This document shows, piece by piece, positions 1 through 42,782 of a stretch of 42,782 bases of DNA. The DNA comes from Blautia sp. (GTDB lineage: Bacteria; Bacillota; Clostridia; Lachnospirales; Lachnospiraceae): contig JARIAR010000068.1 in the NCBI GenBank assembly GCA_029257805.1, forward strand, positions 1 through 42,782. Reading direction: 5' to 3'. Below the pieces are notes generated by a model, which saw nothing but the letters and a program-made list of their open reading frames with translations, made no database searches and had not been told where the DNA came from. Position 1 is the stretch's first letter, and every line of letters begins with the position of its first letter. The position numbers and the translations under genes were made by a program.

Positions 1-145
1 TCCACTCAAGATAACTACTAGCTATCTCTCGTTTTACTGTTTTGGTTCGAAAACCGTTCTCTTTTGAAATGTAAAGAATTTTCGAGAATCGTATGTGTTT
101 CACTGTTTAGTTATCAAGGTTTCTGTCTTTTTCGACAGCTCATTA
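1..145 (-). other. 5' leader of an rRNA operon (16S gene lies off the left edge)
   Basis: Read on the minus strand, this follows a strong promoter and contains the CCTTGATAACTAAACA block, which resembles the conserved segment of Firmicutes pre-16S leaders (compare TTTGAAAACTAAACA in Bacillus). The mature 16S gene is not inside the window, so the rRNA assignment is an inference from leader similarity and promoter strength. No ORF of note is present. Confidence 0.6.
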
Positions 146-174
146 AGTTTATCACATCTTTAATGGCTTGTCAA
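146..174 (-). promoter_or_regulatory. Strong sigma-A-type promoter, probably of an rRNA operon
   Basis: On the minus strand a perfect -35 TTGACA (169-174) is followed by a 17-bp spacer and a -10 TAAACT (146-151). It fires leftwards into the rRNA-like leader. A small dyad (TCGAC/GTCGA, 194-209) lies just upstream. Confidence 0.75.
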
Positions 175-220
175 GAACTTTTTTAAGTTTTTTTCGACTT
201 TCTTGTCGATCAAACTTTAA

Positions 221-310
221 CGGAGAAGGAGGGATTTGAACCCTCGCGCCGCTATTAACGACCTACTCCCTTTCCAGGGGAGCCCCTTCGGCCAGCTTGG
301 GTACTTCTCC
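221..310 (-). tRNA. tRNA-Ser (anticodon GGA)
   Basis: The minus strand folds as a class II tRNA. Its acceptor GGAGAAG pairs with CTTCTCC, the T-arm contains GGTTCAAATCC, and a long variable arm is typical of tRNA-Ser. The anticodon loop CTGGAAA gives anticodon GGA, which reads UCC/UCU. It is 90 nt long and the 3' CCA is not encoded. It lies about 100 nt downstream of the second tRNA-Ser and directly upstream of the rRNA-type promoter. Confidence 0.95.
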
Positions 311-411
311 AAATGCCCTATTTTCTTTTTGCTCTTTGCGAGCAACATTTGATATTATATCAGGCTTTTTTATTTGTGTCAAGTGTTTTTTTATTTTTTT
401 CACTCAACAAG

Positions 412-497
412 CGGAGAGGGTGGGATTCGAACCCACGCGCCCTTGCGGACAAACGGTTTTCAAGACCGCCTCGTTATGACCACTTCGATACCTCTCC
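412..497 (-). tRNA. tRNA-Ser (anticodon UGA)
   Basis: The minus strand gives an 86-nt class II tRNA with acceptor GGAGAGG/CCTCTCC, a GGTTCGAATCC T-arm and a long variable arm. The anticodon loop CTTGAAA gives anticodon TGA, which reads UCA. CCA is not encoded. It is the first gene after the promoter at 549-577 and is probably co-transcribed with tRNA-Ser(GGA). Confidence 0.95.
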
Positions 498-548
498 AAG
501 GCTAACTATTTATCATTTGTTTGCGCTTTCCGTATCAGCGCAAGTGAC

Positions 549-577
549 ATTCTATCACCATTTGCAAGCCATGTCAA
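549..577 (-). promoter_or_regulatory. Promoter of the tRNA-Ser pair
   Basis: On the minus strand, -35 TTGACA (572-577), a 17-bp spacer and -10 TAGAAT (549-554). A small GCGCT/AGCGC dyad follows before the tRNA at 497. It sits in the 118-nt gap between ispD and the tRNA genes. Confidence 0.8.
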
Positions 578-615
578 TACATTTTTTCTTTTTTTTACAA
601 AAAATATATATTTCT

Positions 616-1314
616 TTATTTATTTCCCAAAAAAGCTTCTGCAATCGCCAGATCTTCCGGGGTTGTAATCTTTATATTCTGATAACTCCCCTCTGACAGA
701 ATCACCTTTGTTCCTGTTTCCTGTTCTATGACCATTGCATCATCGGTAATTCCAGTCATATCTTTTTTACGAATACTTTCGTGTGCTTCTTTTATTAACG
801 AATATCGAAAAATCTGCGGCGTCTGAACCATCCATATTCTGCTTCTATCCGGAGTTGACTCTACAGCTCCTGCCGCATCTGCTATTTTAATTGTATCTTT
901 TACAGGCATCCCAACCACACAGGCTCCCGTCTTTCTCACTTCATTACATCCTCTTTCCAGAATTTCTTCCGTAATAAACGGACGAGCCCCATCATGTATT
1001 AATACATATTCTGTTTCCCCGCAAGCAAGAAGACCTGCATACACGGAATCATATCGTTCTTTTCCTCCTGCTATCACTCTGGATACTTTAGAAAATCCAA
1101 ATCTTTCTACTATTTCCTTTTCACAGTAAGAAATTGATTCTTCGCCTGTTACCAGTATGATATCCTGTATCAGAGGGCTATTCTGAAAACACTGCAGGGA
1201 ATAAAACAGCACAGGCTTCCCCCCAAGCTCCAGAAATTGTTTTTGAATGCTGCTATTCATCCTTTTCCCCTGTCCTGCTGCCAGAACAAGGGCTGTATGC
1301 ATCTTCTTTTTCAT
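616..1314 (-). CDS. ispD: 2-C-methyl-D-erythritol 4-phosphate cytidylyltransferase (IspD)
   Basis: This is the third enzyme of the MEP isoprenoid pathway, forming CDP-methylerythritol from CTP and MEP in the cytoplasm. The 232-residue product matches the usual length. It shows the N-terminal nucleotide-binding loop LAAGQGKRM, then FLELGGKPVLFYSL, the central HDGARPF motif and VKDTIK, all typical of IspD. I chose the ATG at 1314 because a GGGAG ribosome binding site lies eight bases upstream; an earlier in-frame ATG at 1374 lies inside tsaD and lacks family-like sequence. The gene follows tsaD after 14 nt on the same strand, so the two are probably co-transcribed. No clear terminator follows it; the downstream gap holds only A/T runs before the tRNA promoter. 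Confidence 0.93.
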   Translation of the reverse strand: MKKKMHTALVLAAGQGKRMNSSIQKQFLELGGKPVLFYSLQCFQNSPLIQDIILVTGEESISYCEKEIVERFGFSKVSRVIAGGKERYDSVYAGLLACGETEYVLIHDGARPFITEEILERGCNEVRKTGACVVGMPVKDTIKIADAAGAVESTPDRSRIWMVQTPQIFRYSLIKEAHESIRKKDMTGITDDAMVIEQETGTKVILSEGSYQNIKITTPEDLAIAEAFLGNK

Positions 1315-1328
1315 GTTCTCTGCTCCCT

Positions 1329-2348
1329 TTACCGTTCTCCCAATTTTAAATTCGGCACCGCGTTGAGATCCCATCCATGGCGAACACCTTTTTTATACTC
1401 ATAGTAGGCGGCAACACCTATCATCGCCCCATTATCTGTACAAAAGATTGGTGATGGCCTGTAAAATTTATATCCTCTTTCTTCACAGGCTTTTTCCATT
1501 GCTTCCCGAAGCGTTCCATTTGACGCCACACCACCAGCAATTGCAATCTTATCCATATGATAATCTTTCGCCGCCTGCATAGTATGTTCTACCAATACTT
1601 CCACAACTGCATTTTGGAAAGAAGCCGCCAAATCAGCTCTGTTTACTTCTTCCCCTTTCATTTGCGCATTATTAATATAATTTAAAACAGCTGACTTTAC
1701 ACCGCTGAAACTAAAATCATAGGGACTTCCCTCAATTTTGGCCTTAGGAAATTCTATTGCATGGGGATTTCCTTCTTTGGAAAGCTTATCGATCTTAGGA
1801 CCTCCCGGATATCCAAGTCCGATTGCTCTGGCAACTTTATCAAAAGCTTCCCCTGCCGCATCATCTCTTGTACGTCCCAGAATTTCAAATTCCCCATAAT
1901 CTTTTACAATCACAAGATGGGTATGTCCCCCGGATACGATCAAACACAAAAACGGAGGCTCCAGATCCGGATGTTCTATATAATTAGCCGAAACATGACC
2001 TTCAATATGATGTACTCCTACAAGTGGAAGTTTTTTCGCATATGCAATAGCCTTAGCCTCTGCAACTCCCACAAGAAGAGCTCCTACAAGTCCCGGTCCA
2101 TATGTTACACCAATTGCATCCAGATCATCCAATGTAACATTCGCTTCTGTCAGAGCCTCTTCTATCACCTGATTAATCTTTTCAATATGTTTACGAGATG
2201 CGATTTCCGGCACGACCCCTCCATATAATTTATGAAGTTCGATCTGCGAAGAAATCACATTCGATAAAATCGTTCTTCCATTTTTTACAACAGAAGCTGC
2301 TGTTTCATCACAGGAGCTCTCAATTGCAAGAATTAACGTATCGCTCAT
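1329..2348 (-). CDS. tsaD: tRNA N6-adenosine threonylcarbamoyltransferase (TsaD/Gcp)
   Basis: TsaD is the catalytic ASKHA-fold subunit of the t6A machinery. It transfers threonylcarbamoyl to A37 of ANN-decoding tRNAs together with TsaB and TsaE. The 339 residues begin with the [16 protein letters not shown] signature. They contain the metal-binding HHIEGH motif near residue 110, the SGGHTHLV nucleotide-binding segment and a C-terminal DNGAMIG segment. Its partners tsaB and tsaE are on the same strand, but about 6 kb upstream in transcription order. In many Firmicutes the four genes tsaE-tsaB-rimI-tsaD are contiguous; here rnz and a regulatory/membrane module intervene. Confidence 0.96.
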
Positions 2349-2351
2349 ACT

Positions 2352-3263
2352 CTATTCCTCTTCAAAATTTAACTCTATACTTTTTCCATCTTTTCCAGGA
2401 TACGCATTTGCAAAAACCGCACGTACCTTATCCATATATTCCTCCGGTCGGACAAGAGAAGGACTATAATGTGTCAGCCACATTTCTCCCACTCCGGCAT
2501 CTCTTGCAAGAATCGCCGCCTCTTTGAAGGTCATATGTTTATATCCTTTTGCCTTTTCAATCTTATCCTCTTCTCCGTACATTCCTTCACAGATAAATAA
2601 ATCTGATTCTTTTGCATTTCGGAGAATGGATTCCGTCGGTCGCGTATCTGTTGTATATGTAACTTTTATTCCCTTTCTGTCAGGTCCCAGCACCATATCC
2701 GGTGTATACGTAACTCCCTCTGCATGAATTATTTCGCCTTTCTGCAACGGATTCCAGTATTTCAAAGGAATATTCTGCTCCTTTGCTCTTTCTGGAGAAA
2801 ATTTTCCCTGACGTAAAATTTCTAATGTATATCCATAACAAAGAACATTATGATTTACACGAAAAGCAGTAATCCGATATCCATTTATTTCAAAAACCTG
2901 CTCTGCCCCACTGATCTCTATAAACCGAAGTTCAAAAGGAAGTTCCGGTGCAATGATCCGAAGCGCATTTACTACACGCTCCAGCCCTTTCGGTCCAATA
3001 AGAGTAAGCGGTTCTGTACGATCTGCATTTCCCATTGTAAGTAGCAGTCCCGGAAGACCACTTATATGATCTCCGTGATAATGTGTAAAGCAGATTACAT
3101 CAATCGGCTTAAAACTCCACCCTTTTTCTTTAATCGCAACTTGTGTGCCTTCTCCACAGTCAATCAAAAGACTGCTTCCATTATACCGGGTCATAAGTGC
3201 CGTCAGCCATCTTCTTGGCAAAGGCATCATACCTCCCGTTCCAACCAGACAAACATCTAACAT
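2352..3263 (-). CDS. rnz: Ribonuclease Z
   Basis: This metallo-beta-lactamase-fold endonuclease removes 3' trailers from pre-tRNAs. That matters in this genome, because neither tRNA gene in the window encodes CCA. The protein has 303 residues, the usual short bacterial form. It has the zinc motif HYHGDHISGLPG (HxHxDH), an early GEGTQ motif and a late HYS segment. I chose the ATG at 3263 because GAGGAGG lies just upstream; the ORF upstream of it (to 3317) has no family-like sequence. Its stop precedes the tsaD start by three bases, so rnz-tsaD-ispD look like one operon. Confidence 0.93.
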   Translation of the reverse strand: MLDVCLVGTGGMMPLPRRWLTALMTRYNGSSLLIDCGEGTQVAIKEKGWSFKPIDVICFTHYHGDHISGLPGLLLTMGNADRTEPLTLIGPKGLERVVNALRIIAPELPFELRFIEISGAEQVFEINGYRITAFRVNHNVLCYGYTLEILRQGKFSPERAKEQNIPLKYWNPLQKGEIIHAEGVTYTPDMVLGPDRKGIKVTYTTDTRPTESILRNAKESDLFICEGMYGEEDKIEKAKGYKHMTFKEAAILARDAGVGEMWLTHYSPSLVRPEEYMDKVRAVFANAYPGKDGKSIELNFEEE

Positions 3264-3326
3264 ATTCTTCCTCCTCGTTCTGTGGCAAAGTTTATCACAA
3301 TTATCCCTGCAAAACAAGGGAAAATA

Positions 3327-4718
3327 TTACTTGTCCATATAACAGGGAATACTAAGCCATACAGAAAAACAGCCATTCTTTTCCTCCCAGGCAAGGGTTC
3401 CTCCATGGAGTTCTGCAATACGAAGTGCACTTTTTAACCCTACACCGCTTCCTGCTTCTGTCCGTTTTTTTAAAATCACATTTTTCATTCTAATTTCCAG
3501 ACTCTTTCTCTGCATATCTGCTTCAACAGAAACCACCTGTAACCGTTCCCCATATCTCTTTACATTAGAAAAAAGGTTATCTGCAAGACGCTTCATTAAA
3601 AATGGATTCCCTTCAAACAATATCTCTTCCGGCTTCCATAACGGCCGCCACTGAATTTCAACGGTAAATCCCTCTGTTTCTAATTCATCTGCCTGCATCA
3701 GGAACTCTTCCCACAAAATATCCATGGAAATCCTTTGCTTTTCCACCTCTTCTTCTCCTTCAAACACAAGTGCATACTCAAACATACACTCTGACATATT
3801 CCGTATTTCTTCTGTTTTTTCAATACATTTCTGAAGATACTCCTGTTGTTTATTTTCTTTCCCTTTCCCATATTTTAAGATTTCCAAATATCCATATAAC
3901 GTCGTCAGTGGTGTACGAAGATCATGAGACACTGCACGGATCAACTCTCTGTTGGCCTGATAGCTCTTTCTTTCTCCTTCTATATTTTCCTTAAATGCAC
4001 ACCGGAGGTAATTCAGCTCATTTGCCAATTCAGAAATCTCATCCGTTCCTTTCACAGTTATAGGCATGTCCAGATTTCCTCCCGCCATTTCCAAAATTTC
4101 TCTCCGTATCTTATCCAGGTAATGAATTCTGCTGTATATAAATATAATTGCAGGAAAAAAAATCAATATAATACACATTGCCAATCCGCCTCCTAGATAC
4201 CATGGTAAAATCTCCATGACCCTGTAACTGGATATTACAAGATCTGCAGGTCCATCTTGAAATTTGATCATAGTATTTATCGTATCATTTTGATCTCCCA
4301 CAAAACCGGAAAATAATTCATTCTGTAACAACCACGAATTATCTGCAAAAAAATCTGCCACATATCCTGTAACATACTTTCCTGTCGTTTGATCATATAT
4401 CCAGAAACTTATATACGGATCTTTATTTTCAAACAAAAAGGGCAGGTATTCCCGGTCCACCATCTCCCGGTCTGCTTCGTCCACTTCTCCTGTGGGATAC
4501 ATTTTATACTTAGGTGCTTCCTGAGACAGCCACGATATCATTTCATTTCTTTCATCCAACATATACCCTTGTTTCTCAAGCCATTCACATACAATAAACC
4601 GATTGCTATATAAAAATACAAAACATCCAATTGCTACAAATGTAGAAAAAATCCCAATTCCCAACAGCTGAATCCCCAGGTGATCTCTCCAGCTCAATCT
4701 CTCCCTTTTATCCTTCAC
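3327..4718 (-). CDS. Membrane sensor histidine kinase
   Basis: This 463-residue HisKA kinase is the partner of the response regulator whose 3' end it overlaps by 11 nt. It has a transmembrane segment near residues 15-38, an extracytoplasmic sensor region of about 130 residues, and a second transmembrane segment near 170-195. A HAMP-like region with EISELANELNYL follows. The phosphoacceptor motif is SHDLRTPLTTLYGYLE, and the ATP-binding domain has an N-box (LADNLFSNVKRYG) and GSGVGLK. The usual D-box Asp appears as Asn (MKNVI), a variant seen in some Gram-positive kinases. The start is GTG at 4718; the next Met would remove the first membrane segment. The signal is unknown. The nearby YfhO-type gene suggests envelope state, which is inference. 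Confidence 0.88.
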   Translation of the reverse strand: MKDKRERLSWRDHLGIQLLGIGIFSTFVAIGCFVFLYSNRFIVCEWLEKQGYMLDERNEMISWLSQEAPKYKMYPTGEVDEADREMVDREYLPFLFENKDPYISFWIYDQTTGKYVTGYVADFFADNSWLLQNELFSGFVGDQNDTINTMIKFQDGPADLVISSYRVMEILPWYLGGGLAMCIILIFFPAIIFIYSRIHYLDKIRREILEMAGGNLDMPITVKGTDEISELANELNYLRCAFKENIEGERKSYQANRELIRAVSHDLRTPLTTLYGYLEILKYGKGKENKQQEYLQKCIEKTEEIRNMSECMFEYALVFEGEEEVEKQRISMDILWEEFLMQADELETEGFTVEIQWRPLWKPEEILFEGNPFLMKRLADNLFSNVKRYGERLQVVSVEADMQRKSLEIRMKNVILKKRTEAGSGVGLKSALRIAELHGGTLAWEEKNGCFSVWLSIPCYMDK

Positions 4719-5403
4719 ATCGGTACCCCCGTCCCCAGACTGTACGTATCATTTGCGGATTATGAGGATCTTCCTCAATCTTTCCCCTTAAATTTCTTAT
4801 ATGTACCATTACAATATTAGAAGCTCCATAATAATATGGTTCCTGCCACACCGACTCATAAAGCCGTTCTGCTGAAAAAATCTGTTTTTTGTGTTTAAAA
4901 AAAATCTTAAGAAGTTCAAATTCTGTATCTGTAAGTGATATTTCTCTTCCCTCCTTCTTTACAATCCCTGTTTCTTCATTCAGTTCTATTTTTCCGACAC
5001 AATACACCGTTGCTTCCTGTTTTTCTTCTTTTCCCTGATAAACCTGATAGCGTCTTAAAAGCGCTTTTACCCGTCCAAGAAGTTCCTGATAGGAGAACGG
5101 TTTGGGAAGATAATCATCTCCCCCGCTTAAAAAGCCCATTGTCTTATCTTCCACCTGACTTCTGGCACTTAAAAACAGAATGGGAGCATTTGTTGCTTTT
5201 CTCATTTCCACACACGTTTGATATCCGTTTAATCCCGGCATCATCACATCAAGAATAATCAAATCATATTCTGTAGTACGGATTTTCTCAAGCGCCCATT
5301 CTCCTGTTTCTGCTTCTTCTGTTTCAAATCCTTCCCCTTCCAGAAGAATCGTTATGATTTCACGGATTTCCAGATTATCGTCTACTATTAAAATTCTACT
5401 CAT
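4708..5403 (-). CDS. OmpR/PhoB-family response regulator
   Basis: This DNA-binding regulator has 231 residues. The receiver domain (about 1-115) has the acidic pair VDD, a phosphoacceptor Asp in DVMMPG near residue 52 and the conserved Lys in LPKPF. The C-terminal winged helix has DTEFELLKIFF and WGRGYRCEG. It starts at the ATG at 5403 after AAGGAG. Its promoter region contains two tandem copies of TTCTTAAGAA just upstream of a weak -35, consistent with autoregulation. The overlapping kinase gene is its partner. It resembles VanR-type regulators in the receiver, but no van resistance genes are nearby, so no resistance role is claimed. Confidence 0.9.
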   Translation of the reverse strand: MSRILIVDDNLEIREIITILLEGEGFETEEAETGEWALEKIRTTEYDLIILDVMMPGLNGYQTCVEMRKATNAPILFLSARSQVEDKTMGFLSGGDDYLPKPFSYQELLGRVKALLRRYQVYQGKEEKQEATVYCVGKIELNEETGIVKKEGREISLTDTEFELLKIFFKHKKQIFSAERLYESVWQEPYYYGASNIVMVHIRNLRGKIEEDPHNPQMIRTVWGRGYRCEG

Positions 5404-5433
5404 CTCTGCTCCTTATTAAAATTATGTCCTTAA

Positions 5434-5462
5434 ATTATAACATAATTTTTTTTCGTATTTTT
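5434..5462 (-). promoter_or_regulatory. Promoter of the two-component operon (weak -35)
   Basis: The minus strand has a perfect -10 TATAAT (5434-5439), but the -35 position about 17 bp upstream is A-rich and poor. The tandem TTCTTAAGAA boxes end right next to the -35, the usual place for an OmpR-family activator. Activator dependence is inference. Confidence 0.55.
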
Positions 5463-5464
5463 TC

Positions 5465-5486
5465 ATTCTTAAGAATTCTTAAGAAT
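5465..5486. promoter_or_regulatory. Tandem palindromic operator, probable response-regulator site
   Basis: A perfect 22-bp dyad is made of two directly adjacent copies of the 10-bp palindrome TTCTTAAGAA (5466-5475 and 5476-5485). The 10-bp spacing, one helical turn, matches head-to-tail binding of OmpR-family regulators. The site lies in the 152-bp divergent gap between the regulator gene (start 5403) and the YfhO-type gene (start 5556), so it could control both. Confidence 0.6.
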
Positions 5487-5555
5487 TACGAATGATTTTT
5501 TTAAGTTTTTTCGTTTACTGTAAATGTAAACAAAAATGAAAGGAAAGAATTTCTC

Positions 5556-8381
5556 ATGAATACACATACTAAATTTACAAAAACAAATTTTTTCTGCCTT
5601 TTTCTTTTATTTGGAATTACGTTTCTGCTTATTGCTCTTACCGTTCCCTCCGGTAAACTATTCGGTTCGGAAACGGACTGGTATTGCCAGCACATTGCCA
5701 TTGCAGATTATATGCGCAAACAGTTCCTGACTTCCGGTGAATTATTCCCTGATTTTGCTAATCTTGGAGGTGGAGCAAATTTCTATACTCTTTCTTACTA
5801 TGGTTTCTTTAGACCGGATATCCTTATGAGTTATTTGCTTCCTCATATTTCTATGGAAACGATCGTACAGACATACTCTATCCTGGAAATCTTTTTGGGT
5901 GTAAGTCTTCTTTATTATTGGCTGATCAAAAAAAATTTTTCCAACATAGCTTCCTTTACATGCGGTTTACTTTATCTTTGTGCTAATGCCCTTTTTCAGG
6001 CTCATCGCCAAATTATGTTCGTAAATTATCTTCCATTTTTGATTCTCGCACTCATTTTTCTGGATCATCTCTCTATCCAGAAGAAACGCCCTGTTTTTTT
6101 TCCACATATGGGAATCGTAATATCATTCTTTCTTATTATTCTTCATAGTTATTACTTTTTTCCGTCCTGTTTTGTAGCATGTACTATTTATTGGTGGTTT
6201 CTTACAAAAAGAACTTCTCCCAACTTAACCTTATGGTTACGCTATGGCATCTCCTCTATTTTCCCTGTACTTTCTGCCATGTTTTTTCTTCTTCCAACAG
6301 GACTTACTATTTTGGAAAATAAAAAAGATGCCAAAGGAAGTTCTCTTTTAACGATTCTGTCCGTCAATCCAACTTTAGACAGCCTTTTATATAGCGCATA
6401 TGGTTGCGGCCTTACGCTCATTTGCCTTTATATCCTGTTTTTGTCCCTAAAAAGGGCTGAAACACGTGCTCTGAGTTTTATACTCTTCTGTCTTTTATTT
6501 TTTAATATTTTTTCCTGGATCTTAAACGGGACTTTATATGTCCGACCTAAAAGCCTTATTCCATTCCTTCCTCTTATTCTTTTTTTAACCGCCGATACCC
6601 TTACAGCCATTTTGCAAAAACAGCTCGCCCACAGCATCCCGCTTGCATTGCTTTGTATTTTACCTATACTTATACAATCCATCTTCCATCCTGCTGTAAA
6701 ACTGTCCCTGGCATTGCTTGACTGGGTACTTCTCCTGTTATTCGTAGGAATTGGAAAACTGTATGGGACAGAAAAAAAGATTCCCGGCAAACTTCTGTAC
6801 ACAACTGTCCTTCTCTGGATCGCACCTCCTCTTCTTTTCCTGTCCAAAGGAAAAACAGGAGACTTTCCAGCTCTTTCCCAACAGCACTTTACATCAGAAG
6901 AGATTTCTTCTTTATGTACGGACACAAATGCGCGGTTTGATTTTTTAGAATCCCCCCTTAAAAACAGCAACTTTGTTTATTCCGGTACCCAAAAGAAAAG
7001 TTCTATCTATTCTTCTGTATCCAACAGCCTTTATAATTCTTTTTTTTACGATACTTTACATACACCTATCAGTGTCCGAAACCGTGTTTCCATAAACACA
7101 AACCCCAATCCTTTTCAGGAATATTTAATGGGTGTACGATACATTCAAACAACAAAAGAAAAACTTCCTGCCGGATACAACATCCTTGCGGAAAAAGAAT
7201 CCTCTGTTATTGCAGAAAATAAAAATGTGCTTCCTCTTGCCTATGGCACTTCTTCCCTTATGAGCGAAAAAGAATTTTCCAACCTTTCTTTTCCTCATAC
7301 ATTATCTGCATTAACAGATGCAGCTATCATCCCGGATTTGGCGGAAAAACCATTCGTTTTTTCTTCCTCTATGAAACCCTATGCTCTGCCATCCGATTTT
7401 TTCAAACGAACAAACACAAAAGCCTCTGTTGTTACCAAAGCGCTTCCCTCACCTGTAAACAATTCTCTTCTCCTTCTTTCCTTTGATGTCTCCTATCATG
7501 GAAGAAAAGATATTTCCGTAACCATTAACGGAATACGAAACCGTTTATCCGGACGTACTGCCCCTTATCCGAATCATAATACACATTTTACATATATGTT
7601 ATCGCAAAACAGCACACTGTCTGAGCTAAAAATTTCTTTTTCAGATGGGAACTATAAAATTACAAACATAACCGCTTATACATTTCCTTTGTCAGGTTTC
7701 AACAAGGAAAAAATCACTCCATTTAACACTTCTTCTTTAAAGAAAAAAGAAATTTTAAACGGAAATATAGATATGAAGGAAAACGGATATTTTGTTACTT
7801 CTTTTACTTTTTCCAATGGGTATCATGCATTTGTAGATGGAAAGGAAATCAAACCGGTTCCTGTAAATACTGCCTTTGTCGGTTTTCCTATAAAAAAAGG
7901 AACGCATGAAATTGTTATTACATTTCATGCGCCCGGTAAAATACTTGGCTCTATCTGCAGTTTTTTATCCATCCTTTATCTGGCTGTTACTTGTATTTTA
8001 TCACTCCTGGGAATGTCGTGTCATGAGGATTGCATCTTCCACCGGATCCGTGTAGTATCCTTTTCGGATTCCATCCCTTGCAAATCCCATACGTTCATAA
8101 AGGCGGACAGCCGTTTCATTCCCAGCCCGGACTTCCAAATGGATCGTGGTTATGCCACGCTCCAAGGCAAGACGTATAAGGCTATCCATAAGGAAATGAC
8201 CAATCCCTTCCCTTTGTCTGTCAGACCGGACAGCGACATTTGTGATGTCTCCCTCATCCAAAACCATAAGAAGTCCACAATACGCAAGGATTTCTCCTTT
8301 TTCCTCCACTACAAGAAACATAGCATCTTCTCTTGTAAGAAAAGTAAAAAAACCTTCCTTCGTCCAGGGCACCGGAAATAA
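5556..8381 (+). CDS. YfhO-family polytopic membrane protein, 3' end antisense to rimI
   Basis: The 941-residue product has about a dozen hydrophobic segments in residues 15-430. It carries YfhO-like segments (LGGGANFYTLSYYGFFRPD near residue 70) and a large extracytoplasmic region (about 440-780). A last membrane helix sits near 793-815. B. subtilis YfhO is a GT-C-type enzyme needed to decorate lipoteichoic acid with sugars, so a role in envelope glycosylation is likely; donor and acceptor are unknown. The start ATG follows AAAGGAAAG. Family members usually end soon after the last helix. Here no stop occurs and residues 816-941 are encoded antisense to rimI, giving a basic, Cys- and His-containing tail that looks accidental. 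It is divergent from the two-component operon and probably under its control. Confidence 0.8.
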   Translation: MNTHTKFTKTNFFCLFLLFGITFLLIALTVPSGKLFGSETDWYCQHIAIADYMRKQFLTSGELFPDFANLGGGANFYTLSYYGFFRPDILMSYLLPHISMETIVQTYSILEIFLGVSLLYYWLIKKNFSNIASFTCGLLYLCANALFQAHRQIMFVNYLPFLILALIFLDHLSIQKKRPVFFPHMGIVISFFLIILHSYYFFPSCFVACTIYWWFLTKRTSPNLTLWLRYGISSIFPVLSAMFFLLPTGLTILENKKDAKGSSLLTILSVNPTLDSLLYSAYGCGLTLICLYILFLSLKRAETRALSFILFCLLFFNIFSWILNGTLYVRPKSLIPFLPLILFLTADTLTAILQKQLAHSIPLALLCILPILIQSIFHPAVKLSLALLDWVLLLLFVGIGKLYGTEKKIPGKLLYTTVLLWIAPPLLFLSKGKTGDFPALSQQHFTSEEISSLCTDTNARFDFLESPLKNSNFVYSGTQKKSSIYSSVSNSLYNSFFYDTLHTPISVRNRVSINTNPNPFQEYLMGVRYIQTTKEKLPAGYNILAEKESSVIAENKNVLPLAYGTSSLMSEKEFSNLSFPHTLSALTDAAIIPDLAEKPFVFSSSMKPYALPSDFFKRTNTKASVVTKALPSPVNNSLLLLSFDVSYHGRKDISVTINGIRNRLSGRTAPYPNHNTHFTYMLSQNSTLSELKISFSDGNYKITNITAYTFPLSGFNKEKITPFNTSSLKKKEILNGNIDMKENGYFVTSFTFSNGYHAFVDGKEIKPVPVNTAFVGFPIKKGTHEIVITFHAPGKILGSICSFLSILYLAVTCILSLLGMSCHEDCIFHRIRVVSFSDSIPCKSHTFIKADSRFIPSPDFQMDRGYATLQGKTYKAIHKEMTNPFPLSVRPDSDICDVSLIQNHKKSTIRKDFSFFLHYKKHSIFSCKKSKKTFLRPGHRK

Positions 8382-8441
8382 TGCCCGCTCGATTTCCATA
8401 ACCTGAGGAAGATCATCCACAAGCATTTCTCTGAGAATCAT
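8001..8441 (-). CDS. rimI: Ribosomal protein S18 alanine N-acetyltransferase (RimI)
   Basis: This GNAT-fold acetyltransferase has 146 residues. It has an N-terminal VMEIERALFPVPWTKEGF segment and the acetyl-CoA loop RQREGIGHFLMDSL, then LEVRAGNETAVRLYERMGF, all characteristic of RimI. RimI acetylates the N-terminus of ribosomal protein S18, and in Firmicutes it sits with the t6A genes. Its ATG overlaps the tsaB stop by four bases (ATGA), indicating translational coupling. Its whole 3' 380 nt is also an open frame on the opposite strand, which forms the tail of the YfhO-type protein. The RimI sequence itself looks complete and normal. Confidence 0.93.
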   Translation of the reverse strand: MILREMLVDDLPQVMEIERALFPVPWTKEGFFTFLTREDAMFLVVEEKGEILAYCGLLMVLDEGDITNVAVRSDRQREGIGHFLMDSLIRLALERGITTIHLEVRAGNETAVRLYERMGFARDGIRKGYYTDPVEDAILMTRHSQE

Positions 8442-9166
8442 ACGGATTTCTCCTTCTCCTGTTTTTGACGTTCTCTCTCTGCTCTCTCCCGCTCAGCCTG
8501 GGAAACCCGAAGATATTCCGGCATATGCTCCATGGCTGTTTCTATTTTTCCTTCTTGTAAATAAACTTCTCCAAGAGCAGCCACTGCAGCTGCTCTTTGT
8601 TTGTTTACATGAGCAGGTGCAAAAGAATACGGACATTTCAATGTATCTTGGATTTTCGCTCTAAATACAGGTACTCCATCCCCTAAAAAAGTAACCGGCT
8701 CCTGTATTTCTTCAAGTTCTTTCAGCAGTTCTTCTATGGAAACCGCACATTGCTCTTTCACTGTATAAAGACTATGGTCTTTAAAACGGTAAATCCCCGT
8801 ATAAACCTGTCCTCTCCGCGCATCCATGATTGGGCATATCACACCATTTACATCATACAGGTTATAGGCAAGCGCATCTACTGTGGGAACTGCCACAAGA
8901 GGCTTCTTTAACGCAAGCCCAAGTCCTTTTGCTGTGGCAGAACCAATACGAAGCCCGGTAAAAGATCCCGGACCGGCTGCCACCGCAATGGCATCAATCG
9001 TATTCAAATCCAGTTCTGTCATTTTTACAACTTCATCCAGCATAGGAAGAAGTGTCTGCGAATGTGTTTTTTTGTAATTTACTGTATATTCTGTTAAAAG
9101 CACATCATCTTCCACAACTGCAATGGACGCTACGATTCCTGAACTGTCAATCCCTAAAATCTTCAT
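8438..9166 (-). CDS. tsaB: tRNA threonylcarbamoyladenosine biosynthesis protein TsaB
   Basis: TsaB is the scaffold paralogue of TsaD in the t6A complex. The 242 residues begin MKILGIDSSGIVASIAVVE. They include KTHSQTLLPMLDEV and the AAGPGSFTGLRIG motif, typical of TsaB/YeaZ, while the TsaD metal-binding HxxxH is absent as expected. The start ATG at 9166 follows AGGAGG; the upstream extension to 9202 is not family-like. The C-terminus ends in an unusual run of charged residues (RERAERERQKQEKEK), probably a disordered tail. The start overlaps the tsaE end by 20 nt and the end overlaps rimI by four. Confidence 0.94.
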   Translation of the reverse strand: MKILGIDSSGIVASIAVVEDDVLLTEYTVNYKKTHSQTLLPMLDEVVKMTELDLNTIDAIAVAAGPGSFTGLRIGSATAKGLGLALKKPLVAVPTVDALAYNLYDVNGVICPIMDARRGQVYTGIYRFKDHSLYTVKEQCAVSIEELLKELEEIQEPVTFLGDGVPVFRAKIQDTLKCPYSFAPAHVNKQRAAAVAALGEVYLQEGKIETAMEHMPEYLRVSQAERERAERERQKQEKEKSV

Positions 9167-9596
9167 CTTTTCCTCCTGTAATCGTAATTCTACGATAATC
9201 AAAACCTTTTTCCAAGTCTTTTTCTATGCAAATCTCTATGTGATCTTCCGGCAAAATTTCCTCAATAAGATTTGCCCATTCAATCAGACAGATTCCTCTG
9301 CCAAAAAAATAATCATCGTACCCGATTTCTTCCATTTCTTCAATATCCCCAATACGATAAACATCAAAATGATAAAACGGAAGCCTTCCACTGTCATATT
9401 CCTGGATGATCGTAAAAGTAGGGCTGCTCACCGGTTCTTCAATTCCAAGACCGACTGCCACACCTTGAGTAAAAACGGTTTTTCCTACTCCCAGATCCCC
9501 TGTAAGAGTATAAATTTCTCCGGGACACGCTTTTTCTCCAATTTTCTTTCCTACGGCAAATGTCTCTTCCGGACTTTTTGTTTCTATAATAATCAT
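9147..9596 (-). CDS. tsaE: tRNA threonylcarbamoyladenosine biosynthesis ATPase TsaE
   Basis: TsaE is the P-loop ATPase that drives turnover of the bacterial t6A complex. The 149-residue product has a Walker A motif GDLGVGKTVFTQG, then SSPTFTIIQEY, HFDVYRI and IEWANLIEEILPED, all conserved in the family. The chosen start at 9596 (MIIIETKSPEET) is preceded by AGGTGG; a longer frame to 9644 lacks conservation. It is the first gene of tsaE-tsaB-rimI and is divergent from the cyclophilin gene, with about 100 nt between the start codons. Confidence 0.94.
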   Translation of the reverse strand: MIIIETKSPEETFAVGKKIGEKACPGEIYTLTGDLGVGKTVFTQGVAVGLGIEEPVSSPTFTIIQEYDSGRLPFYHFDVYRIGDIEEMEEIGYDDYFFGRGICLIEWANLIEEILPEDHIEICIEKDLEKGFDYRRITITGGKDEDFRD

Positions 9597-9700
9597 GTTT
9601 TCCACCTTTTTCTTGCAGAATTCTTGCAGAATTGTTCTTTGCATATTATAATAGAGCGAACAGGGAAATACAATACTTTTTAAAAAGGAGCATTGAAACT

Positions 9701-10219
9701 ATGGCAAATCCAATTCTTACTATAACCATGGACAACGGGGACGTTATGAAAGCGGAATTATATCCGGAAATTGCCCCAAATACAGTAAATAACTTTATCA
9801 GCCTTGTAAAAAAAGGATTTTATGATGGTCTTATTTTCCACCGTGTCATTAACGGATTTATGATCCAGGGCGGCTGCCCGAACGGCAATGGAATGGGTGG
9901 TCCCGGATATACGATCAAAGGCGAATTTGCACAAAACGGCTTTGCAAATGATCTGAAACACACAGAGGGCGTTCTTTCCATGGCAAGAGCTATGCATCCG
10001 GACTCTGCCGGAAGCCAGTTCTTTATCATGCACAAAACATCCCCACATCTGGATGGCGCTTATGCTGCTTTCGGTAAGATCACAGAAGGCATGGATGTTG
10101 TAAACAAAATCGCCGAGGAAGATACGGATTACAGTGACCGTCCTCTTGATGAACAAAAAATCAAATCCATGACAATTGATACACAGGGTGTTGACTATCC
10201 GGAACCGGAAAAAATGTAA
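9701..10219 (+). CDS. Cyclophilin-type peptidyl-prolyl cis-trans isomerase
   Basis: This 172-residue protein catalyses cis-trans isomerisation of Xaa-Pro bonds. It has the full cyclophilin core: FHRVINGFMIQGG (catalytic Arg), then GGPGYTIKGEF, LSMARAMHPDSAGSQFFI and LDGAYAAFGKITEGMDVV. There is no signal peptide, so it is cytoplasmic. The ATG at 9701 follows AAAGGAG at a rather long spacing of about 11 bases. The upstream in-frame ATG at 9632 lies within the tsaE-proximal region and lacks family-like sequence. It is a single-gene unit convergent with the YigZ gene nine bases downstream, and no strong hairpin separates them. Confidence 0.93.
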   Translation: MANPILTITMDNGDVMKAELYPEIAPNTVNNFISLVKKGFYDGLIFHRVINGFMIQGGCPNGNGMGGPGYTIKGEFAQNGFANDLKHTEGVLSMARAMHPDSAGSQFFIMHKTSPHLDGAYAAFGKITEGMDVVNKIAEEDTDYSDRPLDEQKIKSMTIDTQGVDYPEPEKM

Positions 10220-10227
10220 TCCTGTTT

Positions 10228-10884
10228 TTAACTCTCAAAGAGCTTTACTTCTCCGTCTACAGACGCAAAGTAAAGTTCTTTTTCTTTTTCTATTTTGACA
10301 CGTCCGTTTAATCCTTCTATAATTTCTTTCTGCACTTGATCCATTTCTTCGAAAGGAACAAGAAGATGCAGCATAACTCTGTCGGTATACTCACTATCCA
10401 AAATTGGAAGCCCTCTTTCTCCTGCAATATACTGAAGCTTTCCAATTCCTGTATAATCCACTTTAACAGCAACCGAATATCCAAACTGTTTTTCTATAAG
10501 CTGGCTGTTTTTCAATCCTTCCTGTACCGCTTTGGAATATGCTCGAACAAGACCTCCTGTACCAAGAAGCACGCCCCCAAAATATCTCGTTACAACAACC
10601 GCCACATTATAAATGTCTTCTCCCAGTATCACATCAAGCATGGGACGTCCTGCTGTCCCGGAAGGTTCTCCATCGTCACTGCACCTTGTATTTTCTCTGT
10701 TTTTTCCAATAGAATATACATAACAATTATGTCTTGCATCCCAGTATTTTTTTTTCATTTCTTCCAGAAAATCCAGTGCCTCTTCTTCTGTTTCCACATG
10801 ACGCACAGTTGCAATAAATCTGGATTTCTTTTCTGTGATCTCTCCTTCGCCACCTTTATAAACGGTTTTATACTGCTTCTGCAT
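10228..10884 (-). CDS. YigZ/IMPACT-family protein
   Basis: The 218-residue protein matches the UPF0029/IMPACT family. The N-terminal domain contains EKKSRFIATVRHVETEEEAL, HNCYVYSIGKNRENTRCSDDGEPSGTAG and VVVTRYFGGVLLGTGGLVRAYSKAV, and is followed by the C-terminal domain of about 70 residues. The molecular role of bacterial members is not settled; the fold suggests nucleic-acid or ribosome binding. I chose the ATG at 10884 because it has AAAGGA upstream and begins the conserved region; the upstream extension is a Lys-rich stretch. It is convergent with the cyclophilin gene. The 238-nt gap upstream contains only the PBP promoter region. Confidence 0.88.
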   Translation of the reverse strand: MQKQYKTVYKGGEGEITEKKSRFIATVRHVETEEEALDFLEEMKKKYWDARHNCYVYSIGKNRENTRCSDDGEPSGTAGRPMLDVILGEDIYNVAVVVTRYFGGVLLGTGGLVRAYSKAVQEGLKNSQLIEKQFGYSVAVKVDYTGIGKLQYIAGERGLPILDSEYTDRVMLHLLVPFEEMDQVQKEIIEGLNGRVKIEKEKELYFASVDGEVKLFES

Positions 10885-11067
10885 GGACTTTTTTCCTTTC
10901 TGATAACGCTTACTCTTTTCTTTTCTCAGTCTACCATGAATTTTCAAAAACTGCCAGTCTCGTTGCCGATTTCTTACATTTTCTTTATATTTTTGTCAAT
11001 CCTAAACAATACCTGGATTTTTTCTATATTATTTTTATAAAAGAAATGTGAAGTTTTGATTTTAGGG

Positions 11068-11096
11068 TTTATTTACGTATTTTAATTTGATATAAT
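11068..11096 (+). promoter_or_regulatory. Promoter of the class A PBP gene
   Basis: A perfect -10 TATAAT (11091-11096) preceded by TGA lies 27 bp before the start codon. The -35 at a 17-bp spacing is TTTATT, a weak match. Confidence 0.6.
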
Positions 11097-11122
11097 AAAA
11101 CGGATTATAAAGGAGGAATATC

Positions 11123-13681
11123 ATGAATTACGGAAAAAAAGCGACCTCAAAGAAACGAAACTCTCTGATTTCCCGAACCTCAATGATGGGAAAAAAAGCA
11201 CACGTTTCTTTTATCCGGGTGCTGTTCATATCCCTGATTGCCATATGTGTAATGGGTGTATGTCTGGGCATCGGTTCTTTTAAAGGTGTCATTGACAATG
11301 CCCCGGATGTAAATGATATAGACATCATGCCTCTGGGATATGCATCATTTCTTTATGATGATCATGGTAATCAGATTCGTAAACTGGCAGCCCCGGACTC
11401 CAACCGTCTTCCAGTCTCCATCGACCAGATTCCCGAAGATCTGCAGCACGCAGTAGTTGCTATAGAGGATGAGCGTTTTTACGAACATAATGGAATTGAC
11501 GTGAGAGGTATTCTCCGGGCAGGTGTCAGAGCTCTTACAAGCGGTAATATTTCTGAAGGTGCCAGTACCATTACACAGCAGCTTTTGAAAAATAACGTTT
11601 TCACAACCTGGACAAGCGAATCTACCTGGCTGGAAAAATTCACACGAAAATTTCAGGAACAGTATCTTGCCATTCAGGTAGAAGAGAAAATAAAAGATAA
11701 AAATGTAATCCTTGAAAATTACCTGAATACGATCAACCTGGGCGCAGGTGCCTATGGTGTGCAGGCAGCTTCCCGACAGTACTTCAATAAAGATGTATGG
11801 GATTTAAATCTTTCCGAGTGTGCAACACTTGCTGGTATCACTCAGAATCCAAGTAAATTTAACCCCATTGAAAATCCAAAAGATAATGCCAAAAGAAAAA
11901 AAGAAGTACTTCAGCATATGCTGGAACAATCCTATATCACACAGGCGCAATATGATGAAGCCCTGAATGATGATGTATACTCCCGTATCCAGGAAGCGCA
12001 AGCAGAAACTTCCGGAAGCCGCAACAAAGTATATACTTATTTTGAAGATGAACTTACGGATCAGATTATCAACGATCTTATGAATATCAAAGGGTATACA
12101 AAAGCACAGGCACGTAACCTGCTTTACAGCGGCGGTCTGAAGATCATGACAACACAGGATCCAAACATTCAGGCAATTCTGGACGAGGAATATGCAAATC
12201 CGGAAAACTATCCTGCATATACCCAGTATGCTCTTGATTTTGCCCTTACTGTTACGGATCCGGATGGAAATGAAGTAAACTACAGCAAGGAAATGATGAA
12301 ACTCTTTTTCCAAAATGAAGACCCTGAATTCGATCTGCTTTTTGATTCTCCGGAAGAAGGTCAGACATATGTAGACCGTTATAAACAAAGTATTCTTTCC
12401 AATGGAAGCGAAATGGTGGCAGAACGTGTAAGTTTTGCGCCACAGCCACAGTCTTCCATGAGCGTGATCGATCAGCATACAGGATATGTAAAGGCAATTG
12501 TAGGAGGACGCGGCGAAAAAACAGCCAGCCTTACGCTGAACCGTGCAACAGATACAACCCGTCAGCCCGGTTCTACTTTTAAGATTGTCTCCACATATGC
12601 ACCAGCCTTAAACGAAAAAGGCATGTCCCTGGCAACCGCTTATGAGGATAAAGAATATTTTTATCCGGACGGTTCTCCTGTAAACAATGCATCCCGTACC
12701 TACAATGGCTGGACTACCATTCGAAAAGCTATTCAAAATTCCATAAACACAATTGCCGTACAATGTCTGGAAGATGTTACTCCGGAACTTGCCTTAAAAT
12801 ATCTGGATAACTTCGGATTTACCACTTTAAGTCATGGAGAAACAGATGCCAACGGCAATGTTTATACCGATGCCAATCTTTCCACTGCACTTGGCGGTAT
12901 CACAAATGGTGTAACAAATGTTGAACTTTGTGCTGCTTATGCTGCTATTGCCAATAAAGGAAATTATATCAAACCAATTTATTATACTCAGATTCTTGAT
13001 CATAACGGCAATGTTCTTATTGATAACAACTCAGCTTCCCGCTCTGTTATCAAAGAAAGCACCGCTTGGCTTCTTACAAGTGCCATGGAAGATGTTGTGC
13101 AGCAGGGTACCGGTACCGCATGCCAGCTTGATAATATGGCGGTTGCCGGAAAAACCGGTACAACAGACGCATTCAATGATTTATGGTTTGTAGGTTATAC
13201 CCCGTATTATACATGCGCTGTATGGTCCGGATATGACAACAATGAAAAACTTCCGGAGGATGCGAGAAACTTCCATAAAGGTTTATGGCGCAAAGTTATG
13301 AGCCGTATCCATCAAGGTTTGGAATACAAAGAATTTGAAAAACCTGCAAGTGTGGAAAACACAAGCGTTTGTGAAGAAACAGGACTTCTTCCAAGAGCCG
13401 GCTGTCCTGTCATCACAGAATACTTTGATGTCGGTACTCTTCCTACAGAATACTGTGATCAGCATTTTTACGAAATTGAGGAAGAAGAAACAATCGTATA
13501 TGAACCAACGCCAACACCCGAAGGTCAGCTTCCGGAAAATGGTTCCGGCGACGGTTCTGAAAATGGCTCCGGCGATGGTTCCGAAAATGGTTCCGGTGAT
13601 GGCTCCGAAGATGGTTCCGGTGACGGTTCCGGCGATGGCTCCGGTGACGGTTCCGGTGACAATATCACATATTATAATTAA
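11123..13681 (+). CDS. Class A penicillin-binding protein (PBP1A type)
   Basis: This bifunctional peptidoglycan synthase has 852 residues. A basic cytoplasmic tail is followed by one membrane anchor (about 30-52). The GT51 glycosyltransferase domain has EDERFYEHNGID, GASTITQQL and LENYLNTINLG. The transpeptidase domain has the catalytic STFK (Ser484), SIN (Ser540) and KTGTT (Lys677) motifs. The C-terminus after about residue 790 is an unusual Pro/Thr segment, then a repetitive Gly-Ser-Asp-Glu-Asn tail of about 50 residues outside the cell. The start follows AGGAGG. It is a single-gene unit ended by a strong bidirectional terminator. Confidence 0.95.
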   Translation: MNYGKKATSKKRNSLISRTSMMGKKAHVSFIRVLFISLIAICVMGVCLGIGSFKGVIDNAPDVNDIDIMPLGYASFLYDDHGNQIRKLAAPDSNRLPVSIDQIPEDLQHAVVAIEDERFYEHNGIDVRGILRAGVRALTSGNISEGASTITQQLLKNNVFTTWTSESTWLEKFTRKFQEQYLAIQVEEKIKDKNVILENYLNTINLGAGAYGVQAASRQYFNKDVWDLNLSECATLAGITQNPSKFNPIENPKDNAKRKKEVLQHMLEQSYITQAQYDEALNDDVYSRIQEAQAETSGSRNKVYTYFEDELTDQIINDLMNIKGYTKAQARNLLYSGGLKIMTTQDPNIQAILDEEYANPENYPAYTQYALDFALTVTDPDGNEVNYSKEMMKLFFQNEDPEFDLLFDSPEEGQTYVDRYKQSILSNGSEMVAERVSFAPQPQSSMSVIDQHTGYVKAIVGGRGEKTASLTLNRATDTTRQPGSTFKIVSTYAPALNEKGMSLATAYEDKEYFYPDGSPVNNASRTYNGWTTIRKAIQNSINTIAVQCLEDVTPELALKYLDNFGFTTLSHGETDANGNVYTDANLSTALGGITNGVTNVELCAAYAAIANKGNYIKPIYYTQILDHNGNVLIDNNSASRSVIKESTAWLLTSAMEDVVQQGTGTACQLDNMAVAGKTGTTDAFNDLWFVGYTPYYTCAVWSGYDNNEKLPEDARNFHKGLWRKVMSRIHQGLEYKEFEKPASVENTSVCEETGLLPRAGCPVITEYFDVGTLPTEYCDQHFYEIEEEETIVYEPTPTPEGQLPENGSGDGSENGSGDGSENGSGDGSEDGSGDGSGDGSGDGSGDNITYYN
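13541..13662 (+). repeat. Degenerate tandem repeat encoding the Gly-Ser-Asp tail of the PBP
   Basis: The DNA repeats GGTTCCGGCGAC-like 12-bp and related 18-bp units about ten times, with mostly silent T/C changes at third positions. It encodes alternating GSGDGS, GSENGS and GSEDGS blocks. Such arrays can change length by slippage while keeping frame. Confidence 0.85.
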
Positions 13682-13687
13682 TTTAAT

Positions 13688-13728
13688 GCATAAAAAATAC
13701 AGCTGTACTGCAGCTGTATTTTTTATGC
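13688..13728. terminator. Bidirectional rho-independent terminator
   Basis: A perfect 18-bp stem (13688-13705 with 13711-13728) encloses a five-base loop. The A-run on one arm and the T-run on the other let it serve both the PBP gene and the convergent glucokinase gene. Confidence 0.92.
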
Positions 13729-13736
13729 TATAGAAA

Positions 13737-14675
13737 CTATTTAATAACCATTTTTGCAGCACCATAAATTCCTGCGTCGTTTCCAAGACTTGCAGTCATA
13801 ATTGGTGTTTCTTTACATGCAGAAAATGCATATTTTTTATAATGTTTGGAAATACAGTCGATTAATGGCTGACCGGCTTTGGAAACCCCTCCGCCAATTA
13901 CAATTGCCTCTGGATCAGTGACAGTCGCAAAGATTGCAAGTGCTCCCCCCAGAATATCTCCTACTTTATTCATAACACGGACTGCAAGTGCATCCCCGTC
14001 TTTATAAGCATCCAAAACAGCCTTTGCAGAAATTTCGGTTTCTAAGCGAAGCTTACTATCTTCCTTTGAGGATTCCAATTCCTTTTTTGCCATACGCACA
14101 ATACCTGTAGCAGAAGCATACTGTTCAAGACAACCACGATTACCACAGTTGCACGCCTCTTCTTCTCCATGCATGACACTGGCATGACCAATCTCACCGC
14201 CTGCACCATGATGTCCGGATACAATTTTTCCATCAACGATAATTCCGCCGCCTACACCTGTGCCAAGTGTAACGAGAATCACATTTTTTGCTCCTGCTGC
14301 TGCACCTTTCCATGCTTCTCCCAATGCCGCTACATTTGCGTCATTTCCTGCTTTTGCCGGAAGTCCTGTTAACTCCTGCAGCTCTCTGGACAGTTCTTTA
14401 TATCCCCAGTAGAGATTTACGGCACAAAGAACATCTCCTTTGTCATTTACCGGACCCGGAACACCGATTCCAACGCCATCAACCTCTTCTTTTTTGATAT
14501 TTTTGGAAGCCATTTTTTCTTCAATCGTCTTTGCAATATCCGGAAGGATTTTAGAACCGCTGTCTTCTGTCCGTGTTACAATCTCCCATTTATCTTCCAG
14601 TGTTCCATCTGTGCGAAAAAGCCCACATTTTACAGTTGTTCCTCCCACATCAATGCCAAAACAATATTTGCTCAT
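13737..14675 (-). CDS. glk: ROK-family glucokinase
   Basis: The 312-residue sugar kinase phosphorylates glucose with ATP in the cytoplasm. It has the N-terminal phosphate loop FGIDVGGTTVKCG and the GIGVPGPV segment. Further on come NDANVAALGE with the catalytic Asp, LGTGVGGGII, and the ROK zinc/sugar signature GEIGHASV followed by CNCGNRGCLEQYAS. The start at 14675 follows AAAGGGAAG. It lies 42 nt downstream of hprK and is probably co-transcribed, linking sugar phosphorylation with catabolite control. The ROK family is broad, so other hexoses are possible, but the sequence is close to Gram-positive GlkA-type enzymes. Confidence 0.9.
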   Translation of the reverse strand: MSKYCFGIDVGGTTVKCGLFRTDGTLEDKWEIVTRTEDSGSKILPDIAKTIEEKMASKNIKKEEVDGVGIGVPGPVNDKGDVLCAVNLYWGYKELSRELQELTGLPAKAGNDANVAALGEAWKGAAAGAKNVILVTLGTGVGGGIIVDGKIVSGHHGAGGEIGHASVMHGEEEACNCGNRGCLEQYASATGIVRMAKKELESSKEDSKLRLETEISAKAVLDAYKDGDALAVRVMNKVGDILGGALAIFATVTDPEAIVIGGGVSKAGQPLIDCISKHYKKYAFSACKETPIMTASLGNDAGIYGAAKMVIK

Positions 14676-14717
14676 GATTTCTTCCCTTTCTTTTGCTCTA
14701 TTTATTATTTATACACT

Positions 14718-15650
14718 TTAATTTTTCCGCTTTTTGGCAATATTCGCCTGTACGCGCTTGTATAATTCTTCTGCTGCATTATATCCCATTTTCTTCTGAC
14801 GATGATTAACGGCAGCTGACTCTACGATAATTGCCAGATTTCGTCCCGGACGGATCGGCAGAGAATGGCATACGATCTTATTTCCCAGATATTCTGTATA
14901 TTCCTCTTTCAATCCCAATCTGTCATATTCTTTATCTTTATCCCACTCTTCTAATTTAATAACAAGATCCACGGATTGTGTGTCCTTTACACTTTCCACA
15001 CCAAACAGAGTTTTTACATCTATAATTCCAATACCGCGAAGCTCAATAAAATGTCTTGTAATATCCGGTGCAGAACCAACCAGGGTTACATCACTTACCT
15101 TTCGAAGTTCTACAACATCATCGCTTACCAGACGATGTCCTCTTTTAATCAGTTCCAAAGCAGCTTCACTTTTTCCAATTCCGCTTTCGCCTGTGATCAA
15201 AACACCTTCACCATATACATCTACAAGAACACCATGAATAGAGATACATGGTGCCAGCTGTACTCCAAGCCATCTGATAATTTCCGCCATAAAGCTGGAA
15301 GTTGTCCTGTCTGTAACAAAGATCGGCACTTTATACTTCAAAGACAAATCGATCATGTCCTGGGAAGGTCTTGTCATTGTACTAAAGATTACACATGGAA
15401 TTTTACTTGAAATAAACCGTTCATACTTAAAAAGACGCTCTTCATCACTTAACTGCATCAAATAAGTAAATTCCACATATCCGATGATCTGCACTCTTTC
15501 ATTTGCAAAATGCTCCAAGTACCCGGTGAGCTGCAATGCCGGACGATTAATTTCTGCTGTTTTAATAAGGATTTCAGACAGGTCAAGCTCTGGCGTTAAA
15601 TTTGTAAGCCCCAGTTCCTGCGCCATCTTCGTCAATTGCACACCTTTCAT
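14718..15650 (-). CDS. hprK: HPr kinase/phosphorylase
   Basis: HPrK adds and removes phosphate on Ser46 of HPr, the signal for CcpA-dependent catabolite control in Firmicutes. The 310 residues match the family length. The N-terminal domain is followed by the catalytic domain with Walker A GESGIGKSEAALEL near 155, the HRLVSDD segment, and the signature ELRGIGIIDVKTLFGVESV. The start ATG at 15650 follows AGGAG. In many Firmicutes hprK sits near uvrC, murB, rapZ and whiA. Here uvrC is upstream and a glucokinase downstream, but murB, rapZ and whiA do not follow. Confidence 0.96.
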   Translation of the reverse strand: MKGVQLTKMAQELGLTNLTPELDLSEILIKTAEINRPALQLTGYLEHFANERVQIIGYVEFTYLMQLSDEERLFKYERFISSKIPCVIFSTMTRPSQDMIDLSLKYKVPIFVTDRTTSSFMAEIIRWLGVQLAPCISIHGVLVDVYGEGVLITGESGIGKSEAALELIKRGHRLVSDDVVELRKVSDVTLVGSAPDITRHFIELRGIGIIDVKTLFGVESVKDTQSVDLVIKLEEWDKDKEYDRLGLKEEYTEYLGNKIVCHSLPIRPGRNLAIIVESAAVNHRQKKMGYNAAEELYKRVQANIAKKRKN

Positions 15651-15717
15651 ATGTCTATCTCCTTTTTATCCTCATTTTCCTAAAAAGGGCATATCTTTCC
15701 CTCTTTATTTTTTATTT

Positions 15718-15747
15718 ATTATACCATACATTCCCCTTTTACTTCAA
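15718..15747 (-). promoter_or_regulatory. Promoter of hprK-glk
   Basis: On the minus strand an extended -10 TGGTATAAT (TATAAT at 15718-15723) has a -35 TTGAAG (15742-15747) at an 18-bp spacing. The leader to hprK is about 60 nt. Confidence 0.7.
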
Positions 15748-15762
15748 TGAATGAAAGAAAAT

Positions 15763-17613
15763 TTACGCCTGTCCATGAAAAAAATCATACACCTGTCTGG
15801 CACTTTTTGCATTCATGCTTTCTGTCTGTTCCAATTCCTCAAGAGAAGCATCGCGTATACGCTCTACAGCTTTAAATTTGCGCATCAGTGCTTTTCTTCT
15901 TACTTCTCCTATCCCTGAAATATCATCCAGTACAGAATGCACCTGACCTTTACTGCGAAGAGAGCGATGATACTCAATGGCAAAACGATGCGCCTCATCC
16001 TGAATCCTGGTAATCAGCTTAAATCCTTCACTTGATGTATCAATAGGAATCTCCTGATTTTGATAATACAGTCCTCTTGTTCTGTGATGGTCATCTTTTA
16101 CCATTCCGCATACAGGAATCGTAAGTCCCAGATTTTCCAAAACTTTCAACGCAATATTTACCTGCCCTCTTCCACCATCCATAAGAAGCAAATCCGGAAG
16201 TTTTGAAAAACTATCAAACTCTCCCTTACTTTCATGGGTGAATCTTCGTGTCAGCACCTCTTCCATACTTGCATAATCGTTTGGTCCCTGCACCCATTTA
16301 ATCTTAAATTTACGATAATCACTTCGTTTTGGTTTTCCTTTTTCATAAACGACCATAGATCCCACTGATTCAAATCCACTGATATTTGAAATATCAAAAG
16401 CCTCCATTCGCACAAGATCTGACAGCCCAAGCCAGCTCTCAATTTCCCGCACGGCGCCTATGGTTCTTCCTTCTTCTCTTTTGATCCGCTCTCTGTCTTT
16501 CTCTAAAACCATTTTCGCATTTTCTGCTGCAAGTTCTACTAGTTTTTCTTTTGTTCCTTTTTTAGGCACACGAATATGTACTTTCTGTCCCCGCCTTGAT
16601 GTAAGCCATTCTTCAATGACCTCTGTATCTTCAATTTCTCTCTGCAGCATAATTTCCTTCGGAATAAATGGTGTTCCTGCATAAAACTGCTTCATAAAAC
16701 TTGAAAGAACCTGTGCTCTTGTATCCCCCCTTGCTACACGAAGAAAAAAATGCTCTCTTCCGATCAGCTTTCCTGCACGTATAAAAAAGACCTGTACAAC
16801 TGCATCCTGTTCTCTAAGATCCTCGCTGTCATCCATGGATACTGCAATTACATCCCTGTCTTCTTCTCCATACCCGGTAATCTTCTGTCTCTCTCCGATT
16901 TTCTGAATACTTCGAATCAAATCCCGGTATTCTGCTGCATCTTCAAAACGCATTTCCTCGGAAGCTTTCTGCATTTTTTCTGTCAATTCTAAAATCGTAT
17001 CCTGAAAATCTCCATTTAAAAATCGGATTACCTCATTAATATTTTTCCGATATTCTTCCTTTGATATATTTCCCTGACACGGTCCCATACACTGCTTCAT
17101 ATGATAATACAGGCATGGCCGTTCCTTTCCGCAATCTCTCGGCAGAATGCGGTTGCAGGAACGTACCAGATAAAGCTTTTGAAGTAATTCAATCACATCT
17201 TTCACAGCTCCTGCACTTGTATACGGACCAAAATATTTACTTTTATCCTTTTTCATTCTTCTTGCAAAAAGAACTCTGGGATATGCTTCATTAATGGTAA
17301 CTTTAATAAAAGGATAACTTTTATCATCCTTCAACATGGTATTATATTTGGGGCGATGTTCTTTTATCAGATTGCATTCCAACACAAGAGCCTCCAGCTC
17401 CGAATCTGTAATAATGTACTCAAATCTGGAAATATGTGTGACCATCTGCTCTATTTTTGCGCCTTTGTTACGGCTGCTCTGAAAATACTGACGTACACGA
17501 TTTTTCAGACTAACTGCTTTTCCTACATATATGATCTCGTCTTTTTCATCGTGCATAATGTAAACTCCCGGTTTTGCCGGAAGTTTTTTTAATTCTTCTT
17601 CAATTTGAAACAT
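15763..17613 (-). CDS. uvrC: Excinuclease ABC subunit C (UvrC)
   Basis: UvrC makes both incisions during nucleotide excision repair with UvrA and UvrB. The 616 residues begin with a GIY-YIG nuclease domain ([20 protein letters not shown], about 14-33). A UVR motif around 200 has [15 protein letters not shown]. The RNase H-like nuclease has AFDISNISG and [12 protein letters not shown], and helix-hairpin-helix motifs close the protein ([16 protein letters not shown]). The ATG at 17613 has AGGAGG upstream, so I prefer it to the in-frame start at 17631. It is separated from ftsH by a bidirectional hairpin terminator. Confidence 0.95.
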
Positions 17614-17639
17614 ATTTTCCTCCTGTTCCAAAAGGAAAA

Positions 17640-17665
17640 GAAAACCGGGATATTTCCCGGTTTTC
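17640..17665. terminator. Hairpin terminator between ftsH and uvrC
   Basis: An 11-bp stem (GAAAACCGGGA paired with TCCCGGTTTTC) has a four-base loop. On the minus strand the T-rich arm is followed by CTTTTCC, so it ends ftsH transcription. The tract overlaps the region just upstream of uvrC. Confidence 0.75.
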
Positions 17666-17674
17666 TTTGTTATC

Positions 17675-19624
17675 TTAATTCAGTTCCTGTTGTTTTTCAC
17701 TATCTAAAATATCAAGATCATCAAGATTATCCGGAATATCCATTCCTTGCTCTACAGCACGGAATATCTTCATAAACTCTTTTCCTGTGATCGTTTCTTT
17801 TCGAATAAGATAACCTGCAATCTTATCCAGTGCTTCCCTGTGGCTTCCAATGAGATTTTTCGCTTCTTCATAGGATTCATGGAGAAGCTTCATAACTTCA
17901 TGATCTACCTCTGTAGCAGTATCATCACCGCAGTCTAACACCGTGTGTCCGCTGAGATACTGATTTTCCTGTGTAGCAAGACCCATAAGTCCAAAACGTT
18001 TTGACATTCCATATTGTGTAATCATTGCCCGCGCAACTTTCGTTGCCTGTTCAATATCATTTGCAGCTCCTGTTGTTACCGTATCGAATACAATCTCTTC
18101 TGCTGCACGTCCGCCAAGATATCCAACAAGCATCGCTTCCAGTTCTTTCTGGGTATTCAAATACTTTTCTTCTTCCGGAACCTGCATAACATATCCAAGA
18201 GCTCCCATTGTACGTGGCACAATGGTAATTTTCTGAACCGGCTCTGCATCTTTTTGCAGGGCACTTACAAGGGCATGTCCCACTTCATGATAGGAAACGA
18301 TTTTTCTTTCCTGTTCACTAAGAATGCGGTCTTTTTTCTCTTTTCCTACAAGAACCACTTCAACAGACTCCTGAAGATCTTTCTGGGAAACAGCTTTGCG
18401 TCCATTCTTCACTGCAAGAATTGCAGCTTCGTTAATCATATTTGCCAGATCAGATCCCACTGCCCCTGAAGTTGACAGTGCAATAGATTCAAAATCAACT
18501 GTATCATCCAATAATACGTCTTTTGCGTGTACTTTCAGAATGTCCACACGACCTTTCAGGTCCGGACGATCTACAATTACACGTCTGTCAAATCGGCCCG
18601 GTCGCAAAAGTGCAGGATCCAGAACTTCCGGACGGTTTGTTGCAGCAAGAATCAAAAGACCTTTGGAAGTATCGAATCCATCCATTTCTGCCAGCAGCTG
18701 GTTTAACGTCTGTTCTCTCTCATCGTTTCCGCCTCCGTAACGGGAATCACGGCTCTTTCCAATCGCATCTATTTCATCTATAAATACAATACACGGTGCA
18801 TTTTTCTTTGCTTCTTCAAACAGATCACGTACTCGCGATGCACCTACCCCTACAAACATTTCTACAAATTCGGAACCTGACAGAGAGAAAAAAGGAACAT
18901 GTGCCTCTCCTGCTACCGCTTTTGCCAAAAGTGTTTTTCCTGTTCCCGGAGGTCCTACAAGGAGTGCACCTTTTGGAAGTTTGGCTCCAATTGTCGTGTA
19001 TTTTCCCGGATTATGCAAAAAGTCGACAACTTCCTGAAGCGATTCTTTTGCTTCATCCTGACCTGCCACATCTTTAAATGTGATTCCTGTTTCTTTCTGA
19101 ATATAAGCCTTTGCGCGGCTTTTGCCAACTCCACCCATCATACCGCCGCTTTTATTCATACGGCGCATAAAGAATGTAAGCATACCAAACAGAAGGACCG
19201 TAGGAAGTAATACACTTAATATAGTTGCAATAAATTCTCCAAGAGCATCCGGCGGTTCTGAATGAAATATAATTTTTTTCCCTTCCAGACGTTTTGTCAG
19301 ACTTGTTTCATCCTCCATCTGATTGGTATAATACGTCTTTTCCTGGTAAGGATTTTTCTGTTTTTTAGGTACAATGGTAATGGTTCCTGATTGAATCGTT
19401 ACCTCTTTTACCTTGTCCTTTTCTACCATTTCAATAAATTTATCATAAGTGATCTCACTGGAACTATCTTTCAACATATTTGTAAAAAGACTAAAACATA
19501 CCAGAGTCACTAACAGACAAATCAAAAATGCCAATATTGACTGGTGATTTTTATTTGATCCCGGCTTCCCGGGTTCCTTATTCGGACGCTTTCCATTTTG
19601 GTTGTTGTCCCTGTTGTTATCCAT
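17675..19624 (-). CDS. ftsH: ATP-dependent zinc metalloprotease FtsH
   Basis: FtsH is a membrane-anchored AAA+ protease that degrades misfolded membrane and regulatory proteins as a hexamer. The 649-residue product has an Asn/Lys/Pro-rich N-terminus and two membrane segments (about 28-50 and 130-155) around a short external domain. The AAA module follows, with Walker A GPPGTGKT, the pore loop [13 protein letters not shown] and Walker [10 protein letters not shown], and the second region of homology in [18 protein letters not shown]. The protease site is HEVGH, with a downstream Asp-containing segment. The start follows AGGAGG. It has its own promoter in the gap shared with the divergent DUF1846 gene. 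Confidence 0.96.
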
Positions 19625-19651
19625 TTTATTCCTCCTCTTGTTATCGTTTTT

Positions 19652-19680
19652 ATTATAAAGAGAATTTCCGCATAAATCAA
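19652..19680 (-). promoter_or_regulatory. Promoter of ftsH
   Basis: On the minus strand, -35 TTGATT (19675-19680), a 17-bp spacer and a perfect -10 TATAAT (19652-19657), about 28 nt before the start codon. Confidence 0.75.
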
Positions 19681-19733
19681 CCGGGATATTGTGAAAATAG
19701 TTAGATTTATATAAAAAGTTTAAAAAAAATCCA

Positions 19734-19761
19734 TTACAAACCTCGTGATTTGTAGTATACT
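19734..19761 (+). promoter_or_regulatory. Promoter of the DUF1846 gene
   Basis: -35 TTACAA (19734-19739), a 16-bp spacer and -10 TATACT (19756-19761). The leader of about 85 nt contains a small CTGGA/TCCAG hairpin before the AGGAAAGG ribosome binding site. Confidence 0.6.
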
Positions 19762-19851
19762 AAGAACAGTCTTTTTATCCTGGACTTTTAAAGTTCCAGT
19801 AATACGCATCTATTTAATTTTTATCACAATATATTAGGAAAGGAAAAACAA

Positions 19852-21330
19852 ATGAAGATTGGATTTGACAACGAGAAATATCTAAAAATGCAGTCTCAGC
19901 ATATTCGAGAACGCATCAGCACATTCGACAATAAATTATATCTGGAATTTGGCGGAAAATTATTCGATGATTACCATGCTTCCAGAGTACTTCCCGGTTT
20001 TGAACCAGACAGTAAACTCCGCATGCTGATGCAGCTTTCCGATCAGGCTGAAATTGTTATCGTTATCAGTGCATTGGATATTGATAAAAATAAAGTCCGT
20101 GGAGATCTCGGCATCACATATGATTTAGACGTTCTTCGTCTTATTGACGAATTTACAGCAAGAGGTTTATATGTAGGAAGTGTATGTATTACACAGTATT
20201 CCGGACAGGAAGGCGCTGATACCTTCCGAAAACATCTGGAAAAACTTGGAATCCGTGTATATATCCACTACACTATCCCAGGCTATCCCAGCAATACCTC
20301 CCTCATTGTCAGCGATGACGGATATGGAAAAAATGATTATATCGAAACAAGCCGCCCTCTTGTTATTGTAACAGCACCAGGACCTGGAAGCGGAAAAATG
20401 GCAGTCTGCCTGTCTCAGCTGTACCATGAATATAAACGAGGAATATCTGCCGGCTATGCAAAATTTGAAACATTCCCAATATGGAATATTCCTCTGAAAC
20501 ATCCGGTAAATCTTGCATATGAAGCTGCTACAGCTGATTTAAATGATGTAAATATGATCGATCCCTTCCATTTAGAGGCATATGGAGAAACAACTGTTAA
20601 TTACAACCGTGACGTTGAGATTTTCCCGGTTCTTCAGGCAATGTTTGAAAAAATCATAGGGGAATGCCCTTACAAATCTCCTACGGATATGGGTGTAAAT
20701 ATGGCCGGAAATTGTATCTTTGACGATGAAGCCTGCCAGGAAGCATCCCGTCAGGAAATTATCCGTCGTTATTACAAAAGTATGAATGCTCTTGTTTCCG
20801 GCACTGGAAAAGAAGATGAAGTATTTAAAATTGAGCTTCTTTTAAAGCAGGCACATGCCACTCTGGAGGAACGTAAAGTTGTTCCTGCCGCAATGGAAAC
20901 AGAAGCACGCACCGGTGCTCCGGCTGCTGCCCTTGAGCTTCCAAATGGCAAAATAGTTTGCGGAAAAACTTCCGATCTTCTCGGTGCATCTTCTGCACTT
21001 CTCTTAAATGCCTTAAAAGAACTTGCAGGGATCGATCATGAACATCATGTAATTTCACCGGACGCACTTCGTCCTATTCAGGAATTAAAGACAAGTTATC
21101 TTGGCAGCAAAAATCCAAGACTGCACTCTGACGAAACACTGATCGCACTTTCTATTAGTGCTGCCAGCAACGAAGAAGCCGGCCTTGCTCTGAAACAGAT
21201 TGTTAATTTAAAAGGATGCCAGGCACATACCTCTGTTATGCTCTCCTCTGTAGACATTCAGGCATTTCGAAAACTTGGTATTGAATTGACATGTGAACCA
21301 AAATTTGAAAAAGAAAAGAAATACTTATAA
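19852..21330 (+). CDS. DUF1846 family protein, function unknown
   Basis: The 492-residue cytoplasmic protein matches the DUF1846 family. Its N-terminus is MKIGFDNEKYLKMQSQHI. It contains LYLEFGGKLFDDYHASRVLPGF, then VIVTAPGPGSGKMAVCLSQLYHE, a glycine-rich P-loop-like segment near residue 180, and FETFPIWNIPLKHPVN. Family members occur widely in Firmicutes and their reaction is not established; the GPGSGKMA loop suggests nucleotide or phosphate binding. It stands alone, is divergent from ftsH, and has its own promoter and a strong terminator. Nothing in the sequence suggests transfer. I assign no pathway. Confidence 0.88.
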   Translation: MKIGFDNEKYLKMQSQHIRERISTFDNKLYLEFGGKLFDDYHASRVLPGFEPDSKLRMLMQLSDQAEIVIVISALDIDKNKVRGDLGITYDLDVLRLIDEFTARGLYVGSVCITQYSGQEGADTFRKHLEKLGIRVYIHYTIPGYPSNTSLIVSDDGYGKNDYIETSRPLVIVTAPGPGSGKMAVCLSQLYHEYKRGISAGYAKFETFPIWNIPLKHPVNLAYEAATADLNDVNMIDPFHLEAYGETTVNYNRDVEIFPVLQAMFEKIIGECPYKSPTDMGVNMAGNCIFDDEACQEASRQEIIRRYYKSMNALVSGTGKEDEVFKIELLLKQAHATLEERKVVPAAMETEARTGAPAAALELPNGKIVCGKTSDLLGASSALLLNALKELAGIDHEHHVISPDALRPIQELKTSYLGSKNPRLHSDETLIALSISAASNEEAGLALKQIVNLKGCQAHTSVMLSSVDIQAFRKLGIELTCEPKFEKEKKYL

Positions 21331-21346
21331 AATAAAATTTCTTATA

Positions 21347-21387
21347 AAAAAAGTATCTGAAATCGTTTTGATTTCAGATACTTTTTT
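21347..21387. terminator. Bidirectional rho-independent terminator
   Basis: An 18-bp perfect stem (21347-21364 with 21370-21387) encloses the loop GTTTT, with an A-run on one side and a T-run on the other. It terminates both the DUF1846 gene and the convergent galE operon. Confidence 0.92.
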
Positions 21388-21401
21388 ATTTGATCTAAAA
21401 C

Positions 21402-22418
21402 TTAATCTTCATATCCATTAGGATTGTTTGACTGCCATCTCCAGGAATCTTCACACATTTCGCGAATACCATTCTCTGCTTTCCAGCCAAGTTCTGCTGC
21501 TGCTTTAGATGCATCTGCATAACATGCAGCAATATCTCCGGCACGACGCGGCTTAATTGTGTAAGGAATTTTTACACCTGTTGCTTCTTCAAAATTTTTC
21601 ACAAGATCCAGAACACTGTATCCTTTTCCTGTTCCCAGATTATAAATACTCAATCCGGAATTATCCTCGATTTTCTTAAGAGCTTTTACATGACCTTTTG
21701 CCAAGTCAACTACATGTATGTAATCTCTTACACCAGTTCCATCCGGGGTATCATAATCATTTCCAAATACACCAAGTTCTTTTAATTTTCCAACTGCTAC
21801 CTGTGTAATATATGGCATCAGATTATTCGGAATACCATTTGGATTTTCTCCCATAGTACCACTCTTATGAGCTCCAATCGGGTTAAAGTAACGAAGAAGA
21901 ACTACATTCCATTGCGGATCTGCTTTCTGGATATCAGAAAGAATCTGTTCCAGCATAGATTTTGTCCAGCCATATGGATTTGTACACTCTCCTTTTGGGC
22001 ATTCCTCTGTGATCGGAATAATTGCCGGATCTCCATATACAGTAGCAGAAGAGGAGAAAATAATATTCTTCACATTATGTTTTCTCATAACATCCACTAA
22101 TGTTAAAGTACCTGCAATATTATTCTCATAATATTCCCATGGCTTTTCTACTGATTCTCCAACTGCCTTCAAACCTGCAAAATGAATACAGGAATCGATT
22201 TTTTCTTTGTCAAAAATTTCATTTAAAGCATCACGGTCAAGAATATCAGCCTTATAGAATTTCACAGATTTTCCAGTGATTTTTTCTACTCTTTCCAGAG
22301 ATTTCTCACTGGAATTGCTCAGGTTATCTACAACCACCACATCATAACCTGCACTCTGCAATTCTACTACTGTATGTGTTCCAATATAACCTGCACCGCC
22401 TGTCACTAAAATTGCCAT
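21402..22418 (-). CDS. galE: UDP-glucose/UDP-N-acetylglucosamine 4-epimerase
   Basis: This 338-residue short-chain dehydrogenase-type epimerase interconverts UDP-Glc with UDP-Gal, and possibly UDP-GlcNAc with UDP-GalNAc. It has the NAD-binding GGAGYIG motif, then DNLSNSS, the catalytic SSSATVYG Ser and the YGWTK Tyr-Lys pair. The substrate segment includes [25 protein letters not shown]. The start follows AGGAGG. It is the last gene of the nucleotidyltransferase-kinase-galE cluster. That fits a GNB/LNB-type pathway in which the epimerase converts galactose- or GalNAc-derived UDP-sugars. Substrate breadth cannot be fixed from sequence alone. Confidence 0.94.
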
Positions 22419-22470
22419 TACTTTCTCCTCCTAGTCTTTATTATTATTCTTTACAGTTTTTATATTAACA

Positions 22471-23571
22471 TTATTTGTATTTTTCTACAATAGCTTTCAT
22501 TTGCGGAAGTTTCTCTTCCATATCTTTTACCAGTTTGAACTGAGTTCTGCATCTGTCAAGATTGTGACCTTCTCTATGAATCTTAAAGTAATGGTCACCT
22601 TCCAGATAATCTGTAAGAAAACGCATCCCGCACTCAAATGTCATAAGGATTGCTCCCATTGGCAGCATATCCATTTCCAAATCTGTCAAAGCACCTGCAC
22701 ACCCCTCTATAAATCCCTTTACGTATAATTCATAAAGATGAAGATCGCAGGAAACCTTTGTCAGATCTCTTTCATCTTCTGCCCCTGTGCTGGCTCCAAA
22801 TCGAATGGAATCCCCAAAATCATTTACAGAAAGTCCCGGCATAACCGTATCCAGATCAATTACACAAACCGCCTTTCCGGTTGTATCATCAATCATGATA
22901 TTATTAAGCTTTGTATCATTATGGGTAACACGAAGAGGCAATTTTTTCTGTTCCTGAAGATCACAAAGTGTATGTGCCAGATTTTCTCTTTCCATAACAA
23001 AATCAATTTCTTCTTTTACGCTTGCAGCTCTTCCGCATACATCCTCTTCTACCGCTTTTTTGAATTTTGCAAAACGATCTACTGTATTATGAAAATCCTT
23101 AATTGTTTCATGCAGGGTATCTGCCGGATAATCTGCCAGAAGTCTCTGAAAATGTCCAAATGCAACTGCACTCTGATAAAAGTCCTGTTCACTCTCTACC
23201 TGATCATAGCATGTAGCATTTTCAATGAAAAGATATACTCTCCAGTATTCGCCCTGAGAATCTTTATAATAAGGAGATCCTTCCCTGTCATCAACAAGAT
23301 TTAAAGTTTCTCTCTCCACATCTCCATGATTTTCTATGATTTTCTTTTTAAGCCAAGATGTTACATTTTTAATATTTTCCATCAGTTCTACCGGATTTGT
23401 GAAAATATTTTTATTCATTTTCTGAAGAATATATCGTTTTGTTTCCTCACCATCTTTGAAAGTAAGGCGGTATGTATCATTTATATGTCCGCTTCCAAAA
23501 GGGATACATTCCTCTAAAACTCCCGGAAAAGCAAACTCCTCTATTACCTCTTTCATTTCTGCGTTATCCAC
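22471..23571 (-). CDS. nahK: N-acetylhexosamine 1-kinase-like phosphotransferase (NahK/LnpB type)
   Basis: The 366-residue APH-fold kinase has the Brenner-type motif THNDTKLNNIM (catalytic Asp) and the metal-binding VIDLDTVMPG. It also has DFGDSIRFGA and an N-terminal PFGSGHINDTY nucleotide loop. These match the bifidobacterial NahK, which phosphorylates GlcNAc and GalNAc at C1. The start is GTG at 23571, immediately after the TAA of the nucleotidyltransferase gene. GGGAGG lies eight bases upstream of the GTG, whereas the ATG five codons later has no such site. Neighbours (nucleotidyltransferase, galE, sugar ABC transporter) support a HexNAc salvage role. A plain aminoglycoside phosphotransferase is unlikely. 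Confidence 0.85.
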   Translation of the reverse strand: MDNAEMKEVIEEFAFPGVLEECIPFGSGHINDTYRLTFKDGEETKRYILQKMNKNIFTNPVELMENIKNVTSWLKKKIIENHGDVERETLNLVDDREGSPYYKDSQGEYWRVYLFIENATCYDQVESEQDFYQSAVAFGHFQRLLADYPADTLHETIKDFHNTVDRFAKFKKAVEEDVCGRAASVKEEIDFVMERENLAHTLCDLQEQKKLPLRVTHNDTKLNNIMIDDTTGKAVCVIDLDTVMPGLSVNDFGDSIRFGASTGAEDERDLTKVSCDLHLYELYVKGFIEGCAGALTDLEMDMLPMGAILMTFECGMRFLTDYLEGDHYFKIHREGHNLDRCRTQFKLVKDMEEKLPQMKAIVEKYK

Positions 23572-24501
23572 TTATTTTTCCTCCCAAAGCTTTTGAGGAT
23601 ACAATCCTCCGTCTTTTAATTTCTGTATTGCATTAACAACTACCGGTTTATCTTCTTTATAAGTAACACCGTACCATTTATCCATGGACTTTAATACTTT
23701 TACAGTTGCTTTCTTCTCAACTAATAACTCATCTACAACAAACGGCAGGAAATATTCACATTTTAACGGATTTTTATCAAGATTCTCATCCAGGAATTTA
23801 GAAAATCTATCTTTTAATTCGTTTAAGATACTTTTAGAAAATCCCCACATATTCATAGAAACTGTACTTCCTTCCGGAATTTCCACCCATGTCTGACCTT
23901 CGTCTTCTGTATAGGCAACTCCACCATCTTTTTTCTCAATATGTGTACGTTCGTTTATTTTTACAAGCTCTCCATTTTCATTTGTAACGCAAACACCTCT
24001 TGCAACATGGCCATTATCTGTCAATGTATTTTCAAGCTTGTATCCTACCATCATATACTGATATGTATCATCATTTTCTTCGCTGGAAGCCAGGAAATCA
24101 TATGCCATTTGAAAAGCATGGCTTCCATAATAATCATCCGCATTAATAACAGCAAACGGTCCGTCTACTTCATCAATGCAACTTAAGATCGCATGACCTG
24201 TACCCCATGGTTTTACTCTTCCCTCCGGAACTGTATATCCTTCCGGAAGATTATTTAAATCCTGAAAAACATAGGAAACTTCTATGATCTTACTCATTCT
24301 ATCTCCGATTGCAGCCCGGAAATCTTTTTCATTCTCTTTTTTGATAATAAAGACAACTTTTCTAAATCCAGCTCTTATTGCATCATAAATAGAAAAATCC
24401 ATTATGATATGTCCTTCCTTATCCACTGGATCAATTTGTTTCAAACCACCGTAACGGCTTCCCATACCTGCTGCCATAACTACTAATACCGGTTTCTTCA
24501 T
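23572..24501 (-). CDS. Sugar-1-phosphate nucleotidyltransferase
   Basis: The 309-residue Rossmann-type nucleotidyltransferase starts with VLVVMAAGMGSRYGGLKQID, the pyrophosphorylase loop. It contains VKPWGTGHAIL and NADDYYG, the metal-binding segment. It is followed without a gap by the HexNAc 1-kinase gene. The likely reaction is UTP plus GlcNAc-1-P or GalNAc-1-P giving the UDP-sugar. This would replace the GalT-type LnpC transferase of bifidobacteria, which is not seen here. The substrate is inferred from neighbours only. The start follows GAAGGGAAG. A promoter with a poor -35 and a 21-bp-period direct repeat lie upstream. Confidence 0.85.
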   Translation of the reverse strand: MKKPVLVVMAAGMGSRYGGLKQIDPVDKEGHIIMDFSIYDAIRAGFRKVVFIIKKENEKDFRAAIGDRMSKIIEVSYVFQDLNNLPEGYTVPEGRVKPWGTGHAILSCIDEVDGPFAVINADDYYGSHAFQMAYDFLASSEENDDTYQYMMVGYKLENTLTDNGHVARGVCVTNENGELVKINERTHIEKKDGGVAYTEDEGQTWVEIPEGSTVSMNMWGFSKSILNELKDRFSKFLDENLDKNPLKCEYFLPFVVDELLVEKKATVKVLKSMDKWYGVTYKEDKPVVVNAIQKLKDGGLYPQKLWEEK

Positions 24502-24544
24502 AACAATAGCTTCCCTTCTGTTTTAATCTGTTTTTTATGCAAAA

Positions 24545-24574
24545 ATGGTGGCTACGTATAAACGATGCCACCAT
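24545..24574 (-). terminator. Terminator after the GH95-like gene
   Basis: On the minus strand an 8-bp stem GATGGTGGC/GCCACCAT with an inner CGT/ACG dyad is followed by TTTTTG. It lies between the transporter/hydrolase unit and the nucleotidyltransferase-kinase-galE unit, just before the nucleotidyltransferase start. It is downstream of the promoter at 24627-24655, so it may also act as an attenuator in that leader. Confidence 0.65.
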
Positions 24575-24626
24575 CTTTTGGTTACAGTATCACATATACG
24601 TAACGGTTTCTTCTTTTCTATTCATC

Positions 24627-24655
24627 ATTTTAACACTTTCATGCAATTAGTCTTT
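24627..24655 (-). promoter_or_regulatory. Candidate activator-dependent promoter of the kinase/galE unit
   Basis: The minus strand has a -10 TAAAAT (24627-24632), but AAAGAC at the -35 position, a poor match. The direct repeat at 24653-24681 overlaps and extends upstream of the -35, as in AraC-type class II activation. The assignment is inference. Confidence 0.45.
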
Positions 24656-24681
24656 GCACAATCATTCATTACTTTTGCACA
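24653..24681. promoter_or_regulatory. Direct repeat TTTGCACA with 21-bp period, candidate AraC-type operator
   Basis: Exact TTTGCACA copies lie at 24653-24660 and 24674-24681, two helical turns apart in the same orientation. This is the geometry of AraC half-sites. The TTGC core is shared with the repeats at 30414-30442 in front of the binding-protein gene. Confidence 0.5.
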
Positions 24682-24699
24682 TACAGTATAGAACGGCCT

Positions 24700-26886
24700 C
24701 TATCCTTCCAAAGCGATACATCCACTCCATACTTCCCCTTTTTCAAGAGCCTTTTCTATGATTTTTTCCTGAATCTTCACACGGATCTTCTGCGGTACAT
24801 CCGCCTGTATTTCCCAGGAAATACTTTCGTTTGTTATTTTCCCACTGCACATAAGCCCTTTTTCTCCACGAAAATGGCAAAAAGAAGTCCCCTTCTCTCT
24901 CCATTCTTTCGGAATCGCCGGAAACAGACGAATCGTTCCTTTTTTCATCTGGAAAAGCATTTCCTGCAGGGCATCGGCACTAAACATATTGCCTTCCAGC
25001 GTAAACGGCCTGTATGTAAATTCTGAATACCCCTTTTTCCGAAAATCACCATTCAGATGAAATCCATTGGGGCCACAGAAAAATTTCCAGAAAATATTTA
25101 AATACTCCGCTGCCTTTTCCCCATTCCCCTGTATTGCATATAAATGTGCCATCCAGGTAAAAGTATATCCTACCCACTGCCGGGTTCCAAGACGCTCATA
25201 ATCCCTGATCACGGCATCTATGATTTCTTTTCCCTCTTCCTCATAAGGAATCATTTCAAGAGGAGAAATGGCCATTGCATTAGAAAAATGACGATGGGAT
25301 TCCTCCAAGCTTTCATCTGGAGAAAGCATAAGGACCTTCTTGTCATTTACAGCCAATCCGGGAAGTTTTTCCTTTACCTGCGTCCATTTATCTGCCATGG
25401 GATCTCCCAGATGGAGCGCATATTCTTCCAGAGTTCCAAATAAATTTAAAAGAAGTGCAAGATCATAATTACTCATTGGCGTAAGCCATGCCTTTTCTGT
25501 ATCATCGTGAATCTCCGGAGAACTTGATACAGGAAGCTGCAAGGTGCCATCCTCCTGTTCTTCCAGAAGATCACAAATAAAAATTCCGGTTTCCTTCATA
25601 TAAGGATAGGCTCTTTCCTTTAAAAAGCCTTCATCACCTGTATATCTGTAGTATTCACTAAAAGAATGACTAAGCCATACCTGATTAACAGGAGAAAGAG
25701 AATACATCGGCCACCCTCCCAAAGGCTTTCCATCAATTGTCATAACCCCCGGAAGACAACTTCCCTCTGCATTGTAAAATTCTTTTGCAAAATGTCTTCC
25801 TTCTTCTTTTAGTCCCCAAAGAAAATCAAGAAAACATTTCCCTTCTTCCAAATGATTCGCTTTTAGATAATGGCTATAAGAAAGTTCTGTATTAAGGTCA
25901 TGATGATAGTCCCCTTTCCAAGGCGGAAGCGTTCCATCGTCTGCTGTCCACACTCCCTGAAGCGGCATTGGCGCACATCCCTCTCTGGATGCGGAAGCAA
26001 ACAGATAATTTGTCATATACCACTGTTTTTCCACAAATTTATCCGGAATAGAAATACCGCTTTTCTGAAAATACTGTTCCCACCATTTTCTGTGCGTTTC
26101 AAAAAACAAAGAAAGATCCTGCTCCATAGCACAAAGGACCGCTTTCTTTCCATCTTCAATCCAGTCTTTTCCATCTTCCGAAGAAATAATTTTCCACATC
26201 ACTCTGGATTTCTGTGGCTGTTTATCCACTGCCATGATAATCCCATAGGAAAACTCTTCGTTTACCGGCTGACAGAACCATTGCAGGATTCCCTCTGTTT
26301 CCCACTGTGCAGGAAAATATTTTAATTCCTTTAAAGTCCCCTGTGAAATTTCTCTTTTTTCTTCTTTATAAATATACTCTTTTTCTGTTCCTTTTTCTCC
26401 AAAATCCGGCGTTTTCAATTCAAGCGAAAAACTATCTTCAGGTGCATATATTTCCAGTACCCCTATATGTTCCAAGGCATGAATCCACGCATTCACTTTG
26501 TATAAATTCTCTTCATTTCCAAATTCCATCCTGGCATTTGCGTCTTTCAAAGAAAGAACAGAATGTATTTCTCCTGTTTCCTTTAAAAAATGTACAAGAA
26601 TTTTTCCTGCTGTAAGTTTCGTCGGAGTTGGATAATAATAGGGAGCATCGAAAATTTCCCGAATTTTCTTTACGTTTCCCTCTTTTGCAAGCTTAACAAG
26701 GTTTGCGTAAGTAAATTCTTCTCTTTGCTCCCATAAAATAGTTTTATCCCATATGTCTGTACGATCTAAACTAAACTGCATTTCCTGCGGGGTTCCCCAG
26801 CATAAGCAGCCGCATTGTCCACTTCCCAGTGGGACGGCTTCGTCCCACCTGGAAATGTTTGTTTTCCATTCATTTAAAATATTCAT
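24700..26886 (-). CDS. Divergent GH95-like glycoside hydrolase, cytoplasmic
   Basis: The 728-residue protein has the GH95 architecture. The N-terminal beta domain begins with AVPLGSGQCGCLCWG and FSLDRTDIWD. The (alpha/alpha)6 barrel has MPLQGVWTADDG, PPWKGDYHHDLNTELSY, SSSPEIHDD and EGNMFSADALQEMLFQ. A C-terminal beta domain follows (IRLFPAIPKEW). Characterised GH95 enzymes are alpha-L-fucosidases or alpha-L-galactosidases. The general-acid Glu of the SPE motif is present. The usual NxN pair reads DLN and the usual DGN reads EGN, so the catalytic base arrangement is changed and specificity may differ. There is no signal peptide, so it should act on imported oligosaccharide. The ribosome binding site is weak (GAGAG). 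Confidence 0.75.
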   Translation of the reverse strand: MNILNEWKTNISRWDEAVPLGSGQCGCLCWGTPQEMQFSLDRTDIWDKTILWEQREEFTYANLVKLAKEGNVKKIREIFDAPYYYPTPTKLTAGKILVHFLKETGEIHSVLSLKDANARMEFGNEENLYKVNAWIHALEHIGVLEIYAPEDSFSLELKTPDFGEKGTEKEYIYKEEKREISQGTLKELKYFPAQWETEGILQWFCQPVNEEFSYGIIMAVDKQPQKSRVMWKIISSEDGKDWIEDGKKAVLCAMEQDLSLFFETHRKWWEQYFQKSGISIPDKFVEKQWYMTNYLFASASREGCAPMPLQGVWTADDGTLPPWKGDYHHDLNTELSYSHYLKANHLEEGKCFLDFLWGLKEEGRHFAKEFYNAEGSCLPGVMTIDGKPLGGWPMYSLSPVNQVWLSHSFSEYYRYTGDEGFLKERAYPYMKETGIFICDLLEEQEDGTLQLPVSSSPEIHDDTEKAWLTPMSNYDLALLLNLFGTLEEYALHLGDPMADKWTQVKEKLPGLAVNDKKVLMLSPDESLEESHRHFSNAMAISPLEMIPYEEEGKEIIDAVIRDYERLGTRQWVGYTFTWMAHLYAIQGNGEKAAEYLNIFWKFFCGPNGFHLNGDFRKKGYSEFTYRPFTLEGNMFSADALQEMLFQMKKGTIRLFPAIPKEWREKGTSFCHFRGEKGLMCSGKITNESISWEIQADVPQKIRVKIQEKIIEKALEKGEVWSGCIALEG

Positions 26887-26897
26887 ATTTCAAACTC

Positions 26898-27077
26898 TCA
26901 TTTATATTTTTTGTTGTAACGATACAGAAGAAATAAAAGTCCTGCAAGACCTAGCAACATGACCATTAATCCCTGCACTCCCACGTTCTTCTGTCCAATC
27001 ACTACCAAGGCCACACATATAATAAAAAATACAAGGGCCACAACAGCCGTTATTATACTTTTTGTTCTTTCATTCAT
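26898..27077 (-). CDS. 59-residue membrane protein in a sugar ABC transporter operon
   Basis: This short ORF is easily missed. It starts at the ATG at 27077 with a strong GGAGG site six bases upstream and stops just before the GH95-like gene. The product has two hydrophobic segments, about residues 8-28 (ITAVVALVFFIICVALVVIG) and 36-52 (GLMVMLLGLAGLLFLLY), a short loop GQKNVG and a basic tail RYNKKYK. I recall similar small proteins (DUF6903-like) beside Lachnospiraceae sugar transporters, but could not check this. A role in assembling or stabilising the permease complex is conceivable; none is shown. Confidence 0.8.
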   Translation of the reverse strand: MNERTKSIITAVVALVFFIICVALVVIGQKNVGVQGLMVMLLGLAGLLFLLYRYNKKYK

Positions 27078-27104
27078 TGTTTTTACCTCCAGTCTGAAAA
27101 CCGA

Positions 27105-27995
27105 TCAACCCTTCAGTCCACCGAGAGTCATTCCCTGTGTCAGTTTCTTCTGTACACAAATATATAAAAGTAAGGTTGGAACCATAACGATTACAAGACC
27201 TGCATACATCTGTCCATACTGAACTGCTGATTTTTGTGCTGCCATCAAATTCATAAGACCTACCGGCAGTGTCTTAATTTCCGGTCTGGTAAGAAGCGTC
27301 ATGGAAATAATATATTCATTCCAGAATGCCAGGAAATTAAAAAGAACTACTGTTACAATACTTGGCTTTGCCATAGGCATGATGATCTGAATCATGGTTC
27401 TCCAGTAACCGGCACCATCTACATAAGCAGCTTCTTCATAATCTTTTGCAAGAGACTTAAAGTAACCGGAAAGAAGGTAAATGGTAAATGGCAATGCAGT
27501 AGAAGCATATACCAGCGCCAGAATAAAAAGATTATTTAAGAAAAACGGCGCTCCAAACCACTGACGGAATTTTGCATCTGCATCATTTAACATCAGGAAA
27601 ATCGGAACCACAATATAGTTCACATTAATAAAAAGTCCTGCCATAAATAATACATTCCATACTTTGTTGCTTTTAAATTTAAATCTAGCCAGAACATAAG
27701 CTGCCGGCAAAGCAATAACGATTAAAAGCACGATTGCCAAAACTGTTACAAAAACAGAATTGAGCATATAGGATCCCATGTTTGCTGTTTCCCAGGCATC
27801 TTTAAAGTTCTGTAAGTAAACTCCCTGAGGAAGTGTCCATGGACTTCCGTAAAACTCAGAATTTTGCTTCACTGAAGCAACAAATACCCAGGCAACCGGA
27901 ACTATGATCGTAATTGCCAAAAGTGCCAGAATCAGATAAATCAATCCTTTTGCCGCTTTAGAACCGGCACTGCTGTTTTTCCTCATATCAGCCAT
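27105..27995 (-). CDS. Carbohydrate ABC transporter permease (MalG type)
   Basis: The 296-residue inner-membrane protein has six hydrophobic segments. The EAA loop for ATPase contact reads DYEEAAYVDGAGYWRTMIQI, followed by IMPMAKPSIVTV. The C-terminus ends KKLTQGMTLGGLKG, typical of the CUT1 subfamily. It starts after GGAGGAG and lies 12 nt after the MalF-type gene, so both belong to one transporter. No ATPase gene is present in the window. CUT1 systems of Firmicutes commonly share an MsmK/MsmX-type ATPase encoded elsewhere. The substrate is probably an oligosaccharide, given the hydrolase and HexNAc kinase nearby. Confidence 0.94.
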   Translation of the reverse strand: MADMRKNSSAGSKAAKGLIYLILALLAITIIVPVAWVFVASVKQNSEFYGSPWTLPQGVYLQNFKDAWETANMGSYMLNSVFVTVLAIVLLIVIALPAAYVLARFKFKSNKVWNVLFMAGLFINVNYIVVPIFLMLNDADAKFRQWFGAPFFLNNLFILALVYASTALPFTIYLLSGYFKSLAKDYEEAAYVDGAGYWRTMIQIIMPMAKPSIVTVVLFNFLAFWNEYIISMTLLTRPEIKTLPVGLMNLMAAQKSAVQYGQMYAGLVIVMVPTLLLYICVQKKLTQGMTLGGLKG

Positions 27996-28007
27996 TTTTT
28001 CTCCTCC

Positions 28008-28907
28008 TTAGAATTCAATTTCATCACGTTTTGTTACCGCATTTAATATAGCGGCAAGAGCAAAGGAGAACAGGAACACTGCAACACCAATTGCCATACC
28101 ATATCCATAAGAAGAATTTGTATACGCTTCCTGGTACATGTAACTTAAGAAGACATTGGAAGCTCCATCAGGACCTCCGTTTGTCATTGCTTTTACCATC
28201 AGGAAACTCATATTAATCGTACTAATAACAAAGAAAGTTAAGGTTGTACGAATATTTGTCCAGATTAAAGGAAGGGTAATGGAGAAGAACTGTTTTAATC
28301 TTCCTGCACCTTCCAGACTTGCAGATTCATAAAGGCTTTCCGGAATGTTCGCCATACTTGCCATATACATAACCATATAGTATCCGATCGCCTGCCATAC
28401 CATTGCAATAATAATACTATAAATTACAATTTTCTGACTTCCCAGCCAGAGGATCGGATTGTCTACACCATTCTGACCACGGAAAATATTTAAAAATGAA
28501 TTCAAAAGACCCTGATTTGGATCATATATTGCTGAGAAAATAGCACTGATTACTACAACAGATAAAATATTAGGAATGTAGAAAACAACGCGGAAAAATG
28601 TCTGTCCTTTTAATTTTTCTCTTGTAAGAATTGCGGCAAAAATAATTGCCATGGAAAATGTTACAATTGTAACTACAACGATCAACAGAACCGTATTCTG
28701 AAATGCCTGATAAAACTTGTCACTTTGCAGGAGTGTTTTAAAGTTGTCAAAACCTACAAATGTTTTATCCGCTGTATATCCTCCCCATTTGTAAAGAGAC
28801 ATTTTAAAAACATCTATGGTAGGAATAATCATAAAAATAACAAAAAGAATTACTGCCGGAGCAAGACAGCAAAAAATGAACCGGCTTCTTCCTTTTTTCT
28901 TTGTCAT
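28008..28907 (-). CDS. Carbohydrate ABC transporter permease (MalF type)
   Basis: The 299-residue membrane protein has six predicted helices, starting at FIFCCLAPAVILFVIFMI. The EAA motif reads IPESLYESASLEGAGRLKQF, followed by SITLPLIWTNI. It has the short N-terminus of CUT1 permeases. It starts at the ATG at 28907 after GGGAG. It follows the binding-protein gene after an 85-nt gap containing a hairpin with a T-run, which would lower permease relative to binding-protein mRNA. It pairs with the MalG-type gene downstream. Confidence 0.94.
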   Translation of the reverse strand: MTKKKGRSRFIFCCLAPAVILFVIFMIIPTIDVFKMSLYKWGGYTADKTFVGFDNFKTLLQSDKFYQAFQNTVLLIVVVTIVTFSMAIIFAAILTREKLKGQTFFRVVFYIPNILSVVVISAIFSAIYDPNQGLLNSFLNIFRGQNGVDNPILWLGSQKIVIYSIIIAMVWQAIGYYMVMYMASMANIPESLYESASLEGAGRLKQFFSITLPLIWTNIRTTLTFFVISTINMSFLMVKAMTNGGPDGASNVFLSYMYQEAYTNSSYGYGMAIGVAVFLFSFALAAILNAVTKRDEIEF

Positions 28908-28932
28908 GTTTCATTTCTCCCTTCTTTATCTT

Positions 28933-28960
28933 AAAAACGGACGGTACTATTACCGTCCGC
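28933..28960 (-). terminator. Attenuating hairpin between binding-protein and permease genes
   Basis: On the minus strand a 9-bp G/C-rich stem CGGACGGTA/TACCGTCCG with loop ATAG is followed by TTTTT. Partial termination here is the usual way to make more binding protein than permease. Confidence 0.75.
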
Positions 28961-28992
28961 TTTTCATTCATGTCTAACTAAATAGACAATCC

Positions 28993-30315
28993 TTATTTCA
29001 GTGCTCCACGAAGTGTGTCGCTATCTTTTTTAATCTGCTCGATCCACTCTTCTGCTGTTTTGTCACCGCTTACAAGAGAGTTGATCGGATCAAAGAATGT
29101 AGAACGAACTGTTACACCTTCTACAGGCTCAGTAGTTGCAAATGCATCCATAACAGCTACAGCACCATCATCATAAATGGAGTAGTAGATTTTTGCATCG
29201 CCATCAAGTTTATCAGCCATTCCCTGGATCGGCTGAACAGCATTTCCGTCTTTTGCAAAGATTTCTGCTGCTTCATCAGAATACATGTATGCAATAAACT
29301 GTTTTCCGAGATCTTTGTTTACAGCACCCTTTGGCATCCAAATCTGTTCAAAGAATGTATAAGAAGCTCTTTCTCCACCTTCTTTTACTGCTGGAAGTGC
29401 TGTGAATCCCCATTCAAAACCATCTGCACGTGGTGCATCTGCCATTTCGCCGATTACCCAGTTACCATTTGGCATAAATAATGCTTTGTTGTCCAGGATC
29501 ATCTGCTGGTTTTTACGGAAATCATTGTCATTTGCATTTGCCGGAGTTGTTTTTTCTGTATAAGAAGCAAGTTTTTCAATAATATCAAATGCAGTTGCTA
29601 CTTCTTCTTTTTCCCATACGCCTTCACCATATTTTAAAGCATCCTGGAATGTTTCAGCGCCTGCTGCTTCGTGAAGAAGTGCATAGAAGAATGCATCAAA
29701 GTATCCAGCTGTAGGATATGTAAATAATGCGATTCCTTCTTCTTTCGCTTTATCGCCCAGTTCCCACATTTCATCCCATGTTTTTGGAACTTCCCAGCCT
29801 TTTTCTTCAAACAGGCCTGCGTTGTAGAAAAGTCCACATGGGCCATAGAACATTGGCATCAGATATGTTTTTCCATCTTCATATGGGTTTGTAATAGAGT
29901 TTTCAACAAATCCCGGAAGAATTTTATCTTTTACTTTCACATCTTCACCAGGTACGGTCATTTCCAGTACGTCTGTCATTTCTTCTACATTATTATCTTT
30001 AATAAAAGTTTCTGTTAATGCAGATTCAGATCCTACTGCTCTCATGATTACGTCTGGATAATCACCGGATTTCATAGCCGGGGTAATAATATCTTCCAGT
30101 TTTTTATCAATTGTTAATTCTACTTTTACACCAGGATTTGCTTCTTCGAATTTTGCACAAACATTTTTCCACATATCCTGTCCGTATGCAGTTTCTACTA
30201 CGGCAAGTTTTAAAACCTGCTCATCATCTGCCATAACATTTGTTGCCATTCCAGCTGTCATTCCTGCAACCATAGCTGCGGAAAGTACCAGACTTGTGAC
30301 TTTTTTCGCTTTCAT
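28993..30315 (-). CDS. Sugar ABC transporter substrate-binding protein (family 1), no lipobox
   Basis: The 440-residue protein is an extracellular solute-binding protein. A signal peptide (basic MKAKK, hydrophobic VTSLVLSAAMVAGMTAGMA) ends around VMA-DDE. The mature part has FEEANPGVKVELTI, YPDVIMRAVG, YNAGLFEEKGWEVPKTWDEM and FMPNGNWVIGEM, typical of CUT1 binding proteins. There is no Cys in the first 50 residues, so the lipobox expected of a Gram-positive binding protein is absent. The start follows GAAAGGAG. It is the first gene of the transporter operon, with its own promoter and a leader hairpin. Gene order implies the substrate is the glycan processed by the GH95-like enzyme. Confidence 0.93.
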   Translation of the reverse strand: MKAKKVTSLVLSAAMVAGMTAGMATNVMADDEQVLKLAVVETAYGQDMWKNVCAKFEEANPGVKVELTIDKKLEDIITPAMKSGDYPDVIMRAVGSESALTETFIKDNNVEEMTDVLEMTVPGEDVKVKDKILPGFVENSITNPYEDGKTYLMPMFYGPCGLFYNAGLFEEKGWEVPKTWDEMWELGDKAKEEGIALFTYPTAGYFDAFFYALLHEAAGAETFQDALKYGEGVWEKEEVATAFDIIEKLASYTEKTTPANANDNDFRKNQQMILDNKALFMPNGNWVIGEMADAPRADGFEWGFTALPAVKEGGERASYTFFEQIWMPKGAVNKDLGKQFIAYMYSDEAAEIFAKDGNAVQPIQGMADKLDGDAKIYYSIYDDGAVAVMDAFATTEPVEGVTVRSTFFDPINSLVSGDKTAEEWIEQIKKDSDTLRGALK

Positions 30316-30341
30316 ATTATTTTCTCCTTTCGACCCTCTAC

Positions 30342-30364
30342 ATTCTGCATAAAAAATGCAGAAT
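30342..30364 (-). other. Leader hairpin of the binding-protein mRNA
   Basis: A perfect 9-bp stem ATTCTGCAT/ATGCAGAAT with a five-base loop lies between the promoter and the ribosome binding site. It may protect the 5' end of the abundant binding-protein transcript. The T-run lies in the loop, so it is not a normal terminator. Confidence 0.55.
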
Positions 30365-30379
30365 TATTTTGTAATTATT

Positions 30380-30408
30380 ATCATATATGAAAAGGATTTT
30401 CTTTTCAA
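30380..30408 (-). promoter_or_regulatory. Promoter of the sugar transporter operon
   Basis: On the minus strand, -35 TTGAAA (30403-30408), a 17-bp spacer and -10 TATGAT (30380-30385). A second, weaker match (TTTACA, 17 bp, TAAAAT) lies farther upstream inside the direct repeats. No clear cre site was found. Confidence 0.65.
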
Positions 30409-30413
30409 TCCCT

Positions 30414-30442
30414 ATATTGCTATATATTTTAGAAATATTGCT
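30414..30442. promoter_or_regulatory. Direct repeat ATATTGCT with 21-bp period, candidate AraC operator
   Basis: Exact copies of ATATTGCT lie at 30414-30421 and 30435-30442, immediately upstream of the transporter promoter -35 and within the gap shared with the divergent AraC gene. The two-turn spacing in direct orientation fits AraC-family dimers. Confidence 0.55.
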
Positions 30443-30474
30443 CTTGTCTGTAAATTTTTTCCTGTAACTTTTTA

Positions 30475-30503
30475 TTGTCCTTCTACACTTCCTTTGTTAG
30501 AAT
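30475..30503 (+). promoter_or_regulatory. Promoter of the first AraC-type gene
   Basis: -35 TTGTCC (30475-30480), a 17-bp spacer and -10 TAGAAT (30498-30503), 45 bp before the start codon. Confidence 0.6.
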
Positions 30504-30547
30504 AGGTTTATTCCTATATACAGCAACATTACTAAAGGAGAATATTT

Positions 30548-31405
30548 ATGAGCATTCGCAAATATCAGCTGGAAACAGACCGTACGACCCATCTTCCCGG
30601 AAGATTAATTTTTGTTTCCACATCCCTCTATGAAGGAGACTGGAAAAGCATCCGGCATACCCATCCCTTTGTAGAATTATTTTATGTAAAATCAGGCTCT
30701 GGATCTTTTCTCGTTGAAAACCAGAGTTTTCCAATTAATAAAGATGAATTAATCATTATCAATCCCAATGTGGAGCATACAGAGGTTTCTAATGAGGATT
30801 CTCCTCTGGAATACATTACCCTTGGAATTGAGGATTTTCAGTTTTCTTTTTCCCACAAAGGAGAATATTTAGCATTAAAAGATAAAAATGTCACAAAAAA
30901 TCTTGGGATTTATTTTTCCTCTATTCTTAAGGAAGTGGAACGCAATGCTCCCGGATGTGAACTCATATGTCAAAATTTTCTTGAAATCCTTACGCTTCTT
31001 CTGATGCGACAGACAAATTCTGCCTTTGAATTAATTCCTGTAAAAAATACCACACGGGAATGCAGCCGTATCAAAAGATATATTGACTCGAATTATCAGG
31101 ATGACATCACTCTGGACTCTCTCGCAGAAATGGCACATTTGAATAAATATTATTTTGTTCATGCCTTTACAAAATTTTATGGACAGTCTCCTATACAATA
31201 CCTGACAACAAGACGACTAAAAACCAGCCGGGATCTTCTGGAAACAAGCGACTATACCATTTCGGAAATCGCACAGCTTTCCGGATTTTCTTCTCCCAGC
31301 TATTTCGCACAGTGTTTTCGGAAAAACTGCGGAATGACCGCTCTTACTTATCGCAACCGGTCCAGAAGTAAAAATGAAAATTCCCTTTCTAAACAAAAGG
31401 AATAA
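30548..31405 (+). CDS. AraC-family transcriptional regulator (divergent from transporter)
   Basis: The 285-residue regulator has an N-terminal cupin-like sensing domain (HTHPFVELFYVKSGSGSFLVENQ). Two C-terminal helix-turn-helix motifs follow, one around ITLDSLAEMAHLNKYYFVHAF and one around YTISEIAQLSGFSSPSYFAQCFRK. It is divergent from the binding-protein gene and faces direct repeats suited to AraC proteins, so it probably activates sugar uptake in response to a glycan or its breakdown product. It starts after AAAGGAG. A second AraC gene follows within 80 bp on the same strand, so the two may be co-transcribed. Confidence 0.9.
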   Translation: MSIRKYQLETDRTTHLPGRLIFVSTSLYEGDWKSIRHTHPFVELFYVKSGSGSFLVENQSFPINKDELIIINPNVEHTEVSNEDSPLEYITLGIEDFQFSFSHKGEYLALKDKNVTKNLGIYFSSILKEVERNAPGCELICQNFLEILTLLLMRQTNSAFELIPVKNTTRECSRIKRYIDSNYQDDITLDSLAEMAHLNKYYFVHAFTKFYGQSPIQYLTTRRLKTSRDLLETSDYTISEIAQLSGFSSPSYFAQCFRKNCGMTALTYRNRSRSKNENSLSKQKE

Positions 31406-31437
31406 CTTTTCCACTGGCTTTTTTTCATCTTTTGTTC

Positions 31438-31443
31438 TATAAT
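31438..31443 (+). promoter_or_regulatory. -10 element before the second AraC-type gene
   Basis: A perfect TATAAT lies 41 bp before the start codon at 31484. The -35 position (TGGCTT, 17-bp spacer) is weak, so expression may also come from the upstream AraC promoter. Confidence 0.4.
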
Positions 31444-31483
31444 GAAAGCGGATTCAAAACAATCATGCAAGGAGTTATAACGC

Positions 31484-32377
31484 ATGTCGTATGAAAGTAT
31501 CCCCCTTACTAAGGATATACATATTGAAAAAGTTTTTACAGTACACTATTTCGAATACAGAAGCGATTTTTCCTATCCTGGAGAGCGTCATAATTTTTGG
31601 GAATTTCAGTGTGTAGATAAAGGAAGTGCACAAGTTGAAACAGATGATGATGTTCATATTTTAAATCGCGGTCAGGTGATCTTTCACCGTCCTAATGAAT
31701 TTCATAACCTAACTGCTGTCGGACAAAGCGCACCTAATATTGTCGTGGTATCTTTTGAATGCAATTCTCCTTATATGAATTTTTTTGATAAACGCATTCT
31801 AACTCTTTCAGATACAGAAAGAAATATCATAGGCATGATCATTGCAGAAGCCAAAAGATGTATCGCTTCTCCTCTTGATGATCCTTACCTCAAAAAAATG
31901 GAGATCCGCAAGGACAGCCTTTTTGGCTCACAGCAATTGGTACTTTTATATCTGGAGCAGCTTTTAATCTCTATGATACGCCGGTACACACTGCCCCGAC
32001 TTTCTGTTCCTGCAAGTAAAATTCCCATATCTAAACATGCCTCTTCCTTATATAAAAAAATTATTTTTTATCTGGAAGAACACATACGGGAATTTGTAAA
32101 TATAGAGTCTATTTGCCACGATAATCTCATCGGACGTTCCCAGTTACAAAAACTTTTTCGGGAACAGCATCAATGTGGTGTGATTGAATTTTTCACCCAA
32201 ATGAAGATTGAATTTGCCAAACAGCTTATTCGTGAAAATCAAATGAATTTCACACAGATTTCTGATTTTTTGGGATATTCTTCCATCCATTATTTTTCCC
32301 GTCAATTTAAAAAGATTACAGGAATGACCCCTTCAGAGTATTCTACCTCTGTGAAAGCCCATTCCGAACAAAAATAA
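31484..32377 (+). CDS. AraC-family transcriptional regulator
   Basis: The 297-residue protein has a cupin-like N-terminal half (HNFWEFQCVDKGSAQVET, then IFHRPNEFHNL). The C-terminal AraC domain ends FTQISDFLGYSSIHYFSRQFKKITGMTPSEY. The first helix-turn-helix (VNIESICHDNLIGRSQLQKLF) is less typical. It follows the other AraC gene by 78 nt and precedes nagB by 46 nt on the same strand, so it may regulate nagB or the nearby HexNAc genes. AAGGAG precedes the ATG. The inducer is unknown. Confidence 0.88.
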   Translation: MSYESIPLTKDIHIEKVFTVHYFEYRSDFSYPGERHNFWEFQCVDKGSAQVETDDDVHILNRGQVIFHRPNEFHNLTAVGQSAPNIVVVSFECNSPYMNFFDKRILTLSDTERNIIGMIIAEAKRCIASPLDDPYLKKMEIRKDSLFGSQQLVLLYLEQLLISMIRRYTLPRLSVPASKIPISKHASSLYKKIIFYLEEHIREFVNIESICHDNLIGRSQLQKLFREQHQCGVIEFFTQMKIEFAKQLIRENQMNFTQISDFLGYSSIHYFSRQFKKITGMTPSEYSTSVKAHSEQK

Positions 32378-32423
32378 TATGTTTTTTCATAAATTTATTT
32401 TATATATAAAGGAGAGTACTATC

Positions 32424-33155
32424 ATGAAAATCTACAAAGTAAAAAACTATGAAGAACTCAGCCGTAAAGCTGCCAGCATCATCGCTGCACAGATTACCTT
32501 AAAACCAGACAGTGTACTTGGTCTTGCCACAGGTTCTTCCCCTGTTGGTCTTTACAAAAACCTGGTATCCATGTATGAAAATGGAGATCTTGACTTCTCT
32601 CAGATCACAACTGTAAATCTTGATGAATACAAAGGTCTTGACGGAACAAACGATCAGAGCTACCGTTATTTTATGAACACAAACCTTCTGACAAAAGTAA
32701 ATATTCCGATGGAACGTACTTTCGTACCGGATGGCACTATCGAAGATTCCGCTGCTGCATGCGCTGCATATGACGAAATCCTGAACAGTGTAGGAACAGT
32801 AGATATCCAGCTTCTTGGCCTTGGACATGACGGTCACCTTGGATTCAATGAGCCGGATGATCACTTTGAAGATGGAACACATTGCGTCCAGCTTACTGAA
32901 ACAACCATTCAGGCAAATAAACGTTTCTTCGAAAAAGAAGAAGATGTTCCGCGCCAGGCTTATACCATGGGTATTGGTGGTATCATGCGTGCAAACATGC
33001 TTCTCGTTGTCGTAAGCGGTGAAGACAAAGCAGATATCTTAAATAAAGTTCTTACAGCACCGGTTTCTCCACAGATTCCTGGAACAATCCTTCGTTTCCA
33101 TCCGAATGTAATTCTTGTTGCAGACGAAGCTGCTTTATCCAAAACAAACCTTTAA
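32424..33155 (+). CDS. nagB: Glucosamine-6-phosphate deaminase (NagB)
   Basis: NagB converts glucosamine-6-phosphate to fructose-6-phosphate and ammonia, the committed step of amino-sugar catabolism. The 243-residue product has the phosphate loop GLATGSSPVGLY, the catalytic VNLDEYKGL and the GLGHDGHLGFNEP signature. The ATG at 32424 after AAAGGAG is the right start; an in-frame ATG at 32379 lies next to the AraC stop and lacks a site. It connects HexNAc released from glycans to glycolysis. nagA is not in the window. A terminator follows. Confidence 0.95.
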   Translation: MKIYKVKNYEELSRKAASIIAAQITLKPDSVLGLATGSSPVGLYKNLVSMYENGDLDFSQITTVNLDEYKGLDGTNDQSYRYFMNTNLLTKVNIPMERTFVPDGTIEDSAAACAAYDEILNSVGTVDIQLLGLGHDGHLGFNEPDDHFEDGTHCVQLTETTIQANKRFFEKEEDVPRQAYTMGIGGIMRANMLLVVVSGEDKADILNKVLTAPVSPQIPGTILRFHPNVILVADEAALSKTNL

Positions 33156-33161
33156 TCCACT

Positions 33162-33205
33162 AAAAAGCTGTGGCAGGAATATAATTTTCCTGTCACAGCT
33201 TTTTT
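33162..33205. terminator. Bidirectional terminator between nagB and the PhoR-like gene
   Basis: An imperfect stem of about 18 bp (AAAAAGCTGTG...CAGGAA with TTCCTG...CACAGCTTTTTT) has an A-run on the left and T-run on the right. It serves nagB and, on the other strand, the phosphate operon whose last stop is at 33212. Confidence 0.85.
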
Positions 33206-33211
33206 ATGTTT

Positions 33212-34543
33212 TTAAAACACTATATCCATTTTTGTTCCTTTACCTGGCTGGCTTTCCAATTGGATTTTAGCATGATGAAGAACTGCCCCATGCTTTACAA
33301 TAGACAACCCCAGTCCGGTTCCTCCAGTCTGTCTGGAATGACTTTTATCCACTCTGTAAAAACGCTCAAAAATTCTGCCCTGTTCCGAAACCGGTATCCC
33401 AATCCCGTTGTCTTCCACACTATAAAATGGGTGGCCTTCTTTTTTCCCCACACAGACCTTTATTGTTCCATTTTCCTGTGTATATCGAACCGCATTGTCT
33501 ACAATATTATAAAACATTTCATATAGTACATGGCGCACTCCACGAATTGCGACTTTTTCCCCTGTAAACAAAAGTACAATTTTCTTTTTGGAAGCAGCCG
33601 GCTGAAGATGATTCACAACATCTTCCGCCAGTTCATAAAGATCCACTGCTTCAAAAGGCATATCCGTAATTTTTTCATCCATTCTGGAAAGCTGAATAAT
33701 ATCGGACACCAAATTACTCAGGCGAACAGCCTCTTTATAAATTCTGCCTGAAAATTCCGATATCTTTTCCGGCTGCACCATTCCATTCATCATAAGCTCT
33801 GCATAACCGGAAATGGACATAAGAGGGGTTTTCAGTTCATGGGATACATTGGCAGAAAATTCTCTTCTCATTGCCTCTGCACTCTTTAGTTCTTCCACCT
33901 GACGGGCAATCTGCTTATTCTGCTGATCCACTCTCATAAGAAGCGGACGGAGTTCTTCATAACATACATTTTTCAATGGATGTTCCAAATCCAGACTGTT
34001 AATTGGCTCGATCAGTTCTTTCGTCTGTTTTTGCACAAGAAAAAACACAAGAAGCAGAATGACTACTACAAGAATGCCTAAAAGAGTAAAACTGGAAAGC
34101 AGCGTAGGAAAAATACTATCCATAGATTTCGAAACCCGGAGAATATGCCCGTTTTCTAATTTTACTGCATAATTAAAATTCTGTCTGGAAAACGTTTCCG
34201 AAAGACGTATGCTTTCTCCTGATCCATCTTTTCTTGCCTTTATGATTTCCGGTCTGTCGTTATGGTTGGGAAGCTGGGAAATTTCCGCATCACTGTCATA
34301 TAAAACACTGCCATCTGTATCTACAAGAGTAATTCTGGTTTCTGTTGCATCTCCCACCTTTTCTGTAAGATAACTTTCTCCGAATTCTTCAATTCCTATG
34401 CATAGATACTGGGTTTCGTCTCGAACTCCCTGCTTCATATTTGTCGCATAGCGCCCGTATAAAACACTGCTTGCAGCAATAAATGTTAAAAGAATGGATA
34501 ATACTACAAGAATACTTGTGTGATTTAAAATTCTCTGTTTCAT
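33212..34543 (-). CDS. phoR: PhoR-type sensor histidine kinase
   Basis: The 443-residue kinase has an N-terminal membrane helix (about 10-30), an external sensor region with ITLVDTDGSVLYDSDAE, a second helix near 150-170 and a HAMP-like linker. The HisKA motif is FSANVSHELKTPLMSISGYAE. The ATPase boxes are MFYNIVDNAVRYT, VEDNGIGIP, FERFYRVD and GGTGLGLSIVKH. It follows the regulator gene by four nt. PhoR kinases sense low phosphate, usually with PhoU. Here the transporter with its PhoU domain is the first gene of the same unit. The exact signal is inferred from context. Confidence 0.88.
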   Translation of the reverse strand: MKQRILNHTSILVVLSILLTFIAASSVLYGRYATNMKQGVRDETQYLCIGIEEFGESYLTEKVGDATETRITLVDTDGSVLYDSDAEISQLPNHNDRPEIIKARKDGSGESIRLSETFSRQNFNYAVKLENGHILRVSKSMDSIFPTLLSSFTLLGILVVVILLLVFFLVQKQTKELIEPINSLDLEHPLKNVCYEELRPLLMRVDQQNKQIARQVEELKSAEAMRREFSANVSHELKTPLMSISGYAELMMNGMVQPEKISEFSGRIYKEAVRLSNLVSDIIQLSRMDEKITDMPFEAVDLYELAEDVVNHLQPAASKKKIVLLFTGEKVAIRGVRHVLYEMFYNIVDNAVRYTQENGTIKVCVGKKEGHPFYSVEDNGIGIPVSEQGRIFERFYRVDKSHSRQTGGTGLGLSIVKHGAVLHHAKIQLESQPGKGTKMDIVF

Positions 34544-34547
34544 ACCT

Positions 34548-35216
34548 TTATGCTCCTATGCGATATCCCACGCCACGAACTGTCTCAATATAATTTCCTG
34601 CTTCTCCTAATTTCTGCCGCAGACTCCGCACATGCACATCTACTGTCCTTGTCTCCCCGTCAAAATCATACCCCCATACATGGCACAGAATCTGATTTCT
34701 TGTCATAACAAGAGATTTATTTTCCATTAAATATAAAAGCAGTTCAAATTCTTTACGTGTCAAATCAATCTTTCTCTCTTTGTACCATACTTCGTGACGC
34801 TTCACTTTTATATAGAGATCGCTGCATCGCAGCTCCCGATCCTCCACCTGGCGACTGCTCCGCCGTAAAACCGCCTTCACTCTTGCAACAAACTCCATCA
34901 TTCCAAAAGGCTTCGTAATGTAATCGTCGGCTCCGCCTTCCAGTCCACGTACTTTATCGTATTCCGCTTCTTTTGCAGTAACCATGATAACAGGGATATT
35001 CCTGGTTACAGAATTGTTTTTCAGCTTCTCTAAAATGCTATATCCATCCTCACCCGGAAGCATAATATCAAGAAGAATCAATTCCGGCACTTCCTCTTCC
35101 AGAGCTTTCTGAAGTTCTTTTCCATTTTCAAATCCTTTTGCCTGAAATCCGGTTGTCTCCAATGTATAAATTAAAAGCTCTCTGATATTACGTTCATCTT
35201 CCACACAATAGATCAT
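34548..35216 (-). CDS. phoB: PhoB/PhoP-type response regulator
   Basis: The 222-residue regulator (from the ATG at 35216) has a receiver domain with the acidic pair VEDE, phosphoacceptor Asp in LLDIMLPGEDGY and Lys in ITKPFGMMEF. Its winged helix has DLTRKEFELLLYLM and TVDVHVRSLRQKLG, ending VRGVGYRIGA. I prefer the start at MIYCVEDE, typical of Clostridia. A longer form using TTG, GTG or ATG (35282-35264) is possible, because AGGAGG lies upstream of those codons while the site before 35216 is weak. It is co-transcribed with phoR and the Na/Pi transporter and probably binds the PHO-like repeats at 37106-37144. Confidence 0.87.
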   Translation of the reverse strand: MIYCVEDERNIRELLIYTLETTGFQAKGFENGKELQKALEEEVPELILLDIMLPGEDGYSILEKLKNNSVTRNIPVIMVTAKEAEYDKVRGLEGGADDYITKPFGMMEFVARVKAVLRRSSRQVEDRELRCSDLYIKVKRHEVWYKERKIDLTRKEFELLLYLMENKSLVMTRNQILCHVWGYDFDGETRTVDVHVRSLRQKLGEAGNYIETVRGVGYRIGA

Positions 35217-35294
35217 TTCTCTCGCCCCTTTTGCATACTGCTCTGTTTTCCCCAGTATACTCATTTTTTCCACTTTAGACAAGCCTCCTTCTTA

Positions 35295-37055
35295 TCACGG
35301 GAGCTGATATTTTTTTCGAACACTTTCGATCTCATGATAAAATGCTGCATCTTTTACTGTATCAAGATGGCTGTGTGTGTCGTATAAATCTTCTCTTACC
35401 TGTGTTACACATACCCCAATGTTTGAACAATGATCTGCAATTCTCTCAAGACTGGTTGTAATATCCGAAAGAATAAATCCCATTTCAATAGTACATTCTT
35501 CTGCACGCAAACGCTGTACATGGCGGCGTTTCACTTCTTTACAAAGTTCATCTACCACCTCTTCCAGCGGCTCTATTTTTTCTGCAAGTTGCACATTTTG
35601 TTCATCAAATACTGTGTATGCCGTATCCACAATATCTCTTACTGCATTTTCCAGGACGTTTAATTCTGCTTTGGCTTTCGCAGAGAAATGAAGACCTTTC
35701 TGAGCCAGTTCCTGAGCGGACTCCATAATGTTTACAGCATGATCTGAAATACGTTCAAAATCTCCTATACAATGAAGCATAATGGACAAACTTTGACTGT
35801 CAGCCTGCGACAAATCTTTATGACTAAGTTTTACAAGATATGTACCCAGTTCATCTTCATAGCGATCCACTTTTGATTCCATTCTTTCCACACGTGAGAC
35901 GTCTTCCGCACTGTAATTATCCACAAGGGCAATGGCGGTAAACAATGCTTTGTGGGAATCCTGTGCCATTTTTCTGGCTGCATTGCGGCTCTGTTCTACT
36001 GCAAAAGCCGGTTTTTCCAGAAATCGGGATTCCAGAATCATAAACTCCTGATCTTCTGCTGAAATTTCCACATCTTCCTTTTTGTCACGAATTGTAAGAC
36101 AGGCCAGTTTTTCCAGCATTTTAGAAAATGGCAGAAGAAGCATTGTAGCAACGATATTAAATGTACTATGAAGAACTGCAATACCGGCAGGACTTGCAGC
36201 TTCGCCCATAAACGGGAAAGAGATAGCCGCATTAATGATATAAAATCCACACATAAAAATAATTGTTCCAATTAAATTAAAGTACAAATGTACCATTGCT
36301 GCTCTCTTTGCATTTTTGTTTGCTCCAATTGCAGAAAGAAGTGCTGTTACACAAGTACCGATATTCTGTCCCATAATAATAGGCAATGCCACACTGTAAG
36401 ACACAGCTCCTGTCATGCAAAGTGCCTGAAGGATTCCAACAGAGGCAGAAGAAGACTGGATGATCGCTGTTAAAACAGTGCCTGCCAGTACACCAAGGAT
36501 CGGATTAGAAAATGCAGTAAGAATATTTGTAAACTCCGGAACATCCGCCAGAGGCTTTACTGCCCCACTCATAGATTCCATTCCAAACATCAGAACTGCA
36601 AATCCAATCATAATCGTTCCAATATCTTTTTTCTTCTGATTTTTTACAAACATCAAAAGTACGATCCCAATAAGAGCCAGCACTGGTGCAAAAGAAGTTG
36701 GCTTTAAAAGACGTATGAAAAAATTCTCACTTTCAATGCCTGCCAGACTCAAAATCCAGGAGGTAGCTGTTGTACCGATGTTTGCCCCCATAATGATTCC
36801 AACTGCCTGCGACAGTCTCATAATCCCTGAGTTTACAAAGCCTACCACCATAACGGTTGTTGCAGAAGATGACTGAATCACCGCCGTCACACCTGCACCC
36901 AGAAGAACTGCTTTAATAGGATTCGAGGTGAGATTTTCCAGAATACGTTCCAGTTTTCCACCGGAAACCTTCGCAAGACCATCTCCCATTACCTGCATTC
37001 CATAAAGGAACATTGCAAGTCCTCCGAACAGAGTTAATATACTAAAAAAATCCAT
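35295..37055 (-). CDS. Na+/phosphate cotransporter with C-terminal PhoU domain
   Basis: The 586-residue membrane protein has two inverted Na/Pi-cotransporter repeats carrying the QSSSATTVMVVGF and QSSSASVGILQAL motifs, with about ten hydrophobic segments in residues 1-310. The PhoU-like helical domain (about 340-560) includes CIGDFERISDHAVNI and SLERIADHCSNIGV. Proteins of this type (NptA/YjbB-like) move phosphate with sodium, and the PhoU part probably couples transport to signalling. The start follows AAAGGAG. It leads the unit with phoB and phoR and has PHO-like boxes in front. Confidence 0.92.
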   Translation of the reverse strand: MDFFSILTLFGGLAMFLYGMQVMGDGLAKVSGGKLERILENLTSNPIKAVLLGAGVTAVIQSSSATTVMVVGFVNSGIMRLSQAVGIIMGANIGTTATSWILSLAGIESENFFIRLLKPTSFAPVLALIGIVLLMFVKNQKKKDIGTIMIGFAVLMFGMESMSGAVKPLADVPEFTNILTAFSNPILGVLAGTVLTAIIQSSSASVGILQALCMTGAVSYSVALPIIMGQNIGTCVTALLSAIGANKNAKRAAMVHLYFNLIGTIIFMCGFYIINAAISFPFMGEAASPAGIAVLHSTFNIVATMLLLPFSKMLEKLACLTIRDKKEDVEISAEDQEFMILESRFLEKPAFAVEQSRNAARKMAQDSHKALFTAIALVDNYSAEDVSRVERMESKVDRYEDELGTYLVKLSHKDLSQADSQSLSIMLHCIGDFERISDHAVNIMESAQELAQKGLHFSAKAKAELNVLENAVRDIVDTAYTVFDEQNVQLAEKIEPLEEVVDELCKEVKRRHVQRLRAEECTIEMGFILSDITTSLERIADHCSNIGVCVTQVREDLYDTHSHLDTVKDAAFYHEIESVRKKYQLP

Positions 37056-37105
37056 TGTTTCTCTCCTTTTCCAATGTTTGATATAACCCTATTCTAATAA
37101 TCCCA

Positions 37106-37144
37106 TGTAAAGTTTTCCCCATCAGAATGTTAAATTTGTGTAAA
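37106..37144 (-). promoter_or_regulatory. PHO-box-like direct repeats
   Basis: On the minus strand, TTTACA (37139-37144), TTAACA (37128-37133) and TTTACA (37106-37111) all fall on one 11-bp phase, with the third period not matching. TTWACA-type half-sites at 11 bp are the pattern bound by Firmicutes PhoP. The repeats start nine bp after the greA stop, in front of the Na/Pi gene. Confidence 0.5.
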
Positions 37145-37152
37145 AATATTTT

Positions 37153-37653
37153 TTAAAATCCTCTGATCTCCTCATCTTCCGATCCGGTTTTACAAATAGA
37201 ACGAATTTCCAAAAAGTAGCTGTATTGATCATTTACTTTTACTTCCACACGATCTCCCACCTTATGCCCTTTTAATGCTTTCCCAATAGGAGACTCAATA
37301 CTGATCCTATTTTCCATGGAATTTCCACGGATAGACGTCACAAGCTTATATGTTTCCACTTCATCCTCTTCTTCAAAATATACCTCTACAACGTCATCCA
37401 TTCCCACTTCATCCTCCTTAGAAGAATCGGAAATGATCGTAGCAGTTTTCAACATATTTTCCAAATAGCGAATACGGCTCTCATTTTGATTTTTATGTTT
37501 TTTGGCAGCATAATACTCAAAATTTTCACTTAAATCTCCCTGAGCACGTGCTTCCTTTACTGCTTCTATCGCTTCTTTTCGTATTACCAGTTTACGATGC
37601 TCTATTTCCTGCTCTATTTTTTCTACGTCTTTTTTTGTAAGTTTTTCCTTCAT
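37153..37653 (-). CDS. greA: GreA/GreB-family transcript cleavage factor
   Basis: The 166-residue product has an N-terminal coiled coil (VEKIEQEIEHRKLVIRKEAI) with the loop tip GDLSENFEYYAAKKHKN. That tip keeps the Asp and Glu that GreA uses to help stalled RNA polymerase cleave backtracked transcripts. The C-terminal FKBP-like domain has ISIESPIGKALKGHKVGD. Its ATG overlaps the stop of the GTPase/nuclease fusion by four bases (ATGA), so translation is coupled. It may be a second Gre paralogue, since it diverges from typical GreA in the central region. Confidence 0.85.
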   Translation of the reverse strand: MKEKLTKKDVEKIEQEIEHRKLVIRKEAIEAVKEARAQGDLSENFEYYAAKKHKNQNESRIRYLENMLKTATIISDSSKEDEVGMDDVVEVYFEEEDEVETYKLVTSIRGNSMENRISIESPIGKALKGHKVGDRVEVKVNDQYSYFLEIRSICKTGSEDEEIRGF

Positions 37654-40346
37654 TTTTCTCCCTCTCCCTTTCTTGTCTTATCTACAAATTCCCTCACATC
37701 ATCTGAAACATGATCAAAAAGATAACTTCTGCTACTCTGGCGCTTTGTATGCCATTCCTCTAAAATAGATCTTGATGCTTCCTCAATTTCCTTTTGAAGC
37801 CCTTTCGCGGAAAGCCGTACTGCACCCTGTCCCATGATAATCATCTGTTCCAAACCATCAGAAGTAGCTACCGTAACCGAATGATTTCTCCCAAGCTTAT
37901 GCACAGTTTTTTCAATATACTGGTCCGCTGTCTCTGCTTCTTTTGTATACACTACGTGAATGTTATGATACTGCAGGATCTCTTCTCTGTGTCCCTCTAC
38001 TTTATACGCATCAAAAACAAGGATCAGTATACATTTTTTCATTCCCTGATAATTGGACAAAATGTCCATCAACTTATCCTGAGCTGCGTGAATGTCTGAT
38101 TTTGCAAGTTCACGAAGGTCTTCCCATGCAAAAATAATATTATATCCATCTACAAGAAGATATTCTTCTCCTGTCTTTTTCACAGAACGAGATGGACCAC
38201 TATAAAAATCCGGTGTACGAACTACCCTTTTTGCCGGTGTTCTTCGTTCCTGTTTTACAGTGCCAAATGTCCGCTCAAAAATTTCCTGTAATTCTTTTTC
38301 TTCCTCATAACTTCCTGCATATCTGGACATTGGAGGCACGTACGCTACTTCTTCTTTTTGTTCTTCTTCCGACTCCGCTGCATATCCCAGATGCATATAA
38401 TCCTCTACCTGATTCCAGGGAACCACAAATCCTGCTCCATGCGCACAAAATACAGAACCTGTTGGATTCTCCAGATCCCGTTCCGAATCATAATTAATAT
38501 CTTCTACGATCTCTTCCTGATTCTTACATGGCTCATATCCTTTCAGTGTACAGAACAGGCGACCTTTCCCTCCTGTATAAGCAAGTACCTGTTTCTGATA
38601 ATCGCGCATCTGTGCAACGGAAACACTCCCCTTTAAAATACTCATCTCTTCTTCCTGTTCGGGAGGCAGAAACGTTCCCTGCATTTTCTGGATGTCGGAC
38701 ATTGCCCTTCCGATCATCCCGTTTGGAACCTCTAATCGAAATTCATAATAAGGCTCTAACAAAATACTCTTTGCCTTTTTCAGTCCCTGACGGACAGCTC
38801 TATATGTTGCCTGACGAAAATCCCCGCCCTCTGTATGTTTCAAATGAGCTTTCCCTGCTACCAGAGTAATCTGTACATCTGTCAGTTGAGAACCGGTCAG
38901 CACTCCTTTATGTTCTTTCTCCTCCAGATGAGTCAGAACAAGCCTCTGCCAGTTTCGATTCAACATATCCTCACTGCATGCCGTAAAAAACTGCAATCCG
39001 CTTCCTCGTTCTCCCGGTTCTAAAAGAAGATGTACTTCTGCATAATGGCGAAGAGGTTCAAAATGTCCAACTCCTTCCACCGGCTCTGCTATCGTTTCCT
39101 TATATACAATGCTGCCTGCATCAAACTCTACCGCTACATGAAAGCGATCCCAGATTAAATGTTTCAACACATCAATCTGCACTTCCCCCATAAGCATCAC
39201 ATGAATTTCTTCTAAATGACTGTCCCATACAATGTGAAGCTGCGGATCTTCTTCCTCCAGTTCTTTTAATTTTTTCAACATCTGGTGTATGTCACATTGA
39301 TCCGGAAGAATCACTCTATAATTTAAAACCGGCTCTAAAACAGGAAGTACAGAATCACTCTCTATACCAAGCCCCTGCCCCGGATACGTTGCAGTTAATC
39401 CGGTGACTGCACAAACACTTCCAGCCGCAACTTCCTTTTCCATATCATATTTTTCTCCCGAATAAATACGAATCTGATCTGCCTTTTCCTCCCATATTTC
39501 ATCCGGACAACCAGATTCCCGCTCGGAAACATCCACAGACTTTCTATTCGTTAAAAGGCTTTTAACCTTTAAAGTCCCTCCGGTAATCTTCATGTAAGTA
39601 AGACGATTTCCCTGAGCATCTCTGGCGATTTTATAAACTTTTGCTCCGAATTCTTTCGGATAAACAGGTGCCTCTGTATATTGTTCCAGCCCCCTCTGAA
39701 AAGCTTCTACCCCTGTCATCTTTAATGCAGAACCAAAATAGCAGGGGAAAACTTTTCTCTGTCGAATAAGCCGGACAATCTCTTTTTTTTCTAAATCCCC
39801 TGTTTCTAAAAAAGATTCCAGAGCTATTTCATCACATACTGCAAGACTTTCCAGAAATTCCTCCCGGTTTTCGCCTTCTGTAAAATCCACACAATTTTCA
39901 TGCAGTCGTTTTTTCAGTTCTTCCATAAGAACTTTTTTGTCTGTTCCTTCCTGGTCCATTTTATTTACAAATAAAAAAACCGGAATTCCGTATCGTTCCA
40001 ACAGGCGCCAGAGAGTCGCCGTATGCCCCTGCACGCCATCTGCCCCATTGATAACCAGAATTCCATAATCCATTACCTGAAGTGTACGCTCCATTTCTGC
40101 TGAAAAATCCACATGTCCCGGTGTATCCAGAAGCGTTACTCTCATATCACCTATATCCAGCATTGCCTGCTTGGAAAAAATAGTAATTCCCCTCTCCCTT
40201 TCCAGTTCAAATGTATCCAGATAAGCATCCCCATGATCTACTCTTCCAAGCTTTCGTATCTTACCACTCAAATAAAGCATACTTTCTGAAAGGGTGGTCT
40301 TTCCTGCATCCACGTGAGCCAGAATTCCAATTACAAGTTTCTTCAT
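37650..40346 (-). CDS. TetM-like ribosomal GTPase fused to a Rae1/YacP-type NYN nuclease domain
   Basis: The 898-residue protein starts with an EF-G/TetM-type GTPase: GILAHVDAGKTTL (P-loop), ERERGITI, DTPGHVDF and VNKMD. Domains II-V follow, with LLEPYYEFRLEVPN and a C-terminal LKGYEPC like ribosomal protection proteins. After a charged linker (about 640-725) comes a NYN/PIN-like domain: YLLVDGYNIIFAW (Asp733), LVFDAYKVEG (Asp779), YTKEAETADQYIEK (Asp808) and VATSDGLEQ (Asp830). These line up with B. subtilis Rae1, an A-site mRNA endonuclease. The start at 40346 has GGAGGAG upstream. Coupling to greA is by ATGA overlap. Tetracycline resistance is possible but not supported by context. Confidence 0.85.
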   Translation of the reverse strand: MKKLVIGILAHVDAGKTTLSESMLYLSGKIRKLGRVDHGDAYLDTFELERERGITIFSKQAMLDIGDMRVTLLDTPGHVDFSAEMERTLQVMDYGILVINGADGVQGHTATLWRLLERYGIPVFLFVNKMDQEGTDKKVLMEELKKRLHENCVDFTEGENREEFLESLAVCDEIALESFLETGDLEKKEIVRLIRQRKVFPCYFGSALKMTGVEAFQRGLEQYTEAPVYPKEFGAKVYKIARDAQGNRLTYMKITGGTLKVKSLLTNRKSVDVSERESGCPDEIWEEKADQIRIYSGEKYDMEKEVAAGSVCAVTGLTATYPGQGLGIESDSVLPVLEPVLNYRVILPDQCDIHQMLKKLKELEEEDPQLHIVWDSHLEEIHVMLMGEVQIDVLKHLIWDRFHVAVEFDAGSIVYKETIAEPVEGVGHFEPLRHYAEVHLLLEPGERGSGLQFFTACSEDMLNRNWQRLVLTHLEEKEHKGVLTGSQLTDVQITLVAGKAHLKHTEGGDFRQATYRAVRQGLKKAKSILLEPYYEFRLEVPNGMIGRAMSDIQKMQGTFLPPEQEEEMSILKGSVSVAQMRDYQKQVLAYTGGKGRLFCTLKGYEPCKNQEEIVEDINYDSERDLENPTGSVFCAHGAGFVVPWNQVEDYMHLGYAAESEEEQKEEVAYVPPMSRYAGSYEEEKELQEIFERTFGTVKQERRTPAKRVVRTPDFYSGPSRSVKKTGEEYLLVDGYNIIFAWEDLRELAKSDIHAAQDKLMDILSNYQGMKKCILILVFDAYKVEGHREEILQYHNIHVVYTKEAETADQYIEKTVHKLGRNHSVTVATSDGLEQMIIMGQGAVRLSAKGLQKEIEEASRSILEEWHTKRQSSRSYLFDHVSDDVREFVDKTRKGEGEK

Positions 40347-40381
40347 TCCATTCTCCTCCAAACGGCTTTTACCGTCAAACC

Positions 40382-40404
40382 CCCTCCCAGTAAAACCGGG
40401 AGGG
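40382..40404. terminator. GC-rich hairpin after brnQ
   Basis: A CCCTCCC/GGGAGGG stem of seven pairs with a nine-base loop lies in the 82-nt gap between brnQ and the GTPase/nuclease gene. On the minus strand it is followed by only a short T stretch, so it is a weak terminator or a partial block. Confidence 0.4.
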
Positions 40405-40428
40405 AGTTTTCTATCACTTTTATTCTTT

Positions 40429-41763
40429 TTACTCAGCCAACTCTCCGGCATTTCCTTTTACAAGTCTTGTAAGCATTTCCAAAACTCCACTTACAAGTAC
40501 TGCTGCAATCGCAACTGCCACCCATCCAAGGCCCATGGAATATAACGGAAGCTGATCGCATAATTCTCCAATAACACCAAGAGAAACTTTTGACGTATCC
40601 AATACGAACAAAATACTAATGCACCCTACTGCTCCAATGGTACAAGGATAAATATACCGATTTCCCCTAATCCATGAATCACATAAGCCCAAAACAATCA
40701 AGACAATGGACATTGGATAAATCGCATTTAAAATAGGCACAGATATACCAAGAATTGTAGTTAATCCCTGATTACATACAAGGAAAGAAAATCCTGCAAT
40801 TAAATATACCCACTGCTTATAAGACAATTTCGTTGTAAGTTTTGAAAAAAACTGTGAAATAGAAGTAATCAAACCTACACATGTTGTCAGACAGGCAAGT
40901 GTAAAAATCGCAGCCAGAAGAATTGCTCCTGTATCACCAAACAACTGTTTTACAATACAACGTAATGTCCATGCTCCATTTTCCTGGATTTCATAAACAC
41001 CGGAACTTTTCATTCCCATATACGCAAGCATCAGATATACCGTTGATAAAATTGCTCCAGCAAAAACACCTGCATATACCGTATAACGGATCACGCCTTT
41101 TTTTCTTTCTACCCCAAGAGAGCGAATCGTCGTTGCAATCACAAGTCCAAAATTCAAAGCAGCGATGGTATCCATTGTCTGATACCCTTCCAAAAATCCT
41201 TTCACTACAGGCGCTTCTGCATAAGCAGTCTGTGCAGCTGCAATATTGGCATCTCCTCTGAAAACAAAATTTAAGAAAAGAAAAACCAATAAGGTAAGAA
41301 GACTTGGTGTCAAAAATTTCCCAATACGCTCTACCAGTTTGTTAGGAGTTAAAGCCAGCCAGCCTGCAAGAAGAAAAAATACCATAGAATACAAAACCAT
41401 ATAAATTTTCAAAGGAGCTGCTGCCGGTAAATACGGAGCAACCGCCATCTCAAAAGGTACCGATGCAGCACGGGGAATTCCAAGTCCCGGTCCTATTGAA
41501 ACATAAATTAATACAGTAAATACAATAGCAAATCTTGCATCTACCTTTTTTGCAAGTTTATCTAATCCATCAAACTGCGCAACTACAATAACTCCAAGCA
41601 CCGGCAAAATTACTGCCGTGATCAGAAAACTGGCAATTGCAAAAGGCATCTGTTCCCCCGCATTCTGTCCCAAAAATGGTGGAAAAATCAAATTTCCCGC
41701 CCCAAAAAAGAGGGAAAACAACATAAAACTGACTAAAAGCATTTTTCTCTTTCCTAACTTCAT
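40429..41763 (-). CDS. brnQ: Branched-chain amino acid:cation symporter (BrnQ)
   Basis: The 444-residue permease has about twelve hydrophobic helices and the family N-terminus (FMLFSLFFGAGNLIFPPFLG) with the GIPRAASVPFEMAVAP segment. BrnQ imports leucine, isoleucine and valine with sodium or protons. The start follows GAGGAGG. A T-box leader with an Ile-type specifier lies directly upstream. That implies induction when charged tRNA-Ile is low and supports the amino acid assignment independently of the protein. Confidence 0.95.
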   Translation of the reverse strand: MKLGKRKMLLVSFMLFSLFFGAGNLIFPPFLGQNAGEQMPFAIASFLITAVILPVLGVIVVAQFDGLDKLAKKVDARFAIVFTVLIYVSIGPGLGIPRAASVPFEMAVAPYLPAAAPLKIYMVLYSMVFFLLAGWLALTPNKLVERIGKFLTPSLLTLLVFLFLNFVFRGDANIAAAQTAYAEAPVVKGFLEGYQTMDTIAALNFGLVIATTIRSLGVERKKGVIRYTVYAGVFAGAILSTVYLMLAYMGMKSSGVYEIQENGAWTLRCIVKQLFGDTGAILLAAIFTLACLTTCVGLITSISQFFSKLTTKLSYKQWVYLIAGFSFLVCNQGLTTILGISVPILNAIYPMSIVLIVLGLCDSWIRGNRYIYPCTIGAVGCISILFVLDTSKVSLGVIGELCDQLPLYSMGLGWVAVAIAAVLVSGVLEMLTRLVKGNAGELAE

Positions 41764-41835
41764 TATAATTCCTCCTCACATTTCTGTACAGATAAAATTC
41801 TCATATTAATATACCGTACCATACTTTTTGAGAAA

Positions 41836-42096
41836 TAAAAAAGAGCCATCCTGTAAAGGACGACTCTGTCGTGGTACCACCTTATTTCCCTGATTTCCAT
41901 CAGGCTCTGCCCGTATCTTTCAATACGCTTCACCTATAACGTGGCTTTACTCCGGCTCACCTACTCTGTTCAGTTCACTTCTTCGGGATGATTTCACTAT
42001 ACAGCTTCCTTAACTGCTTCCACCAACCGCAGTCTCTCTGTAAATTCCACTATACGCTACTTATTCCCATCAACGAATTTTATCTGTTTTATATTA
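41836..42096 (-). promoter_or_regulatory. T-box riboswitch, probably tRNA-Ile responsive
   Basis: The minus strand carries the invariant T-box core GGTGGTACCACG (41870-41881). Next comes a terminator hairpin (41843-41866: AGAGTCGTCCT pairing with AGGATGGCTCT through G-U pairs), then TTTTTT. Upstream is a Stem I with AGAGAG and GGTTGG-type distal elements, and a specifier context GTGAAATCATCCC. ATC (Ile) at 41990-41992 sits after GAA and before a purine, as specifiers do. It controls brnQ by antitermination. Confidence 0.9.
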
Positions 42097-42102
42097 CATA
42101 AA

Positions 42103-42131
42103 ATATTATATGAATTAGAGAAAATTGTCAA
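42103..42131 (-). promoter_or_regulatory. Promoter of the T-box/brnQ unit
   Basis: On the minus strand, -35 TTGACA (42126-42131) with -10 TAATAT (42103-42108) at a 17-bp spacing; an overlapping TATAAT (42105-42110) gives 15 bp. Confidence 0.75.
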
Positions 42132-42165
42132 GGAGTTTTCTGCTTTATTCTTCTATTATAAAATT

Positions 42166-42375
42166 TTATGTTTCTCTGGAAATCATGACTACCGGCTTAT
42201 CCATGAACGGGTCTATATATTCTTTTAGTGTCATTTGATCGTATTCCCAATCTTCTTGTAATTGGTTTCTAATATACTCTTCTATTTTCTTTGCATTTTT
42301 ACCTATATATTTTGGTGCAAATACAATATGGTACTTACATTCCCATTTCGTATGTGCTAAACTATTTTTGTCCAT
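42166..42375 (-). pseudogene. IS200/IS605-type TnpA with an internal deletion
   Basis: The 69-codon frame joins the usual TnpA N-terminus (NSLAHTKWECKYHIVFAPKY) directly to the usual C-terminus (KIEEYIRNQLQEDW then LKEYIDPFM). The central region is missing, including the HUH metal motif and the catalytic tyrosine, so it cannot transpose. The deletion is in frame, near 42306. A good SD (AAGGAGG) precedes the ATG and is caught in the terminal hairpin at 42382-42442. Confidence 0.85.
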
Positions 42376-42381
42376 TAGGAT

Positions 42382-42442
42382 AACCTCCTTTGTATAATTT
42401 TGTGTGGTTGGCGAACCTGCACTTATTATACAACAGGAGGTT
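42382..42442. mobile_element. Left-end hairpin of the IS200-type remnant
   Basis: The inverted arms AACCTCCTTTGTATAA (42382-42397) and TTATACAACAGGAGGTT (42426-42442) pair almost completely. In the tnpA transcript (minus strand) this stem would occlude the SD. That matches the known post-transcriptional silencing of IS200 and marks the 5' end of the element. Confidence 0.65.
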
Positions 42443-42563
42443 TTTTACTTGAAGCTAAAGCTATCTGGAAACACACCTGCATAGCAGGTGATTTATTGGT
42501 TTTCTTTGTTCCGTTTTTCAGATCAACGAAAAACCACACTTCGAAAACAGGGCCTTGCCCTAA

Positions 42564-42597
42564 CAAAAAAAGCCCCGGAAACACAAGGTTTCCAGGG
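42564..42597 (-). terminator. Terminator for a minus-strand transcript from beyond the right edge
   Basis: On the minus strand, CCCTGGAAAC pairs with GTTTCCGGGG (one mismatch) around the loop and is followed by CTTTTTTT. It would end a transcript entering from the right of the window. A second small GGGC/GCCC hairpin lies just downstream. Confidence 0.75.
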
Positions 42598-42782
42598 TCT
42601 GTATATCTTTCGTATTCTCTTTTGGGTAATCGAAATTATCTCTTTGAGAACTGAAATTAACGTTTTGGTAACTTGAAAGGCCTGATTTTACTGGATTCTT
42701 GGAATGTAGTGTTGCAAACACGTTACAAACGCAGAGCTTCTCATTACTCCGCAGAACACCTCAGTAAATGCAAAAGGAACCC
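42598..42782. other. Right-edge sequence with no recognisable gene
   Basis: This stretch, and 42443-42563 before the terminator, contain only short open frames of about 60-80 codons with no family-like sequence. It could be the 3' untranslated part of a minus-strand gene beyond the edge. I see no tRNA, promoter or repeat here that I can support. Confidence 0.4.

Follow-up and report, generated by a model that had tools for sequence, protein, structure and literature searches.

A translational GTPase with a Rae1-type nuclease tail in Blautia and other Clostridia, a candidate factor acting on stalled ribosomes

The window considered here is the whole stretch of DNA that was analysed, 42,782 nucleotides (positions 1–42,782, forward strand) of contig JARIAR010000068.1 from Blautia sp. 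(Lachnospiraceae; GCA_029257805.1). It carries a fused gene, whose parts are listed in Table 1, with the motif GGAGGAG six bases upstream of its ATG. The first-pass annotation of this DNA had described a GTPase and a nuclease domain in one frame, and this was confirmed, with the GTPase motifs intact and the NYN domain of genuine Rae1 type. An assembly chimera can be rejected, since 72 of 80 named loci show the same fused frame, at least 850 aa long (of the remaining eight, L131, L139, L145, L155 and L159 have short or truncated frames, L146 and L176 split frames, and L151 a solo copy). The overlapping greA paralogue is one of two greA genes in the window's genome. A T-box leader precedes brnQ, and a GC-rich hairpin, seen by eye and not listed by the terminator scan, lies between brnQ and the fusion.

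Table 1. Features of the fused gene and its overlapping neighbour in the window
Feature	Residues	Position	Strand	Remarks
Whole fused gene: translational GTPase, linker, Rae1/YacP NYN nuclease		37650..40346	(-)	898 aa + stop
EF-G-type GTPase core	1-610	38517..40346	(-)	G1-G5 motifs intact
GTPase core domains	G 4-224, III 338-408, IV 412-526, V 529-610			DTPGH 74-78, NKMD 128-131
Domain IV tip (loop III), KAHLKHTEGGDFRQ	499-512	38811..38852	(-)	Lys503 at TetM Pro509 position
Subfamily-specific C-terminal extension	607-655	38382..38528	(-)	C607, C634, W644, H652
Variable linker	656-728	38163..38381	(-)	one short conserved helix, ~682-693
Rae1/YacP NYN nuclease domain	729-898	37653..38162	(-)	acidic centre D733, D779, D808, D830 + E812
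greA paralogue		37153..37653	(-)	its ATG overlaps the fusion stop (ATGA)

A search of the C-terminal region against PF05991 (NYN_YacP), suggested as a check on the first reading, returned a full-length match (172.9 bits, model positions 1–165 of 166) far over the cut-off of 24.6. The claim that this domain resembles Rae1/YacP and keeps four acidic residues (Asp733, 779, 808 and 830) also held: they are intact and conserved within a Rae1 fold, and the acidic centre is invariant in 41/41 and 73/73 fused proteins. Rae1 D7, D81, D104 and the VFDA aspartate are presumably the catalytic residues, and the D81 and D104 columns hold Asp in all 44 fused and all 20 solo rows. According to passages in two papers, Rae1 is an A-site endonuclease that cuts mRNA (PMC12320835, PMC6613710). 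In Bacillus subtilis it is a standalone protein of ~170 aa (PDB 5mq8, 5mq9), whereas here the NYN domain is the tail of a GTPase. Standalone copies sit beside cysS, mrnC, rlmB and sigH in most fetched solo loci (an RlmB-like gene is near in 16/20), while the fusion occupies another locus, with neither RlmB nor SigH within the fetched stretch in any of 40 fused loci. What is found is therefore a Rae1 domain in a new setting and not Rae1 itself. A C. difficile 'plasmid' with an NYN gene shows the chromosome-like order cysS - rlmB - NYN - sigH - tuf. Arg at Rae1 position 165 is present in 20/20 solo rows and in only 19/44 fused rows (8 gaps), as expected if docking had passed to the GTPase. The C-terminus of the fused domain is less conserved than that of standalone Rae1, although with values of 0.31 for fused proteins, 0.37 for all solos and 0.52 for own-family solos it is not much looser than solos as a whole, and only the own-family copies are tighter.

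The N-terminal half is a translational GTPase of the EF-G/EF2 superfamily, with G1-G5 motifs, the catalytic His and EF-G-like domains, and structure searches with the whole model lead to the same superfamily. Residues D13, K16, T17, D74, G77, H78, N128, K129 and D131 are present in 44/44 fused rows, and no separate Pfam match covers domain II. It is not elongation factor G by model TIGR00484 (295.3 bits, under the 659.4 cut-off), and two further EF-G-like genes lie in the same genome, on C11 and C65. The best NCBIfam match is tet_protect (NF012153), at 416.5 bits and below the cut-off of 775, where Tet(M)/Tet(W)-type proteins of other sampled genomes (L226, L227, L229) score 883, 853 and 819. 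Parts of two papers describe TetM Pro509, at the domain IV tip, as the drug-contacting proline (PMC7456112, PMC8161019); the window's fusion lacks it and has Lys503 instead. Position 503 is K in 43/44 fused and 26/28 solo GTPase rows, followed by H504 and T505 in 72/72 rows of both kinds, and the same column holds Pro in 5/10 rows labelled as ribosome-protection proteins (RPPs). The C-terminal extension is common to fused proteins and NYN-less relatives, and its columns 644 and 652 are gaps in 10/10 RPP-labelled and 2/2 EF-G rows. Among the fused proteins, no part of the GTPase is better conserved than domain IV (mean pairwise identity 0.74, against 0.61 for the G domain), which is 0.58 identical between fused and solo proteins but 0.28 to Tet(M)-type proteins; within the latter it is likewise the most conserved part (0.74), so that feature alone is not specific. 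The NYN-less relatives (L180, L194-L211, L214-L222) share the fusion's loop III, a GHFEPLRHYAEV-type motif and the extension; they have no nuclease domain, and the standalone NYN gene, where their genome has one, is located elsewhere. They define a GTPase subfamily, for which no function was found in the literature searched. The first-pass label 'TetM/EF-G-like' was thus right about a complete GTPase with intact motifs and too close in 'TetM-like': this subfamily is separate from the Tet proteins and has a different domain IV tip. Neither the whole fusion nor its GTPase half matched PADLOC anti-phage models, and the NYN half gave one weak ThsB match (14.6 bits, E 0.0043).

The NYN domain descends from standalone Rae1. 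In the NYN tree the fused domains form one clade (support 91/61, in 89% of bootstrap trees) nested among standalone Rae1 and adjoining the solo copies of their own family (together 96/92). In the GTPase tree the fused proteins and one NYN-less member make up a single clade that excludes the remaining solo GTPases (100/99). RPPs stand apart (95/82) from the fused plus solo clade (100/98), and an RPP-labelled clade is its nearest group in the GTPase trees, which place only the RPP-labelled genes of sampled genomes and no Tet(Q), Otr(A), Tet(T) or TetB(P) reference; grouping of the fusion with Tet(M/W) was not observed in them. A single fusion event is probably what these trees record. The NYN-less member, from Ligilactobacillus salivarius, sits within the fused clade in each of the two GTPase trees, on a long branch and at differing places, so either the GTPase can be maintained in the absence of the nuclease or events were less straightforward.

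Surveying genomes for the fusion, as the first reading had proposed, found it across many families. Among the matches listed for the Lachnospiraceae sample, 135 of 150 PF05991 rows lie in long frames; four family genomes (G030, G061, G110, G145) have two matches and 21 of 200 have none, and the function is therefore dispensable. A survey for a separate rae1 gene in the window's genome found no PF05991 gene other than the fusion, so the fused nuclease does not stand beside a separate Rae1. Fused and standalone Rae1 are nearly mutually exclusive: of 98 genomes in which a fused-length frame occurs, a full-length solo NYN copy is additionally present in G301 alone. As to the unfused partners, a solo GTPase of at least 600 bits occurs in 9/10 standalone-NYN genomes of the family sample (9/11 if G054 is included, with an NYN frame of 260 aa and an RPP-like best GTPase match of 435 bits) vs 0/20 NYN-less genomes. 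The association is not significant in the order sample (12/59 vs 0/14, p 0.11) or the class sample (4/46 vs 4/47, p 1.0); 47/59 and 42/46 solo-NYN genomes, respectively, lack this GTPase, and four class genomes (G332, G335, G360, G374) have a solo GTPase and no PF05991 gene. Loss of a fused gene also removes both parts at once, and the co-occurrence link is weaker than it first appeared. These counts exclude G033 (separate GTPase and NYN frames side by side on the same contig), G272 (GTPase truncated by a contig end, NYN not found), mid-length NYN frames (G289, G230, G351, G487), a sub-cut-off match in G480 (21 bits) and second, fragmentary matches in G215, G241 and G424; counted among the solo GTPases are G218 (516 bits, partial), G208 (578 bits) and G082, whose frame has one internal stop.

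The fusion has no conserved surroundings that would hint at a pathway. The commonest neighbour family occurs in 11 of 113 fused loci (some genomes having been fetched twice, e.g. L047 and L106), and solo GTPase loci share a neighbour in at most 3/27. A GreA-like frame lies in the fetched stretch of 11 fusion loci and within four genes in 6/113, so the greA overlap in the window marks no general partner. Mobile resistance cargo is rejected as the general case: of 72,556 plasmid records, only two match at least 80% of the full-length protein, a 518 kb record of Monoglobus pectinilyticus and a 252 kb record of Agathobacter rectalis. Thirteen phage records match the NYN half. Two of them, faecal 'Bacteriophage sp.' records that may be of phage or bacterial origin (MT835563, MT835514), also match the GTPase half just upstream (60% and 54% identity) and count against that rejection. 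Of 25 phage records listed, 19 carry an annotation, which for 18 is Tet(M), Tet(O) or Tet(W), at ~30% identity, so phrog_6880 is probably such Tet-type cargo. Of 66 pattern matches in viral_contigs, none was confirmed.

With the GTPase motifs and the acidic centre both intact, it is reasonable to read the protein as a ribosome-binding factor that carries a tethered nuclease. We favour, at a probability of roughly 55%, the view that the fusion is a chromosomal, lineage-specific form of Rae1, permanently tethered to a ribosome-binding translational GTPase and clearing stalled ribosomes by a cycle. The GTP-bound protein would dock where the A site remains vacant, on ribosomes that are starved, stalled by a drug or paused by sequence, its domain IV tip being of a kind built for the decoding centre; GTP hydrolysis would release the GTPase or swing it away, and the NYN domain, on a tether of 60–168 residues, would then enter the same A site and cut the mRNA. 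tmRNA, which is present in the window's genome, and exonucleases would complete rescue and decay. We infer that the protein binds ribosomes, prefers those with a free A site and cleaves mRNA, and that the steps follow in this order. The earlier idea that the fusion brings a nuclease to the site it cuts survives as far as the tether goes; domain IV and the NYN domain presumably cannot share the A site, and would therefore act in turn or on different ribosomes. SmrB and MutS2 are collision-sensing rescue nucleases that act on stalled or collided ribosomes, the MutS2 nuclease being linked to an NTPase. The fusion would likewise place a nuclease on stalled ribosomes, but with unrelated domains and through an EF-G-like factor.

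That the GTPase does more than hold the nuclease nearby can be questioned. Under a passive tether, the GTPase would have a separate function in translation and the nuclease domain would work as ordinary Rae1, gaining local concentration and no mechanical coupling. The linker is long (60–109 aa in A1, 65–168 aa in A4), fast-evolving (mean identity of 20–24% to the window's sequence) and predicted with low confidence (pLDDT <50 at residues 659–683 and 695–724), and the whole model (pTM 0.61, disordered linker) leaves the NYN domain unplaced relative to the GTPase. Solo GTPases also exist with or without Rae1. That solo Rae1 mostly operates without this GTPase, with a non-significant association of the unfused partners, speaks against the favoured reading too. 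By the trees, however, the fusion happened once and has been kept in many families, with a single apparent loss of the NYN domain among the rows placed, and it hardly coexists with standalone Rae1. This is less expected of a mere tether, which we consider unlikely, if the most credible of the alternatives.

An antibiotic ribosome-protection protein, for tetracycline or another drug, that acquired an RNase domain was the suggestion of Atkinson 2015. Its appeal lies in the neighbouring RPP-labelled clade, the best match to tet_protect and the NCBI annotation of the Agathobacter rectalis fusion as TetM/TetW/TetO/TetS family. Compared with Tet(M)/Tet(O) (PDB 3j9y), however, the fusion has no Pro509 equivalent, other domain IV motifs, an additional C-terminal extension and a score under the Tet family cut-off; it belongs to a separate clade, dominates the family's listed PF05991 matches in changing neighbourhoods and is nearly absent from the plasmid records searched. 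G348 carries both the fusion and a separate Tet(M) (1512 bits, cut-off 1420). We regard this origin as improbable. Even less credit is due to a role in ribosome biogenesis or stable-RNA processing, with the NYN domain trimming rRNA or tRNA and the GTPase monitoring new ribosomes. Maturation of rRNA and tRNA was the role initially suggested for NYN domains (Anantharaman and Aravind, quoted in a passage of PMC4342817), and RlmB-like genes accompany standalone copies, but not the fusion; the characterised relative, Rae1, is in the passages cited above an mRNA-cutting enzyme of the A site, with identical active residues and fold.

The architecture is not new, although the first-pass annotation knew of no described function for it. 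A passage of Atkinson 2015 (PMC4342817) describes a YacP-like NYN domain on Tet proteins from ten clostridial species, almost certainly the same architecture, and suggests RNase-based antibiotic resistance. This was the only report of it found in the literature searched, and no functional study came to light there. That passage classes the fusion as Tet; here it falls in a non-Tet subfamily, probably arose by a single fusion and has no second PF05991 gene beside it in the genome, and the tetracycline-resistance label on at least one copy is probably wrong.

In many gut Clostridia the seemingly sole Rae1-type copy is the tail of a GTPase, and this points to a one-protein device that would clear stuck ribosomes. 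More tentatively, and at somewhat less than even odds, it may be a GTP-driven A-site surveillance nuclease, in which a GTPase subfamily so far not distinguished from the Tet proteins reads ribosomes with an empty A site and hands that site to the attached Rae1; it would then supply the main Rae1 activity in many gut Clostridia, the NYN-less members being its older partner or else a factor that clears A sites in general. If the favoured reading is true, an EF-G-type factor would come with an mRNA nuclease of its own, and Rae1's choice of ribosomes would become a testable question, with the GTPase as selector. A gene found widely among Lachnospiraceae and other Clostridia would then be a translation quality-control factor, which would bear on resistome counts.

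The acidic residues claimed as retained in the NYN domain by the first-pass annotation (D733, D779, D808 and D830) are invariant, as is E812, in 41/41 fused proteins of one set (A1) and 73/73 of another (A4). In the alignment, Rae1 D7, D81 and D104, which we take to be the catalytic residues, are the counterparts of D733, D808 and D830. Conservation of the NYN core is about equal among fused and solo copies, with a mean pairwise identity of 0.62 for fused, 0.55 for solo (n = 20) and 0.68 for own-family solo copies (n = 10). The fused C-terminal tail (0.31) is looser than that of own-family solos (0.52), and hardly looser than that of all solos together (0.37). An Arg at Rae1 position 165 is found in 20/20 solos and in 19/44 fused rows (8 of the 44 are gapped), and R166P, adjacent to it, is listed among the loss-of-function alleles of B. 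subtilis Rae1 in excerpts of PMC6613710. The looser tail and the incomplete retention of Arg165 fit, but do not prove, docking having moved from the NYN domain to the GTPase.

The GTPase, whose motifs are intact, had been called TetM-like, which describes its nearest relatives rather than its family. Tetracycline protection proteins are nearest by NCBIfam, yet the score is 416.5 bits against a cut-off of 775, and rows labelled ribosomal protection protein (RPP; n = 10, seven scanned against the Tet model) adjoin it in both GTPase trees (support 85 and 95/82). In other genomes of the sample, loci L226, L227 and L229 exceed the Tet cut-off; the RPP-labelled L223, L224, L230 and L232 fall under it (487–606 bits), and part of this group is therefore RPP-like rather than certified. 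Fused proteins and NYN-less relatives form a subfamily of their own (99* in one tree, 100/98 in the other). Nearly all its rows carry H-x-K-H-T-x-G-G-D-F-R at the domain IV tip (H504 and T505 in 72/72, H501 in 71/72), and five RPP rows carry the Tet(M)-type YYSPVSTP-[AS]-DFR. Lys503 of the fusion, which also speaks against a Tet assignment, occupies the position of TetM Pro509, placed in the tetracycline site in excerpted text (PMC7456112, PMC8161019). The C-terminal extension (607–655) is common to fused and solo GTPases, whereas RPP-labelled and EF-G rows are gapped at its W644 and H652 columns. Domain IV is the best conserved GTPase part among fused proteins (0.74) and likewise among four Tet(M)-type rows (0.74), yet identity between the two groups is 0.28 there and 0.38 in the G domain, suggesting that they probably share a ribosomal site and do different jobs.

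NCBI labels the fusion of Monoglobus a translation factor GTPase family protein, and that of Agathobacter rectalis a TetM/TetW/TetO/TetS family tetracycline resistance protein; the latter label is probably a misannotation. Excerpts of Atkinson 2015 (PMC4342817) name a Tet plus YacP-like NYN architecture in ten clostridial species and propose an RNase-based resistance mechanism. The earlier statement that no function had been described thus holds for functional studies, none of which was found among open-licence full texts, but not for the architecture and its resistance hypothesis. New, as far as the literature was searched, are the distinction from Tet proteins, drawn from a curated score threshold, from residues and from phylogeny, the nesting within Rae1, the near-exclusivity with standalone Rae1, the NYN-less GTPase subfamily and, probably, a single fusion event.

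Across 200 genomes of the family (taken as Lachnospiraceae because of its named neighbours), each of another genus, PF05991 is present in 179, and its absence from 21 indicates that the fusion/Rae1 function is dispensable. Frames of at least 600 aa hold 135 of the 150 family matches listed, judged by length only. Positive genomes number 103/117 in the order, 100/147 in the class and 85/149 in the phylum sample, giving 277 distinct genomes (leaving out G480): 98 with frames of at least 600 aa, 175 below 260 aa and 4 between. Every genome with the long frame (order 42, class 53, phylum 11, overlapping) also matches the subfamily GTPase, the lists being compared by eye. The survey for a separate rae1 beside the fusion, suggested at first pass, returned in these three samples one genome, G301, which pairs a full-length solo copy with a fused frame truncated by the edge of its contig. 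The fusion is the single PF05991 match in the window's genome, and a second copy is unlikely because the assembly is 94.7% complete. An RlmB-like gene lies near standalone NYN in 16/20 fetched loci and near fused copies in 0/40.

The trees favour a single origin. Fused NYN domains form one clade adjoining own-family solo Rae1, with modest support (91/61), and in both GTPase trees the fused GTPases form one clade, with other solo GTPases outside, that includes an NYN-less Ligilactobacillus salivarius member, placed differently in the two. Later loss of its NYN domain is the simplest reading. Three own-family solo NYN genes (L080, L082, L089), beside which neither RlmB nor SigH was detected, form a clade (99/92) and score highly against the NYN domain of the window; they may reflect relocation or fission.

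Unfused partners occur together only in part. In the family, a solo GTPase accompanies standalone NYN in 9/10 genomes (9/11 with G054) and is found in 0/20 NYN-less genomes; the figures with and without standalone NYN are 12/59 vs 0/14 in the order and 4/46 vs 4/47 in the class, and in the phylum 11 genomes match the GTPase at E ≤ 1e-150, and these coincide with the 11 that carry the fusion. Most Rae1 proteins hence work without the subfamily GTPase, and it is chiefly the fusion itself that argues for a functional connection.

Features of the window and of comparison loci
Feature	Position	Strand	Remark
tRNA genes (two), RF00005	221-310; 412-497	-	window's left end
greA paralogue	37153-37653	-	overlaps fusion's stop codon (ATGA)
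brnQ, branched-chain amino acid transporter	40429-41763	-	
T-box leader, RF00230	41853-42082	-	105.9 bits; upstream of brnQ
NYN-less GTPase, L. salivarius megaplasmid	L180:3986-5917		adjoins rpsN (S14); inside fused clade
A. rectalis fusion	L183:3974-6775		
NYN-less subfamily GTPases, one genome (G410)	L216:4183-6150; L217:4256-6199		

Within the window, 82 bases, with a GC-rich hairpin seen by eye, separate the end of brnQ from the fusion's start, and transcription might read through into the downstream fusion gene during amino-acid starvation. A GreA gene sits no more than four genes from the fusion in 6/113 loci; the genome's second greA is on contig C32. Two faecal 'Bacteriophage sp.' records (MT835563, MT835514; H21/H31, H22/H32) match the GTPase half with an NYN match just downstream, as in the fusion.

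Rae1 is an A-site mRNA endonuclease (PMC12320835, PMC6613710, in excerpt), and Tet-type GTPases occupy the A site of drug-stalled ribosomes, GTP hydrolysis appearing to serve release (PMC8161019, in excerpt). Together these suggest a cycle in which the GTPase would pick ribosomes with a persistently open A site and depart upon GTP hydrolysis. The tethered NYN domain would then enter the vacated site, joint occupancy with domain IV being unlikely because both would need the same space. Cutting of the mRNA would yield an empty-A-site substrate for tmRNA, which the window's genome encodes.
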